Below are positions 1 to 47,936 of a DNA stretch of 47,936 nucleotides, one piece after another. Both the position numbers and the translations under genes were made by a program. Under the pieces are notes generated by a model. It did no database searches, was not told the origin of the DNA, and worked only from the letters and a program-made list of their open reading frames with translations. The first letter of the stretch is position 1. Each line of letters starts with the position of its first letter. Source of the DNA: Oerskovia douganii (GTDB lineage: Bacteria; Actinomycetota; Actinomycetes; Actinomycetales; Cellulomonadaceae); NCBI RefSeq assembly GCF_015142735.1, contig NZ_JACSPN010000013.1, positions 7,066 through 55,001 on the forward strand, read 5' to 3'.

Positions 1-30
1 CCGCCCCCCCGTCAGGTGGTGCTCAGGGGA

Positions 31-1749
31 TCACTCGGTGGGAGCCGGTGCCCCCGACGCCCCGGTGCCCGACGCGCCACCGTGCGTGCGGCGACGGTTG
101 CGCTGGCGGCGCGGACGCGACGGAGCGCCCTCGACCGGGCCGCCCGCGGCGGGAGCCTCGGTGCGGCCGGGCTGCGCCTCGGCGGTGGAGGCCGTCGCGC
201 CCGAACGCTGTGCGCCCTCGCGGCCGCCCGAGCGGGCTGCGTCGCGCGAGCCGGAGCGCCCGCTGTCGCGGCCGCCCGAGCGGCCTGCGTCGCGCGAGCC
301 CGAGCGCCCCGCGTCGCGTCCGCCGCGTGCCGACGACGGCGAGCCGCCGCGCTTGCCGGTCTCGCCCAGGTCCTCGAGCTTCTCGGCGTCCAGGCCCGCA
401 CGGGTCTGCGCGGACTTGGGCAGGCGGCCCTTGGTGCCCTCGGGGATGTTGAGATCCGTGTACAGGTGCGGCGACGTCGAGTACGTCTCGACGGGCTCCG
501 GGATGTCCAGGTCCAGCGCCTTGTTGATGAGCGACCAGCGAGGCACGTCGTCCCAGTCGACGAACGTGACGGCCGTGCCCTTGTTGCCCGCGCGGCCCGT
601 GCGGCCCGTGCGGTGCAGGTAGGTCTTCTCGTCCTCGGGGCACTGGTAGTTCACGACGTGCGTGACGTCGTCGACGTCGATGCCGCGGGCCGCGACGTCG
701 GTCGCGACCAGCACGTCGATCTTGCCCGAGCGGAACGCGCGCAGCGCCTGCTCGCGGGCACCCTGGCCCAGGTCGCCGTGGATCGCGCCTGACGCGAAGC
801 CGCGGTCGGCGAGCTCGTCGGCGACCTTGGCGGCCGTGCGCTTGGTGCGCGCGAACACGATGGTCAGGCCGCGGCCCTCCGACTGGAGGATGCGCGCGAG
901 GACCTCGACCTTGTCGAGGGCGTGCGCACGGTAGACGACCTGCTTGATGTTCTTGACGGTCTGGCCGCCGTCGTCCGGGTCGTTGGCCCGGATGTGCGTC
1001 GGCTGCGTCATGTAGCGGCGGGCCATCGAGACGACCGCGCCCGGCATGGTCGCCGAGAACAGCATGGTGTGGCGAGCCGCGGGCGTGCGCGAGAGGAGCT
1101 TCTCGACGTCGGGCAGGAAGCCCAGGTCGAGCATCTCGTCGGCCTCGTCGAGCACGACGCAGCGAGCGCGCGTGAGGTTGAGGTGCCCCTGGTTCATGAG
1201 GTCGATCATGCGGCCGGGGGTCCCGACGACGACCTCGACGCCCGCGTTGAGCGTCGCGATCTGCGGCTCGTACGCGCGCCCGCCGTAGAGCTGGATGATG
1301 CGGACGCTGCGCTTGGCCGACGCGGCCTCGAGGTCGCCCGCGACCTGCACCGCGAGCTCGCGGGTCGGGACGATCACGAGAGCCTGCGGCTTGCCGGGGG
1401 CGGGAAGCTGGTCGAAGCCCTCCTCGCCCGGGGCGACGACGCGGTGCAGCAGCGGCACGCCGAAGCCGAGCGTCTTGCCGGTGCCGGTCTTGGCCTGGCC
1501 GATGATGTCGTGGCCCGACATCGCGACCGGCAGGGTCATGGCCTGGATGGGGAAGGGATGGGTGATGCCGGCGTCGGCCAGCGCCTCGACGATCTCCGGG
1601 CGGACGCCGAAGTCCGCGAAGGAGACGTCCTTGGCCTGGATGGTCGACGAGAGGGTGCCCTGGGCGTCGTCGGCAGGGAGGTCGGCAGAGGTCTCGGCAG
1701 GGCTGAGGTCGAGCTCGGTCGGCTCGATCGGTGTTTCGGTGGTGGTCAC
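31..1749 (-). CDS. rhlE: DEAD-box ATP-dependent RNA helicase
   Basis: Unwinds short RNA duplexes with ATP; RhlE-type helicases act in ribosome assembly and RNA turnover, often in cold. The 572-residue product has a Q-motif region (Phe44 to Gln69), Walker A AKTGTGKT at 86-93, DEAD box (VLDEADEML), SAT (FSATMP) and motif VI HRTGRTGRAG. The C-terminal tail, from about residue 440, is low-complexity, basic and Gly/Arg/Ser-rich with four 8-residue repeats, then a very basic RRQRNRRR stretch, probably a non-specific RNA tether. I start at GTG 1749 (protein VTTTETP) because GAGG lies 5 nt upstream; upstream in-frame residues look non-coding. The equivalent M. tuberculosis gene is Rv3211. It is divergent from the ferritin-like gene with a 457-bp gap, implying a long 5' leader. 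Family call is firm; subfamily name is moderate. Confidence 0.93.
   Translation of the reverse strand: MTTTETPIEPTELDLSPAETSADLPADDAQGTLSSTIQAKDVSFADFGVRPEIVEALADAGITHPFPIQAMTLPVAMSGHDIIGQAKTGTGKTLGFGVPLLHRVVAPGEEGFDQLPAPGKPQALVIVPTRELAVQVAGDLEAASAKRSVRIIQLYGGRAYEPQIATLNAGVEVVVGTPGRMIDLMNQGHLNLTRARCVVLDEADEMLDLGFLPDVEKLLSRTPAARHTMLFSATMPGAVVSMARRYMTQPTHIRANDPDDGGQTVKNIKQVVYRAHALDKVEVLARILQSEGRGLTIVFARTKRTAAKVADELADRGFASGAIHGDLGQGAREQALRAFRSGKIDVLVATDVAARGIDVDDVTHVVNYQCPEDEKTYLHRTGRTGRAGNKGTAVTFVDWDDVPRWSLINKALDLDIPEPVETYSTSPHLYTDLNIPEGTKGRLPKSAQTRAGLDAEKLEDLGETGKRGGSPSSARGGRDAGRSGSRDAGRSGGRDSGRSGSRDAARSGGREGAQRSGATASTAEAQPGRTEAPAAGGPVEGAPSRPRRQRNRRRTHGGASGTGASGAPAPTE
226..321 (-). repeat. Four tandem 24-bp repeats in rhlE tail
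   Basis: Coding repeats of the 8-residue unit [G/S]RD[A/S][G/A]RSG, four copies, followed by a partial GREG. They read as two near-identical 48-bp halves. Such repeats change copy number by slippage; here they lengthen the RNA-binding tail of the helicase. Confidence 0.85.
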
Positions 1750-2206
1750 TGGTGCCTCGTGGTTCTGATGTCTGGCGCGAGGCGCCGCACGTGCGTGATC
1801 GACCCGACGGTTCGGCGGGTCCACGATGCTCCGGGAAGTCCCAGGCAGGTACGGTCTCTCGCGCCTAGTGGCCGGCAGCCGATCGTGGGTATTCGCCGCG
1901 AAGACGTCGTCGGGGGTCGTCGGCCGTGAGGCGCGAACCCCGGTTCCGCCCGCGCGCACCGACCGAGGTCGGCGTCGTGCAGTGTCGTTCGCAAGTCTTT
2001 CGGCACGGGGTGGGGCTCTGGGAGCGCCCACCGGGGGCCGGGGGATTCGGACGACCGGGCAACCGATGTACCCATCCATACTATCGGACGGCGCCCTCAG
2101 GGCGGGACGACGCGCGGTGGGGGGACGGTCGCGCCGCGATCCGCGTCGCTGTGGAGGTCGCTGTGGAGCACGCCGCGCGCTCGGGGGGCTCGACTATCCT
2201 GGCCGG
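1750..2206. other. Divergent 457-bp intergenic region, rhlE leader
   Basis: No credible gene. On the minus strand a -10-like TAGTAT lies at 2078-2083, about 330 nt before the rhlE start, which would give the helicase a long structured 5' leader; I found no convincing -35 for it. On the plus strand the last 12 bases carry the promoter of the ferritin-like gene. Long leaders occur on cold-induced RNA helicase genes, but no known riboswitch is recognisable here. Confidence 0.4.
2195..2200 (+). promoter_or_regulatory. -10 element TATCCT, leaderless start
   Basis: TATCCT ends 6 nt before ATG 2207, so transcription would start at or next to the A of the start codon. No Shine-Dalgarno is present between them. 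Confidence 0.55.
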
Positions 2207-2944
2207 ATGAGCGAGCCCCAGCACCAGGACCTGACCGACGGTACGGAGAGGCTCGCGACCCACCGCGACGTGATCGGTCTCCTGGGGCTCATCGCCTATA
2301 CCGAGCTGTCGACGTTCGGGCGCCTCGCGGCCGACGCGGCGAACGCCCCGACCCTCGCGCAGCGCCACCAGCTCTCGCGGCACGCCGGCAAGATGCTCGC
2401 CCGCCACGAGCGCGTGCTCGAGCGCATCGCCGACCTGGGCGGTGACCCCGAGGCCGAGATGGGCGCGTTCGACGGCATCTTCGACGACTTCGAGAGCCGT
2501 ACCCCGGCGAGCACCTGGTGGGAGGGGGTGCTCAAGGGCTACGTCGGGCACGGTGTCGCCGACGACTTCTGCCGGCTCGCGGCCGACGGGCTCGACGACG
2601 ACTCGCGCGACCTGGTCCTGGAGATCCTGTCCGACGGTGTGGACTCCGAGCGCTCGGCCACCGTCATCGCCGACGCCGCGGCGGCCGACCCCGTGCTCGC
2701 CTCGCGTCTCGCGCTGTGGGGGCGACGCCTCGTGGGAGAGGCCCTCGGTCTGGTGCAGACGCTGCTCGCGGAGCGTGACGGGCTCAGCCGCCTCCTCGCG
2801 GACGGCGCGAGCCACCGCACCGACGCGGGGACACCCGGTGCGGCCGACGCGACGGGCAGCGCAGCGGACCGGCAGGCCTGGGTGTTCTCGCAGCTCACGG
2901 CCGAGCACACGCGCCGCATGGCGCGGCTGGGCCTCGCGGCCTGA
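2207..2944 (+). CDS. Ferritin-like fold protein (hydroxylase-like)
   Basis: 245 residues, mostly helical, related to the actinobacterial ferritin-like family represented by Rv3210c in M. tuberculosis and distantly to tRNA hydroxylase MiaE. Helix segments carry acidic/His residues typical of a di-iron four-helix bundle, notably Glu in LIAYTELSTF and a KMLARHERVLERI helix (an ARHE motif of ExxH type). The C-terminal half contains SERSATV and a closing helix with AEHTRRMARL. Metal binding is inferred from the fold; no substrate is known. Start ATG 2207 has no Shine-Dalgarno but a -10-like hexamer 6 nt upstream, so it is probably leaderless. Neighbour of rhlE on the opposite strand, converging on the methyltransferase gene. 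Confidence 0.8.
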   Translation: MSEPQHQDLTDGTERLATHRDVIGLLGLIAYTELSTFGRLAADAANAPTLAQRHQLSRHAGKMLARHERVLERIADLGGDPEAEMGAFDGIFDDFESRTPASTWWEGVLKGYVGHGVADDFCRLAADGLDDDSRDLVLEILSDGVDSERSATVIADAAAADPVLASRLALWGRRLVGEALGLVQTLLAERDGLSRLLADGASHRTDAGTPGAADATGSAADRQAWVFSQLTAEHTRRMARLGLAA

Positions 2945-3008
2945 GCGGTCGGCTCGGACCGGGGGCTCCCCTCGGGACGACGCGCCCATTCGTCCGTGAA
3001 CCCGCTCA

Positions 3009-3037
3009 GGGCACGCCTTCCACGTGACGGCGTGCCC
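3009..3037. terminator. Bidirectional hairpin between convergent genes
   Basis: Inverted repeat GGGCACGCC (3009-3017) and GGCGTGCCC (3029-3037), 9 bp perfect with an 11-nt loop that can add a CAC/GTG pair. It sits between two convergent stop codons (2944 and 3075). There is no U tract, as is common in GC-rich Actinobacteria. Confidence 0.6.
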
Positions 3038-3074
3038 GGCCCGGCATCGATGACGGTGGCCGGGAGACGGATCT

Positions 3075-3839
3075 TCAGGGACTCGTGACGGTGGCCCGGC
3101 CCGGGTGCAGGACCAGCGTGACGAACCCGAGTCCGCCGCGGTATCCCTTGAGCCAGCCGTCGCGGTGCTTCTCGACCTCGGAGAGCACCGCGTGCGCCTC
3201 GGGGTGGTCCGGGTTCTCGACCGCCCAGCGGGCGGGTGCCCCCGTCCACGCCCACTCGTAGTCGTCCCACTCCTCCTGCGTGCTGACGTGCCCGTGCACG
3301 GTCACCCACCCGTGCCGCGTCGCGAGGTCGACCGTGCCGGGCAGGTCGAGGTACTCGTCCGCCGAGAGGCCCCCGAGGCCGTCGAGGACCGCCGCTGTCG
3401 GAGGGGCGGGCCAGAAGCAGTCGCCGAGCAGGAGCAGTCCGTCGGCGGCGAGGTGGCTGCGGGCGGCCTCGAGCGTGGGGCCCAGGCCCCCGAACGCGTA
3501 CGCCGCGCCCACGCTGAGCACCGCGTCGAACGGCGCCTGGCTCACGTACTCCCGGACGTCGCCCTGGACCAGCGTCAGCCGGTCCGCCACGCCCACGGCA
3601 GCCGCCTTGGCCCGCGTCTCCTCGAACCCGACGTCGGAGGTGTCCACCCCCACCGCGGTGAGGCCGGGTTCCCGGCCCAGCGCCCGCAGCAGCCACGTGC
3701 CGTCGCCGCACCCGAGGTCGAGAACGCTGCGTCGGCCCCCGGTGGTCCGGTCGAGCAGGCTCTCGACGCGGGCATCGCTCAGCGGAGACGCGATCGGGTG
3801 CTCGGAGTGTGCCAGGCGCACGAGTGTGGATCGTCCCAT
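3075..3839 (-). CDS. Class I SAM-dependent methyltransferase
   Basis: 254 residues with a Rossmann methyltransferase core: motif I VLDLGCGDGTW near residue 40, acidic motif II (AVGVDTSD), motif III LVQGDVREY, and a post-motif AVLSVGAAYAFGG. It resembles the ubiquinone/sterol methyltransferase-like superfamily; the acceptor cannot be told from sequence. The C-terminal half has several Trp-rich stretches (EEWDDYEWAWTG) seen in actinobacterial family members. Start ATG 3839 has a -10-like TAGGGT 6 nt upstream and no Shine-Dalgarno. Not part of the M. tuberculosis order in this block, so probably a lineage-specific insertion. Convergent with the ferritin-like gene. Confidence 0.85.
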   Translation of the reverse strand: MGRSTLVRLAHSEHPIASPLSDARVESLLDRTTGGRRSVLDLGCGDGTWLLRALGREPGLTAVGVDTSDVGFEETRAKAAAVGVADRLTLVQGDVREYVSQAPFDAVLSVGAAYAFGGLGPTLEAARSHLAADGLLLLGDCFWPAPPTAAVLDGLGGLSADEYLDLPGTVDLATRHGWVTVHGHVSTQEEWDDYEWAWTGAPARWAVENPDHPEAHAVLSEVEKHRDGWLKGYRGGLGFVTLVLHPGRATVTSP

Positions 3840-3845
3840 CCCCGG

Positions 3846-3851
3846 ACCCTA
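3846..3851 (-). promoter_or_regulatory. -10 element TAGGGT, leaderless start
   Basis: Minus-strand TAGGGT, 6 nt before ATG 3839 of the methyltransferase gene, with no Shine-Dalgarno in between. Confidence 0.5.
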
Positions 3852-3954
3852 TGCGAGGAGCACCGGTCGGCACCGGGATCTCTCGCGGTGCGAGCAGGAC
3901 GACGACCTTCACCGGGACGCCGGGGCATCGTCGGGCGTCGCGGCACCGGAGCCT

Positions 3955-4788
3955 CTAGCCGGGCAGCTCGTGCTCTCTGCGTCGTGCGACGCTCTGCGCC
4001 TGCCCCTCGTGGATGTCGCTCACCCATTCCCAGCCGGGCCTGGCCGACGGGCCGATCCGCGGGTCGTCGGGAGCGGTCCCGTCGCGCAGGGCACGGACGT
4101 ACGCCCGGTCCAGGTCGATCCGCGCACGTACCTGATCGGCTCCGCAGACGGACCCGTGGCCGGGAACGAGGACGGTGACGTCGTCCGCCACGCCCTCGAG
4201 CGCCCTGAGGCCCACGAGGTACTCCTCGATCGGATCGTCGGTCGCTCCGAAGTCGTCGAGCATGGGGACGAAGAGGTCGGAGAGCATGTCGCCGGCGACG
4301 AGGACGCCGCGCGCCTCGATCAGCAGGGCCGCATGACCCGGAGCGTGGGCCGGATGCTCGACGATGCGGACGTCCGGGCCGTCCCACGGGATCTGCACGG
4401 TTCCGACGGGCAGGCCGGTGACGAGGCCGTACCCGTCCAGCGGTGTCTCGTCTGCGATCTCCGGTGGCAGGCCCTCGGCGGCGCGCTCCCTCCAGTCCGG
4501 CTGCGAACGCACGTCGCGCAGGACGGCCGCGCAGCGGGCCGTCCCGTAGCGGGGGGCGTCGCCGAGCCCCGGGTGCCAGAGCACGTGGTCCCAGTCGGGA
4601 TGTGTCGAGAACCCGGCCACGACCGGCAGGCCCAGCTCGCGCAGGTCGTCGGCCAGGCAGGTCATCTCGGAGCGCGTCAGCCCCGGGTCGACGACCAGGA
4701 CGCCGCCCCGGCCCTGTACGACGACGGTGTTGTTCTGGAGCAGCTCGCTCTGATGAACCAGTACGCCCTGGGCTACCTGCGTCAGCAT
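3955..4788 (-). CDS. Metallo-beta-lactamase-fold hydrolase
   Basis: 277 residues, MBL fold: LVVDPGL strand, metal motif THPDWDH (His63, Asp65, Asp67, His68), APGHAALLI (third His), VAGDMLSD (bridging Asp) and VPGHGS (last His). The first motif reads HxDxDH rather than the common HxHxDH, so one site-1 His is Asp; some MBL hydrolases share this, and metal preference may differ. Substrate unknown. I start at ATG 4788 (MLTQVAQG), which has AGGAAG 6 nt upstream, rather than the longer in-frame ATG at 4848, whose extension is basic and unlike the family N terminus. Downstream of DUF3107 on the same strand but separated by a strong hairpin. Confidence 0.85.
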   Translation of the reverse strand: MLTQVAQGVLVHQSELLQNNTVVVQGRGGVLVVDPGLTRSEMTCLADDLRELGLPVVAGFSTHPDWDHVLWHPGLGDAPRYGTARCAAVLRDVRSQPDWRERAAEGLPPEIADETPLDGYGLVTGLPVGTVQIPWDGPDVRIVEHPAHAPGHAALLIEARGVLVAGDMLSDLFVPMLDDFGATDDPIEEYLVGLRALEGVADDVTVLVPGHGSVCGADQVRARIDLDRAYVRALRDGTAPDDPRIGPSARPGWEWVSDIHEGQAQSVARRREHELPG

Positions 4789-4865
4789 GGGGTGCTTCCT
4801 CTCGCTCGTCCGACACCTGGTCTGACCGTGGTGCGCGGCAGAACTCATCGCCGGGCGGACGACGA

Positions 4866-4902
4866 GGGCGGGGCCCCGGCTGAGTCAGCCGGGGCCCCGC
4901 CC
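4866..4902 (-). terminator. Strong hairpin after DUF3107 gene
   Basis: An 18-bp perfect inverted repeat around a single central G (arms 4866-4883 and 4885-4902, core CCCCGG). It lies 28 nt past the DUF3107 stop and 78 nt before the MBL gene start, so it should end the upstream transcript on the minus strand. No U tract. Confidence 0.75.
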
Positions 4903-4930
4903 GTGTCCTGCGCGCGTCGTCCGCGGGACG

Positions 4931-5155
4931 TCAGAGAGAGCCGAAGCCCACCCGACGCTGCTCCTCGGTGCCGATCTCGACGTAGCCGATCGACGCCGTC
5001 GGGACGATGACGCGGCGCCCGCGCGAGTCGAGCAGCTCGAGGGCCGGTCCACCGGCCAGCGCGGCCGAGACCGCTGCCGCGACGGCGTCCTTGGTCTCGT
5101 CCGTCTCGACCACGAGCTCGCGGGCCAGGTTCTGCACACCGATGGTGACTTCCAC
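4931..5155 (-). CDS. DUF3107 family small protein
   Basis: 74 residues, matching the actinobacterial DUF3107 family (M. tuberculosis Rv3208A, TB9.4). Visible features: VEVTIGVQN start, ELVVETDET, a helix of alternating Ala (KDAVAAAVSAAL), then VIVPTASIGYVEIG and a conserved RRVGFG C terminus. Function unknown; the beta-alpha-beta pattern suggests a small compact domain. Start is GTG 5155, with AGGAG 7 nt upstream; the ORF extends upstream without coding character. It lies head-to-tail behind the TetR gene, the same order as in Mycobacterium (Rv3208 to Rv3208A). Confidence 0.85.
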   Translation of the reverse strand: MEVTIGVQNLARELVVETDETKDAVAAAVSAALAGGPALELLDSRGRRVIVPTASIGYVEIGTEEQRRVGFGSL

Positions 5156-5299
5156 GTGATTCTCCTTCGCGAGCGTCGCCCGCGGGGTGATCCCGCCGGC
5201 CACTTGTCGACAACTCCTCCGATACTAACGAGATTCCCGGACGCCCCGGGCGCTCCCTCGCTGGTGGCGGGGGTGCGAGGGGGTGCAGGAGCGGGAGAG

Positions 5300-5983
5300 T
5301 CAGGCCTCGCGGCGGATCATCCCGTGGACGCCGCGCCACGCGAGGGCCGGGACGAGTCGGGTGAGCTCGTCGCTCGTGACGTCGCTGTCGGCCCGGGCGG
5401 CTTCTCCCGCGGCGTTGCGGGCGATCGCGGTGCACGTGCGTGCGACGACGATCGCCTCGTGCTCGGTGAGCGTCGTCAGCCGGCCGAGCACGACCGCGAA
5501 CTCACGGGCGTTGACCTCGTCGGGCTCGAGCACGCGAGCCCGGACCCCCGGGTCGCGCATGACGTCCGACTCGAACAGCAGGCCGGCGGAAGGGCCGGCG
5601 CTGCGCGCGTACTCGACGTAGGCCCGCACGATGCCCTCGATCACGGCGAGCCCGTCCAGCGCGAGCGCGTCCTCGTCCGCGGACGACGTCCCCGGTGCCG
5701 GGGCGCGGAACGGGGCGAGGACGGTGCGGACCGTGCGGACGAGGGCCGCGCCCTGCTCGTCGACGAGGGCCAGGTACAGGTCGAGCTTGGACGGGAAGTG
5801 CCGGTAGAGGACAGGCTTGCTGACGCCCGCCCCCTCGGCGATGTCGTCCATGGTGATGTGGTGGTAGCCGTGGTCGGAGAACAGGCGTTCGGCGATCGTG
5901 AGGAGCTGCGCGCGCCGTTCGCCGCGAGGCATCCGTGCGCGCCCGGTACTGGTGGTTCTCGGCTTCTCTGCTACCCCCGACAT
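5300..5983 (-). CDS. TetR/AcrR family transcriptional regulator
   Basis: 227 residues. The N-terminal TetR helix-turn-helix spans about 21-70: RAQLLTIAERLFSDHGYHHITMDDIAEGAGVS then VLYRHFPSKLDLYLAL. The C-terminal ligand domain is all-helical with no recognisable ligand signature. Homologous in position to Rv3208. Start ATG 5983 has TACTAT 6 nt upstream and no Shine-Dalgarno, so it is likely leaderless. It is divergent from the DUF3152 gene with only 57 bp between starts, so autoregulation would also affect that gene. No clear palindromic operator is visible between them. Confidence 0.92.
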   Translation of the reverse strand: MSGVAEKPRTTSTGRARMPRGERRAQLLTIAERLFSDHGYHHITMDDIAEGAGVSKPVLYRHFPSKLDLYLALVDEQGAALVRTVRTVLAPFRAPAPGTSSADEDALALDGLAVIEGIVRAYVEYARSAGPSAGLLFESDVMRDPGVRARVLEPDEVNAREFAVVLGRLTTLTEHEAIVVARTCTAIARNAAGEAARADSDVTSDELTRLVPALAWRGVHGMIRREA

Positions 5984-5989
5984 GCCGCG

Positions 5990-5995
5990 ATAGTA
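5990..5995 (-). promoter_or_regulatory. -10 element TACTAT, tetR leaderless start
   Basis: Minus-strand TACTAT, 6 nt before ATG 5983. The divergent DUF3152 -10 (6029-6034) is 33 bp away, so the two promoters share one short control region. Confidence 0.65.
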
Positions 5996-6028
5996 CGGGT
6001 CCCGGGGAGGCGAGGTGACCGAGGGTGC

Positions 6029-6034
6029 GATCAT
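6029..6034 (+). promoter_or_regulatory. -10-like GATCAT, leaderless start
   Basis: GATCAT ends 6 nt before GTG 6041. Matches only the A2 and T6 positions of the consensus, so weaker than its neighbours. Confidence 0.4.
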
Positions 6035-6040
6035 GGACAC

Positions 6041-7081
6041 GTGAATTCCCAGGGAGCGCCCGTCGACGGTTCGCAGGCGCACCCGCAGGCGTCCCCGGGG
6101 GAGGGGGAAGGGCCAGGTCAGACGCCCTTTCCCGGCCCGACGGCGGCGCACACCTCCCGAGGTCCGCGCGACGGGGCGCGTCCCGGCCGTGCGCTGCGGC
6201 GGCGGCGCAGGGCGCGTCGCGGGGCGGGCGCCGCGCTCGTCGTGGTCGGTGTCCTGGGCGGGCTCGTGGCGGGTGTCCTCGGGGCGGGAGCCCCGACGGG
6301 TCCTACGCCGCCCGCACCCTCGGGTGCGACGGAGGCCGGTGGAGGCGACGGCGTCGGGCCCGCGGACGCCCCGCTCGACGCCGCGACGGAGCCGTCCGTG
6401 GACGGTGCCACGGGCGCGGACGGGGCGACGGAGGCTCGGTCCGAGGACGTCGCGAGCCGGTCGGTCCGCGACCCGCAGCTCGGCGTCGACGGCTCAGGGG
6501 TGCTGCCGCTCACGCTCGAGCGGGTCGTCGAGGACGGGTCTGGTCTGGTCGGGCGCGAGGTGGTGACGGACCTCGGGGGAGTCCTGGCGGTCGTGCCGGC
6601 CGAGGTGCCCGCGCCGGGGGCGGGGACGGTCCGGACGGTGCGCGTCGAGGTCGAGCAGGGACTGCCCGTGGACGGTGAGACGTTCGCGGACGCCGTGCTC
6701 GCGACCCTGAACGACCCGCGCGGGTGGGGCCCGGTCGACGGCGTGACGTTCGCGCGGACGGGCGGGGACACGGACGTCCGCGTGGTCCTGGCAAGTCCCG
6801 CGACGACCGACCGGCTGTGCGCGCCGCTCGACACCGGGGGCGTGTACTCGTGCGGCGTGACGGGCGTGGCGGTCCTCAACTTCAGGCGCTGGGTCGAGGG
6901 CGCGTCGGACTTCGGCGGCGACCTGGAGCTGTACCGCCACTACCTGGTGAACCACGAGGTGGGGCACGTGCTGGGGCACGGGCACGTGGGCTGCCCGGCG
7001 CCCGGTGCGCTCGCGCCCGTCATGGTCCAGCAGTCCATGTCGACCGAGGGATGCCTGCCCAACGGGTGGCCGACGCTGTAG
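6041..7081 (+). CDS. DUF3152 membrane-anchored metzincin-like protein
   Basis: 346 residues, equivalent to M. tuberculosis Rv3207c. Layout: Pro/Gly-rich, then strongly basic cytosolic N terminus (to about 60), one membrane segment (about 64-84), an acidic Gly/Ala/Thr-rich linker, then an extracellular DUF3152 domain. The end carries NHEVGHVLGHGH (His305, Glu306, His309, His315), a full HExxHxxGxxH zinc motif, followed by VMVQQSM, which fits a metzincin Met-turn. Three Cys near the C terminus could form a disulfide outside the cell. A surface zinc protease is inferred; no substrate is known. Start GTG 6041 has no Shine-Dalgarno; it is the first start after the divergent TetR promoter. Confidence 0.85.
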   Translation: MNSQGAPVDGSQAHPQASPGEGEGPGQTPFPGPTAAHTSRGPRDGARPGRALRRRRRARRGAGAALVVVGVLGGLVAGVLGAGAPTGPTPPAPSGATEAGGGDGVGPADAPLDAATEPSVDGATGADGATEARSEDVASRSVRDPQLGVDGSGVLPLTLERVVEDGSGLVGREVVTDLGGVLAVVPAEVPAPGAGTVRTVRVEVEQGLPVDGETFADAVLATLNDPRGWGPVDGVTFARTGGDTDVRVVLASPATTDRLCAPLDTGGVYSCGVTGVAVLNFRRWVEGASDFGGDLELYRHYLVNHEVGHVLGHGHVGCPAPGALAPVMVQQSMSTEGCLPNGWPTL

Positions 7082-7096
7082 CCCTCGCTGCGCGGC

Positions 7097-7121
7097 CCGG
7101 GCGCCCGGCCCCGGCGCCCGG
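7097..7121 (+). terminator. GC hairpin after DUF3152 gene
   Basis: CCGGGCGCC (7097-7105) pairs with GGCGCCCGG (7113-7121), 7-nt loop, 16 nt past the stop codon. No U tract; the surrounding sequence is repetitive in GCGCCCGG, so this could be chance. Confidence 0.4.
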
Positions 7122-7177
7122 CGTGGCGCCCGGCGGGGTCCCGTCGGAGTGTGGGTGCCTCGTGATGAGATCTTCGG

Positions 7178-10100
7178 GTGCTGCACCACCCCGACCTCCG
7201 TCTCGTCCTGCCGGACACCGCCTCCGCGGCGCCGGTCCGGCTCGACGCGACCCAGCGTGCCGCGCTCGACGCGGCTCGCACGGCGCCCGCCACGCTCGTC
7301 GTCGGGGCTCCGGGCACGGGCAAGACGACCGTGGCGATCGAGGTGGCCGCCCAGGCGCTGAGCGAGGGGGCGGACCCGGCGCGGGTCCTGGTGATCGCGG
7401 CGTCGCGGCGCTCCGCGGCCGAGGTGCGCGACAGGCTGTCGGCACGAGCGGACCGGACGGTCAGCGCCCCCATGGTGCGTACGGCTGCCGCCGCGGCGTT
7501 CGCGGTGCTGCGGGCGCGGGCCGCGGCGGTCGGCGAGCCGCCGCCCACCCTGATCTCCGGACCCGAGCAGGACCTCCTCCTGGCCGAGCTCCTCGCGGGG
7601 CACCTGGACGGGGAGGGCGTCCCGCTGCGCCTGCCGGACGGGCTGCCGGAGGAGGTCCTTGCCCTGCGCGGCCTGCGCCAGGAGCTGCGCGACCTGCTGA
7701 TGCGTGCGGCCGAGCGTGGCCTGACGCCCGCTGACCTCGACGACCTGGGCGCGCAGCACGACCGCCCCGAGTGGAGGACGGCCGCGCAGGTCTACCAGGA
7801 GTACCTCGACGTGACGGCGCTGCGCGTCGGCACCCCGGACCTGGGCTCGCGCTACGACCCCGCGGTCGTGGTCGACGAGGCCGCCGAGGCGCTGCTCGCC
7901 TGGGAGGACGAGGTCACCGGCGCGCCCCGGCCCACGTGGGACCTCGTCGTCGTGGACGACTACCAAGAGGCCACCATCGCGACCGCGCGCTTCCTGCGCG
8001 TGGTGCACGACGACGGCGCTCGCCTCGTGCTGCTCGCGGACCCGGACACCGCGGTCCAGACGTTCCGTGGTGCGAGCCCGGCCCTGGTCGGGCGGGCGGC
8101 GGCGCCCGTGCGACGGCGTGCCGCGGCGGGCGAGTTCGACGCGCGCGTCGAGGTCCTGGGCACGGCGTGGCGACAGGAGGGGGAGCTGCGCGACGTCACC
8201 CGGACCGTGACGACCCAGATCGGGACCGTGGCGGGTGCGGTCCACCGTGGGGCCGGGGCCTCGCCCGTTCCCGCGCCGGAGGACGGCGTGCCGCGCGGGG
8301 CGTCGGTCGCACTGCTCGGCAGCGGTGCGGAGGAGGCCGCGTACGTGGCCCGCGAGCTGCGCGCCGAGCACCTGCTGCACGGCACGCCCTGGGGCCGCAT
8401 GGCCGTGGTCTGCCGTGCCGGGGCACAGCTCGCGACCCTGCGGCGCGCGCTCATCGCGGCCTCGGTGCCCGTCGGCATCCTCGGCTCGGACGTCCCGCTG
8501 CGCGAGGAGCCCGCGGTCACGCCGCTGCTCGCGATCATGCGGGTCGCGGTGGGCCTGCCGCCCGCCGGGTACTCCCGCGGGCTCGACGGCGTGCGCGGCA
8601 CCGCCGGGATCGACGACGCCGTGACCCGCGACGTCGGCGACCCCGCCGAGACCCTGATCGAGCGTGAGCCGGCCACGACGGGCGCCGGGTTCGACGAGCT
8701 CGACCCCGTGACCGCAGCGGCGCTCGTGACCTCGCCCGTGGGCGGGCTCGACGTGGTGTCGTTGCGCCGCCTCCGGCGGGCGCTGCGGGCGGAGGAGCTC
8801 GGCTCGGGCGGCGGGAGGACCTCCGACGCGCTGCTGGTCGAGGTCCTGCTCGACGAGTCGCGCGCCGCGACGCTGCCCGCGAGCGTGCGTCGTGGCGCCG
8901 TGTCCGTCGCCCGGGTCGTCGCCGCCGGCCGCGAGGCGGTGCTGGCCCCCGACGCGACCGCGCAGACCGTGCTCTGGGCGATCTGGTCCGCGACCGGGCT
9001 CTCGGACCGGTGGCGCGACGCCGCACTGGGCGGGGGAGCCGTCGGGGCGCGGGCGGACCGGGACCTCGACGCGGTCCTCGCCCTCTTCCGTGCCGCGGAG
9101 ACGTTCGTCGACCGCATGCCGGGAGCGCCGCCGTCGGCGTTCGTGGAGTACCTCGAGTCCCAGGACCTGCCCGCGGACTCGCTCGCGGCCCGGGCCGCGG
9201 GCACGGACTCGGTCGCGGCGCTCACCCCCGCAGGCGCGGCCGGGCGGGAGTGGGACGTCGTGGTCGTGGCCGGGGTCCAGGACGGTGTGTGGCCGGACCT
9301 GCGGCTGCGTGACTCGCTCCTCGGCTCAGAGGCGCTCGTCGAGCTCCTCGCGGGGCGCTCGCAGGACGCGCACGGCCTGGGACCGGACGCCCGTCGTACC
9401 GTGCTCACGGACGAGCTCCGGTCGTTCGCGGTCGCGACCTCGCGCGCGACGCGCCGCCTGCTCGTGACGGCCGTGAGCGACGTCGACGAGGTCCCCTCGC
9501 CGTTCGTCGACCTCGTGTGCCCGCCGGCGGGGCCGGACGACGCCGACGGGACCGGCGGCGCGCCCGGCACCGACGACGGGGACGGGCCCGCGGGCCCCGA
9601 CGAGGAGCGCGACCCGCGCCGCGTCGAGTTCGGGCAGCCGCTCGACCTGCGCGGGCTCGTGGCCTCGGTGCGCAGCCTGCTCGTCGAGGAGATCGTGCGC
9701 GGGGACGGTGCCCCGCGAGGCGCGGGGGACCCGGTCGGCGCCTCGCGTCCCGAGGCCCTCGCCGAGCTGCTCGCCGACCTGGCGCTCGCGGGCGTCGGTG
9801 AGGCGCGCCCCGAGTCCTGGTACGGCGTCAACCCCGTCTCGAGCACCGAGCCCCTGTGGGGGCCCGAGGACACGGTCATGATCTCGCCGTCCAAGGTCGA
9901 GTCGGTGAGCAGGTGCGCGCTGCGCTGGGCCGTGGAGAGCGCCGGTGGCACGGCCCCCGACGCGACCGCGCAGTCGCTCGGCACCCTGGTCCACTCGATC
10001 GCGCAGGAGGCGCCGCGGGGGACGCACTCGGAGCTCGCGGCCGAGCTGGACCGCCGCTGGCCGGAGCTCGCGCTCACGCCGGGCTGGCCCGCGACGCAGA

Positions 10101-10618
10101 CCCGCCACAAGGCCGAGGACATGGTCGGCCGGCTCGCGGGGTACCTCCAGGCCGCGGGCGAGCCGCTGCTCGTCGAGGCGCCGTTCGAGCTCGAGATCGG
10201 CCGCGCCGTGCTGCGCGGGGTCATCGACCGGGTGGAGGACGCCGGGGACGGTGCCGTGCGCGTCGCGGACCTCAAGACCGGCAAGACCAAGCCGTCGGTC
10301 GCGGAGGCCGTGACGAACCCCCAGCTCGGCACGTACCAGCTCGCCGTAGAGGGCGACGTCCTCGACCTGCCCGAGGGCACGCGCAGCGCGGGCGCTCAGC
10401 TCGTGTTCGTGGGCGACGGCAAGGACGCCGGGCTGCGGACCCAGCCGGCGCTGGAGCCCGAGCCCGACGGGTCGAGCTGGGCACGCGAGCTCGTCGAGGA
10501 CGTCGCGGACACCATGGCCGACTCGGTGTTCACGGCCCGGGAGAACAAGCTGTGCTCGGTGTGCCCCGTGCGCCGGTCCTGCCCCCTGATGACGGAAGGC
10601 CGCCAGGTGATCGCGTGA
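7178..10618 (+). CDS. adnA: AdnA subunit of AdnAB helicase-nuclease
   Basis: 1146 residues, one half of the actinobacterial AdnAB motor-nuclease that resects double-strand DNA breaks (M. tuberculosis Rv3202c). N-terminal UvrD-like ATPase: Walker A GAPGTGKTT at 43-51, a Walker B written VVVDDYQEA instead of DExx, and ADPDTAVQTFRG in place of the usual GDPNQSIYGWRG, as expected for the divergent AdnA motor. C-terminal RecB-type PD-(D/E)XK nuclease with VADLKTGKTK near residue 1030, flanked by an iron-sulfur staple: first Cys in VSRCALRW and the last three in CSVCPVRRSC. Start is GTG 7178 (VLHHPDLR). Its stop overlaps the adnB start by 4 bp (GTGA), so the two are translationally coupled. Confidence 0.93.
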   Translation: MLHHPDLRLVLPDTASAAPVRLDATQRAALDAARTAPATLVVGAPGTGKTTVAIEVAAQALSEGADPARVLVIAASRRSAAEVRDRLSARADRTVSAPMVRTAAAAAFAVLRARAAAVGEPPPTLISGPEQDLLLAELLAGHLDGEGVPLRLPDGLPEEVLALRGLRQELRDLLMRAAERGLTPADLDDLGAQHDRPEWRTAAQVYQEYLDVTALRVGTPDLGSRYDPAVVVDEAAEALLAWEDEVTGAPRPTWDLVVVDDYQEATIATARFLRVVHDDGARLVLLADPDTAVQTFRGASPALVGRAAAPVRRRAAAGEFDARVEVLGTAWRQEGELRDVTRTVTTQIGTVAGAVHRGAGASPVPAPEDGVPRGASVALLGSGAEEAAYVARELRAEHLLHGTPWGRMAVVCRAGAQLATLRRALIAASVPVGILGSDVPLREEPAVTPLLAIMRVAVGLPPAGYSRGLDGVRGTAGIDDAVTRDVGDPAETLIEREPATTGAGFDELDPVTAAALVTSPVGGLDVVSLRRLRRALRAEELGSGGGRTSDALLVEVLLDESRAATLPASVRRGAVSVARVVAAGREAVLAPDATAQTVLWAIWSATGLSDRWRDAALGGGAVGARADRDLDAVLALFRAAETFVDRMPGAPPSAFVEYLESQDLPADSLAARAAGTDSVAALTPAGAAGREWDVVVVAGVQDGVWPDLRLRDSLLGSEALVELLAGRSQDAHGLGPDARRTVLTDELRSFAVATSRATRRLLVTAVSDVDEVPSPFVDLVCPPAGPDDADGTGGAPGTDDGDGPAGPDEERDPRRVEFGQPLDLRGLVASVRSLLVEEIVRGDGAPRGAGDPVGASRPEALAELLADLALAGVGEARPESWYGVNPVSSTEPLWGPEDTVMISPSKVESVSRCALRWAVESAGGTAPDATAQSLGTLVHSIAQEAPRGTHSELAAELDRRWPELALTPGWPATQTRHKAEDMVGRLAGYLQAAGEPLLVEAPFELEIGRAVLRGVIDRVEDAGDGAVRVADLKTGKTKPSVAEAVTNPQLGTYQLAVEGDVLDLPEGTRSAGAQLVFVGDGKDAGLRTQPALEPEPDGSSWARELVEDVADTMADSVFTARENKLCSVCPVRRSCPLMTEGRQVIA

Positions 10619-13600
10619 GCGCCGAGTCGCTGTTCGACGACCTCGACCTCGGGGCGGTCGCGCTCCCGGCCGGAACCGGCGGGGAGGGGCCGCGCGAGCT
10701 GCCCGAGCCTCGCTTCTCGGCCGTGCGGATCGCGGAGATGCTGGGTCGGCCGCGGCCCACGGACGAGCAGGTCGCGGTGATCGAGGCGCCCCTCGCGCCC
10801 CTGCTGGTCGTGGCGGGGGCCGGGTCGGGCAAGACCGAGACCATGGCCGCACGCGTCGTGTGGCTCATCGCGAACGGGTGGGTCGCCAAGGAGGCCGTGC
10901 TGGGGCTGACGTTCACCCGCAAGGCCGCGGGCGAGCTCGCCGAGCGCGTGCAGTCGCGCCTCCTGCAGCTCGACCGCGCGCTGGGCGATGACGGGGCGGC
11001 GCTGTCGATGCTGGACCGGCCCGCGATCTCGACCTACAACTCGTACGCGGCCTCGCTCGTGGGGGACCACGCGCTGCGCATCGGGATCGAGCCGGGCGCC
11101 CGGCTGCTCTCGGAGGCCAGCCAGTGGCAGCTCGCGGCGGAGGTCGTCGAGAGCTGGGCCGGTGACCTCCAGACCGACGCCGCGTTCTCCACGGTCGTCG
11201 GTGCCGTGCTCTCGCTGTCCGGGGCGCTGAGCGAGCACCTGCTGAGCCCCGACGAGGCGCGCGCGGGCATCACGGGCATCGTCGACACCATCCTGGCGAC
11301 GCCGCTGGGTGGCAAGCGCACCGAGCACTACGCGGAGGTCAAGCGGCTCCTCGGGTCGCTCGGCGAGCGCCACCGGCTGCTCGACGTCGTCGAGTCGTAC
11401 CAGGAGCGCAAGCGGACCTCGGACTCGCTCGACTTCGGGGACCAGGTCGCGATCGCGGCACGCCTCGCGCGGACCGTCCCGGCGGTCGGTGCGGGGGAGC
11501 GGGCGCGGTACGGGGTCGTGCTGCTCGACGAGTACCAGGACACGTCGTACGCCCAGGTCGAGCTGCTGTGCGCACTGTTCGGCGGGCACCCGGTCACGGC
11601 CGTGGGCGACCCGAACCAGTCGATCTACGGCTGGCGCGGCGCGAGCGCGTCGGGCCTGGCGCGGTTCCCCGAGCGGTTCCGCTCGACGGGGCCCGGCAGC
11701 ACCGGGGCGCCCGCGGACGTGCAGTACCTCAGCACGTCGTGGCGCAACGACCGGGCCGTCCTGGCCGCGGCCAACGTCACGGCCGCGCCGCTGCGCGAGG
11801 GGGCCACGCGCGTGCCCGTTCCACAGCTCGACGAGCGTCCCGGGGCGGGGCGGGGCGTCGTGACCGGCGTCTACGCGGCGACGCTCGAGGAGGAGGCCGC
11901 CGCGGTCGCGGACTTCGTCGCCGAGCGGTGGCGCCCGCGCACGCGCCGTCAGGAGCGCGTGACCGCGGCCGTGCTGTGCCGTGCGCGCTCGCAGTTCCTC
12001 CCGATGGAGGTCGCGCTGCGGGCCAAGGGGCTGCCGGTCGAGGTCGTGGGCCTGGGCGGCCTGCTCTCGACCCCGGAGGTCGTGGACCTCGTCGCGCTCC
12101 TGGAGGTCGCGCACGATCCGTCGCGCGGCGACTCGCTCATGCGCATCCTCACGGGGCCGCGGCTGAACCTGGGGGCGGCTGACCTGCACGCGCTGAGCAG
12201 CTGGGCGGCGGACCTGGCGCGCCGGGACGCGGCGCGCCGCCCGTCGGCCGACGTCTCGTCCGGCAGCCTGCCCGACGGCGGAGCGTCGGCCGGTCCGTCG
12301 GGTGCGGCGGGGCCGGGGGAGGCGGAGCTGCCTGGCGTGGCCGCGGACGGGACGCTCACCGTGGTCGAGGGCGACGTCGTCGACCACCGGTCGATCGTCG
12401 ACGCGCTCGACGACCTGCCGGCCCCGGGGCGCCCCGCACGCGACGGGCGCGTGCTCACAGAGGCCGGGCACGCGCGGCTCGCCGCGCTGTCGACCGTCCT
12501 GCGGGACCTGCGCGGGCAGACGTACCTGTCGTTGCCGGAGCTCGTCACGCAGGCCGAGCGGGCGCTCGGGCTCGACATCGAGGTGACCACCGCCGCGACC
12601 CTCGCCGCCGGCGGGTACGGCGAGGAGGTCGGCGACCGCGGTCGCGCGCACCTCGACGCGTTCCGTGACGTCGCCGCGACGTTCTCGCAGTCCGCGGACC
12701 TGCCGACGCTCGGCGCGTTCCTCGCGTGGCTCGGCACGGCGGGGTCGCAGGAGCGCGGCCTCGACCTGCCCGTGCGCGAACCCGACCCCGACGCGGTGCA
12801 GATCATCACGGTGCACGCCTCGAAGGGGCTCGAGTGGGACGTCGTCGCGGTGCCCGGCATGGTCGACGGGATCTTCCCCAGCACGGCCGTGGGCGACAAG
12901 GGGCCGACCGACAGCGGCTGGTTCACCGGGCTGGGCAACCTGCCCTACCCGCTGCGCGGCGACGCCGAGGACCTGCCCGTCTTCCGCTACGAGGTCGCGG
13001 AGGACGCCAAGGACCTGGACGGTCGCCGCAAGGAGTTCCTCGCGGCGAGCGGTGAGCACCAGGTCGACGAGGAGCGCCGCCTCGCCTACGTCGCGTTCAC
13101 GCGCGCCCGTGCCGAGCTGCTGCTCGCGGGGTCGTGGTGGCGCGACGCGACCAGGCCGCGCACGCCCTCGCCGTTCCTCGTCGAGCTGGCCGAGGCCGGG
13201 ATCATCAGCGACGCCGACTGGGCCGGCATGCCCGAGAAGGACGAGACCAACCCGCGCGACGAGCTGGTCCACGAGGCCGAGTGGCCGCGCGGGGAGCCGG
13301 GGGCGCCGGGGGCCGACGGGTCCGGCACCGGTCCCGGGGAGGCGGGGGCCGCGACCGAGGGGTCCACCGCACCGACCGGCGTGGGGGCTTCTGCACCGCC
13401 CCCCGAGCCGCGCGCTCGTGCGGTCGTGCGGGCCGCGGCGGACCGGGTCCGTGAACGGATCGGCGCCCGCGCGCCGCACCCGGCCGCTGCCGGTCCCGGC
13501 CGCGACACGGGTGCGGTCGCGGAGGGTCGGGTGCCGCTGCTCGACGCGTCGGGCACGGACCTGCGCGAGCTCGCACGCATCCTGCTCGAGGAGCGCGACC

Positions 13601-14241
13601 GCCGTGACGCCCGCAGCAGCGAGATCTCGTTCCCGGCGCACATCTCGGCGTCCGGGCTCGTGCGTCTGGCTGCGGACCGGGGCGAGTACGCGCTGCACCT
13701 GCGGCGCCCCGTACCTGCGCAGCCCACGGTGCACGCGCGACGCGGCACGCAGTTCCACCTGTGGGCCGAGCAGTACTTCACGTCGTCGTCGCTGCTCGAC
13801 GTCGACGACCTGCCCGGTGCCGACGACGAGGACATCTCGCCGGACCTGGACCTCGACGCGCTCCAGCAGACGTTCCTCGCCTCGGAGTGGGCGGGACGTA
13901 CTCCGCTCGCCGTGGAGGTCGACGTCGAGACCCCGGTCGGCGGGATCATGTTCCGCTCGCGCATCGACGCGGTCTTCCCCGAGAGCCCCGAGCACGCGCA
14001 CGGCGCGCAGGACGCCGTGGTGGTCGTGGACTGGAAGACGGGCAAGGCCCCGCGTGACGCCGAGGCCCGGCGCACGCGCGAGGTCCAGCTCGCGGTCTAC
14101 CGGCTCGCGTGGTCGCGCTGGTCCGGGCTGCCGGTCGAGAAGGTCAACGCGGCGTTCTACTACCTGGGCTCGGACGAGACCGTGCGCCCCGAGCGACTGC
14201 TCGACGCCGCGGAGCTGGAAGCGCTGGTGGCTGGTTCCTGA
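10615..14241 (+). CDS. adnB: AdnB subunit of AdnAB helicase-nuclease
   Basis: 1208 residues, partner of AdnA and main motor (Rv3201c). Canonical superfamily 1A motifs: Walker A GAGSGKT at 68-74, LTFTRKAAGELAER (Ia), VVLLDEYQDTSYAQ (II), GDPNQSIYGWRGAS (III), STSWRND (IV), TVHASKGLEWDVV (V) and YVAFTRARAELLL (VI). The C terminus has a second PD-(D/E)XK nuclease, VVVDWKTGKAPR near 1138-1149, with QLAVYRLAW. Two Ala/Gly/Pro-rich linkers (about 540-575 and 890-960) separate domains. Start is GTG 10615, overlapping the adnA stop; a weak AGGTGA precedes it. Together the pair would load and process broken ends for homologous recombination or single-strand annealing. Confidence 0.93.
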   Translation: MSAESLFDDLDLGAVALPAGTGGEGPRELPEPRFSAVRIAEMLGRPRPTDEQVAVIEAPLAPLLVVAGAGSGKTETMAARVVWLIANGWVAKEAVLGLTFTRKAAGELAERVQSRLLQLDRALGDDGAALSMLDRPAISTYNSYAASLVGDHALRIGIEPGARLLSEASQWQLAAEVVESWAGDLQTDAAFSTVVGAVLSLSGALSEHLLSPDEARAGITGIVDTILATPLGGKRTEHYAEVKRLLGSLGERHRLLDVVESYQERKRTSDSLDFGDQVAIAARLARTVPAVGAGERARYGVVLLDEYQDTSYAQVELLCALFGGHPVTAVGDPNQSIYGWRGASASGLARFPERFRSTGPGSTGAPADVQYLSTSWRNDRAVLAAANVTAAPLREGATRVPVPQLDERPGAGRGVVTGVYAATLEEEAAAVADFVAERWRPRTRRQERVTAAVLCRARSQFLPMEVALRAKGLPVEVVGLGGLLSTPEVVDLVALLEVAHDPSRGDSLMRILTGPRLNLGAADLHALSSWAADLARRDAARRPSADVSSGSLPDGGASAGPSGAAGPGEAELPGVAADGTLTVVEGDVVDHRSIVDALDDLPAPGRPARDGRVLTEAGHARLAALSTVLRDLRGQTYLSLPELVTQAERALGLDIEVTTAATLAAGGYGEEVGDRGRAHLDAFRDVAATFSQSADLPTLGAFLAWLGTAGSQERGLDLPVREPDPDAVQIITVHASKGLEWDVVAVPGMVDGIFPSTAVGDKGPTDSGWFTGLGNLPYPLRGDAEDLPVFRYEVAEDAKDLDGRRKEFLAASGEHQVDEERRLAYVAFTRARAELLLAGSWWRDATRPRTPSPFLVELAEAGIISDADWAGMPEKDETNPRDELVHEAEWPRGEPGAPGADGSGTGPGEAGAATEGSTAPTGVGASAPPPEPRARAVVRAAADRVRERIGARAPHPAAAGPGRDTGAVAEGRVPLLDASGTDLRELARILLEERDRRDARSSEISFPAHISASGLVRLAADRGEYALHLRRPVPAQPTVHARRGTQFHLWAEQYFTSSSLLDVDDLPGADDEDISPDLDLDALQQTFLASEWAGRTPLAVEVDVETPVGGIMFRSRIDAVFPESPEHAHGAQDAVVVVDWKTGKAPRDAEARRTREVQLAVYRLAWSRWSGLPVEKVNAAFYYLGSDETVRPERLLDAAELEALVAGS

Positions 14242-14282
14242 CGCGGTGGGCACCCGCACCTGCGGCGGGCCCGGCGGTCGTC

Positions 14283-15206
14283 CTACCCCGCGCTCTCCCC
14301 GCTCGTCACCTCGTCGAGGTCGATCAGCATGTCGACGGCGTCGTCGATCACGTCCTGGAACCCGTGCCGCACGCCGTGCAGCAGCCACCTGGCGAGCGCC
14401 AGCTCGCCCGCGAGCAGCGCGCGGTCCGTCAGGTGCGGGTCGGTGAGCTCGGTGCGGCGGAGCTGATACGCCTCCATGATCGAGTCGATCGCCTCGGGCG
14501 GTGCCGCGACGAGGAGCCAGGCGAGGTCGTCGGCCGGGTCGGCGACGCGGGCCTCGGCCCAGTCGGTCATGGCCACGACGCGCCCGCGGGCGACGAGCAC
14601 CTGCTCGGTGCCCAGGTCGCCGTGCACGACGACGGGCTGGTACTTCCACAGCGACACGTCCTCGAGCGCGGCCTCCCACCGGCGCAGCAGGCGGGCGGGC
14701 ACCTTCCCGGTCTTGGCGGCCTCGTCGACCTCGGCGAGGCGTCGGTCGCGGTACTCGGAGGCGGTGTAGACGGGCAGGCCGGCGTTCTCGACGACGGAGT
14801 GCGGCAGCTCGTGCACCGCGGCGAGCACGCGTCCCAGGTCTGCGGCGAGCCCGGGGCCGGGACGCAGCGTGTCGAGGTCGAGCGGCACCCCGCCGTACCG
14901 GTGGTGCACGACCGCGCGCCCGCCCTCGGGGAGCAGGGCGTAGCCCAGGACGTCGGGCACCGTGAAGGACAGGACGCCCGTGGTCACGTAGTGGCGCAGC
15001 GAGTCCAGCAGAGCGGTCTCTGCTTCGAGGGCCGCGCCGGCCGCCAGGGTCCGGGGCGCGCGGACGACCCATTCCTGACCGTCGCCGTCGGTGACGATCG
15101 CGACGTCGTCGTCCCCCGTCGCCTCGGACGGTCGCACGGACCGGACGTCGAGGCCGGGGACGGCCGCGGTGGCGAGCGCGGCGAGGTTGAGCGGTGAGCG
15201 TGGCAC
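14283..15206 (-). CDS. APH-family kinase-like phosphotransferase
   Basis: 307 residues in the aminoglycoside/macrolide phosphotransferase superfamily. Seen: an ATP-binding N lobe with WVVRAPRT, the catalytic loop VVVHGDLGTEQ (His195, Asp197) and the metal-binding AMTDWAEARVADPADDLAWL (Asp215). The usual HGDxxxxN has Gln202 in place of Asn, so kinase activity is plausible but not certain. The catalytic segment is most like macrolide 2'-phosphotransferases, but no resistance role can be claimed: this family member occurs as a core gene beside adnB/nudC in related actinobacteria. Start GTG 15206 (protein reads PRSPLNL) has TACCGT 6 nt upstream. Divergent from nudC (109 bp between starts), convergent with adnB. 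Confidence 0.8.
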   Translation of the reverse strand: MPRSPLNLAALATAAVPGLDVRSVRPSEATGDDDVAIVTDGDGQEWVVRAPRTLAAGAALEAETALLDSLRHYVTTGVLSFTVPDVLGYALLPEGGRAVVHHRYGGVPLDLDTLRPGPGLAADLGRVLAAVHELPHSVVENAGLPVYTASEYRDRRLAEVDEAAKTGKVPARLLRRWEAALEDVSLWKYQPVVVHGDLGTEQVLVARGRVVAMTDWAEARVADPADDLAWLLVAAPPEAIDSIMEAYQLRRTELTDPHLTDRALLAGELALARWLLHGVRHGFQDVIDDAVDMLIDLDEVTSGESAG

Positions 15207-15212
15207 ACGTCC

Positions 15213-15218
15213 ACGGTA
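15213..15218 (-). promoter_or_regulatory. -10 element TACCGT, leaderless start
   Basis: Minus-strand TACCGT, 6 nt before GTG 15206 of the phosphotransferase gene, no Shine-Dalgarno in between. Confidence 0.55.
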
Positions 15219-15303
15219 GTCGGTACGGGGCGGGCGCCGTCACCCGGACCGGGGCGTGTCCACCACGCGGACCTGCCGCGTGCCCCGAGCGCCTCGCGTG
15301 ACC

Positions 15304-15309
15304 TACGGT
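15304..15309 (+). promoter_or_regulatory. -10 element TACGGT, nudC leaderless start
   Basis: TACGGT ends 6 nt before GTG 15316; no Shine-Dalgarno in between. Confidence 0.55.
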
Positions 15310-15315
15310 CGACTG

Positions 15316-16407
15316 GTGACCGACCAGACCTCGCCCGCCGCGACGGACCCCGCCGCACCAGCCCCCGACCCCGCCTCGACGCCGACCGAGGGGCCCGCCA
15401 CCCCGAGCGCGTTCGCCGCGCACCTGCCGCTCGCGCACTCGATGCTCGACCGTGCGGCGCACCGCCGCACCGAGGAGGGCCTGTTCGCGACGCTCCGCGC
15501 CGACCCGTCGACGCGCGTGGTCCTGCTGCACCGCGGTCGCCTCGCGGTCGGGCCGGACGGGCTCGCGCTCGCCACGCCGCAGGAGGTCGCTGCCGTCCCC
15601 GAGCCCCACGCGGCCTCGGGCGACCACAGCAACACGCCGCGCTGGGTCTTCCTGGGCGAGGACCCGCCGTCGGGCACGTCCTTCCTGGCGCTTCTCCTGC
15701 CCGACGACGCCGACGACCTGGACCTCGACATCGAGGGCGTGGACCCCAAGGGGCCGCTGTCGGTGCTGGTGCGCACGCACCGCTGGGCGGGCCTGCGCGA
15801 GCTGGCCTCCCGGTTGGGGCCGCGCGACACGGGGCTCGCGACCGAGGCCGTGGCCCTCGCGGCCTGGCACGCGGCCAACGAGCGCTGCCCGCGCTGCGGC
15901 GAGCCGACCGTGCCCGTCGCGGCGGGCTGGGTGCGGCGGTGCGTCGCGCAGGACGTCGAGCACTACCCGCGCACGGACCCGGCGGTCATCATGGCGGTCG
16001 TGGACCCGGGGTCTGGGCCGGGCGACGACCGGCTCCTGCTGGGCCACGCCGCGCACTGGCCCGAGGGCCGGTTCTCGACGCTTGCGGGCTACGTCGAGCC
16101 CGGCGAGGGGCTCGAGCAGGCCGTGCGACGCGAGGTCGCGGAGGAGGTCGGAGTCACGGTGGGAGAGGTCGTCTACCGCGCGAGCCAGCCGTGGCCCTTC
16201 CCGGCCTCGCTCATGCTGGGTTTCACGGCGACCGCGCTCACGACGGACCTCACGCCCGACGGCGAGGAGGTCACCGACGCGCGCTGGTTCACCCGGGCGG
16301 AGCTCACGGACGCCACGGAGCGCGGCGACGTGAAGCTGCCGAGCAGGTCGTCGATCGCGCGGGCGCTCATCGAGGAGTGGTTCGGGGGGCCGCTCGCGGG
16401 GGAGTGA
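15316..16407 (+). CDS. nudC: NADH pyrophosphatase / NAD-decapping NudC
   Basis: 363 residues. Hydrolyses NAD(H) and removes NAD caps from RNA. Order: variable N-terminal domain, zinc ribbon CPRCGEPTVPVAAGWVRRC around residue 193, Nudix box GYVEPGEGLEQAVRREVAEEVGV (G-x5-E-x7-REVxEEVG pattern) near 257-279, and the NudC signature SQPWPFPASLMLGF just after it. The zinc ribbon shows three Cys; where the fourth is expected the sequence reads RRCVAQDVEHYPR, so the site is incomplete or uses another ligand. Start GTG 15316 is chosen from the -10 hexamer 6 nt upstream. Equivalent to Rv3199c and in the same relative position. Confidence 0.92.
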   Translation: MTDQTSPAATDPAAPAPDPASTPTEGPATPSAFAAHLPLAHSMLDRAAHRRTEEGLFATLRADPSTRVVLLHRGRLAVGPDGLALATPQEVAAVPEPHAASGDHSNTPRWVFLGEDPPSGTSFLALLLPDDADDLDLDIEGVDPKGPLSVLVRTHRWAGLRELASRLGPRDTGLATEAVALAAWHAANERCPRCGEPTVPVAAGWVRRCVAQDVEHYPRTDPAVIMAVVDPGSGPGDDRLLLGHAAHWPEGRFSTLAGYVEPGEGLEQAVRREVAEEVGVTVGEVVYRASQPWPFPASLMLGFTATALTTDLTPDGEEVTDARWFTRAELTDATERGDVKLPSRSSIARALIEEWFGGPLAGE

Positions 16408-16500
16408 CCTACCACGGGGACGCGGGGAGTGCCCGACGGGCCGATCCTCCGTGCGCTGCCTACGGTGGGACGACCGGCTCGTCCATCCGAGGAGTGAGCA

Positions 16501-17552
16501 TGAACCCGTCGATCAGCGTGCTCTTCCGTGCGATCCCGTTGGTGATGGGTGCGGTGTGCCTCGCGTTCGGGCTCTACGTCCTGTCGGGCGGCGACGACGC
16601 GAACCACTTCGTCGCGGGCCACGTCAACGTGGCACTGACTGCGATCTGCATCGCGCTCTTCACGACCGCGGCGACGATCATCCGCCAGCTCGTCCACCGG
16701 TACGGTCGGCTCTGGGCCGTCGCGCTACCGGTGCTCGGGTACACGGTGGCCCTCGCGACCATGGTCTGGGGCATCACGATCGTCGGACGAGGCGACGACC
16801 CGCAGTTCGTCGTCGCCGGGCACGTCGTGCTCGGCATCGGCTTCATCACGGGGTGCGTGAGCACCGTGGCGACGGCGTCCACCAAGTTCGTGCTCATCCA
16901 GAAGAGCACCGCCCTCCCGGTCGGGGGCGGTGCCCCGCCCGGTGCCTACCCGCGCGGGACGGGAACCCTGCTGATCGCGATCCCGGCCCTGTTCGCGGTG
17001 GCCGGTCTCGTCGTCGCCGCGACGCTCTACGCGCGGGGCGGCGACGCGGCCCTCGTCGCGGGCAACGTCATGGTCGGCCTGTCGCTGATCTGTTCCGCGC
17101 TCGTCGCCCTCGTCGCCCTCGCCGCGAGCATCGTGCGCCAGGTCCGCAACGAGTTCGGCGACGCCGAGCGCTACCGCTGGTCGTGGTGGGTCGTCGCGAT
17201 GGGTACCGTCAACGTGGTCCTCGGGCTCGTGGTGCTCTTCGGCTCGGACGACTCGGCGCGCCTGGCCCCGGGGACCGTGCTGATCGGTCTGGGCCTCATC
17301 TGCTTCAGCATCCTGTCCAAGGTGCTGCTGCTCGCGCTCGTGTGGCGCCAGGTCTTCGCGCTCGCCAACCGGATCCCGATCATCCCGGTGGCGACGGCGC
17401 TCGCGTGCCTGTTCTTCGCAGCGTTCCTCTTCGAGGCGACCATGACCGAGCCCGGCTTCTTCGTCGGGGCGCACGTCCTGGTGGGGCTCGGAGCGGTCTG
17501 CTTCACGCTCTTCTCGATCGTGTCGATCCTCGAGGCGGGGACCTCGAGGTAG
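16501..17552 (+). CDS. yhiM: DUF2776 inner membrane protein, YhiM-like
   Basis: 350 residues, about ten membrane helices, no large soluble domain. It matches my memory of E. coli YhiM, an inner membrane protein linked to acid and osmotic stress survival, along the whole length; the C-terminal stretch ANRIPIIPV ... LVGLGAVCFTLFSIVSILEAG and the LAPGTVLIGLGLICFSILSK region are especially close. Internal repeats of an AGHV/GLxxICxxL pattern suggest a duplicated fold. GAGGAG lies 5 nt before ATG 16501. It sits between nudC and the convergent mycoredoxin gene, where Mycobacterium has no such gene, so it is likely an insertion or transfer. Molecular function unknown. Confidence 0.8.
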
Positions 17553-17608
17553 CCGTCCGGCGGGACCCGGGACCTGGGTGCCGGGTGCAGGACGAGCGCC
17601 ACACCGCG

Positions 17609-17644
17609 GCAGAAGGCCCCCGACTCCGGTCCCGGGCCTTCTGC
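17609..17644. terminator. Bidirectional terminator, 11-bp stem
   Basis: GCAGAAGGCCC (17609-17619) and GGGCCTTCTGC (17634-17644), perfect 11 bp with a 14-nt loop, between the convergent yhiM-like and mycoredoxin genes. A/T pairs at the stem base help it work in both directions. Confidence 0.8.
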
Positions 17645-17688
17645 ACCGACGTGCCGCGCGGTGCGCGCACGCCCGTCACGGCGACGGG

Positions 17689-17955
17689 TCAGGCCGCGAG
17701 GCGCTCCTTGACCTGCGCGAGCGACGGGTTGGTCGCCGCGGTCCCGTCCGGGAAGACGACGGTCGGCACGGTCTGGTTGCCACCGTTGACCTGCTCGACG
17801 TAGGCCGCGCTCTCCGGGTGCTCCTCGATGTTGACCTCGGTGTACCCGATGCCCGCGGAGTCGAGCTGGGTCTTCAGGCGACGGCAGTAGCCGCACCAGC
17901 TCGTCGAGTACATGACGATCGATCCGGCGTCGGGGGTGGTCGGGGCCGTGGCCAT
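17689..17955 (-). CDS. mrx1: Mycoredoxin, glutaredoxin-like
   Basis: 88 residues, thioredoxin fold with active site WCGYC (Cys21, Cys24), cis-Pro region QTVPTVVF and a final GTAATNPS helix start, the pattern of mycoredoxin-1 (Rv3198A). It reduces mixed disulfides between proteins and mycothiol, the actinobacterial thiol. ATG 17955 has AAGGAG 6 nt upstream (revcomp of 17956-17968), which decides this start over the longer in-frame ORF. Divergent from uvrD2, as in Mycobacterium. Redox function is well supported by the CGYC motif and context. Confidence 0.93.
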   Translation of the reverse strand: MATAPTTPDAGSIVMYSTSWCGYCRRLKTQLDSAGIGYTEVNIEEHPESAAYVEQVNGGNQTVPTVVFPDGTAATNPSLAQVKERLAA

Positions 17956-18151
17956 CGGTGCTCCTTCGTTCGCGGGACCCGGGGCGTGTGCACGGGCCGA
18001 CAGCCCGCCGGGCCGCGAGGCCAGGGTGCTGTCGTCGTGGCCAACGCCCGCGTGAGGTGGGTTGTTCCCGGCAGGCACCCGTGCACGCCCCCGCGGCACG
18101 GAGCAGCGCCCGGCCCCGTGGAGGGTGGCGTCCGGTGTCGGCGGCGGCTGA

Positions 18152-18157
18152 GAGAAT
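18152..18157 (+). promoter_or_regulatory. -10 element GAGAAT, uvrD2 leaderless start
   Basis: GAGAAT ends 7 nt before ATG 18165; no Shine-Dalgarno in between. Confidence 0.5.
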
Positions 18158-18164
18158 CGACGTG

Positions 18165-20186
18165 ATGCCGAACGAGTCAGCGGACCAGATCCTCGAAGCC
18201 CTCGACCCCGACCAGCGTGATGTCGCCCTCGCGCTGCACGGGCCCGTCTGCGTGCTCGCCGGTGCCGGCACCGGCAAGACGCGAGCCATCACGCACCGCA
18301 TCGCCTACGGCGTGCGCACGGGCGTGTACACGCCCACGAGCGTGCTCGCCGTGACGTTCACGGCCCGCGCCGCGGGCGAGATGCGAACGCGTCTGCGCGA
18401 GCTCGGTGCGACGGGCGTGCAGGCCCGGACGTTCCACGCCGCCGCGCTGCGCCAGCTCAGCTACTTCTGGCCCAAGGTCGTGGGCGGTGCCCCGCCGCGC
18501 ATCCTCGAGTACAAGGCGCCCGTGGTGGGTGAGGCGGCGCGCCGCCTGGGACTCGGCGTGGACCGGATCGCGGTCCGCGACCTGTCCTCCGAGGTCGAGT
18601 GGGCCAAGGTCTCGCTCGTCACGGCCGACGACTACGTGAGGGCGTGCGCCGCGATCGACCGGCCGGCGCCCGCGGGCTACGACCACCAGACCGTCGCGCG
18701 GCTCATCACGTCGTACGAGGAGGTCAAGACCGAGCGGTCGGTCATCGACTTCGAGGACGTCCTGCTGATGCTCGGTGACATGCTCTCCTCGCAGGGGGCC
18801 ATGGCCGACGAGGTGCGCCGTCAGTACCGCCACTTCGTGGTCGACGAGTACCAGGACGTGTCCCCGCTCCAGCAGTTCGTGCTCGACCAGTGGCTGGGCG
18901 GCCGCAAGGAGCTGTGCGTGGTCGGTGACCCGTCGCAGACCATCTACTCGTTCACGGGTGCCACCCCCCACCACCTGCTCACGTTCCCCACGAAGTTCCC
19001 CGGGGCGCAGGTCGTCCGGCTCGTGCGGGACTACCGCTCCACGCCCCAGGTCGTGACGCTCGCGAACCAGCTCCTGGCCCGAGCGGGTCGTCGCGGAGGA
19101 GCCCACCAGGCGCTCGAGCTCGTCGCGCAACGGCCGTCGGGCCCGCCCGTCGCGTACGTCGCGTACGACGACGACGAGTCCGAGGCCAAGGGCATCGCCG
19201 CGCAGATCGGTCGGCTCCTGGCGGCGGGGACGCGGGCGAGCGAGATCGCGATCCTGTACCGCACCAACGCGCAGTCGGAGGCGTTCGAGCAGGCGCTCGC
19301 GGACGCGGGCATCGCCTATCTCGTGCGAGGCGGTGAAAGGTTCTTCCAGCGCAAGGAGGTGCGCGACGCGATCGTGCTGCTGCGGGGGGCGGCACGCTCG
19401 GCGGACCCGGAGGTCCCCATGCCGGAGACGGTCCGCGACGTCCTGATCACGGCGGGCTGGGCGAACGAGCCCCCCTCGGCGCGGGGGGCGGCGCGCGAGC
19501 GCTGGGAGTCCATGCAGGCTCTGGTCGCCCTGGCCGACGACGTCGCGCGGGTCGCTCCGCAGGACGCGCCGCCCACGGTGGTCTCGTTCGTCGCCGAGCT
19601 CGACGAGCGTGCGTCGGCGCAGCACGCGCCCACGGTGGAGGGCGTGACGCTCGCGTCGCTGCACGCCGCGAAGGGGCTGGAGTGGGACGCGGTGTTCCTC
19701 GCCGGCATGAGCGAGGGGCTCATGCCCATCTCGCTCGCGGAGACGGACGAGGCGGTCGCGGAGGAGCGGCGCCTGCTGTACGTGGGCATCACGCGTGCGC
19801 GCGAGCACCTGCAGGTGTCGTTCGGGCGGTCGCGCAACCCGGGGGGACGTGCGACCCGGCGCCGCACGCGCTTCCTCGACGGTCTGTGGCCGGACGACGA
19901 GCAGTCGCGTGCCCCCCGTCGCAGCCGCGCCAACCAGAACAAGGTCCGTCTGACGGGCGAGTACGACCAGGCGCTGTTCGAGCAGCTGCGCGAGTGGCGT
20001 CTGTCGGTCGCGCAGGAGACGGACAAGCCGGCGTTCACGATCCTGGTGGACACGACGCTCGCGGCGATCGCCGAGACCCGCCCGGCCTCGGTGCCGGACC
20101 TGGCGAGGATCAACGGGATCGGCCCGGCCAAGATCGAGAAGTACGGCGAGACGTTGCTGGACATCGTGGCGCGTTCCGCGGGCTGA
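18165..20186 (+). CDS. uvrD2: ATP-dependent DNA helicase UvrD2
   Basis: 673 residues, superfamily 1A 3'-5' helicase of the actinobacterial UvrD2 group (Rv3198c). Motifs: Walker A GAGTGKT 33-39, AVTFTARAAGEM, FVVDEYQDVSPLQ, GDPSQTIYSFTGA, VRDYRSTPQ, SLHAAKGLEWDAV, YVGITRAREHL. The last about 75 residues form an HRDC domain (LFEQLREWR ... LARINGIGPAKIEKYG). M. tuberculosis UvrD2 has a tetracysteine motif between motor and HRDC; here the same linker (DEQSRAPRRSRANQNKV) has no Cys. Start ATG 18165 is preceded by a -10-like hexamer 7 nt away. Role in DNA repair is inferred from the family. Confidence 0.93.
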   Translation: MPNESADQILEALDPDQRDVALALHGPVCVLAGAGTGKTRAITHRIAYGVRTGVYTPTSVLAVTFTARAAGEMRTRLRELGATGVQARTFHAAALRQLSYFWPKVVGGAPPRILEYKAPVVGEAARRLGLGVDRIAVRDLSSEVEWAKVSLVTADDYVRACAAIDRPAPAGYDHQTVARLITSYEEVKTERSVIDFEDVLLMLGDMLSSQGAMADEVRRQYRHFVVDEYQDVSPLQQFVLDQWLGGRKELCVVGDPSQTIYSFTGATPHHLLTFPTKFPGAQVVRLVRDYRSTPQVVTLANQLLARAGRRGGAHQALELVAQRPSGPPVAYVAYDDDESEAKGIAAQIGRLLAAGTRASEIAILYRTNAQSEAFEQALADAGIAYLVRGGERFFQRKEVRDAIVLLRGAARSADPEVPMPETVRDVLITAGWANEPPSARGAARERWESMQALVALADDVARVAPQDAPPTVVSFVAELDERASAQHAPTVEGVTLASLHAAKGLEWDAVFLAGMSEGLMPISLAETDEAVAEERRLLYVGITRAREHLQVSFGRSRNPGGRATRRRTRFLDGLWPDDEQSRAPRRSRANQNKVRLTGEYDQALFEQLREWRLSVAQETDKPAFTILVDTTLAAIAETRPASVPDLARINGIGPAKIEKYGETLLDIVARSAG

Positions 20187-20243
20187 TCCGGGTGCTCGCG
20201 GGGGCCTCGTCGGGTCGCGAGGAAACTCGTCGAAAGAAGTTCG

Positions 20244-20282
20244 TTAAATAAGTTGTGCCCCCTTCCGAGGGCGGCATATGGT
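20244..20282 (+). promoter_or_regulatory. whiB7 promoter with AT-rich activator site
   Basis: An AT-rich TTAAATAA (20244-20251) abuts -35 TTGTGC (20253-20258); an 18-bp spacer leads to -10 TATGGT (20277-20282). WhiB7 proteins are known to bind an AT-rich patch just upstream of the -35 with their AT-hook while contacting sigma-A, so this layout fits autoactivation. Start of transcription expected near 20289. Confidence 0.75.
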
Positions 20283-20350
20283 TCAGGAGTCCTTGTAGGA
20301 GAGACGCGCGCCGAGAGGCGGGCGTTCGACGGAGATGGGAGGTGGGCTTG

Positions 20351-20476
20351 GTGAAGCAGATCCTGACGGCGAGCCCGACACATGTGTCGGCCGATCCGAT
20401 CAACCGCGCACGGCGCGGCGGATCCCTCGTCATCCGCCCCGTTCCCGACTCCGCACTGAGGACGTCCCCGGTCTAG
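20351..20476 (+). CDS. whiB7 leader upstream ORF, 41 codons
   Basis: Starts with GTG 20351, GGAGGT about 8 nt upstream, ends with TAG 20474-20476. Peptide begins MKQILTASPTHVSADP and ends DSALRTSPV; it resembles nothing I know, as expected for a control peptide. Its stop lies 20 nt before a strong intrinsic terminator and its 3' half contains the competing strand (20447-20454). A 16-bp perfect palindrome at 20375-20390 falls in codons 9-14. Its role is most likely to report ribosome activity to the polymerase making whiB7 mRNA. No protein function is proposed. Confidence 0.7.
   Translation: MKQILTASPTHVSADPINRARRGGSLVIRPVPDSALRTSPV
20375..20390 (+). promoter_or_regulatory. Perfect palindrome inside whiB7 uORF
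   Basis: CCGACACATGTGTCGG, 16 bp with no loop; as RNA it gives a short early hairpin that could act as a pause signal for polymerase or an obstacle to ribosomes, analogous to the first hairpin of classical attenuators. Confidence 0.45.
20447..20454 (+). promoter_or_regulatory. Antiterminator strand in whiB7 leader
   Basis: GACTCCGC is the exact complement of GCGGAGTC at 20502-20509, which is the main part of the 5' arm of the terminator. Pairing (8 bp, no mismatch) excludes the terminator hairpin. It lies in the uORF near codons 33-35, so a translating ribosome would hide it and a stalled or absent ribosome would expose it. Confidence 0.6.
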
Positions 20477-20496
20477 CACCGGCGCACACCCTTCTC

Positions 20497-20537
20497 AGGC
20501 CGCGGAGTCCACCTGGACCCGCGGCCTTCGTGTTTCT
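20497..20537 (+). terminator. Intrinsic terminator / attenuator of whiB7
   Basis: AGGCCGCGG (20497-20505) pairs with CCGCGGCCT (20519-20527); after a bulged A, GTCC (20507-20510) pairs with GGAC (20515-20518); loop ACCT. The 13-bp stem is followed by TCGTGTTTCT. It lies inside the leader, 113 nt before the whiB7 start, so it must be a conditional stop. Confidence 0.85.
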
Positions 20538-20649
20538 CCGAATGCGATCGTCTTCCCGGTCAGCCGTCCATCACCCCGGACGCGAGCACCAACTGCGGGT
20601 CCTGTGACAAAGAAGTTCACACGCAATCAGGACATCACTGGAGGACATC

Positions 20650-21087
20650 GTGCGGCTCACCGCGCTGCTCGACAACATCACTGCCCAGGGCGGATCCGGG
20701 CCCTGGACTCCCCACCAACCCCTCACCACCCCTCTCGGTTCATCGGACGCCGCGGAGTTCGACCGGCTGCTCGCCGGGATCCTTCCCTGCCGCACGAACG
20801 ACCCCGAGCTCTGGTTCGCCGAGCAGTCGACGCAGGTCGAGCAGGCCAAGGCCCTGTGCCAGGGCTGCCCGCTCGTGGCCGGCTGCCTGGCGGGCGCGAT
20901 CGAGCGTCAGGAGCCCTGGGGCGTCTGGGGCGGCGAGGTCTTCGTCGACGGAGCCGTCGTCGCCCGCAAGCGTGGGCGTGGTCGGCCGAGCAAGGCCGAG
21001 GTCCTCGCCCGCCAGGCGGAGGAGCAGGCCGCCCGTGCGGCGGCCGGCGAGCCGGAGGCCTCGGTCTCCGCGTCATCGGCGGCCTGA
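20650..21087 (+). CDS. whiB7: WhiB7 iron-sulfur transcriptional activator
   Basis: 145 residues. Master activator of intrinsic antibiotic resistance in Actinobacteria (Rv3197A): binds a 4Fe-4S cluster, joins sigma-A region 4 and turns on efflux, ribosome protection and drug-modifying genes. Seen: four cluster Cys (47, 70, 73, 79; C-x22-C-x2-C-x5-C), the WhiB7-type turn EPWGVWGGE (88-96) and the AT-hook KRGRGRPSK (107-115) that separates WhiB7 from other WhiB proteins. GTG 20650 has GGAGG 5 nt upstream. It follows uvrD2 as in Mycobacterium and has a 360-nt leader with uORF and attenuator. Its 3' end overlaps the opposite-strand ThiF-like gene by 15 bp. Confidence 0.95.
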   Translation: MRLTALLDNITAQGGSGPWTPHQPLTTPLGSSDAAEFDRLLAGILPCRTNDPELWFAEQSTQVEQAKALCQGCPLVAGCLAGAIERQEPWGVWGGEVFVDGAVVARKRGRGRPSKAEVLARQAEEQAARAAAGEPEASVSASSAA

Positions 21088-22167
21088 CGTGGCTGCCGCG
21101 ACCGTCAGGTCCGAGCACCCGCACCGCGGGTGGCTCACCACCTCGCGCAGCCTCGGTACGGCATCGGGAACAGCGATCTCGATGCAGGCCGTGGCTGCGC
21201 GGGGTGTCAGCCCGTCCAGGTGCGCGAGCACCTGGCTCGCGGTGATCGCCGCGCCGACCGCTGCCAGCGTGGTCTCCTCGACGTCGAGCGGCTCCCGCTG
21301 AGGTTCCCGGAGCTGGTCCGCGAGCTGCGGCCACTGCGGGTCGAGGTCGGCGCGATGCCCCTCGACGCACCGGACGCACGGCGTCCGCCCTGGTCGGACG
21401 AACGGTCCGACCACCATGTCAGCCTCTCGCACCACGACCGGTAGGTGCGGGGTGCCGTCCCCCGTGAGCCGCCCGTACCGCTCGGGTCGTAGTGCACGGT
21501 GCTCGACGACGACCACCACGTCGGGCCGAGCAGGGTGGGGGGACACCCAGCGCGAGCTCTCGACCGTCCGGCACCGCACCTCGGGAGCGAGGTCCGCCAG
21601 CAGACGTACCGCGGACTCGCCGCGCGGCCGCCCCACGTCGCGGGCGCGATAGCCGCCGAGCCCGACGTCCGTCGCCTGGACCGGTGCGGCGTCGTCGAGC
21701 AGGAGCGTGCCCACGCCCGCCGTGGCGAGCACGACCGCCACCCCCGCCCCCAACCGTCCCAGCCCCTCGATCCCGACGCTCGCCCGTGCGCGGAGCGTGA
21801 GCGTCGCCCGCCCGTCGCCGTCGGGGCGCAGGAGCGCGAGCGTCGGGGCGTCGGCCCCGCCTCGCGCGGTGGCGGTGATGGCGTGGGAGTCCCGCCCGGG
21901 CGGCCCGACGACGAGGAGCGCCTCGTGCAGGTGCCGCACGATGGCCTGCTGGCGCCCGGGCGAGATGCCGTACCGGGGCGGCGGGGCGTGCAGGAGCGGG
22001 CGGGCGGAACGGTGGTGGTCGAGGAGCCACGTCGCCTCGTGCTCGCCGAGCCCGCTCAGGATCACGCTCCACCTCGTGTCCGTGCCGTACTGCAGCTCGC
22101 CCGGTCCGCGGCGGAGCACGACAGTGCCGGGACGCAGGCGGACGGGAAAGGTGGGCGGGTCGTCCAT
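21073..22167 (-). CDS. ThiF/E1-like protein, TOMM C-protein type
   Basis: 364 residues. N-terminal about 90 residues (VRLRPGTVVLRRGPGELQYG ... LLDHHRS) look like the winged-helix, leader-binding region of thiazole/oxazole peptide (TOMM) partner proteins. Then a Rossmann core GLGRLGAGVAVVLATAGVGTLLLDD aligned to MoeB/ThiF. Zinc Cys pairs survive (TPCVRC and PRCGC), and GRTPCVRCVEGHRADLDPQWP is the TOMM-type signature. MoeB catalytic positions look lost: the NLxRQ segment reads DVGLGGY, GQPK reads GRPR, and DxxDN is absent, so adenylation is doubtful. No YcaO gene is in the window. GAGGAG sits 5 nt before ATG 22167. Probably the counterpart of Rv3196. Function unknown. Confidence 0.65.
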   Translation of the reverse strand: MDDPPTFPVRLRPGTVVLRRGPGELQYGTDTRWSVILSGLGEHEATWLLDHHRSARPLLHAPPPRYGISPGRQQAIVRHLHEALLVVGPPGRDSHAITATARGGADAPTLALLRPDGDGRATLTLRARASVGIEGLGRLGAGVAVVLATAGVGTLLLDDAAPVQATDVGLGGYRARDVGRPRGESAVRLLADLAPEVRCRTVESSRWVSPHPARPDVVVVVEHRALRPERYGRLTGDGTPHLPVVVREADMVVGPFVRPGRTPCVRCVEGHRADLDPQWPQLADQLREPQREPLDVEETTLAAVGAAITASQVLAHLDGLTPRAATACIEIAVPDAVPRLREVVSHPRCGCSDLTVAAATSGRR

Positions 22168-22180
22168 GGGCTCTCCTCGG

Positions 22181-22199
22181 CTGGTCGCTGTCCGACCAG
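22181..22199. promoter_or_regulatory. Inverted repeat upstream of ThiF-like gene
   Basis: CTGGTCG and CGACCAG with a 5-nt centre, ending 14 bp before the start codon on the minus strand. Either a small operator or a leader hairpin next to the ribosome binding site. Confidence 0.35.
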
Positions 22200-22340
22200 T
22201 CTGGAGCGCGGTGGTCCGTCGCGACGGTTCTCCACAGCACCGTGATCCGTCGCCAGGACTTGACCAGTTCTCGACGATTTCTCGCACGCATGTGGGGCAA
22301 ATCTCGGCGTGGTCTATGGCATATGTCACGTCGACCCACT

Positions 22341-22346
22341 ACCGTC
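22341..22346 (+). promoter_or_regulatory. -10 element TACCGT, leaderless start
   Basis: TACCGT ends 6 nt before GTG 22353. It favours that start over ATG 22323, which lies upstream of the hexamer. Confidence 0.5.
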
Positions 22347-22352
22347 TGTGCC

Positions 22353-23087
22353 GTGGCCTACGAAGCCGAGCGGGGCGCCGCGCAGAGCGCCGAGACATAC
22401 GTCGAGGTGCGCCGGAGCCGTCGACGCAAGAGCACGGTCAGCGCCTACCGCGACGGGGAACGCACGATCGTGTCGATCCCCGCGCGCTTCACGCGCGCCC
22501 AGGAGCGCGAGTGGGTCCAACGGATGCTGGACCGGCTCGCCGACAAGGAGCGCCGTCGTCGGCCGTCCGACGACCAGCTCGTCGCCCGGGCGACCGAGCT
22601 GTCGGCCAAGTACCTCGACGGCAGGGCGCGTCCCACCAGCGTGCGCTGGTCGAGCAACCAAGGACGCCGCTGGGGGTCGTGCACCCTGATCGACGGCAGC
22701 ATCCGTATCTCGACCCGCGTGCAGGGCATGCCCGAGTGGGTGCTCGACTACGTGCTGCTGCACGAGCTCGCGCACCTGCTGCACGCCGGGCACGGCCCCG
22801 GGTTCTGGGCGCTGCTCGAGGCGTACCCCCGCACGGAGCGGGCCAAGGGCTTCCTCGAGGGGGTGTCGTTCAGCCGCGACGGCGGGTCGGCGGAGACCCC
22901 CGACTCTCCCGACGACGTCCAGGACGCCCCGCCGCACGTCGAGATCGAGGCGCACCCGACGGTCCCCGCGGAGCCGGGCGCCTCGACGGCCCCGTCCCAG
23001 GAACCCGCTGCCGAACCCACGCCCGACCGGCACGCCGTGCCGGCCAGGCGGGTCGTGCAGGGCCCGGAGAGGGAACCCGCCCGCTAG
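22353..23087 (+). CDS. YgjP-type (M48-like) zinc metallopeptidase
   Basis: 244 residues. The DUF45/YgjP family has a WxSCxxxxxIxxN-like strand then a zinc helix; here RRWGSCTLIDGSIRIS (about 106-120) and LLHELAHLLHAGHGPGFW with HELAH at 137-141 as the HExxH zinc site and His147 or a later residue as third ligand. The first 30 residues are basic (VRRSRRRKSTVSAYRDG). The last about 70 residues are acidic and Pro/Ala-rich, low complexity. No signal peptide, so cytosolic. Start GTG 22353 is chosen from the -10 hexamer 6 nt upstream; ATG 22323 is the alternative (10 residues longer). Divergent from the ThiF-like gene; its stop overlaps the next gene's stop on the other strand. Confidence 0.8.
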   Translation: MAYEAERGAAQSAETYVEVRRSRRRKSTVSAYRDGERTIVSIPARFTRAQEREWVQRMLDRLADKERRRRPSDDQLVARATELSAKYLDGRARPTSVRWSSNQGRRWGSCTLIDGSIRISTRVQGMPEWVLDYVLLHELAHLLHAGHGPGFWALLEAYPRTERAKGFLEGVSFSRDGGSAETPDSPDDVQDAPPHVEIEAHPTVPAEPGASTAPSQEPAAEPTPDRHAVPARRVVQGPEREPAR

Positions 23088-24613
23088 TCGCGGGCCGGAG
23101 CGCCGGGCTCGGTGCCCTCGGTCGGTCCGCCCTCGGCGTCGCGGTCGGTGTCGCCGTCCGACGGCTCTGCGTCGGGAGCGTCCCCGGCGTCGGCCGCCTC
23201 GCTGAAGATGTCGGCGAGGGCCTTGTCCAGCTCGCTCTGCTCCTCCGTGACCTCGGCCCGGCGGGTCTGGTAGCCGGCCGGGTCGTCGAGGTCGAGCGGG
23301 CTGGGCAGCAGGTCCGGGTGGTCCCACACGTGGTCGCGCGCATCGGGTCCGCCCTGTGCCGCGATCAGGGCCCAGAGCGTCGCCGCGTCGCGCGAGCGGC
23401 GGGGACGCAGCTCCAGCCCCACGAGCGTCGAGAAGATCTGCTCGGCCGGCCCACCCGCGGCCCGCCGACGGCGCAGCATCTCGCGCAGCGGCACGGCGTG
23501 GGGCAGGTGGGGGAGCGCGGCCTGGGCGCTGACCTCGTCGACCCAGCCCTCGACCAGGGCGAGGGCGGTCTCGAGGCGCAGCAGCGTCGCCTTCTGCTCG
23601 TCCGTGTTCTGCAGCCCGAACACGCCGCCCGACAGGGCCTGCTGGAGCGCCCCGGTGTCGGTCACGTCGATGTCGGAGAGCTGGGACTCGAGCGCCTCGA
23701 GGTCGATCGTGATGCCCCGGGCGTAGGCCTCGACCAGCCCGAGCAGGTGGGCGCGGAGCCAGCTCACGTGCGTGAAGAGGCGGGCGTGCGCCGCCTCGCG
23801 CAGCGCGAGGAAGTACCGGACCTCCTCGACGGGAGCGTCGAGGCCCTCGGCGAAGGCAGCGACGTTCGTGGGCAGGAGGGCCGTCGCGGGCTCGTCGAGC
23901 AGAGGCAGACCGATGTCCGTGCTCCCGAAGACCTCGCGCGACATGGTTCCCGTGGCCTGGCCGATCTGCATGCCGAAGACGGCGGACCCGAGGCGTCGCA
24001 TCATCTGCGCGGGGTCGAAGTCCATCCCGAGGGCTCCCGCGGGGAGCCCGGGGATGGCGAACCCGGCGTCGGGCCCGTCGCCCCCGCCCGGGAGCTGGTC
24101 GCGCAGCACGGTCGACAGGGCGTCCGCGACCGACGCGGCGACGGGCGCCGCGAGCGCGTTCCAGGCCGGGAGCGTCTTCTCGACCCACTCCGAACGGCTC
24201 CAGGCATAGCGCTTGCCGCCTGCGGGCGGGAGGTCCGTCACGGCGTCGAGCCACAGCTCGGCCACCGACAGGGCCTCGGTCGCCGCGCGGACCTCCGTGG
24301 GCGTGAGGGACGGGTCGCCCTCGGCGACGGCGACCTGCCGAGCGATGTCGTGGGCCACGTCGGTGTTCACCGGGCCGTCGCCCGAGGTCGCGAGGAGGCG
24401 CTGCACCTGCGCGAGGACGTGCTTCATGGTGGCAGGATCGTTGCTCAGGCCGCTGCCGGCAGCCAGCGCGGCAGGGTCGAGGCCGCGGGCCCGCAGCTCG
24501 CGCAGGGCCTCGTCGGCGTCCGCGCCGAACATGGAACGCAGGAGCTCTTCCCACTGCGCGTCGGGCTGGTCGCCCGCGCCGGAGGCGAACTCGTCGGGCG
24601 GTTGGCTGCTCAT
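23084..24613 (-). CDS. DUF2342 zincin-like protein
   Basis: 509 residues, counterpart of Rv3195, in the zincin_2 / DUF2342 group whose members have been called F420-biosynthesis-associated or putative hydrolase. Helical throughout, with an MQIGQATGTMSREVFGSTDIGLPL core (about 215-238). Where a zinc protease would have HExxH, this protein has LREAAHARLF (Arg272, Glu273, His276), so the first His is missing and protease activity is doubtful. The C terminus (about 450-509) is acidic and disordered. ATG 24613 has GAGGAG 6 nt upstream. Convergent with the YgjP-type gene: both stop codons share three bases (23084-23087). Confidence 0.8.
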   Translation of the reverse strand: MSSQPPDEFASGAGDQPDAQWEELLRSMFGADADEALRELRARGLDPAALAAGSGLSNDPATMKHVLAQVQRLLATSGDGPVNTDVAHDIARQVAVAEGDPSLTPTEVRAATEALSVAELWLDAVTDLPPAGGKRYAWSRSEWVEKTLPAWNALAAPVAASVADALSTVLRDQLPGGGDGPDAGFAIPGLPAGALGMDFDPAQMMRRLGSAVFGMQIGQATGTMSREVFGSTDIGLPLLDEPATALLPTNVAAFAEGLDAPVEEVRYFLALREAAHARLFTHVSWLRAHLLGLVEAYARGITIDLEALESQLSDIDVTDTGALQQALSGGVFGLQNTDEQKATLLRLETALALVEGWVDEVSAQAALPHLPHAVPLREMLRRRRAAGGPAEQIFSTLVGLELRPRRSRDAATLWALIAAQGGPDARDHVWDHPDLLPSPLDLDDPAGYQTRRAEVTEEQSELDKALADIFSEAADAGDAPDAEPSDGDTDRDAEGGPTEGTEPGAPARD

Positions 24614-24682
24614 CGGGGTCTCCTCGGGATAGCGTCAGGAATCACCGTAACCACATTCACGGACGGACGAGGGGGCCGAGGC

Positions 24683-25768
24683 ATGTCGGAGGGCCTGGTT
24701 CGCTCACGGCGCAGCGCCGACGAGGTGATCGTCGTCGTGGGCGAGGGGCGTGTCGCCGCGGTCCTGCGCGAGGCGCTGGGCGGGCGCGGGCCCGAGAACG
24801 CGCCGGCCGAGGCGAACGACCTGTCGGCCCCGTGGCTCGACGGTGCCCGGGTTCTCGTGGTGGTGGCTCCCGCCGGCGAGTTCGGCGTCAAGGTGGTCAA
24901 GGGCGTGCCACGGCAGGCGCACCTCGTCGAGCAGGCGCGGCGCGTCGCGCGGGCCGCGGTGCAGCACGGCGTCGAGCAGGTGGTGGCCGTGACGTCCGCG
25001 ACGGTGCACGGGGCGAGCGCCGACCGTCCGGACATCGAGGACGGCGACCCGGTCTCGCCCGACGCGGCGGGGTTCGTCGCCGACCTGGTCGCGTTCGAGG
25101 AGGCGCTCGTCGAGGAGCTCGGCGACGCGTCGGCCGGTGCCCCTCCCACGTCTCCCGGCGACGCGCCGACGGGACGGTCGCAGGTCCGGCTCGCGGTCCT
25201 GCGCCCCGCGATGGTCGTCGGGCCGGGCGTCGACACGATCCTGACCCGGCACTTCGAGGCCCCGCGGCTCCTCACGGTCAAGGGCAGCGACCGGCCCTGG
25301 CAGCTGCTGCACACCGACGACCTCGCGTCGGCCGTCCGCGTCGCCGCCGCCCGGGGCCTGTCGGGGGCGTTCACGGTCGGGCCCCTCGTGGACGGCGAGC
25401 CGGACGTCGTGCTGCCCGCCGAGCTCGCCGAGCGGACCGGGCTCGCGACCGTGACGCTGCCCGCGGCGACCGCGTTCGGCGCCGCCGAACGGTTGCACCG
25501 CGTGGGGGTCCTGCCCTCCCCGGCGAGCGACCTCGCGTACGTGGTGCACCCGTGGACGGTCACCGCGCGCGGCCTGCACGCGGCCGGCTGGGAGCCCGTG
25601 TGGTCGAGCGCGCAGGGCGTCGACGTCCTCATGACGGAGGTACGCGGGCGGATCGCGCTGGTCGGGCGCCGGGTGGGGGGCCGGGACGCGGCGGCGCTCG
25701 GCGCGGCGGGGGCCGCGGTCGCGCTCCTGGGCACGGCGGCGATCTGGCGCCAGGCCCGACGGCGGTGA
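24683..25768 (+). CDS. SDR-like NAD-binding protein, degenerate
   Basis: 361 residues resembling NAD-dependent epimerase/dehydratases: N-terminal VIVVVGEGRVAAVLREAL, strand-Ser motif VVAVTSATVHGAS, RLAVLRPAMVVGPGV and WQLLHTDDLASAV. The extended-SDR catalytic YxxxK reads FVADL, and the glycine motif is atypical, so catalysis is unlikely; a nucleotide- or lipid-sensing role is possible. The last about 25 residues (ALGAAGAAVALLGTAAIW then RQARRR) form one membrane segment with a basic end, tethering it to the inner face. ATG 24683 follows a GAGGGGG tract about 8 nt upstream. Divergent from the DUF2342 gene with 69 bp between starts. Confidence 0.7.
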   Translation: MSEGLVRSRRSADEVIVVVGEGRVAAVLREALGGRGPENAPAEANDLSAPWLDGARVLVVVAPAGEFGVKVVKGVPRQAHLVEQARRVARAAVQHGVEQVVAVTSATVHGASADRPDIEDGDPVSPDAAGFVADLVAFEEALVEELGDASAGAPPTSPGDAPTGRSQVRLAVLRPAMVVGPGVDTILTRHFEAPRLLTVKGSDRPWQLLHTDDLASAVRVAAARGLSGAFTVGPLVDGEPDVVLPAELAERTGLATVTLPAATAFGAAERLHRVGVLPSPASDLAYVVHPWTVTARGLHAAGWEPVWSSAQGVDVLMTEVRGRIALVGRRVGGRDAAALGAAGAAVALLGTAAIWRQARRR

Positions 25769-25908
25769 CGCGCCCGTGCGCGAGGTCCCGGGTCCGTGGG
25801 GCCCCGGACGGCGCGCGACGGGTGACCCGATCGCCTGCGGGAGCGGCGCCATCGGGCCGGAGCAGGTTCCTCCCGGCGGACCGCCAGCGAACGTCCAGGA
25901 TTCTCGGG

Positions 25909-25914
25909 GATGAT
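25909..25914 (+). promoter_or_regulatory. -10-like GATGAT, leaderless start
   Basis: GATGAT ends 6 nt before GTG 25921; no Shine-Dalgarno in between. Confidence 0.45.
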
Positions 25915-25920
25915 AGCGAC

Positions 25921-27063
25921 GTGACAGAACCGTTCGCCCCCCGAGAACCGCACGACCCCGCGGTCGGCGCCGACCCGTTCGGCCCGGCGCCGGACGACGA
26001 GGACTACACGCCGCCGCCCGTGACGCGCCGCTCGCTCACGCTCGGCATCTCCGTGCTGGCCACGACCCTCCTGGTCGCGGGCCTCGCCGTCATGCCCGCG
26101 CCCTACGTCGTGCGCTCGCCGGGCCCCACCCAGGACACGCTCGGCGCGCAGCACGACCAGGACCTCATCCAGATCGAGGGCGCCGAGACCTACGACTCGA
26201 CCGGCGAGCTCCTGCTCACGACCGTGTCGGTCGCGGGCGGTCCGGGCTACCCCGCGAACTTCGTGCAGGTCATCGACGGGTGGGCCGAGCAGTCGCACTC
26301 GGTGCGGCCCGTCGAGGAGACGTTCCCGCGCGACGTGACCCAGGAGCAGTCCGAGCAGGAGAGCCAGCAGGAGATGGTCTCCTCGCAGGAGACCGCGACC
26401 GTCGCCGCGCTGACCGAGCTGGGTTACGAGGTGCCCGCGACGCTCACGATCCAGGGCGCCGCCCAGGGCACGGGCGCGGAGGGCGTCGTCGAGGCCGGCG
26501 ACGTCATCACGACCGTCAACGGCAAGGACGTCGTGACGTACCAGGACCTCATCGACGAGCTCGCGACCGTCACGCCGGGCGACGACGTCGTCCTGGGGGT
26601 CGAGCGCGGCGGCGAGACCGAGGACCTGACGATCACGACGCAGGAGGCCGACGGCAAGGCGATCCTCGGGGTCTTCATCGACCCGGCGTTCGATCTGCCG
26701 ATCGACGTGAAGATCCAGATCGAGGACATCGGCGGCCCCAGCGCGGGCACCATGTTCGCGCTCGGCATCATCGACCGGCTCACGCCCGAGGACGAGGCGA
26801 ACGGCGAGGTCATCGCCGGGACCGGGACCATGAGCGTCGAGGGGGACGTGGGGCCCATCGGCGGCATCCAGCAGAAGCTCTACGGTGCCCTGCGGGACGG
26901 TGCCTCGTGGTTCCTCGCGCCCGAGGCGAACTGTGCCGAGGTCGTCGGGAACGTGCCCGAGGGCCTGCACGTCGTCAAGGTCTCGACGCTCGACGAGGCC
27001 CGCGACGCGATGGTCGCGATCGGCGAGGGCAAGGGCGAGAGCCTGCCGACCTGCACGCCCTGA
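25921..27063 (+). CDS. Membrane-bound PDZ and Lon-type serine protease
   Basis: 380 residues, YlbL/Rv3194c type. A short acidic cytosolic N terminus, one membrane helix (about 38-60), then an extracytoplasmic part: a PDZ domain (about 175-240, GAEGVVEAGDVITTVNGKDV) followed by a Lon proteolytic domain with the catalytic dyad Ser274 (GGPSAG) and Lys319 (GGIQQKLYGA). It probably trims or degrades membrane or secreted proteins. Start GTG 25921 is supported by the -10-like hexamer 6 nt upstream. In Actinobacteria it is regularly next to the UPF0182 membrane protein and the DUF2342 protein, suggesting shared envelope function. Partner substrates unknown. Confidence 0.9.
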   Translation: MTEPFAPREPHDPAVGADPFGPAPDDEDYTPPPVTRRSLTLGISVLATTLLVAGLAVMPAPYVVRSPGPTQDTLGAQHDQDLIQIEGAETYDSTGELLLTTVSVAGGPGYPANFVQVIDGWAEQSHSVRPVEETFPRDVTQEQSEQESQQEMVSSQETATVAALTELGYEVPATLTIQGAAQGTGAEGVVEAGDVITTVNGKDVVTYQDLIDELATVTPGDDVVLGVERGGETEDLTITTQEADGKAILGVFIDPAFDLPIDVKIQIEDIGGPSAGTMFALGIIDRLTPEDEANGEVIAGTGTMSVEGDVGPIGGIQQKLYGALRDGASWFLAPEANCAEVVGNVPEGLHVVKVSTLDEARDAMVAIGEGKGESLPTCTP

Positions 27064-27097
27064 ACGTCCCGGCGGTGCCGGGGAGCGGGCACGACGC

Positions 27098-27130
27098 GAG
27101 GGGCCGGACTACGTGGTCGTCCGGCCCCTC
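27098..27130. terminator. Bidirectional terminator, 12-bp stem
   Basis: GAGGGGCCGGAC (27098-27109) and GTCCGGCCCCTC (27119-27130), perfect 12 bp, 9-nt loop, between the convergent PDZ-Lon and PPA1309 genes. Confidence 0.8.
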
Positions 27131-27207
27131 ACCCGTCATGCACGTCGGCACTGTGCGCCTGCGCGCGCCGGTGCCGCCCGGGGTGGCAGGCGCCCCGGGG
27201 TGACGGG

Positions 27208-27822
27208 TTACTCGAACGTCGCGCGCAACCCCTCGATCAGGCCGGGGACCAGGTCCGGGCCGAACGCGACGTCGCCACCGTCGTCGGTACGCGTGCGCAC
27301 CGCGCACCAGGGCGTGCCGTCGCGCAGGACCCCGACCGCGAGGCGCACGTCCTGACGGTCCGGGTGCGAGGACAGGTAGGCGAGCGCGGCCGCGGGGTCG
27401 CTCGGCAGCCCCTCCTCGGCCGAGGGCGGGAGGATGACGCGCTCGGCGACGATCGCGGCGCCGTCGACCGTGTCCGGCCAGGAGATCCCGGCGAGCAGGT
27501 CCTCGAGCGTGTCGACGTCGGGCAGACCCTCCTGCTCGACCGAGACCAGGTGGTCGGGGATGCCGCGCGCCGCGGTCACGACCTCGGGCGGGAGGCGGTC
27601 GGCCAGGCTCGGGTCGGCGGCCATCGCGTCGGCCGTGCGGACCAGCGCGAAGACGCGCGGGGGAGCGTCCCAGCCGTCGGCCGCGACGTGCGCCTCGACG
27701 TCGCGCACGGCGTCGGCGAGGGCGAGCTGGGCGAGGGGGACGATCGGTGCGGGGGCGTCGTCGGCGGCACCGGACGTGCTCGGTGCGGGCTGGTCGGGTG
27801 CGGGGGAGGTGGTGTCTGCCAT
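27208..27822 (-). CDS. PPA1309 family protein
   Basis: 204 residues; recognised as the actinobacterial PPA1309 family from LALADAVRDVEAHVAADGWDAPPRVFALVRT near the start and WCAVRTR with a C-terminal LVPGLIEGLRATF. No catalytic motif is visible. The first 25 residues are Ala/Pro/Thr/Ser-rich. No membrane segment or signal peptide. Start ATG 27822 has CATGCT 6 nt upstream and no Shine-Dalgarno. Divergent from the UPF0182 gene; function unknown. Confidence 0.85.
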   Translation of the reverse strand: MADTTSPAPDQPAPSTSGAADDAPAPIVPLAQLALADAVRDVEAHVAADGWDAPPRVFALVRTADAMAADPSLADRLPPEVVTAARGIPDHLVSVEQEGLPDVDTLEDLLAGISWPDTVDGAAIVAERVILPPSAEEGLPSDPAAALAYLSSHPDRQDVRLAVGVLRDGTPWCAVRTRTDDGGDVAFGPDLVPGLIEGLRATFE

Positions 27823-27828
27823 GTCCCC

Positions 27829-27834
27829 AGCATG
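27829..27834 (-). promoter_or_regulatory. -10-like CATGCT, leaderless start
   Basis: Minus-strand CATGCT, 6 nt before ATG 27822. Matches only A2 and T6. Confidence 0.4.
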
Positions 27835-28050
27835 TCAGGCCCGACGGCGTCGGGGCAGTCGGCAGGTCCCGTCCGGGGACGTGTGGGAACCTGGAACCGC
27901 TGTGGGCCGTTGACGAGATGGACGGCCTGTGGCCTGACCCTGTCGAGACTGTGGACCGCCTTTGAATCCGGTGGTCACCGGGCCCGGCCGGGACTGGCAC
28001 CGACGCCCGACGACCTGACGCTCGACCGAACGCAAAGAGGTAAGCCCACC

Positions 28051-31000
28051 GTGTCATTCGCCGCAGCGCCGAAACGCCCCGCAGGGCGCGAGGCCGGCTC
28101 TCACCGACGACGCAGCCCGCTCGGCATTGCCGTTGCCGTCGTGGCCGCTCTCGTCCTCCTCCTGTTCCTGCTCGCGCAGTTCTGGACCGAGGTCCTCTGG
28201 TTCACCCAGCTGGGCTTCGAGGACGTCCTGTGGACCGAGTGGGGGACCCGCGCGGCGCTGTTCGTCGGGGGCTTCCTGGTGATGGGAGGGCTCGTCTTCC
28301 TGTCGCTCTCGCTCGCGTACAGGTCGCGCCCCATCTACGCGCCCTCGACGCCCGAGCAGGCCACCCTCGACCAGTACCGCGAGGCCATCGAGCCGTTGCG
28401 CAAGGTCGTGACGATCGCGGGCCCCGCGCTCATCGGCTTCTTCGCGGGGGCGGCCGCGTCCTCGCAGTGGAGCACGGTGCTGCTGGCCCTGAACTCGGTG
28501 CCGTTCGGGACCAAGGACCCGCAGTGGGGCCTGGACATCTCGTTCTTCGTCTTCACGCTGCCCGTGCTGCGCTTCGCCGTCGGCTTCCTCATGGCGGCCG
28601 TCGTCATCGCCGGCATCGGCGCGCTCGCGACCCACTACCTGTACGGCGGGCTGCGCATCGGCGGCGGTCCCGGCAGCGGGCCGCGCACCACGCAGGCTGC
28701 ACGCGTGCAGCTCTCGGTCACGGCCGCGGTGCTCATGCTGCTCATCGGCGCCAACTACTGGCTCGACCGGTACTCGCTCCTGACCACGACGGGTGACAAG
28801 TTCGACGGTGCCTCGTACGCCGACGTCAACGCCGTGATCCCGTCGAAGGCGATCCTGACCGGCGTCGCGATCCTGGTGGCGCTGCTGTTCGTCGTGACCG
28901 CGATCCGCGGGAACTGGCGCATGCCCGCGATCGGCGTGGGCCTCATGGTCGTCTCCGCGATCGCGATCGGCGGGATCTACCCGGCCGTCGTCCAGCGTTT
29001 CCAGGTCAACCCGAACGCGCAGGAGTTCGAGGCCGAGTACATCCAGCGGAACATCGACGCGACCAAGACCGCGTTCGGGCTGGACGGCGTCGAGGCGTCC
29101 AACTACGACGCGAAGACCCAGGCCGAGGCCGGGGCGCTGCGCGCGGACGCCGACACCACGGCGTCCATCCGCCTGCTCGACCCGCAGATCGTCAGCCCGA
29201 CGTTCCGCCAGCTCCAGCAGAACAAGCAGTACTACAACTTCCAGGAGACCCTCTCGGTCGACCGGTACATGATCGACGGTCAGAGCCGCGACACCGTGAT
29301 CGCGGTCCGTGAGCTCAACCTCGAGGGCCTGGGCGCGAGCCAGCGCAACTGGGTCAACGACCACACGGTCTACACGCACGGGTACGGCGTGGTGGCCGCG
29401 TACGGCAACCAGATCGGCCCGGGCGGCCAGCCCGCGTTCTACGAGGGCGACATCCCGTCGGTCGGTTCGCTGCCCGAGTACGAGCCGCGCATCTACTTCA
29501 GCCCGGACTCGACCCAGTACTCGATCGTCGGGGCCCCGGACGGCACCAAGCCGTGGGAGTTCGACTACCCGGACGACGAGGCCGGTGGCCAGGTCAACAA
29601 CACGTTCGGTGCCGAGGACGGGGCCGTCGCGGGCCCGAGCGTCGGGTCGTTCGGCAACAAGCTGCTCTACGCCCTGAAGTTCGGCTCGGAGCAGATCCTG
29701 TTCTCGGACCGTGTCACGGACGAGTCGCAGATCCTCTACGACCGGTCGCCGCGCGACCGCGTCGCCAAGGTCGCGCCGTACCTGACGCTCGACGGCAAGG
29801 TGTACCCCGCCGTCGTGGACGGTCGGGTCAAGTGGATCGTCGACGGCTACACCACGACGAACTCCTACCCGTACTCGGCCTCGCGCCCGCTCGACGAGGC
29901 GACCCAGGACACCCTGACGGTCAACTCGCAGTCGGTCGCGGCGCTCGCGCCGCAGCAGGTCAACTACATCCGCAACTCGGTCAAGGCCACGGTCGACGCC
30001 TACGACGGTTCGGTCGACCTGTACGCGTGGGACACCGAGGACCCCATCCTCCAGGCGTGGGACAACGTGTTCCCGACGTCGCTCAAGCCGATCTCCGAGA
30101 TCAGCGGCGACCTCATGAGCCACCTGCGCTACCCCGAGGACATGTTCAAGGTCCAGCGCGCGCTGCTCACGAGCTACCACGTGGACGACGCCCGCGAGTT
30201 CTTCTCCGGTCAGGACTTCTGGAACGTCCCGCGCGACCCCACGGTCCGCGGGACCGGCACCAAGCCGTACCAGCCGCCGTACTACCTGACGCTGCAGATG
30301 CCCGGTCAGGAGGACCCCGCGTTCTCCCTCATGACGACGTTCATCCCGGGTGGCAACTCCGACCGAGAGATCCTGACCGGGTTCCTCGCGGTGGACGCGG
30401 AGGCCGGGAGCACCGCCGGCGTCAAGGCCGAGTCGTACGGCAAGCTCAGGCTCCTCGAGCTGCCGCGCAACGCCACGGTCCCCGGACCGGGGCAGGTGCA
30501 GAACACGTTCGACTCGGACCCCACGGTGTCCAACGAGCTGAACATCCTCAGCCGCGGCAACTCGACCGTGATCCACGGCAACCTGCTCACGCTCCCGGTG
30601 GGCGGCGGTCTGCTCTACGTGCAGCCCGTGTACGTCCAGGCGTCGGAGGGGACCAAGTTCCCGCTCCTGCGCAAGGTGCTGGTCAGCTTCGGCGACCAGG
30701 TCGGGTTCGCCGACACGCTCGACGAGGCGCTCAACCAGGTCTTCGGCGGCGAGTCGGGTGCCAATGCCGGGGATGCCGGTGGCGAGGTCCTGCCGGAGAT
30801 CCCGACGGACGAGACGGTCACGCCTCCCGACGAGGGCACCGGCGACACCGGCACCGACCCGGGGACGGGCACGACGACGCCCGGCACCGGTACGGAGAAC
30901 CCCGAGGCGCGCGCGCAGCTCGACCAGGCGCTCCAGGCCGCCAACCAGGCGATCAAGGACGGCCAGACGGCTCTCGCCGACGGTGACTTCGCCGCCTACG

Positions 31001-31080
31001 GCGAGGCGCAGGAACGTCTGCAGTCCGCGCTCGAGACGGCGATCGCGGCCGAGGAGTCGCTGGGCACCGCGACCCCGTGA
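28051..31080 (+). CDS. UPF0182 family large membrane protein
   Basis: 1009 residues, counterpart of Rv3193c. Seven or so membrane helices in the first 320 residues (first one about 27-48), then a very long extracytoplasmic domain of about 550 residues with YVDRYMIDGQ-like and NYDAKTQ motifs, and an acidic Gly/Thr/Pro linker (about 900-960, GTGDTGTDPGTGTTTPG) leading to a short Gln/Ala-rich helical end. Pathway unknown. GTG 28051 has AGAGG about 10 nt upstream, a long spacing; the region before it (27823-28050) holds no gene. It follows PDZ-Lon protease in the usual actinobacterial order, which suggests the protease may act on it or work beside it. Confidence 0.9.
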   Translation: MSFAAAPKRPAGREAGSHRRRSPLGIAVAVVAALVLLLFLLAQFWTEVLWFTQLGFEDVLWTEWGTRAALFVGGFLVMGGLVFLSLSLAYRSRPIYAPSTPEQATLDQYREAIEPLRKVVTIAGPALIGFFAGAAASSQWSTVLLALNSVPFGTKDPQWGLDISFFVFTLPVLRFAVGFLMAAVVIAGIGALATHYLYGGLRIGGGPGSGPRTTQAARVQLSVTAAVLMLLIGANYWLDRYSLLTTTGDKFDGASYADVNAVIPSKAILTGVAILVALLFVVTAIRGNWRMPAIGVGLMVVSAIAIGGIYPAVVQRFQVNPNAQEFEAEYIQRNIDATKTAFGLDGVEASNYDAKTQAEAGALRADADTTASIRLLDPQIVSPTFRQLQQNKQYYNFQETLSVDRYMIDGQSRDTVIAVRELNLEGLGASQRNWVNDHTVYTHGYGVVAAYGNQIGPGGQPAFYEGDIPSVGSLPEYEPRIYFSPDSTQYSIVGAPDGTKPWEFDYPDDEAGGQVNNTFGAEDGAVAGPSVGSFGNKLLYALKFGSEQILFSDRVTDESQILYDRSPRDRVAKVAPYLTLDGKVYPAVVDGRVKWIVDGYTTTNSYPYSASRPLDEATQDTLTVNSQSVAALAPQQVNYIRNSVKATVDAYDGSVDLYAWDTEDPILQAWDNVFPTSLKPISEISGDLMSHLRYPEDMFKVQRALLTSYHVDDAREFFSGQDFWNVPRDPTVRGTGTKPYQPPYYLTLQMPGQEDPAFSLMTTFIPGGNSDREILTGFLAVDAEAGSTAGVKAESYGKLRLLELPRNATVPGPGQVQNTFDSDPTVSNELNILSRGNSTVIHGNLLTLPVGGGLLYVQPVYVQASEGTKFPLLRKVLVSFGDQVGFADTLDEALNQVFGGESGANAGDAGGEVLPEIPTDETVTPPDEGTGDTGTDPGTGTTTPGTGTENPEARAQLDQALQAANQAIKDGQTALADGDFAAYGEAQERLQSALETAIAAEESLGTATP

Positions 31081-31100
31081 CACGGGTGACCTGGTGGTCG

Positions 31101-31171
31101 CCCCTGGGGTGACCAGGGGTCGACGACGGACGCCGCTCCTGACCTGAGGGTCGGGGGCGGCGTCCGTCGTC
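31101..31171 (+). terminator. Tandem terminators after UPF0182 gene
   Basis: First a 7-bp hairpin CCCCTGG / CCAGGGG (31101-31119). Then GACGACGGACGCCGC (31122-31136) pairs with its complement at 31157-31171, 15 bp, with an inner GACC/GGTC pairing in the loop. Confidence 0.8.
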
Positions 31172-31196
31172 TCGGGCAGGGGCGGGGTCGGTCAGG

Positions 31197-31225
31197 TTGT
31201 CATTTGCGGTGCGGCAGGCAAACAT
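31197..31225 (+). promoter_or_regulatory. Promoter of aldose epimerase gene
   Basis: -35 TTGTCA (31197-31202), 17-bp spacer, -10 AAACAT (31220-31225). The start codon is 8 nt beyond, so the mRNA is leaderless or nearly so. Confidence 0.65.
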
Positions 31226-31233
31226 GGGGCCTC

Positions 31234-32277
31234 ATGACCAGTGCAACCGTTTGCAGCAACGCTTACATCGTCGAGGGAACGCTCGGCGCGCTGCCGACGG
31301 TGACGCTCGCCCACCCGTCGGGCGCCGAGCTCGTGGTCGCCCTGCGCGGTGCGACGGTCCTGGCCTGGAGGGCGCCCTGGGGGCCGCGCTCCGCGCCGCA
31401 GGGCATCGCCGACCTCGTCGACGGCTACACGAGCGAGCGCGCGCTGCTCGCCCAGGACGCGACGCGGTCCGGGCTGATGTTCCCGTTCACCAACCGCGTC
31501 GCGGACGGCACCTTCGTGTTCGACGGCGTCACGCACCACGTCCCGCCCGTCGCCCCGGGAGAGCCCCAGACCATGCACGGGTTCGCGCGGCTCCTCGACT
31601 GGGAGATCATGGCCGAGGCGGCAGGGTCCGGCGACCAGGGGTCGGGCGTCGCGGACCCGGTCGTCCTGACCCTCGGGGTCGGTATCGGGGCCGCCGACGT
31701 CGCCGGCTACCCGTTCGACCTCGAGACCCGCATCCGCTTCGAGCTGACCGAGAGGACCCTCGACGTCACCTGGTCCTTCAGCAACGTGGGTCTCCGAGCG
31801 GCCCCGGTCGCCGCGGGGTGGCACCCGTACCTTCGGGTCCCCGGCCACGACACGGTCGACGGCCTGGAGCTGCACGTCCCCGCCCGCGCGACGGTCGCGA
31901 CGGACGCCCGCATGATCCCGCTCGACGGCGAGGCGGCCCGGGTGGCGCGTGGCGCCGTCGGGCCGGTGCCGCTCGACGGGACGTGCCTCGACACCGCGTT
32001 CACGGACCTCGTCCCCGACGCCGACGGGCGGGCGCGCACCCGCGTCCTCGACCCGGCGACGGGCGCCGGCCTCGAGGCGTGGCAGGAGCGCGGCGCCATG
32101 CACGTCTACACGGGCGACGGGCTCGGCGAGCGGGCACGTGCCGCCATCGCCCTCGAACCCGTCGAGACCCTCACGAACGCGTTCAACCGCGCAGACTGTG
32201 CCCAGGACGTGCGGCTCGAGCCGGGCGAGGAGCGGGTGTTCCGGTTCGGGCTCGGGGTCGTCGAGCCGCGGCCCTGA
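31234..32277 (+). CDS. Aldose 1-epimerase family protein
   Basis: 347 residues of the galactose mutarotase-like beta-sandwich fold. Seen: the N-terminal substrate region (FPFTNRVADGTFVFDG), MHGFARLLDW with a conserved His, the central strand RIRFELTERTLDVTWSFSN, AAGWHPYL with the second His, and an acidic end QDVRLEPGEERVFRFGL, where a Glu serves as the base in this family. It interconverts alpha and beta forms of sugars; the sugar cannot be named. No carbohydrate operon is adjacent. I chose ATG 31234 (MTSATVCSN) over the slightly longer GTG/ATG options because it lies just past the promoter. Confidence 0.85.
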   Translation: MTSATVCSNAYIVEGTLGALPTVTLAHPSGAELVVALRGATVLAWRAPWGPRSAPQGIADLVDGYTSERALLAQDATRSGLMFPFTNRVADGTFVFDGVTHHVPPVAPGEPQTMHGFARLLDWEIMAEAAGSGDQGSGVADPVVLTLGVGIGAADVAGYPFDLETRIRFELTERTLDVTWSFSNVGLRAAPVAAGWHPYLRVPGHDTVDGLELHVPARATVATDARMIPLDGEAARVARGAVGPVPLDGTCLDTAFTDLVPDADGRARTRVLDPATGAGLEAWQERGAMHVYTGDGLGERARAAIALEPVETLTNAFNRADCAQDVRLEPGEERVFRFGLGVVEPRP

Positions 32278-32317
32278 CGCGCCGGGCCGCGCCCGGCGCG
32301 TCGGCGAGGCGCCCGAT

Positions 32318-32346
32318 TTGGCGCCTCGGCCCAACTCACGTAAGGT
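32318..32346 (+). promoter_or_regulatory. Promoter of initiator tRNA gene
   Basis: -35 TTGGCG (32318-32323), 17-bp spacer, -10 TAAGGT (32341-32346), 12 bp before the mature tRNA 5' end. The best-matched housekeeping promoter in the window. Confidence 0.8.
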
Positions 32347-32358
32347 GGTGTTCACCGA

Positions 32359-32432
32359 CGCGGGGTGGAGCAGCTCGGTAGCTCGCTGGGCTCATAACCC
32401 AGAGGTCGCAGGTTCAAATCCTGCCCCCGCTA
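32359..32432 (+). tRNA. Initiator tRNA-fMet (CAT)
   Basis: 74 nt without encoded CCA. Initiator marks: C1 faces T72 unpaired at the acceptor end, and three G-C pairs (GGG/CCC) sit in the anticodon stem around loop CTCATAA. D arm GAGC/GCTC, T arm GCAGG-TTCAAAT-CCTGC. Following bases are CTC, so CCA is added after transcription. Confidence 0.97.
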
Positions 32433-32438
32433 CTCAGG

Positions 32439-32474
32439 AAGGCCCGGTTCAGCAGGAATGCTGAACCGGGCCTT
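32439..32474 (+). terminator. tRNA terminator, 16-bp stem
   Basis: AAGGCCCGGTTCAGCA (32439-32454), loop GGAA, TGCTGAACCGGGCCTT (32459-32474). Perfect 16 bp starting 6 nt past the tRNA. It can also serve the oxidoreductase gene ending at 32506 on the other strand. Confidence 0.9.
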
Positions 32475-32505
32475 CGTCATTCCCCGTCGGGGACGGGGTG
32501 CTGCG

Positions 32506-33129
32506 TCAGTCGGCGAGCGTGAAGCCGGTCGTCCACTGGGTGGCGCCGGAGCCGGCGAGGGTCATCTGCACGAACCCGAGGGCCTCGAGCTCGCGGGCCC
32601 GCTTGAGGGAGCCGGCGTCGACGCCCTTGAGGCCGCCCGCGCGGACGAGGTCGACGAGCGTCGCCTTGGCGTCGTTGTCGTCGCCTGCGACCAGGACCGT
32701 GGTCGACTGGTCGGCGACCTTGCCGCTCGCGAGGGTCGAGGCGAAGTTCGTGTTGAACGCCTTGACGACCTTGGTGGTCGGGGCGAGCGCGGCGATCTGG
32801 GCGGCGGCCGAGGAGTCGGCGGGCACGACGAGGGAGTCGAACGTCGCGAAGTCGACGGGGTTGGTCGGGTCGACCAGGACCTTGCCGTCGAGCCGGCCGG
32901 CGTACTGCGCCAGGACCTCGGGCACGGCCGGGTAGGGGAGGGCGAGGACGACGAGCTCGCCCGTGATCTCGTCGCCGACGACGCCCGAGGTGAACGACTC
33001 GCCCGAGCCGAGGGCTGCGGCCTTCTCGGCGTCGCGCGCCAGCACCTGGACCTGGGCGCCGGCGTCGAGGCCGATGCGTGCCACTCCTGCTGCGATGTTC
33101 CCTGCGCCGATGATCGTGATGCTGGTCAT
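32506..33129 (-). CDS. NADP/F420-type oxidoreductase, Rossmann protein
   Basis: 207 residues of the F420-dependent NADP oxidoreductase / NAD-binding domain 2 family: ITIIGAGNIAAGVARIGLDAG nucleotide loop at the N terminus, LARDAEKA, VVLALPYPAVPEVL, VDPTNPVDFATF and VVKAFNTNFAST. These proteins move hydride between F420 or other acceptors and NADP; the acceptor cannot be assigned. ATG 33129 has GGAGG 6 nt upstream. Divergent from a MarR regulator, with twin TTG-N6-CAA boxes between them, so it is probably the regulator's target and may respond to electrophiles or quinones. Confidence 0.85.
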   Translation of the reverse strand: MTSITIIGAGNIAAGVARIGLDAGAQVQVLARDAEKAAALGSGESFTSGVVGDEITGELVVLALPYPAVPEVLAQYAGRLDGKVLVDPTNPVDFATFDSLVVPADSSAAAQIAALAPTTKVVKAFNTNFASTLASGKVADQSTTVLVAGDDNDAKATLVDLVRAGGLKGVDAGSLKRARELEALGFVQMTLAGSGATQWTTGFTLAD

Positions 33130-33175
33130 GAGGTCCTCCGGGTCTGCGACGCCGGCCGGAGCCCGTCGCGATTGG

Positions 33176-33187
33176 TTGTTGATACAA
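33176..33187. promoter_or_regulatory. MarR operator half, TTG-N6-CAA box 1
   Basis: TTGTTGATACAA. With box 2 it frames the divergent promoters. ACAACTAA (33184-33191) and TTAGTTGT (33203-33210) also form an 8-bp inverted repeat around an 11-bp centre. Confidence 0.7.
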
Positions 33188-33206
33188 CTAACGTAGACCC
33201 GCTTAG

Positions 33207-33218
33207 TTGTCGTGTCAA
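33207..33218. promoter_or_regulatory. MarR operator half, TTG-N6-CAA box 2
   Basis: TTGTCGTGTCAA, centred 31 bp from box 1 (about three helical turns). Its TTGTCG overlaps the likely -35 of marR, 16 bp before -10 TAGACT, so binding would repress. Confidence 0.7.
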
Positions 33219-33228
33219 CCATTGCCGG

Positions 33229-33234
33229 TAGACT
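33229..33234 (+). promoter_or_regulatory. -10 element TAGACT, marR leaderless start
   Basis: TAGACT ends 6 nt before ATG 33241; -35 candidate TTGTCG at 33207-33212. Confidence 0.65.
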
Positions 33235-33240
33235 GGTCCC

Positions 33241-33735
33241 ATGACCGACGACGTGCGATGGCTCTCCCCCCGCGAGCTGCGGACCTGGATGCGCCTCCAG
33301 GCCGTCTCCGAGCTCCTCCCCGGGGTGCTCGACGCCCAGCTCCAGCGCGACGCGCAGCTCACCCACTTCGAGTACCTCGTGCTCGCGATGCTCTCCGAGG
33401 CGGAGGGCCGCACGCTGCGCATGACGGACCTCGCGCTCAAGACCAACGCGACCCTGCCGCGGCTCTCGCACGTCGTGAAGCGCCTCGAGGGGCGCGGGTA
33501 CGTCGAGCGCACGCCCTGCCCCGAGGACCGTCGTGCGACGCTCGCAGTCCTGACCGACGCGGGCTGGCAGAAGGTCGTCGCGACGGCCCCCGGCCACGTC
33601 GGGACGGTGCGTGAGCACATCATCGACCGCCTCACCCCGGAGCAGGTCGACCAGCTCGACCAGATCGCGCGCTCGATCCTCGAGTCGCTCGACACCGAAG
33701 GGCGCCTCGACGCTCTCCACCTGCCCGAGGACTGA
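33241..33735 (+). CDS. MarR family transcriptional regulator
   Basis: 164 residues with the MarR winged helix: FEYLVLAMLSEAEGRTLRMTDLALKTNATLPRLSHVVKRLEGRGYVERTPCPEDRRATLAVLTDAG, where helix 4 (TLPRLSHVVKRLEGRGYVER) reads the DNA and PCPEDRRA is the wing. A Cys in the wing could make it thiol-sensitive, but that is a guess. The start is fixed by -10 TAGACT 6 nt before ATG. It likely represses itself and the divergent oxidoreductase through the two TTG-N6-CAA boxes. Confidence 0.93.
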   Translation: MTDDVRWLSPRELRTWMRLQAVSELLPGVLDAQLQRDAQLTHFEYLVLAMLSEAEGRTLRMTDLALKTNATLPRLSHVVKRLEGRGYVERTPCPEDRRATLAVLTDAGWQKVVATAPGHVGTVREHIIDRLTPEQVDQLDQIARSILESLDTEGRLDALHLPED

Positions 33736-33886
33736 GCCGGTGTGACGCGATCCACCGTCTCACGGTCGCGAGCACCCGGGTCTCACCGCTCGGGACCGGC
33801 GTAGAGTCGGTGCGGGTCCCGGCAGCACGCGCACCCGCGGCAGCCGGCGCCCCCTCGCCGCCCTCCCTGACCCCCGGAAGGTCCTC

Positions 33887-34747
33887 ATGCGCCGCCTGAA
33901 CGCCGTGCTGCCCGTCGCAGCCGTCTCGACCGCCCTGCTCCTCGCGGGCTGCTCTACCGACGACTCCTCGACCGACGCCGGCTCGGCCGGGACCGGGGCC
34001 TCGGCACAGTGCGAGCCGGGCGCCCTGCCCACGCGCACGGACGGCACGCTGACGGTCGCGGCCGGCGACGCGTACTCGCCCTGGTACATCGGCGAGCACG
34101 ACAGCGGCGAGGGCTTCGAGTCCGCGCTCGTCTACGAGGTCGCCGACCGCCTGGGCTACGCCGCCGACGACGTCGAGTGGAAGCACGTGACGTTCGAGCA
34201 GATCGTCAGCCCCAGCATCAAGGACTTCGACTTCGCGGCGTGGCAGACGTCCATCTCGGACGAGCGTCGCCAGGCCGTCGACTTCTCCAGCCCGTACCTC
34301 ACGACCCGCCAGGGCGTGATCGTGCAGGAGGCCGGCCCGTACGCGGGCGCCACCACGCTCGACGAGCTCAAGGACCTGCGCATCGGCGTCACGGCGGCCC
34401 AGACGAGCCTCACGCTCGCCAAGGCCGCGTTCGGGGAGGACGCGAACCTCGTCCCGTTCAACGGTGCCGGTGACGGCATGACGGCCCTGCAGTCCGGCAC
34501 GATCGACGTGATGATCATGGACGTCGACCAGGGCGTCGCGGCCTCGACCGAGTACTTCCCCGACTCCGTGGTCGTGGGCACGCTGCCGGACCAGGGCACG
34601 GTCGAGCAGTACGGTCTGGTCCTCGACCTGGGCTCGGTCCTCACGGACTGCGTCTCGGCCGCGGTCGACTCGCTCGAGGAGGACGGCACGCTCGCCGAGC
34701 TGCGCACGACGTGGCTCAAGTCGGACGACATCCCCGAGCTGGGCTGA
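33887..34747 (+). CDS. Amino-acid ABC importer binding lipoprotein
   Basis: 286 residues. Signal peptide with lipobox LLLAGC (Cys22 is the lipidated residue), Ser/Thr/Gly linker, then the family 3 periplasmic-binding fold: TLTVAAGDAYSPWY, GFESALVYEVADRLGY, WQTSISDERRQAVDFSSPYLTTRQGVIV and DLRIGVTAAQTSLTLA. The DER-R-VDFS block is typical of polar amino acid binding proteins (His/Gln/Arg type). GGAAGG lies 6 nt before ATG 33887. First gene of a three-gene operon with permease and ATPase; a -10-like TAGAGT at 33802-33807 could drive it. Substrate not determinable. Confidence 0.93.
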   Translation: MRRLNAVLPVAAVSTALLLAGCSTDDSSTDAGSAGTGASAQCEPGALPTRTDGTLTVAAGDAYSPWYIGEHDSGEGFESALVYEVADRLGYAADDVEWKHVTFEQIVSPSIKDFDFAAWQTSISDERRQAVDFSSPYLTTRQGVIVQEAGPYAGATTLDELKDLRIGVTAAQTSLTLAKAAFGEDANLVPFNGAGDGMTALQSGTIDVMIMDVDQGVAASTEYFPDSVVVGTLPDQGTVEQYGLVLDLGSVLTDCVSAAVDSLEEDGTLAELRTTWLKSDDIPELG

Positions 34748-34748
34748 G

Positions 34749-35687
34749 GTGAGCGGGGGCGCGCCGGGCGTCGCACCGGCGGACGACGGCTTGCCCGACG
34801 ACGGCGCTCGCCCCGCGAGCGCGGGCTGGACCCCGTCACCGCTCGCGGTGGCGAGGGACTCCTACCGGCGTGCGCGACGCCGTCGGGCCGCGTGGGTCTC
34901 CGCGCTCTCGACCGTGCTCGTGGTCGTGGTGCTGTACGTCGTGGTGACCACGGCCCCCGGCTGGGAGCGCACGCGCGACGCGTTCTTCTCCCCGCAGAGC
35001 GCGTGGGACTCGCTGCCCGCGATCGCCGAGGGCCTGTGGCTCAACCTGCGCGTGTGGGTCGTGGCGTCGGTGATCGGCGTCGTGCTCGGGATGACGCTCG
35101 CCGTGATCCGCACGAGCCGCGTCCCGGCCCTGTTCCCGCTGCGCGCGTTCGCGGTCGCGTACGTCGACGTGTTCCGCGGTGTGCCGCTGCTCCTGGTGCT
35201 CCTGCTCGTCGGGTTCGGCCTGCCGGCGCTGCGCCTCGAGTGGTTGCCGACCTCCGGGGCCTTCCTCGGCGCGCTCGCGATCATCCTCACGTACACCGCC
35301 TACCTGGCCGAGGTGTTCCGGGCCGGGATCGAGTCGGTGCACCCCTCGCAGGTCTCGGCCGCCCGCTCGCTCGGGCTGACGCGGGCCCAGACGACCCGCA
35401 GGGTCGTCCTGCCCCAGGCCGTGCGGCACGTGACGGCACCGCTCGCGAGCAACCTCGTCTCGCTCCAGAAGGACTCGGGGCTCATCTCGATCCTGGGCGC
35501 GGTGGACGCGATCCGGGCCGCGCAGATCGCGGCCTCGGGCAGCTACAACTTCACGCCCTACGTCGTGGCGGGCGTCCTGTTCCTGCTCGTCTCGATCCCG
35601 CTCACGCGCGTGGTCGACGTCTACTCGGCACGCCAGGGCTGGCGCGGGTCGCTCGCGACCGTGAGCGGCGCGGGGGCCATCCGATGA
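34749..35687 (+). CDS. Polar amino-acid ABC transporter permease
   Basis: 312 residues, HisM/GlnP type. A basic cytosolic N terminus ([10 protein letters not shown]), one helix (about 47-68), then a five-helix BPD_transp_1 domain with the conserved IVLTYTAYLAEVFRAGIESVHPSQVSAARSLGLTR-type EAA loop (seen as YLAEVFRAGIES ... AARSLGLT), which docks on the ATPase. The N-terminal extension of about 45 residues is longer than usual and Gly/Pro/Asp-rich. Start GTG 34749 lies one base past the upstream stop; there is no good Shine-Dalgarno, so translation is probably coupled. One permease gene only: it should act as homodimer. Confidence 0.93.
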   Translation: MSGGAPGVAPADDGLPDDGARPASAGWTPSPLAVARDSYRRARRRRAAWVSALSTVLVVVVLYVVVTTAPGWERTRDAFFSPQSAWDSLPAIAEGLWLNLRVWVVASVIGVVLGMTLAVIRTSRVPALFPLRAFAVAYVDVFRGVPLLLVLLLVGFGLPALRLEWLPTSGAFLGALAIILTYTAYLAEVFRAGIESVHPSQVSAARSLGLTRAQTTRRVVLPQAVRHVTAPLASNLVSLQKDSGLISILGAVDAIRAAQIAASGSYNFTPYVVAGVLFLLVSIPLTRVVDVYSARQGWRGSLATVSGAGAIR

Positions 35688-36415
35688 GCCACCTGCTGTC
35701 GCTGCGCGGGATCCGCAAGACGTACGGCGAGCGCCTGGTCCTCGACGGGATCGACCTCGACGTCGACGAGCACCGCTGCGTCGTGCTCGTCGGGGCGTCG
35801 GGCTCGGGCAAGTCGACGCTGCTGCGCGTCGTGAACCTCCTCGAGGAGATCGACGACGGCGAGATCCTGCTCGACGGGCAGGACGTGGCCGACCCGCGCC
35901 TGGACGCGAACGCCGTCCGGGCCCGCATGGGGCTCGTCTTCCAGTCGTACAACCTGTTCCCGCACATGAAGGTCATGGACAACGTGACCCTCGCGCCCCG
36001 CCTCGTGCACAAGCGCGGTCGCGCCGAGGCGGAGGCCGCCGCCGAGGCCATGCTGCGCCGTGTCGGCCTCGCGCACCGCATGACGGCCTACCCCGACCAG
36101 CTCAGCGGCGGCGAGCAGCAGCGGGCCGCGATCGCGCGGGCGCTCGTGTCCTCGCCCGAGCTCCTGCTCCTCGACGAGGTCACCTCGGCGCTCGACCCCG
36201 AGCTCGTGGGCGAGGTCCTCGACCTGCTCGCCGACCTGCGGGCGGAGGGCGTGACCATGCTCGTCGCGACCCACGAGATGGGCTTCGCGCGCGAGGTCGC
36301 CGACGAGGTCGCGTTCCTGCACCAGGGTCGCGTGCACGAGCGCGGCACGCCCCAGCAGGTCCTCAGGGACCCGCAGCGCGAACGCACCCGGGAGTTCCTG
36401 CGCCGGCTGCGCTGA
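35684..36415 (+). CDS. Amino-acid ABC transporter ATPase
   Basis: 243 residues with Walker A GASGSGKST (37-45), Q-loop FQSYNLFPH, signature LSGGEQQRAAIARAL, Walker B LLLLDEVTSALD and H-loop THEMGFAREV. The GlnQ/HisP group is clear from FQSYNLFPHMKV and THEMGFAREVAD. ATG 35684 overlaps the permease stop by 4 bp (ATGA), so the subunits are made in step. A hairpin follows 26 nt after the stop. Confidence 0.95.
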   Translation: MSHLLSLRGIRKTYGERLVLDGIDLDVDEHRCVVLVGASGSGKSTLLRVVNLLEEIDDGEILLDGQDVADPRLDANAVRARMGLVFQSYNLFPHMKVMDNVTLAPRLVHKRGRAEAEAAAEAMLRRVGLAHRMTAYPDQLSGGEQQRAAIARALVSSPELLLLDEVTSALDPELVGEVLDLLADLRAEGVTMLVATHEMGFAREVADEVAFLHQGRVHERGTPQQVLRDPQRERTREFLRRLR

Positions 36416-36440
36416 TCCGGGCCGCCGGCTGCGTCGAGCC

Positions 36441-36463
36441 GGGTCGCCCGGGCCGGGCGACCC
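36441..36463 (+). terminator. Terminator of amino-acid ABC operon
   Basis: GGGTCGCCC (36441-36449) and GGGCGACCC (36455-36463), 9-bp stem with a 5-nt loop. No U tract. Confidence 0.65.
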
Positions 36464-36545
36464 CGTACGGCCGTCACGCGGTGCGCTTTCGCGGGCGGCC
36501 CGCCGAGCGCATGATGGAAGAAGGTCCTCAGCCAGGAGGTGCGCG

Positions 36546-37031
36546 ATGAAGGCAGCGGTGGGAGACAGGATCATCCGAGCCTCAGGGGTGGTCGGCGGCG
36601 CGGTCCGCGACGGCATGGTCGTCGAGGTGCAGCACGAGGACGGCTCGCCGCCCTACCTGGTCGAGTGGGCCGACACGGGGGAACGCTCTCTCGTGTTCCC
36701 CGGCCCCGACACCATGGTCCGTGCGCCCGTCGAGGGGGCCGAGGCGCACGAGGTCACGGTTCCCGTGCACTCGAAGTCGTGGCACGTCCAGGTCAGCCTC
36801 GTGGAGAGCGAAGGACGCACGACGGCGGAGGCCATCCTGGTCGGAGACGTCCCGGCCGAGCTCCATGCCGTGGGCAGGGCTCGCAAGGACCCCGGCGACA
36901 CCGGCATCGAGGCCATCGGCGACCACGTCGCCGCGGCCCGCGCGCTGCGCGCCCTGGCCGACCGGCTGCTCGGCATCGCGGAGGCGGAGATCGAGGGGTC
37001 CACCGGGGTGCCCGCGCACGTGCACCACTGA
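36546..37031 (+). CDS. DUF1918-DUF1876 fusion protein
   Basis: 161 residues in two known actinobacterial domains. DUF1918 (about 1-60): VGDRIIRASGVVGGAVRDGMVVEVQHEDGSPPYLVEW and FPGPDTMV, an SH3-like barrel. DUF1876 (about 75-150): SWHVQVSLVESEGRTTAEAILV, HAVGRARKDPGDTGIEAIGDHVAAARALRALAD, the Rv2632c-type fold. Both domains more often occur as separate small proteins, and both are found in hypoxia- or stress-linked genes of Mycobacterium. AGGAGG lies 6 nt before ATG 36546, the best ribosome binding site in this region. A nucleic-acid role is possible but unproven. Confidence 0.85.
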   Translation: MKAAVGDRIIRASGVVGGAVRDGMVVEVQHEDGSPPYLVEWADTGERSLVFPGPDTMVRAPVEGAEAHEVTVPVHSKSWHVQVSLVESEGRTTAEAILVGDVPAELHAVGRARKDPGDTGIEAIGDHVAAARALRALADRLLGIAEAEIEGSTGVPAHVHH

Positions 37032-37115
37032 CCGGCAGGACGCATCAGCCCGCGACGGCCGACTCTCCCTCCAGGTAGGCCCGCCGACGACGGCGGGGTG
37101 GTTCGAGGAGGAGCC

Positions 37116-38252
37116 ATGAAGCGCCTGGTGCTGTGCTGCGACGGGACGTGGAACTCACCGGTCAGGGCGAGCGTGTCGAACATCGAGAAGATCGCCCGGT
37201 CCGTCCACACGGGGATCGGGCCCGACGGCATCCAGCAGATGGTCTTCTCGGTCGAAGGGGTCGGCGCCCGCGGCTACCCGGTCGACGCCCTGCTGGGCGG
37301 TGCCTTCGGGTACGGGCTGAGCCGCAACGTCGTCGCCGGGTACCGCGACCTCGCGCTCAACTACGAGCCCGACGACGAGATCTACGTGTTCGGCTTCAGC
37401 CGGGGCGCGTACACCGCGCGGAGCGTCGCCGGCATGATCGCGAGCGTCGGGCTGCTGACGGCGGACGCCCTCGCGCAGCGCCGGGCCGGGAACCTGCTGG
37501 CGGAGGCCGAGGACCTGTACCGCGACCACTCGCCGGGGCGGCGCGCCCGCCTCGCGGCGTTCCACGAGCACTGCTACCCGCAGGTCCCCATCACGTTCCT
37601 CGGCGTGTTCGACACCGTGGGCGCCCTGGGCGTTCCCGGTCTCACCCGCCGCCGGAGCAGGTTCCACGACGTGCGCCTGTCGGGCTCGGTCCAGTGCGCG
37701 CGGCAGGCGCTCGCGATCGACGAGCGGCGCCTCACGTTCGAGCCGTGCCTGTGGGACGTCCCGGCCGACGACGACCGGCCCGGCGGCGTCAAGCAGGTCT
37801 GGTTCCCGGGCGCCCACAGCGACGTGGGAGGGGGGAACGCGTCGTCGGGCCTGTCCGACGTCGCGCTGCTGTGGATGATGGGGGAGGCCGCGGCGTGGGG
37901 GCTCACCTTCTCCCCGGACCGGGTCCTCGACCAGCTCGACGACGCCCCCGAGGTCGTCGCCCGGTTCACGCCGCGCCTCGCGTACCGGCTGCTCAACACC
38001 GCGAAACGCCTCAAGCACCGACCACGGTTCAAGGGCACCCGGCGCCTCCTCGCCGGCGTCCCCCTCGCGCAGGGCTACATCGACGACGTCCTGCTGTCCG
38101 ACGTCGCGCTCGCCCTCGCCGCCGACCCCTCGTCCCCCTACGCCAAGCACGCGGTCAACATCGCCTGGTGGAAGGAGTCGGCCGGTGACGCGCTCGCCGT
38201 CGAACCCGTCCTGACGTTCACCGACGCGCCCCGCAGGCTCGTCCTGACCTGA
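37116..38252 (+). CDS. DUF2235 alpha/beta-hydrolase, Tle1-like
   Basis: 378 residues. Opens with KRLVLCCDGTWN (strand and Asp typical of DUF2235), nucleophile elbow GFSRGAYTARS with Ser95, and FPGAHSDVGGG, where the Asp would be the second triad residue. DUF2235 includes type VI secretion phospholipase Tle1 as well as many stand-alone proteins of unknown role. No secretion signal, VgrG or immunity gene is near, so an effector role is not supported. GGAGGAG lies 4-9 nt before ATG 37116, which fixes the start over GTG 37098. Substrate, possibly a lipid ester, is unknown. Confidence 0.85.
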   Translation: MKRLVLCCDGTWNSPVRASVSNIEKIARSVHTGIGPDGIQQMVFSVEGVGARGYPVDALLGGAFGYGLSRNVVAGYRDLALNYEPDDEIYVFGFSRGAYTARSVAGMIASVGLLTADALAQRRAGNLLAEAEDLYRDHSPGRRARLAAFHEHCYPQVPITFLGVFDTVGALGVPGLTRRRSRFHDVRLSGSVQCARQALAIDERRLTFEPCLWDVPADDDRPGGVKQVWFPGAHSDVGGGNASSGLSDVALLWMMGEAAAWGLTFSPDRVLDQLDDAPEVVARFTPRLAYRLLNTAKRLKHRPRFKGTRRLLAGVPLAQGYIDDVLLSDVALALAADPSSPYAKHAVNIAWWKESAGDALAVEPVLTFTDAPRRLVLT

Positions 38253-38352
38253 CGAGCGGCGACCTCGACCCGGCGTGGCTAGCCTGGAAGACGGTGACGC
38301 GCCCCGCCGCGGGCAGGTGGGCGCCACGCCACGCACGCGGGAGGAGCGGGAC

Positions 38353-38778
38353 ATGGCATGGCTGGACGCGATCGGCGACCTCAACTGGTGGGCCGTGCTC
38401 GTGGCCACCCTGTCCGCGTTCGCCGTCGGCTACCTGTACTACTCGACCGGGGCGCTCGGACGGCAGTGGGCGAACCTCGTCGGGCTCACCGCGGAGGAGA
38501 TGAACGCGGTCGACGGCGTCTGGCCCCGCTTCGCCGCCACCGCGGCCACCTCGCTGCTCACCGCGATCCTCCTCGGCGCGCTCTTCCTCGCGACCGGCGT
38601 CCACGGCCTCTGGGAGGGACTGGTGCTCGGCGCGGTCGTCGGGCTCGTCTTCCGGGCCGGCGGGCACGTGATCCACCACGGCTTCGCGCGCCTGCCCACC
38701 CGCCTCACCCTGATCGACGGCCTGCACGACGTGATCGCGCTCGCCGTCATGGGCGCGATCCTCGGGCTGTGGCAGTAG
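38353..38778 (+). CDS. DUF1761 membrane protein
   Basis: 141 residues, four membrane helices. DUF1761 signature NWWAVLVATLSAFAVGYLYYSTGALGRQWANLVGL at the N terminus and a HGLWEGLVLGAVVGLVF / LHDVIALAVMGAILGLW end. Function unknown. GAGGAG is about 7 nt before ATG 38353. Two bases separate its stop from the acylphosphatase start, so the two are cotranscribed. Confidence 0.85.
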   Translation: MAWLDAIGDLNWWAVLVATLSAFAVGYLYYSTGALGRQWANLVGLTAEEMNAVDGVWPRFAATAATSLLTAILLGALFLATGVHGLWEGLVLGAVVGLVFRAGGHVIHHGFARLPTRLTLIDGLHDVIALAVMGAILGLWQ

Positions 38779-38780
38779 GC

Positions 38781-39047
38781 GTGACGGGCGACGGCCCGCG
38801 GGACCGCCGGGACGAGGGTGCGCTGCGCGCGCTCGTGCACGGCCACGTCCAGGGCGTCGGCTTCCGGTGGGCGACGCGTCGCCGGGCCGGCGCGCTGGGC
38901 CTGGAGTGCGACGCGCAGAACCTCCCCGACGGGACCGTGCTCGTGACGGCCCGCGGGCCGGTGGACACCGTCGCCGAGCTGCTCGCCTGGCTCCGTGGCG
39001 GGTCGACGCCCGGGCACGTGACGCGCGTCGACGTCGACGAGGTGTGA
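38781..39047 (+). CDS. acyP: Acylphosphatase
   Basis: 88 residues. HGHVQGVGFRWATRRRA carries the phosphate-binding loop and catalytic Arg29; the second motif AQNLPDGTVLV supplies Asn47. It cleaves acyl phosphates such as carbamoyl phosphate or 1,3-bisphosphoglycerate. GTG 38781 is the first in-frame start after the DUF1761 stop; the few preceding residues are extra to the core domain. The next gene may begin with a GTG overlapping this stop. Confidence 0.9.
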   Translation: MTGDGPRDRRDEGALRALVHGHVQGVGFRWATRRRAGALGLECDAQNLPDGTVLVTARGPVDTVAELLAWLRGGSTPGHVTRVDVDEV

Positions 39048-39058
39048 GTCTGGGGCGC

Positions 39059-39685
39059 ATGACGCAGAGCACGGCGGACCCCGACGGTACGCCCGGCAGG
39101 ACCGGCTCGCCGGGCGGTCCCGTCGGGCTCGCGGCAGCCCTCGTCCCTCCGGGCGCCCACGTCCTCGGCGACCCGGCGGCGCCGGTGACGATCGTCGAGT
39201 TCGGTGACCTCGAGTGCCCGTACTGCCACGACGCGGCGCCCGTCCTGCGCGCGGTCGTCGAGGAGTCCGGAGGCACGGTCCGGCTCGTCTTCCGCCACTT
39301 CCCGCTGTTCGAGGTCCACCCCTACGCGCTCACGGCGGCGCTCGCTGCCGAGGCCGCCGGGGCCCAGGGGCGCTTCTGGGAGATGCACGACCTGCTGTTC
39401 GCGCACCAGGACCGGCTCGACGACGTCGGCCTGGCCCACTGGGCGCAGACGCTCGGCCTCGACGGCGCGAGCGTCGTCGGTGAGGCCGCGCAGGAGCACG
39501 GCGACGCCGTCGAGCGGGACTACCTGGCCGGGACGGCTCTCGGCGTGCGGGGCACTCCCACGCTGTTCGTCGACGGCGAGCGCTACCGCGGGCGGGTGAC
39601 CGAGGACGGGGTCCGGGCCGCGGTGGCCGCCGCGCTCGCGGGCGAGCACCGGGGGCCGCGACCGTCACCCGGTCAGGGCGCCTGA
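39059..39685 (+). CDS. DsbA-like thiol oxidoreductase
   Basis: 208 residues, thioredoxin fold with DsbA-type helical insert. Active site ECPYC (Cys53, Cys56), cis-Pro loop GVRGTPTLFV, and HFPLFEVHPYALTAALAAEAAGAQGRFWEMHDLLFAHQ, the pattern of DsbA domains that in Actinobacteria are often fused to NhaA; here nhaA is a separate gene 1.8 kb away on the other strand. No signal peptide or membrane anchor, so it is probably cytosolic. Start is ATG 39059, with -10-like GAGTCT 7 nt upstream; GTG 39044, overlapping the acylphosphatase stop, is an alternative and would add 5 residues. Confidence 0.85.
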   Translation: MTQSTADPDGTPGRTGSPGGPVGLAAALVPPGAHVLGDPAAPVTIVEFGDLECPYCHDAAPVLRAVVEESGGTVRLVFRHFPLFEVHPYALTAALAAEAAGAQGRFWEMHDLLFAHQDRLDDVGLAHWAQTLGLDGASVVGEAAQEHGDAVERDYLAGTALGVRGTPTLFVDGERYRGRVTEDGVRAAVAAALAGEHRGPRPSPGQGA

Positions 39686-39702
39686 GCCTCCTCCGGGGCT
39701 GC

Positions 39703-39742
39703 GGGCCCGTCCCCGCGCCGACGGGCCCGTCCCCGTGCCGAC
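39703..39742. repeat. Two tandem 20-bp repeats
   Basis: GGGCCCGTCCCCGCGCCGAC at 39703-39722 and again at 39723-39742 with one change, then a third partial copy (GGG). It sits just past the DsbA-like gene stop, between convergent genes; function not evident. Confidence 0.7.
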
Positions 39743-39782
39743 GGGTTTGCTCGCGCGCCGGGGGCGGGGGGGGGCGTCGGCG

Positions 39783-41378
39783 TCAGGCGAGGCTCGTCCC
39801 GTCGAGCGACGACCTCGGTTCCTGGTCGGGCAGCCGCACCATGCGGAACGAGGTGACGAGCCCGAGCAGCGCAGCGAGCAGGGGCACCAGCAGGGCGAGC
39901 TGGAGCGAGCGGTCGCGGGCGTCGTCGTTGATCGCGAGCACCTCGGCCTCGACCGCGGGGGGCTGTCCCGTGATCTGCTCGGCGAGCTGGGTGTTGCTCA
40001 TGATCTCGGCGTCGTCCTCGAGCGCCGCGACGATCTGCTGCTGCTGCGCCGGGGGGATGACCTGGCTGGACCCCGTCATCTGGGTGAACAGGAGCGAGAG
40101 GGAGGCGAGCATGATCCCGCCGGCCATCGCGAGGCCGAACGAGAGCCCGAACGACCCGGCGGCCGAGTTGACGCCCGCGGCCTCGCTGACACGTTCCTCG
40201 TCGACGGGGGCGAGCGTGTAGTTGTTGAGCTGCGAGACGAGCAGCCCCAGGCCGCAGCCGGTGACGACGAGCGGCAGGACCAGGTACCAGCCGCTGTCGA
40301 CCCGGGGGACGAAGGGGATGATGATCGCGATCCCGAGGCAGGCCAGCAGGAAGCCCGCCCGGATGATCACGGCGGGGCGCCGGCGCCCGGCCCTCCTGCC
40401 CGCGACGACCGCCGCGGCGAACATCGTCAGCGAGAGGGGGGACAGGGCCAGGCCCGCCTGGAGCGCGTCGTACTCGAGGGTCATCTGGAGGAACAGGGGC
40501 AGGGCGATCATCGCCCCGCCCAGGGTGACCTGCTGCAGCATCTGCCCCGTGACGCCCGTCGTGAAGGTCGGGTGCCGGAACAGGTCCGGGTCGAGCAGGG
40601 GGACCTCGCGCCGGCGCGCGCGTCGTACGAGCCACCGCGCGAGCAGCACGAGCGCGACGACGCCGACGAGCATGAGCAGCCCGACGTACTCGCCGCCCTC
40701 CTGCCAGACGAGGATCCCGAGCACCACGCCCCCCATGCCGACCACGGACAGGGCGGCACCGACGACGTCGACCTGGCGGGACCCGGTGTAGGGGACGTCC
40801 CGCACCAGGCGGATCTGGCTCAGGACGACGACGATGATGAGCACCTCGAGCCCGAACCCGACCCGCCACGACAGGTAGGTCGTGACGAACCCGCCGAGCA
40901 GCGGCCCGATCGCCGCGGCGATCGCGGCCGACGCGCCGACGAGCGCGTACGCCTTCTTCTGGTCGGCCCCCGAGAAGTTGCCGTGGATCAGCGACTGCAT
41001 CGCCGGCAGGAGCAACGAGGCCCCGAGCCCTCCGACGACCGCCCAGAACACGATGATGGCGGTGAGGCTCTGAGCCAACGTCATGGCCAGCGCCCCGGCG
41101 GCGTAGGCGAGCAGGCCCAGGACGTAGGCCCGCTTGCGCCCCATCAGGTCGCCGACCTTGCTGTTGATCAGGATGAACGCGGCCGAGACGAGCGCTTCGA
41201 GCGCGATGGCGGACTGCACGCCGCTGGCGGTCGTGTCCAGGTCCCTGATGACTGCGGAGATCGACACGTTCATCAGGGACGTGTCCACGACCAGCACGAA
41301 CATCGCCGCCGCGAGCAGCAGCATCAGCCGCCGGTTCCCCCGCCCAGCGGGGGCGTTGCCTTCCGGTCCCGTACCCAT
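39783..41378 (-). CDS. DHA2-type MFS drug exporter
   Basis: 531 residues, about 14 membrane helices, EmrB/QacA group. First helix LMLLLAAAMFVLVVDTSLMNVSISAVIRDL carries the DTSLMNV motif (the DTT(I/V)VNVALP equivalent); motif A GDLMGRKRAYVLGL follows helix 2; motif C-like GASLLLPAMQSL and GPLLGGFV are present. It exports hydrophobic drugs or biocides using the proton gradient. ATG 41378 has GAGG about 10 nt upstream. The last 60 residues before the final helix (QVIPPAQQQQIVAALEDD) form a long periplasmic loop, as in such exporters. No regulator gene is beside it, but a 26-bp palindrome lies upstream. Confidence 0.93.
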   Translation of the reverse strand: MGTGPEGNAPAGRGNRRLMLLLAAAMFVLVVDTSLMNVSISAVIRDLDTTASGVQSAIALEALVSAAFILINSKVGDLMGRKRAYVLGLLAYAAGALAMTLAQSLTAIIVFWAVVGGLGASLLLPAMQSLIHGNFSGADQKKAYALVGASAAIAAAIGPLLGGFVTTYLSWRVGFGLEVLIIVVVLSQIRLVRDVPYTGSRQVDVVGAALSVVGMGGVVLGILVWQEGGEYVGLLMLVGVVALVLLARWLVRRARRREVPLLDPDLFRHPTFTTGVTGQMLQQVTLGGAMIALPLFLQMTLEYDALQAGLALSPLSLTMFAAAVVAGRRAGRRRPAVIIRAGFLLACLGIAIIIPFVPRVDSGWYLVLPLVVTGCGLGLLVSQLNNYTLAPVDEERVSEAAGVNSAAGSFGLSFGLAMAGGIMLASLSLLFTQMTGSSQVIPPAQQQQIVAALEDDAEIMSNTQLAEQITGQPPAVEAEVLAINDDARDRSLQLALLVPLLAALLGLVTSFRMVRLPDQEPRSSLDGTSLA

Positions 41379-41402
41379 GGCGTGCGCCTCGGCTCTGGCT
41401 GG

Positions 41403-41424
41403 GCCGCCTGTCCGGGCAGGCGGC
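41403..41424 (-). promoter_or_regulatory. Hairpin in exporter leader
   Basis: GCCGCCTG (41403-41410) and CAGGCGGC (41417-41424), 8-bp stem, 6-nt loop, 25 nt upstream of the exporter start codon. Confidence 0.45.
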
Positions 41425-41429
41425 GTGGG

Positions 41430-41455
41430 CTCGAGGTCAAGGCCTTGGCCTCGAG
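41430..41455. promoter_or_regulatory. 26-bp palindrome upstream of exporter
   Basis: Arms CTCGAGGTCAAGG and CCTTGGCCTCGAG: 12 of 13 base pairs match, no centre gap. Size and symmetry suit a repressor or MerR-type activator operator for the drug exporter; the regulator is not in the window. Confidence 0.6.
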
Positions 41456-41467
41456 GTCAGCCTAGGT

Positions 41468-41503
41468 ACCCGGCTCCCTCCGCGCGCGCGGAGGGAGCCG
41501 GGT
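41468..41503 (-). terminator. Terminator of nhaA, 17-bp stem
   Basis: ACCCGGCTCCCTCCGCG (41468-41484) and its complement (41487-41503) with a 2-nt loop, 29 nt past the nhaA stop. Confidence 0.8.
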
Positions 41504-41532
41504 CGCCGGCGCCGGTTCCCCTCCTCGGTCCG

Positions 41533-42975
41533 CTACGCGCCGGCGTCCGCCGCTGCCTCCGGTGACCGCCACGGCCGGGGCGGCAGCCCCGGGGGCGGTC
41601 CCGTGGACTCGGGCGAGCACAGCGGCAGGCGTTCGCCCAGGATGCGCAGCGTCACCGAGCCCAGGACCGCCGCGACCAGCGACCCCACGAGGATGCCGAT
41701 CTTCGCCTGCTCGATCAGCACCTCGTCGTCGAACGCGAGCTCGGCGATGAACAGCGAGATGGTGAACCCGATCCCGGCGAGCATCGCGCCGCCCAGCAGG
41801 TGCGAGTAGCGTACGCGCCCGGGCAGGTCTCCCAGGTTCAGCCGCAGCGCGAGGGCGGAGGCGCCGAAGATCCCGACGGCGTTGCCCACCACGAGCGCGA
41901 CCGCGACGCCGATCGTCAGCCGGGACGTCATCGCGGCCGACAGCGACTCGGCGTCGAGCTGCACGCCCGCGTTGGCCAGGCCGAAGACGGGGACCACGAC
42001 GTACGCGCTCCACGGGTGCAGGACGCGCTGGAGACGGTCGCTCGCGGGGACCGCTGCGCGCGCCGCGAGCTCGGTCAGGTGCTCGCGCTCCGCCGTCGTC
42101 TCCTCGCGCAGCCGCTGGGCGTAGCCCGGGACGTCGTCGACCTGGTCGCGCCGGGCCCGGCGCGAGGGGACGAGCAGCCCGACGAGCACGCCCGCGAGGG
42201 TCGCGTGGACCCCCGAGGAGTAGACCGCGAGCCACAGCGCCAGGCCCACGCCCACGTACGGCGCGAGGCGCCAGACCCCGAGCCAGCGCATCACGAGGAT
42301 CGCGGCCACGAGCACGCCCGCGATCGCCAGCCCGGGGAGCCACACGCCGTCGTTGTAGAACACGGCCATGACCGTGATGGCCCCGATGTCGTCGACGACC
42401 GCGAGCGTCAGCAGGAACAGCCGGAGCCGGTCGGGGCAGCGCGGGCCGAACAGCGCGAGGACCCCGACGAGGAACGCCGTGTCGGTCGACATCACGATGC
42501 CCCAGCCGTGCTGCGCGTCGGTGCCGGCGTTGAACGCCAGGAAGACGAGGGCGGGCACCAGGAGGCCGCCCAGCGCGCCCAGCGCGGGGACCGCGACCGT
42601 CCGACGGTTGCGGAGCTCGCCGCTCGTGACCTCGCGGTTGATCTCGAGCCCGATGACCAGGAAGAAGATCGCCATGGCGGCGTCGTTGACCCAGTGGTGC
42701 AGGTCCATGTCGAGCGACCACCCGCCCAGGTGCAACCCGGCCGTGGTGGCCCACAGGTCGTCGTACGCGCCCGACCACGGCGAGTTCGCCCACACGAGCG
42801 CGACCACGGTCGCGGCGAGCAGCAGGACCGCGCCGCCGGCCTCGGTCGAGAGGAACTGCCGGACCGCGGGCGCGACGGGCCGCACGGGGAAGCGCAGCGG
42901 AGGACCGGGCCGCTGGTCGAGCGTCGGCAGCAGCGGGCGGTTCCCGGCGGGCGGGGTGGGCGGCTCGGGCGTCAC
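41533..42975 (-). CDS. nhaA: Na+/H+ antiporter NhaA
   Basis: 480 residues, about twelve membrane helices. Ion site LAVVDDIGAITVMAVFY with the paired Asp of helix V; MSTDTAFLVGVLALF (helix IV unwound TDxAF); GLEINREV and GFTISLFIAELAF near the C terminus. It exchanges cytoplasmic Na+ for H+ to keep pH and salt in balance. A hydrophilic loop of about 60 residues (RRARRDQVDDVPGYAQRLREETTAEREHLTELAARAAV) lies between halves. GTG 42975 is chosen because -10-like GACCGT is 6 nt upstream; there is GGAG directly before it too. The first about 35 residues are Pro-rich. Divergent from moeA. Confidence 0.92.
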   Translation of the reverse strand: MTPEPPTPPAGNRPLLPTLDQRPGPPLRFPVRPVAPAVRQFLSTEAGGAVLLLAATVVALVWANSPWSGAYDDLWATTAGLHLGGWSLDMDLHHWVNDAAMAIFFLVIGLEINREVTSGELRNRRTVAVPALGALGGLLVPALVFLAFNAGTDAQHGWGIVMSTDTAFLVGVLALFGPRCPDRLRLFLLTLAVVDDIGAITVMAVFYNDGVWLPGLAIAGVLVAAILVMRWLGVWRLAPYVGVGLALWLAVYSSGVHATLAGVLVGLLVPSRRARRDQVDDVPGYAQRLREETTAEREHLTELAARAAVPASDRLQRVLHPWSAYVVVPVFGLANAGVQLDAESLSAAMTSRLTIGVAVALVVGNAVGIFGASALALRLNLGDLPGRVRYSHLLGGAMLAGIGFTISLFIAELAFDDEVLIEQAKIGILVGSLVAAVLGSVTLRILGERLPLCSPESTGPPPGLPPRPWRSPEAAADAGA

Positions 42976-42981
42976 CGCTCC

Positions 42982-42987
42982 ACGGTC
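42982..42987 (-). promoter_or_regulatory. -10-like GACCGT, nhaA leaderless start
   Basis: Minus-strand GACCGT, 6 nt before GTG 42975; weak match (A2, T6). Confidence 0.4.
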
Positions 42988-43107
42988 GCAGCGCGTCGCG
43001 CACGGCGCAACGGGCGGGACGCCCGCGCCCCCGGCCCGCGGATCGTGACAGGCTTGCCCCGAGGCCGTCCGGCGGGCGGCCGGTCCGTGCGCAGGCGAGG
43101 AGACGAC

Positions 43108-44457
43108 GTGACGGCAGACCAGGTAGCGCCCGGGAGGACGACCCCCGGCCCGACGGCGCCGCCCCCGACGGGGCGTCCTGGCGCCCCCTCGGGAGAGCAC
43201 CGGCAGGCGGCGGGGGCCGTCCGCGTGAGCGTCGAGCAGCACCGTCGCGAGGTCGAGGCGCTGCTCTGGCCCCCGTTCGCGGGGCGTGGCACCGACCGGG
43301 TGGCGCTCGCCGACGCGCTCGACCGCGTGCTCTCGGCGGACCTGCTCGCTCCGGTCGACCTGCCCTCGTTCCGCAGCTCGCAGATGGACGGTTACGCGGT
43401 GCGGTCCGCCGACGTGGCCCCGGCTACGGACGGGGCGCCGGTCGTGCTGCCCGTCGTCGCCGAGGTCCCCGCGGGCCCCGGGACCCCCGCGGCCCTGGCC
43501 CCGGGAACGGTGGCCAGGATCATGACCGGAGCCGTCGTGCCGGAGGGGAGCGACGCCGTCGTGCCCGTCGAGGACACCGACGCCGTGCGCTTCGGGGCGT
43601 ACCCGGCCGGACCTGCGCGCGGGGCCGTCGGGACCCACGTGGGGGTGCTGGCGCCGCGGGCCGCCGGGGAGTTCGTGCGGGACGTCGGGTCGGACGTGCG
43701 CGGCGGCGACCTGGTGCTGCCCGCCGGGACGCTGCTGGGGCCGCACCACCTCGCGGCCGCGGCGTCGTGCGGCGTGGCCTCCCTCGACGTCCGGGCGCGG
43801 GTGCGGGTCGCGGTGGTCTCGACCGGGACCGAGGTGGTCGAACCCGGCCGGGCGGCGGCCACCGGGCAGGTGTACGACGCGAACCTGCACGGGCTCGCGG
43901 CCGCCGCACGACGTGCTGGAGCCGACGTCGTCCTGACGGGGCGGACAGGGGACGACCCCCGCGAGCTGGCCGCGCTCCTGGCACGCGCCGCAGAGGAGGC
44001 CGACCTGGTCCTCACGTCGGGCGGCGTGAGCCAGGGCGCCTACGAGGTCGTCAAGGACACCCTCGGGGACGGCGTGACCTTCCGGTCCGTCGCGATGCAG
44101 CCGGGCGGCCCTCAGGGCTTCGGGACCTACGAGGGCACGCCCATCCTCACGTTCCCGGGCAACCCCGTGAGCGCCCAGGTGTCGTTCGTCGTCTTCGCTC
44201 GCCCCGTCCTCGAACGGGCGGCGGGACGTCCCGCCCGCGAGGTCGAGACACGCACCGTGACCGGCGCGATCGACTCCCCGCCCACCAAGCAGCAGATGCT
44301 GCGCGGACGGCTCGGGCCCGGCGGGACGGTCGAGGTCGTCGGCGGTGCGGGCTCCCACCTCGTGGCGACCATGGCCGCGGCCGACGCGCTGGTCGAGGTC
44401 CCCGAGGACGTCGGACGTGTCGAGGCAGGGGAGAGCGTGCGGGTGGTGAGGCTGTGA
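43108..44457 (+). CDS. moeA: Molybdopterin molybdotransferase MoeA
   Basis: 449 residues. Inserts molybdate into adenylylated molybdopterin. Domains: SSQMDGYAVR in domain I, VPEGSDAVVPVEDTD (domain II), the MoCF-like domain III with VVSTGTEVVEPG, TGRTGDDPREL, LTSGGVSQGAYEVVKD and ILTFPGNPVSAQVSF, then a beta-barrel end. GAGGAG lies 5 nt before GTG 43108. The first about 35 residues are Pro/Gly-rich and extra. Followed by moaE with a 4-bp or short overlap region, and moaA lies on the other strand 0.8 kb away; moaC, moaD and moeB are not in the window. Confidence 0.93.
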   Translation: MTADQVAPGRTTPGPTAPPPTGRPGAPSGEHRQAAGAVRVSVEQHRREVEALLWPPFAGRGTDRVALADALDRVLSADLLAPVDLPSFRSSQMDGYAVRSADVAPATDGAPVVLPVVAEVPAGPGTPAALAPGTVARIMTGAVVPEGSDAVVPVEDTDAVRFGAYPAGPARGAVGTHVGVLAPRAAGEFVRDVGSDVRGGDLVLPAGTLLGPHHLAAAASCGVASLDVRARVRVAVVSTGTEVVEPGRAAATGQVYDANLHGLAAAARRAGADVVLTGRTGDDPRELAALLARAAEEADLVLTSGGVSQGAYEVVKDTLGDGVTFRSVAMQPGGPQGFGTYEGTPILTFPGNPVSAQVSFVVFARPVLERAAGRPAREVETRTVTGAIDSPPTKQQMLRGRLGPGGTVEVVGGAGSHLVATMAAADALVEVPEDVGRVEAGESVRVVRL

Positions 44458-44483
44458 GCGAGACCCCGAGAGAAGAGGACGAG

Positions 44484-44909
44484 ATGACGGCGGACGACGT
44501 GTCCCGCGTGACGGTCGACGTGCTCGACGACTCCCTGGTGCGCGACGTGGAGGCGGCGGTGTCCTCGCGCGAGTGCGGCGCCGTCGTGACCTTCCGGGGC
44601 GTCGTGCGCGACGTCGACGGCGGACGCGACGTCACGGGCCTCGACTACGAGGCGCACCCCGACGCGACCGAGGTCCTGCGGCGGTGCTGCGCGGACGTCG
44701 CGGCCGAGACCGGGCTGCGTGTGGCCGCGGTCCACCGGTACGGCGTGCTGACGGTCGGGGACGTGGCCCTCGTCGCGAGCGTCGCCTCGGGGCACAGGGC
44801 GGAGGCGTTCGCGGCCTGCTCGCTCCTCGTCGAGCGCATCAAGGCCGAGGTGCCCATCTGGAAGCGCCAGCACTTCACCGACGGTGACTCGGAGTGGGTC
44901 GGGTTGTAG
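44484..44909 (+). CDS. moaE: Molybdopterin synthase large subunit MoaE
   Basis: 141 residues. Converts precursor Z to molybdopterin with MoaD-thiocarboxylate. Seen: CGAVVTFRGVVRDVDGG, LDYEAHPDA, RYGVLTVGDVALVASVASGHR and KAEVPIWKRQHFTDG, the last with the paired Lys that hold sulfur intermediates in MoaE. I use ATG 44484 with AGAGGA 4 nt upstream; the upstream GTG 44454 overlaps the moeA stop (GTGA) and would give 10 more residues, so coupling to moeA is likely either way. Confidence 0.92.
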   Translation: MTADDVSRVTVDVLDDSLVRDVEAAVSSRECGAVVTFRGVVRDVDGGRDVTGLDYEAHPDATEVLRRCCADVAAETGLRVAAVHRYGVLTVGDVALVASVASGHRAEAFAACSLLVERIKAEVPIWKRQHFTDGDSEWVGL

Positions 44910-44948
44910 GGGCGCGGGCGTCGTCGACCGCACCCCGGCGAGGTGGCG

Positions 44949-45185
44949 TCAGACGCGGGGGTTGTCCTTCAGGAGGCCGAACCCGATGCCGACCAGCGCG
45001 CCCAGGATCAGGCCCGGTCCCGCGAGCACGACCGCACCCACCGCGACGCCGAGCACGGTCCCCAGGACGGTGCTCGGTCCGGCCGTGAGGCGGCTGGGGC
45101 CGGGGCGGTGGACGGGGAGGGCGTCCGTCCGGGTAGGGGGCTCGGTGGAGGTATGGCTGTCGCGGGGAAGGTCGAGGAGGGACAC
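44949..45185 (-). CDS. Small membrane protein, unknown
   Basis: 78 residues. A Thr/Pro-rich polar N-terminal half, then a long hydrophobic, Gly-zipper-like stretch (VLGTVLGVAVGAVVLAGPGLILGALVGIGFGLL), which could form one or two membrane helices, and a short end KDNPRV. Not recognised as a named family. Start GTG 45185 has TACGAT 6 nt upstream; GGAGG also lies directly before it but too close to act as a standard ribosome site. It is between moaE (convergent) and moaA (same strand). Confidence 0.6.
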   Translation of the reverse strand: MSLLDLPRDSHTSTEPPTRTDALPVHRPGPSRLTAGPSTVLGTVLGVAVGAVVLAGPGLILGALVGIGFGLLKDNPRV

Positions 45186-45191
45186 GCCTCC

Positions 45192-45197
45192 ATCGTA
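45192..45197 (-). promoter_or_regulatory. -10 element TACGAT, leaderless start
   Basis: Minus-strand TACGAT, 6 nt before GTG 45185. Confidence 0.5.
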
Positions 45198-45280
45198 GGG
45201 CTCGGGGCGTCGTCAGGCGCGGGATGCTGCGGCTCAGGGCACCCCGCCGACGATGATCTTGGACACGTCCCGGGTGCCGC

Positions 45281-46399
45281 TCAGCCCCCGATCGCCCCCA
45301 TGCTGCGCTCGGTGCGTGCGAAGGCCTCGGGGTCGTCGGCCGGACCGCCGATCGCTCCCGTGTCCGGTGCCCCGCGGTCGAGGCCGTGCGCGAACGGCTT
45401 GGCCCACATGGCCCCCTGCCAGGCGGCGACGATCGCGGCGTCGGTGGCGGCGTCGTCGTGCCCCTCGGTGCGCAGGAGGGCGCGCAGGTCGACCTCTTCG
45501 TTCCCGAACAGGCACGAGCGCACGGTCCCCTCCGCGGTGAGGCGGGTCCGGTCGCAGTCGCCGCAGAACGACCGGGTGACCGACGCGATGATGCCCACGG
45601 TCGCGGGGCCGCCGTCGACGGCCCACTCCTCGGCGGGCGCCGACGGGTCCTCGCGCCCCACGGGGGTCAGGTCGAAGCGGGCGCCCAGGACGTCGAGCAG
45701 GCGCTCGGCCGAGACGAGCTGGTCCCGGTCCCAGTTCTGGTCCGCGTCGAGCGGCATCTGCTCGATGAACCGCAGCCGGCACCCGTGCTCGACGGCCCAC
45801 GCGAGGAGGTCTGCCGCTCCCGCGAGGGTCTCCGGCATGAGGACCGCGTTGAGCTTGACGGGGGACAGGCCCGCGCCGAGGGCCCCCTGGATGCCCGCGA
45901 GCACCTGGGGGAGCCGGTCGCGGCGCGTGAGCTCGGCGAAGTGGCGACGGTCGATGCTGTCGAGCGAGACGTTGACGCGGTCGAGCCCGGCGTCGACGAG
46001 CTCGTCGACGCGCTTGTCGAGCCCGATCGCGTTGGTCGTCATCGAGATCCGCACGCCCGGGGCGGCCGCGCGCGTGCGTCGGACGATCTCCGCGAGGTCG
46101 GGGCGCATGAGCGGCTCGCCACCCGTGAACCGCACGTCCCGGATGCCCGCCCGGTAGCCGATCCCGACGAGCCGGCCGATCTCCGCAGGGGTCAGCAGGT
46201 CCTCGCGGGGGATCGCCGGGAGCCCCTCGGCGGGCATGCAGTACGTGCAGCGCAGCGAGCACTTCTCCGTGACGGACACGCGCAGGTCGTGCGCGACGCG
46301 TCCGTAGCGGTCGACGAGCGCCTCGGTGTCCGGGCGTCCCAGGGTGCTCGGTGCCCCGGTCGGGCGCACGCGGGGGAGCCCGAGGGCGACGGCAGTCAT
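45281..46399 (-). CDS. moaA: GTP 3',8-cyclase MoaA
   Basis: 372 residues, radical-SAM enzyme for the first step of molybdenum cofactor synthesis. First 4Fe-4S cluster CSLRCTYC (Cys47, 51, 54); MPAEGLP follows; [12 protein letters not shown] and SLDSIDRR are the SAM/GTP sites; C-terminal cluster [21 protein letters not shown] (three Cys) binds GTP. The protein ends in GG, the usual activity-linked tail. Start ATG 46399 has TAGACT 7 nt upstream and no Shine-Dalgarno. Same pathway as moeA and moaE on the other strand. Confidence 0.94.
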
Positions 46400-46406
46400 G
46401 CTCGCG

Positions 46407-46412
46407 AGTCTA
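46407..46412 (-). promoter_or_regulatory. -10 element TAGACT, moaA leaderless start
   Basis: Minus-strand TAGACT, 7 nt before ATG 46399. The HxlR gene ends 35 nt farther up at 46447 on the same strand. Confidence 0.6.
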
Positions 46413-46446
46413 CGCAGCGGGGGCCGGGCGGCGCGTGGCGGCAGTG

Positions 46447-46857
46447 CTAGCGCGCGGTGCGTGCGTCGTACGCCTGCTGGGCGGCGGCGACCTGGGGGAC
46501 GGCCGCCTCGAGGACGTCCAGGAGCCCGACGAGCTTGTCCGCGACGGCCCGGCCGAGGTCGGTGAGCGAGTACTCGACGTGCGGCGGGATGGTCGCGCGG
46601 ACCTCGCGCACGACCAGGCCGTCCCGTTCGAGCCCCTGGAGGGTCTGGGCCAGCATCTTCTCGCTCACGCCGTCGATGCGTCGGCGCAGGGCGTTGAAGC
46701 GGACGGCCCCGTCGCGCAGGCCGGCGACGGTCAGGACACCCCAGCGGCCGGTCACGGTCTCGAGCGCGTGGCGGGACGTGCAGCCGCGCTGGAACACGTC
46801 GGCGATCATCTCGTCGGACGGTCCCGTCGGGTCGGTCGCGGGCTGGAGGGTGGTCAC
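46447..46857 (-). CDS. HxlR family transcriptional regulator
   Basis: 136 residues, winged helix of the HxlR/YtfH group: [77 protein letters not shown] Cys (GC in FQRGCTSRH) lies just before the winged helix, where YodB/QorR-type regulators carry a sensing Cys for quinones; this matches its divergent partner. Start GTG 46857 has TAGGCT 6 nt upstream. Divergent from qorB, with a palindromic operator between them at 46923-46943. Confidence 0.92.
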
Positions 46858-46863
46858 GGGATC

Positions 46864-46869
46864 AGCCTA
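46864..46869 (-). promoter_or_regulatory. -10 element TAGGCT, hxlR leaderless start
   Basis: Minus-strand TAGGCT, 6 nt before GTG 46857. Confidence 0.6.
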
Positions 46870-46920
46870 GCGTGCAGGCCGATCGTGAGCACTGTGACTT
46901 CGGTTGCACTGCGGATCGGA

Positions 46921-46949
46921 TTGCACTTACGAAAAGTTAGTGCCAGGCT
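46921..46949 (+). promoter_or_regulatory. qorB promoter with HxlR operator
   Basis: -35 TTGCAC (46921-46926), 17-bp spacer, -10 CAGGCT (46944-46949). The spacer is almost filled by the palindrome GCACTtACgaaaaGTtAGTGC (46923-46943; capitals pair), which fits HxlR-type boxes (CTTAC-N5-GTAAG style). A bound regulator would block polymerase. Confidence 0.7.
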
Positions 46950-46984
46950 GTCGCGGTACCCACCACCCCTTCCAGGAGGACCAC

Positions 46985-47866
46985 ATGATCGCCGTCACCG
47001 CCGCCACCGGACACCTCGGACGCCTCGTCGTCGACTCGCTCCTCGAGCGCGGCGTCGCCCCCGAGGGGATCGTCGCGGCCGTCCGCACCCCGGCCAAGGC
47101 CGCCGACCTCGCCGAGCGCGGCGTCGTCGTCCGCGAGGCCGACTACTCGCGACCCGAGACCCTCGCCCCTGCGTTCGACGGGGTCGACGTGCTCCTCCTG
47201 GTCTCTGGCTCCGAGGTGGGGCAGCGGGTCCAGCAGCACGCGAACGTCGTCGAGGCCGCCCAGGCCGCCGGTGTCCGCCACCTCGTCTACACGAGCGTGT
47301 CGCAGGCCACGACGTCCACGCTGGTCCTGGCTCCCGAGCACAAGGCGACCGAGGAACTGATCGAGGCGTCGGGCCTGACCGCGACGATCCTGCGCAACGG
47401 CTGGTACACCGAGAACTACCTCGGCACGGTCGAGCAGGCGCGCGAGACCGGCGTGGTGCTCGGCAGCGTCGGCGACGGCCTCGTCGCGTCGGCGAGCCGC
47501 AAGGACTACGCGGAAGCGGCCGCTGCGGTCCTCGTCGCGGCGGACGCGGACCCCTCGCTCGAGGGTGCTCTCCACGAACTCTCTGGCGACGTCGCGTGGG
47601 ACCACCCGTTCCTGGCCGCGACCATCGGCGAGATCGTGGGCCGCGAGGTCGTCTACCAGGACGTGACCCCCGAGGTCCACACCCAGGCCCTGCTCGACGT
47701 GGGCCTCGACGAGGGGACCGCGGGCTTCGTCGTCGCGCTCGACGCGGGAACGCGTGCCGGCCTGCTCGGCCAGACGTCGGGTGAGCTGTCGCGCCTCATC
47801 GGGCGCCCGACGACGCCGCTCGCCGAGGGTCTGAAGGCTGCGGTGAGCGTGACGTCGGCCGCGTGA
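46985..47866 (+). CDS. qorB: NAD(P)H:quinone oxidoreductase QorB-like
   Basis: 293 residues, NmrA-like atypical SDR: MIAVTAATGHLGRLVVDSLL nucleotide loop (GxxGxxG written TAATGHLG), VAAVRTPAKA, READYSRPETLAPAFDGVDVLLLVSGS, HLVYTSVSQA, TILRNGWYTENY. The NGWYTENY segment and the paired divergent HxlR gene match E. coli ytfG (qorB) with ytfH. It reduces quinones by two electrons using NADPH. AGGAGG lies 6 nt before ATG 46985. Expected to be induced by quinones or electrophiles through the HxlR protein. Confidence 0.9.
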   Translation: MIAVTAATGHLGRLVVDSLLERGVAPEGIVAAVRTPAKAADLAERGVVVREADYSRPETLAPAFDGVDVLLLVSGSEVGQRVQQHANVVEAAQAAGVRHLVYTSVSQATTSTLVLAPEHKATEELIEASGLTATILRNGWYTENYLGTVEQARETGVVLGSVGDGLVASASRKDYAEAAAAVLVAADADPSLEGALHELSGDVAWDHPFLAATIGEIVGREVVYQDVTPEVHTQALLDVGLDEGTAGFVVALDAGTRAGLLGQTSGELSRLIGRPTTPLAEGLKAAVSVTSAA

Positions 47867-47895
47867 CGCCGGGTTGCTGCCGACCTCTCGCCGGG

Positions 47896-47936
<41 letters not shown>

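Follow-up and report, generated by a model that had tools for sequence, protein, structure and literature searches.

The window, which is the whole 47,936-nucleotide stretch of Oerskovia douganii DNA that was analysed, carries at 20650-21087 a gene for a 145-residue protein that matches Pfam Whib at 4.6e-15; an NCBIfam search of the product returned no match. Coordinates are those of the window and refer to the forward strand unless stated otherwise. The gene is the single strong match in the O. douganii genome (the runner-up scores 3.8e-9), and the closest named WhiB7 proteins, those of O. merdavium and O. enterophila, stand at 96% across residues 1-119. The protein contains RGRGRPSK, which we take to be an AT-hook-like motif. 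Upstream lies uvrD, recognised by Pfam, with a glutaredoxin gene past it, an order that presumably matches the mycobacterial whiB7 locus. Together with the relatives in the family, these features indicate that the gene is the WhiB7/WblC ortholog, and we refer to it as whiB7 (wblC). A Shine-Dalgarno sequence, GGAGGA, precedes it at 20640-20645. The gene for a ThiF-domain protein on the reverse strand (21076-22329) is convergent with whiB7.

The leader begins with a predicted promoter (20244-20282) made up of an AT-rich box, TTAAATAAG (20244-20252), a -35-like TTGTGC (20253-20258) and a -10-like TATGGT (20277-20282), which would place the transcription start near 20289. TTGTGC was found in 15 of 17 aligned Oerskovia and Cellulosimicrobium-type leaders, as was CATATGGT. 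A sigma-70 scan reported no promoter in the whiB7 leader. The AT-rich box just 5' of the -35, a candidate WhiB7 box for autoregulation, resembles the WblC site that the available text of PMC7157823 quotes as GAAAWY; compared by eye, four of six positions fit.

An upstream open reading frame (uORF) of 41 codons plus a TAG stop occupies 20351-20476, starting with GTG and preceded by the Shine-Dalgarno sequence GGGAGGT (20337-20343), which is similar in aligned relatives. The duplex of this sequence with the anti-Shine-Dalgarno is worth -11.5 kcal/mol, as calculated for a TTG start. The start may be either TTG at 20348 or GTG at 20351; two other Oerskovia leaders, L009 and L010, have ATG in the place of the TTG. 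Homologous uORFs are present in Oerskovia and Cellulosimicrobium.

Twenty nucleotides past the uORF stop begins a hairpin (20497-20527) of the form AGGCCGCGGAGTCC-ACCT-GGACCCGCGGCCT; its stem has 13 pairs and a single bulge, A20506, and TCGTGTTTCT follows it. Its stability is -26.4 kcal/mol, which none of 200 shuffles reached, and its 5' arm includes GCGGAGTC (20502-20509). The U-rich tail, TCGTGTTTCTCCG (20528-20540), is interrupted, and similar interrupted tails occur in relatives. A plain terminator scan of the leader did not report the hairpin at 20497-20527, probably because of the bulge. These elements place a predicted Rho-independent terminator between the uORF and whiB7. The first-pass annotation had listed the uORF, the terminator and an 8-nt complement between them, and all three were located on the sequence at the coordinates it gave.

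Leaders of WhiB7 relatives

At E<=1e-15, 143 of 150 genomes of the family have a WhiB7 relative, as do 123 of 248 genomes of the order, some members of the family being among the latter. The 281 loci collected, 80 of them from a further WhiB7 search, gave 278 leaders once three paralog loci had been left out. These reduced to 246 distinct leaders, of which 231 have a terminator candidate and 189 of those a recognisable 5' arm; 186 of the 189 have a uORF, and 160 were retained with an antiterminator element scoring at least 14. The division into family, order and other leaders was set by locus number and is rough, such that one family member (L250) is counted as other. The element was chosen by its complementarity to the arm, which biases it toward pairing; the arm permutation, the pair counts on the MAFFT alignment and the folding-gain test described below avoid this bias.

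The commonest 5' arm, GGCCGCGGAGTCC, is carried by 124 of the 189 leaders. The A that is bulged in the O. douganii terminator (A20506) is paired in the alternative structure described below, and an A occupies the corresponding place in 188 of 189 arms, under a search pattern that permitted A, G or C.

Pairing between the uORF and the terminator arm

Within the uORF, GACTCCGC (20447-20454, the codons of D-S-A) is exactly complementary to GCGGAGTC in the terminator arm (20502-20509). As a match in a single sequence this is weak evidence: when the uORF was shuffled with its dinucleotides preserved, 1136 of 20000 sequences contained some exact 8-nt complement of the arm, and so did 5542 of 20000 that were recoded synonymously. 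Testing the proximal region and the arm as a two-strand duplex also gave a weak signal: the mean z was -1.0, and no more than 5 of 100 shuffles did as well in 16 of 134 family leaders, compared with 14 and 9 of the 134 in two farther regions. Adding the 5' arm to the preceding 80 nt brought a gain in folding energy that, in 122 of 152 family leaders, no more than 3 of 60 shuffles equalled. The same test was passed by 21 of 50 order leaders outside the family and by 12 of 29 other named actinobacteria.

The decisive evidence for the predicted pairing is covariation in relatives. Compensatory changes between 20447-20454 and 20502-20509 had been named as a test of the pairing in the first-pass annotation, and such changes were found. 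Arm GTGGAGTC occurs with uORF strand GACTCCAC (L088, L099, L105), ACGGAGTC with GACTCCGT (L044), GCGGAGCC with GGCTCCGC (L050, L055, L166, L172, L174), GCGGATCC with GGATCCGC (L161), GCGGACCC with GGGTCCGC (L171), and CGGAACC with GGTTCCG (L053, L059, L265). There are counter-examples: L223, L234 and L235 combine arm GTGGAGTC with an unchanged GACTCCGC, leaving a G-U pair and an incomplete compensation.

Nor is the fit uniform among the 65 leaders whose arm is not the major one: 41 pair more favourably with their own arm than with the major one, one pairs equally well with both and 23 pair less well with their own. When arms were permuted among leaders, the observed total duplex energy was reached in 0 of 2000 permutations, for all 189 leaders and for the 65 alike, a test that does not take out relatedness among leaders. 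When 133 leaders left after thinning were aligned by MAFFT with no reference to pairing, the eight pairs of the base helix proved standard in 119/132, 116/133, 117/133, 99/133, 124/133, 133/133, 110/128 and 108/112 rows. One of these pairs is A-U in 83 of the 133 leaders, G-C in 25 and G-U in 8; the next is C-G in 95, U-A in 13 and U-G in 7.

Some Cellulosimicrobium-type leaders, L011 among them, carry an additional arm-complementary sequence, GGACTCCGTC, early in the uORF. We considered it as a second, upstream copy of the antiterminator strand (94-97 nt 5' of the arm) and rejected it: the distal region has a mean z of -0.22, no more than 5 of 100 shuffles do as well in 14 of 134 leaders, and the match is not significant family-wide.

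The complete antiterminator stem-loop

Folding suggests that the 8-bp helix, which had been put forward as the antiterminator, forms only the base of a larger structure, a single 63-nt stem-loop (20447-20509) whose apical loop contains the stop codon of the uORF. Above the base, a middle stem of 7 bp joins CTGAGGA (20456-20462) to 20492-20498 in the free minimum-energy fold. An apical hairpin (20467-20484), predicted by folding and by covariation of the model helix, holds the stop codon TAG (20474-20476) in a 5-nt loop. The predicted fold of 20447-20509 has an energy of about -29 kcal/mol (z -3.0), and 2 of 200 shuffles were equally low. Taken alone, the O. douganii interior is ordinary (z -1.0), and its apical 18 nt were matched by 10 of 200 shuffles.

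Relatives fold in a similar manner. Folded freely, the segment from element to arm adopts the antiterminator as its lowest-energy structure in 77 of the 79 family leaders kept after thinning, O. douganii included. In 152 of 160 leaders the stop codon is spanned by four or more pairs, and the interior folds better than its own shuffles with a mean z of -2.1, 106 of the 160 leaders lying at or below 5 of 100. In joint folds the base helix forms in 157 of 160 leaders; the stop codon falls in the apical loop in 124 of the 160, and the base helix is formed in 122 of those.

A covariance model of the antiterminator structure (R1) was built from 17 leaders. The structure-guided alignment A3, used for the subsequent comparisons, leans towards the structure. 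A search with R1 returned 102 matches in 100 sources, consisting of 91 sense matches and 11 antisense echoes. In the resulting alignment, which was fitted to the structure and so favours it, pairs form in 90.1% of cells and 16 of 20 pairs vary on both sides. Its covariation score of 0.186 compares with 0.105 (sd 0.004) for shuffles, none of 500 of which scored as high; slid partners gave at most 0.041. Leaving out the 11 antisense rows gives 89.3% and again 16 of 20; the count of cells is then 113, where shuffles give 35.7 and none of 500 came as high. In the apical model helix, both sides change at all six pairs. RNAalifold gave a different picture on a MAFFT alignment (A1) of family leaders with element score >=14 and stop distances of 16, 19, 20, 22 or 25, thinned to 79: the apical hairpin was absent, and of eight pairs, six in the base helix and two others, four were changed on both sides. 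The absence is attributable to the apical hairpins varying in length and register.

The sole good match of R1 in the O. douganii genome is the whiB7 leader (20443-20510, E 2.5e-6), the next match having E 0.48. Under stricter filters, 12 of 296 genomes of the class had a match at E<=0.001, two in the family (O. douganii being one) and 10 outside it, and in 12 of 12 a WhiB gene lies 3' of the match. At the gathering score of Rfam release 15 the leader falls in no family, and the whole window yields only a tRNA (32359-32432); below threshold, two matches lie within 20200-20700, with E 0.11 and 0.8.

Position, frame and peptide of the uORF

With the frame picked by Shine-Dalgarno strength, 186 of 189 leaders have a uORF that overlaps the antiterminator element and ends ahead of the arm region. 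This count is modest evidence because open frames are common in GC-rich DNA. The distance from element to stop codon is 4, 10, 13, 16, 19, 22, 25, 28 or 31 in 139 of 160 leaders, all in a single reading phase, and the commonest value is 19 (77 leaders). Such values are as expected if length changes must preserve the frame.

The peptide behaves differently from its frame. Pairwise codon differences 5' of the element number 10 synonymous and 23 nonsynonymous among five Oerskovia leaders, and 58 synonymous and 186 nonsynonymous among 11 Cellulosimicrobium-type leaders. Ratios of this order are about those expected without constraint. The peptides vary widely between genera. The uORF thus retains its position and frame, and its peptide is not conserved. 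The residues D-S-A near the uORF end do recur among relatives, in codons that constitute the antiterminator strand. We found no conserved stalling peptide of the erm type among the uORFs of relatives. The O. douganii uORF has no single-residue run and, judging by eye, none is shared among the relatives' printed uORFs.

The uORF also contains a perfect 16-nt palindrome, CCGACACATGTGTCGG (20375-20390), for which a role in pausing had been suggested. The palindrome is real and can form a 6-bp hairpin. Of the 246 distinct leaders, 6 have the exact sequence and 7 have the stem, all of them from Oerskovia; the seventh (L006) has an altered centre and retains the stem. Since the stem is confined to the genus and 11 of 200 shuffles are equally stable, its candidacy as a pause element is unsupported.

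Ribosome position and folding

To relate the two folds to translation, we assumed that a ribosome occludes 15 nt upstream and 17 nt downstream of the first P-site base, and sampled every second codon. With the RNA ending at 20512, the probability of the base helix is 0.74 without a ribosome and 0.74-1.0 with a ribosome at sampled codons 1-27. It is zero at sampled codons 29-39 and 0.14 at codon 41, where the stop codon is in the A site; the apical hairpin has zero probability with the ribosome at codon 41. In the states that permit the base helix, the apical hairpin pairs of O. douganii reach only 0.42-0.57. On these modelled probabilities, early stalls would permit antitermination, and late or finished translation would not.

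It had been proposed that the translating ribosome acts by covering 20447-20454. The geometry does not bear this out for a ribosome at the stop codon, as the strand ends 19 nt before the stop, outside a terminating ribosome at about 20456-20488.

At equilibrium the terminator prevails without a ribosome once about 20524-20526 is exposed, for RNA from 20400, and in the full leader its probability is at least 0.77 by 20523 with no ribosome or with one at any sampled position. Equilibrium alone thus favours termination, and the switch must therefore be kinetic, with the antiterminator forming first. The barrier to refolding of the antiterminator is about 10 kcal/mol, corresponding to seconds under an assumed rate constant, a time that is probably long compared with the passage of polymerase over the U tract. 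Masking the ribosome region left the barrier unchanged (10.1). Because the masked barrier came out equal, the proposal that a ribosome at the stop codon prevents the base helix is left to footprint geometry.

Discussion

The most probable reading of the leader, to which we assign a probability of roughly 0.87, is that it belongs to the whiB7/wblC kind of transcription attenuator, controlled by translation. An attenuator whose antiterminator pairs the uORF with the terminator's 5' arm had been deduced from the O. douganii sequence, and covariation, arm permutation and folding now support it. Comparison and computation show the two folds, that each precludes the other, and that pairing, frame and stop position are conserved. 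Several points count against the attenuator: the imperfect U tail, the terminator's win at equilibrium, the barrier that masking leaves unchanged, the modest apical-hairpin probability in O. douganii, the weak results of the 8-nt and duplex tests, the smaller share of leaders outside the family that pass the folding-gain test, and the arms that fit their own leaders poorly or without full compensation.

Such an attenuator would work as follows. Polymerase would transcribe the leader from about 20289 and a ribosome would initiate on the uORF. If translation kept pace, the ribosome would pass 20447-20454 and stop at 20474-20476, in what would be the apical loop. A terminating ribosome there (taken as about 20456-20488) would melt the upper stem from inside the loop and hold the stem-loop open, so that the terminator (20497-20527) could form and the transcript would end near 20537. 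If a drug or an amino-acid shortage kept the ribosome within roughly codons 1-27, or if initiation failed, the antiterminator would fold as soon as 20509 emerged, capture the terminator's 5' arm (20502-20509) and let polymerase continue into whiB7. The ribosome footprints, the kinetics, termination in cells and induction by drugs enter this scheme as suppositions.

Two alternatives place the sensor in what the uORF encodes. An arrest-peptide attenuator, in which a specific nascent peptide stalls the ribosome together with a drug in an erm-like manner, would suit a gene that, in the published accounts available, responds to ribosome drugs. The recurrence of D-S-A near the uORF end also favours it, but the codons of these residues double as the antiterminator strand. 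The divergence of the peptides between genera and the synonymous and nonsynonymous counts (10 and 23, 58 and 186), close to those expected without constraint, make this explanation highly unlikely. In an amino-acid leader of the trp or ilvB type, runs of particular codons would sense one amino acid. Its attenuator anatomy is similar, and whiB7/wblC reportedly responds to amino-acid starvation as well, but a single-residue run is missing from the O. douganii uORF and none is shared, by eye, in the printed uORFs of relatives; we consider it extremely unlikely.

It could also be supposed that the terminator is constitutive or Rho-linked, that control lies at the promoter through WhiB7 autoregulation, and that the pairing is a by-product of GC-rich coding. 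The frequency of 8-nt matches in shuffles (1136 of 20000) and the conserved promoter with its AT-rich box are in keeping with this idea. Chance pairing would not be expected to produce the compensatory changes seen in the base and apical helices relative to slid and shuffled controls, nor an R1 match ahead of a WhiB gene in 12 of 12 class genomes, 10 of them outside the family, and we hold this possibility to be extremely improbable too.

The attenuator mechanism is already known for whiB7/wblC. The uORF attenuators of Mycobacterium and Streptomyces are attributed, in the papers that cite them, to Burian and Thompson 2018 and to Lee, Lee and Roe 2022. According to the portions available of PMC11550727, PMC9618640 and PMC13393426, translation of the uORF permits the terminator and impaired translation permits the antiterminator, a hairpin that PMC10727445, in its available part, describes as built from overlapping uORF and terminator sequences. 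The accessible text of Dinan et al. 2014 (PMC4128351) reports that in M. marinum and M. bovis transcription drops beyond the whiB7 uORF, and that of PMC13236596 terms whiB7 a well-characterised case. The O. douganii leader shares with this system the ortholog, the uORF, an intervening Rho-independent terminator, an antiterminator of overlapping sequences and the same logic (PMC10727445, PMC9618640, PMC11550727 and PMC13393426, as far as their accessible text goes); its base sequence and uORF peptide differ. One Mycobacterium leader (L263) likewise places its stop codon in the apical loop when folded, and another (L261) scored 11, short of the element cut-off. The helix pair had been thought undescribed; the mechanism is published for whiB7/wblC, in the available part of PMC10727445, and the exact pair in this genus may still be new. 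What the present data add is evidence at the level of individual pairs and the placement of the stop codon in an apical loop.

Other leaders resemble this one in part. In the ilvB-II motif of Corynebacterium, the ilvB1 leader of M. tuberculosis and trp, a uORF is likewise present and the position of the ribosome decides between terminator and antiterminator (PMC10272879, available portion). Those leaders carry codons of the regulated amino acid, whereas the O. douganii uORF has no run and no peptide conservation. The ABC-F uORFs of are5sc and tiaA, and toiL-topAI, share the principle that a drug stall on a short uORF switches expression (PMC12421871 and PMC12121999, in their available parts), but the genes are unrelated, and the are5sc and tiaA uORFs have few codons and stall at the start codon. 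Drug-induced stalling within the whiB7 uORF had not been tested, according to the accessible text of PMC12121999.

A broader reading is that whiB7 attenuators across Actinomycetes sense whether a ribosome has reached a stop codon placed in the apical loop, the uORF acting as a peptide-independent timer of about 27 codons, and that this latch is undescribed as a general whiB7 design. We regard this as tentative and rather unlikely, since the available text of PMC13236596 already describes, for ilvB1, a ribosome at the uORF stop that masks about 26 nt and prevents the antiterminator, so that reading of a stop codon is not new in general. For whiB7, a stop codon in the apical loop was not described in the accessible parts of the open full-text literature on whiB7 and uORF antiterminators, a scope that leaves most subscription papers outside; the accessible full-text literature on Cellulomonas with whiB7 offered nothing beyond a genome review. 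If the reading were true, the latch would explain the induction of whiB7 by many unrelated ribosome drugs and by starvation. It turns the sensing of many drugs by one uORF into a testable claim, that arrival at the stop is read and not the peptide. The comparisons also supply pair-by-pair evidence for the whiB7 switch across a bacterial family, and the R1 model could seed a family entry.

Some of the loci collected deserve separate mention. Two genera, g7 (13 of 13 listed genomes) and g15 (4 of 4), have two WhiB7-like matches per genome at E<=1e-15. The assembly of L205 (QAPD01000006.1), titled Sphaerisporangium cinnabarinum ATCC 31213, encodes a Cellulosimicrobium-type WhiB7 (81% to O. douganii) and has a uORF match identical to that of L020; it is probably mislabelled. 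A metagenome-assembled genome titled Candidatus Fonsibacter lacus carries a WhiB gene (L276, RFXN01000013.1), and because WhiB is, to our knowledge, actinobacterial, that contig is probably misbinned.
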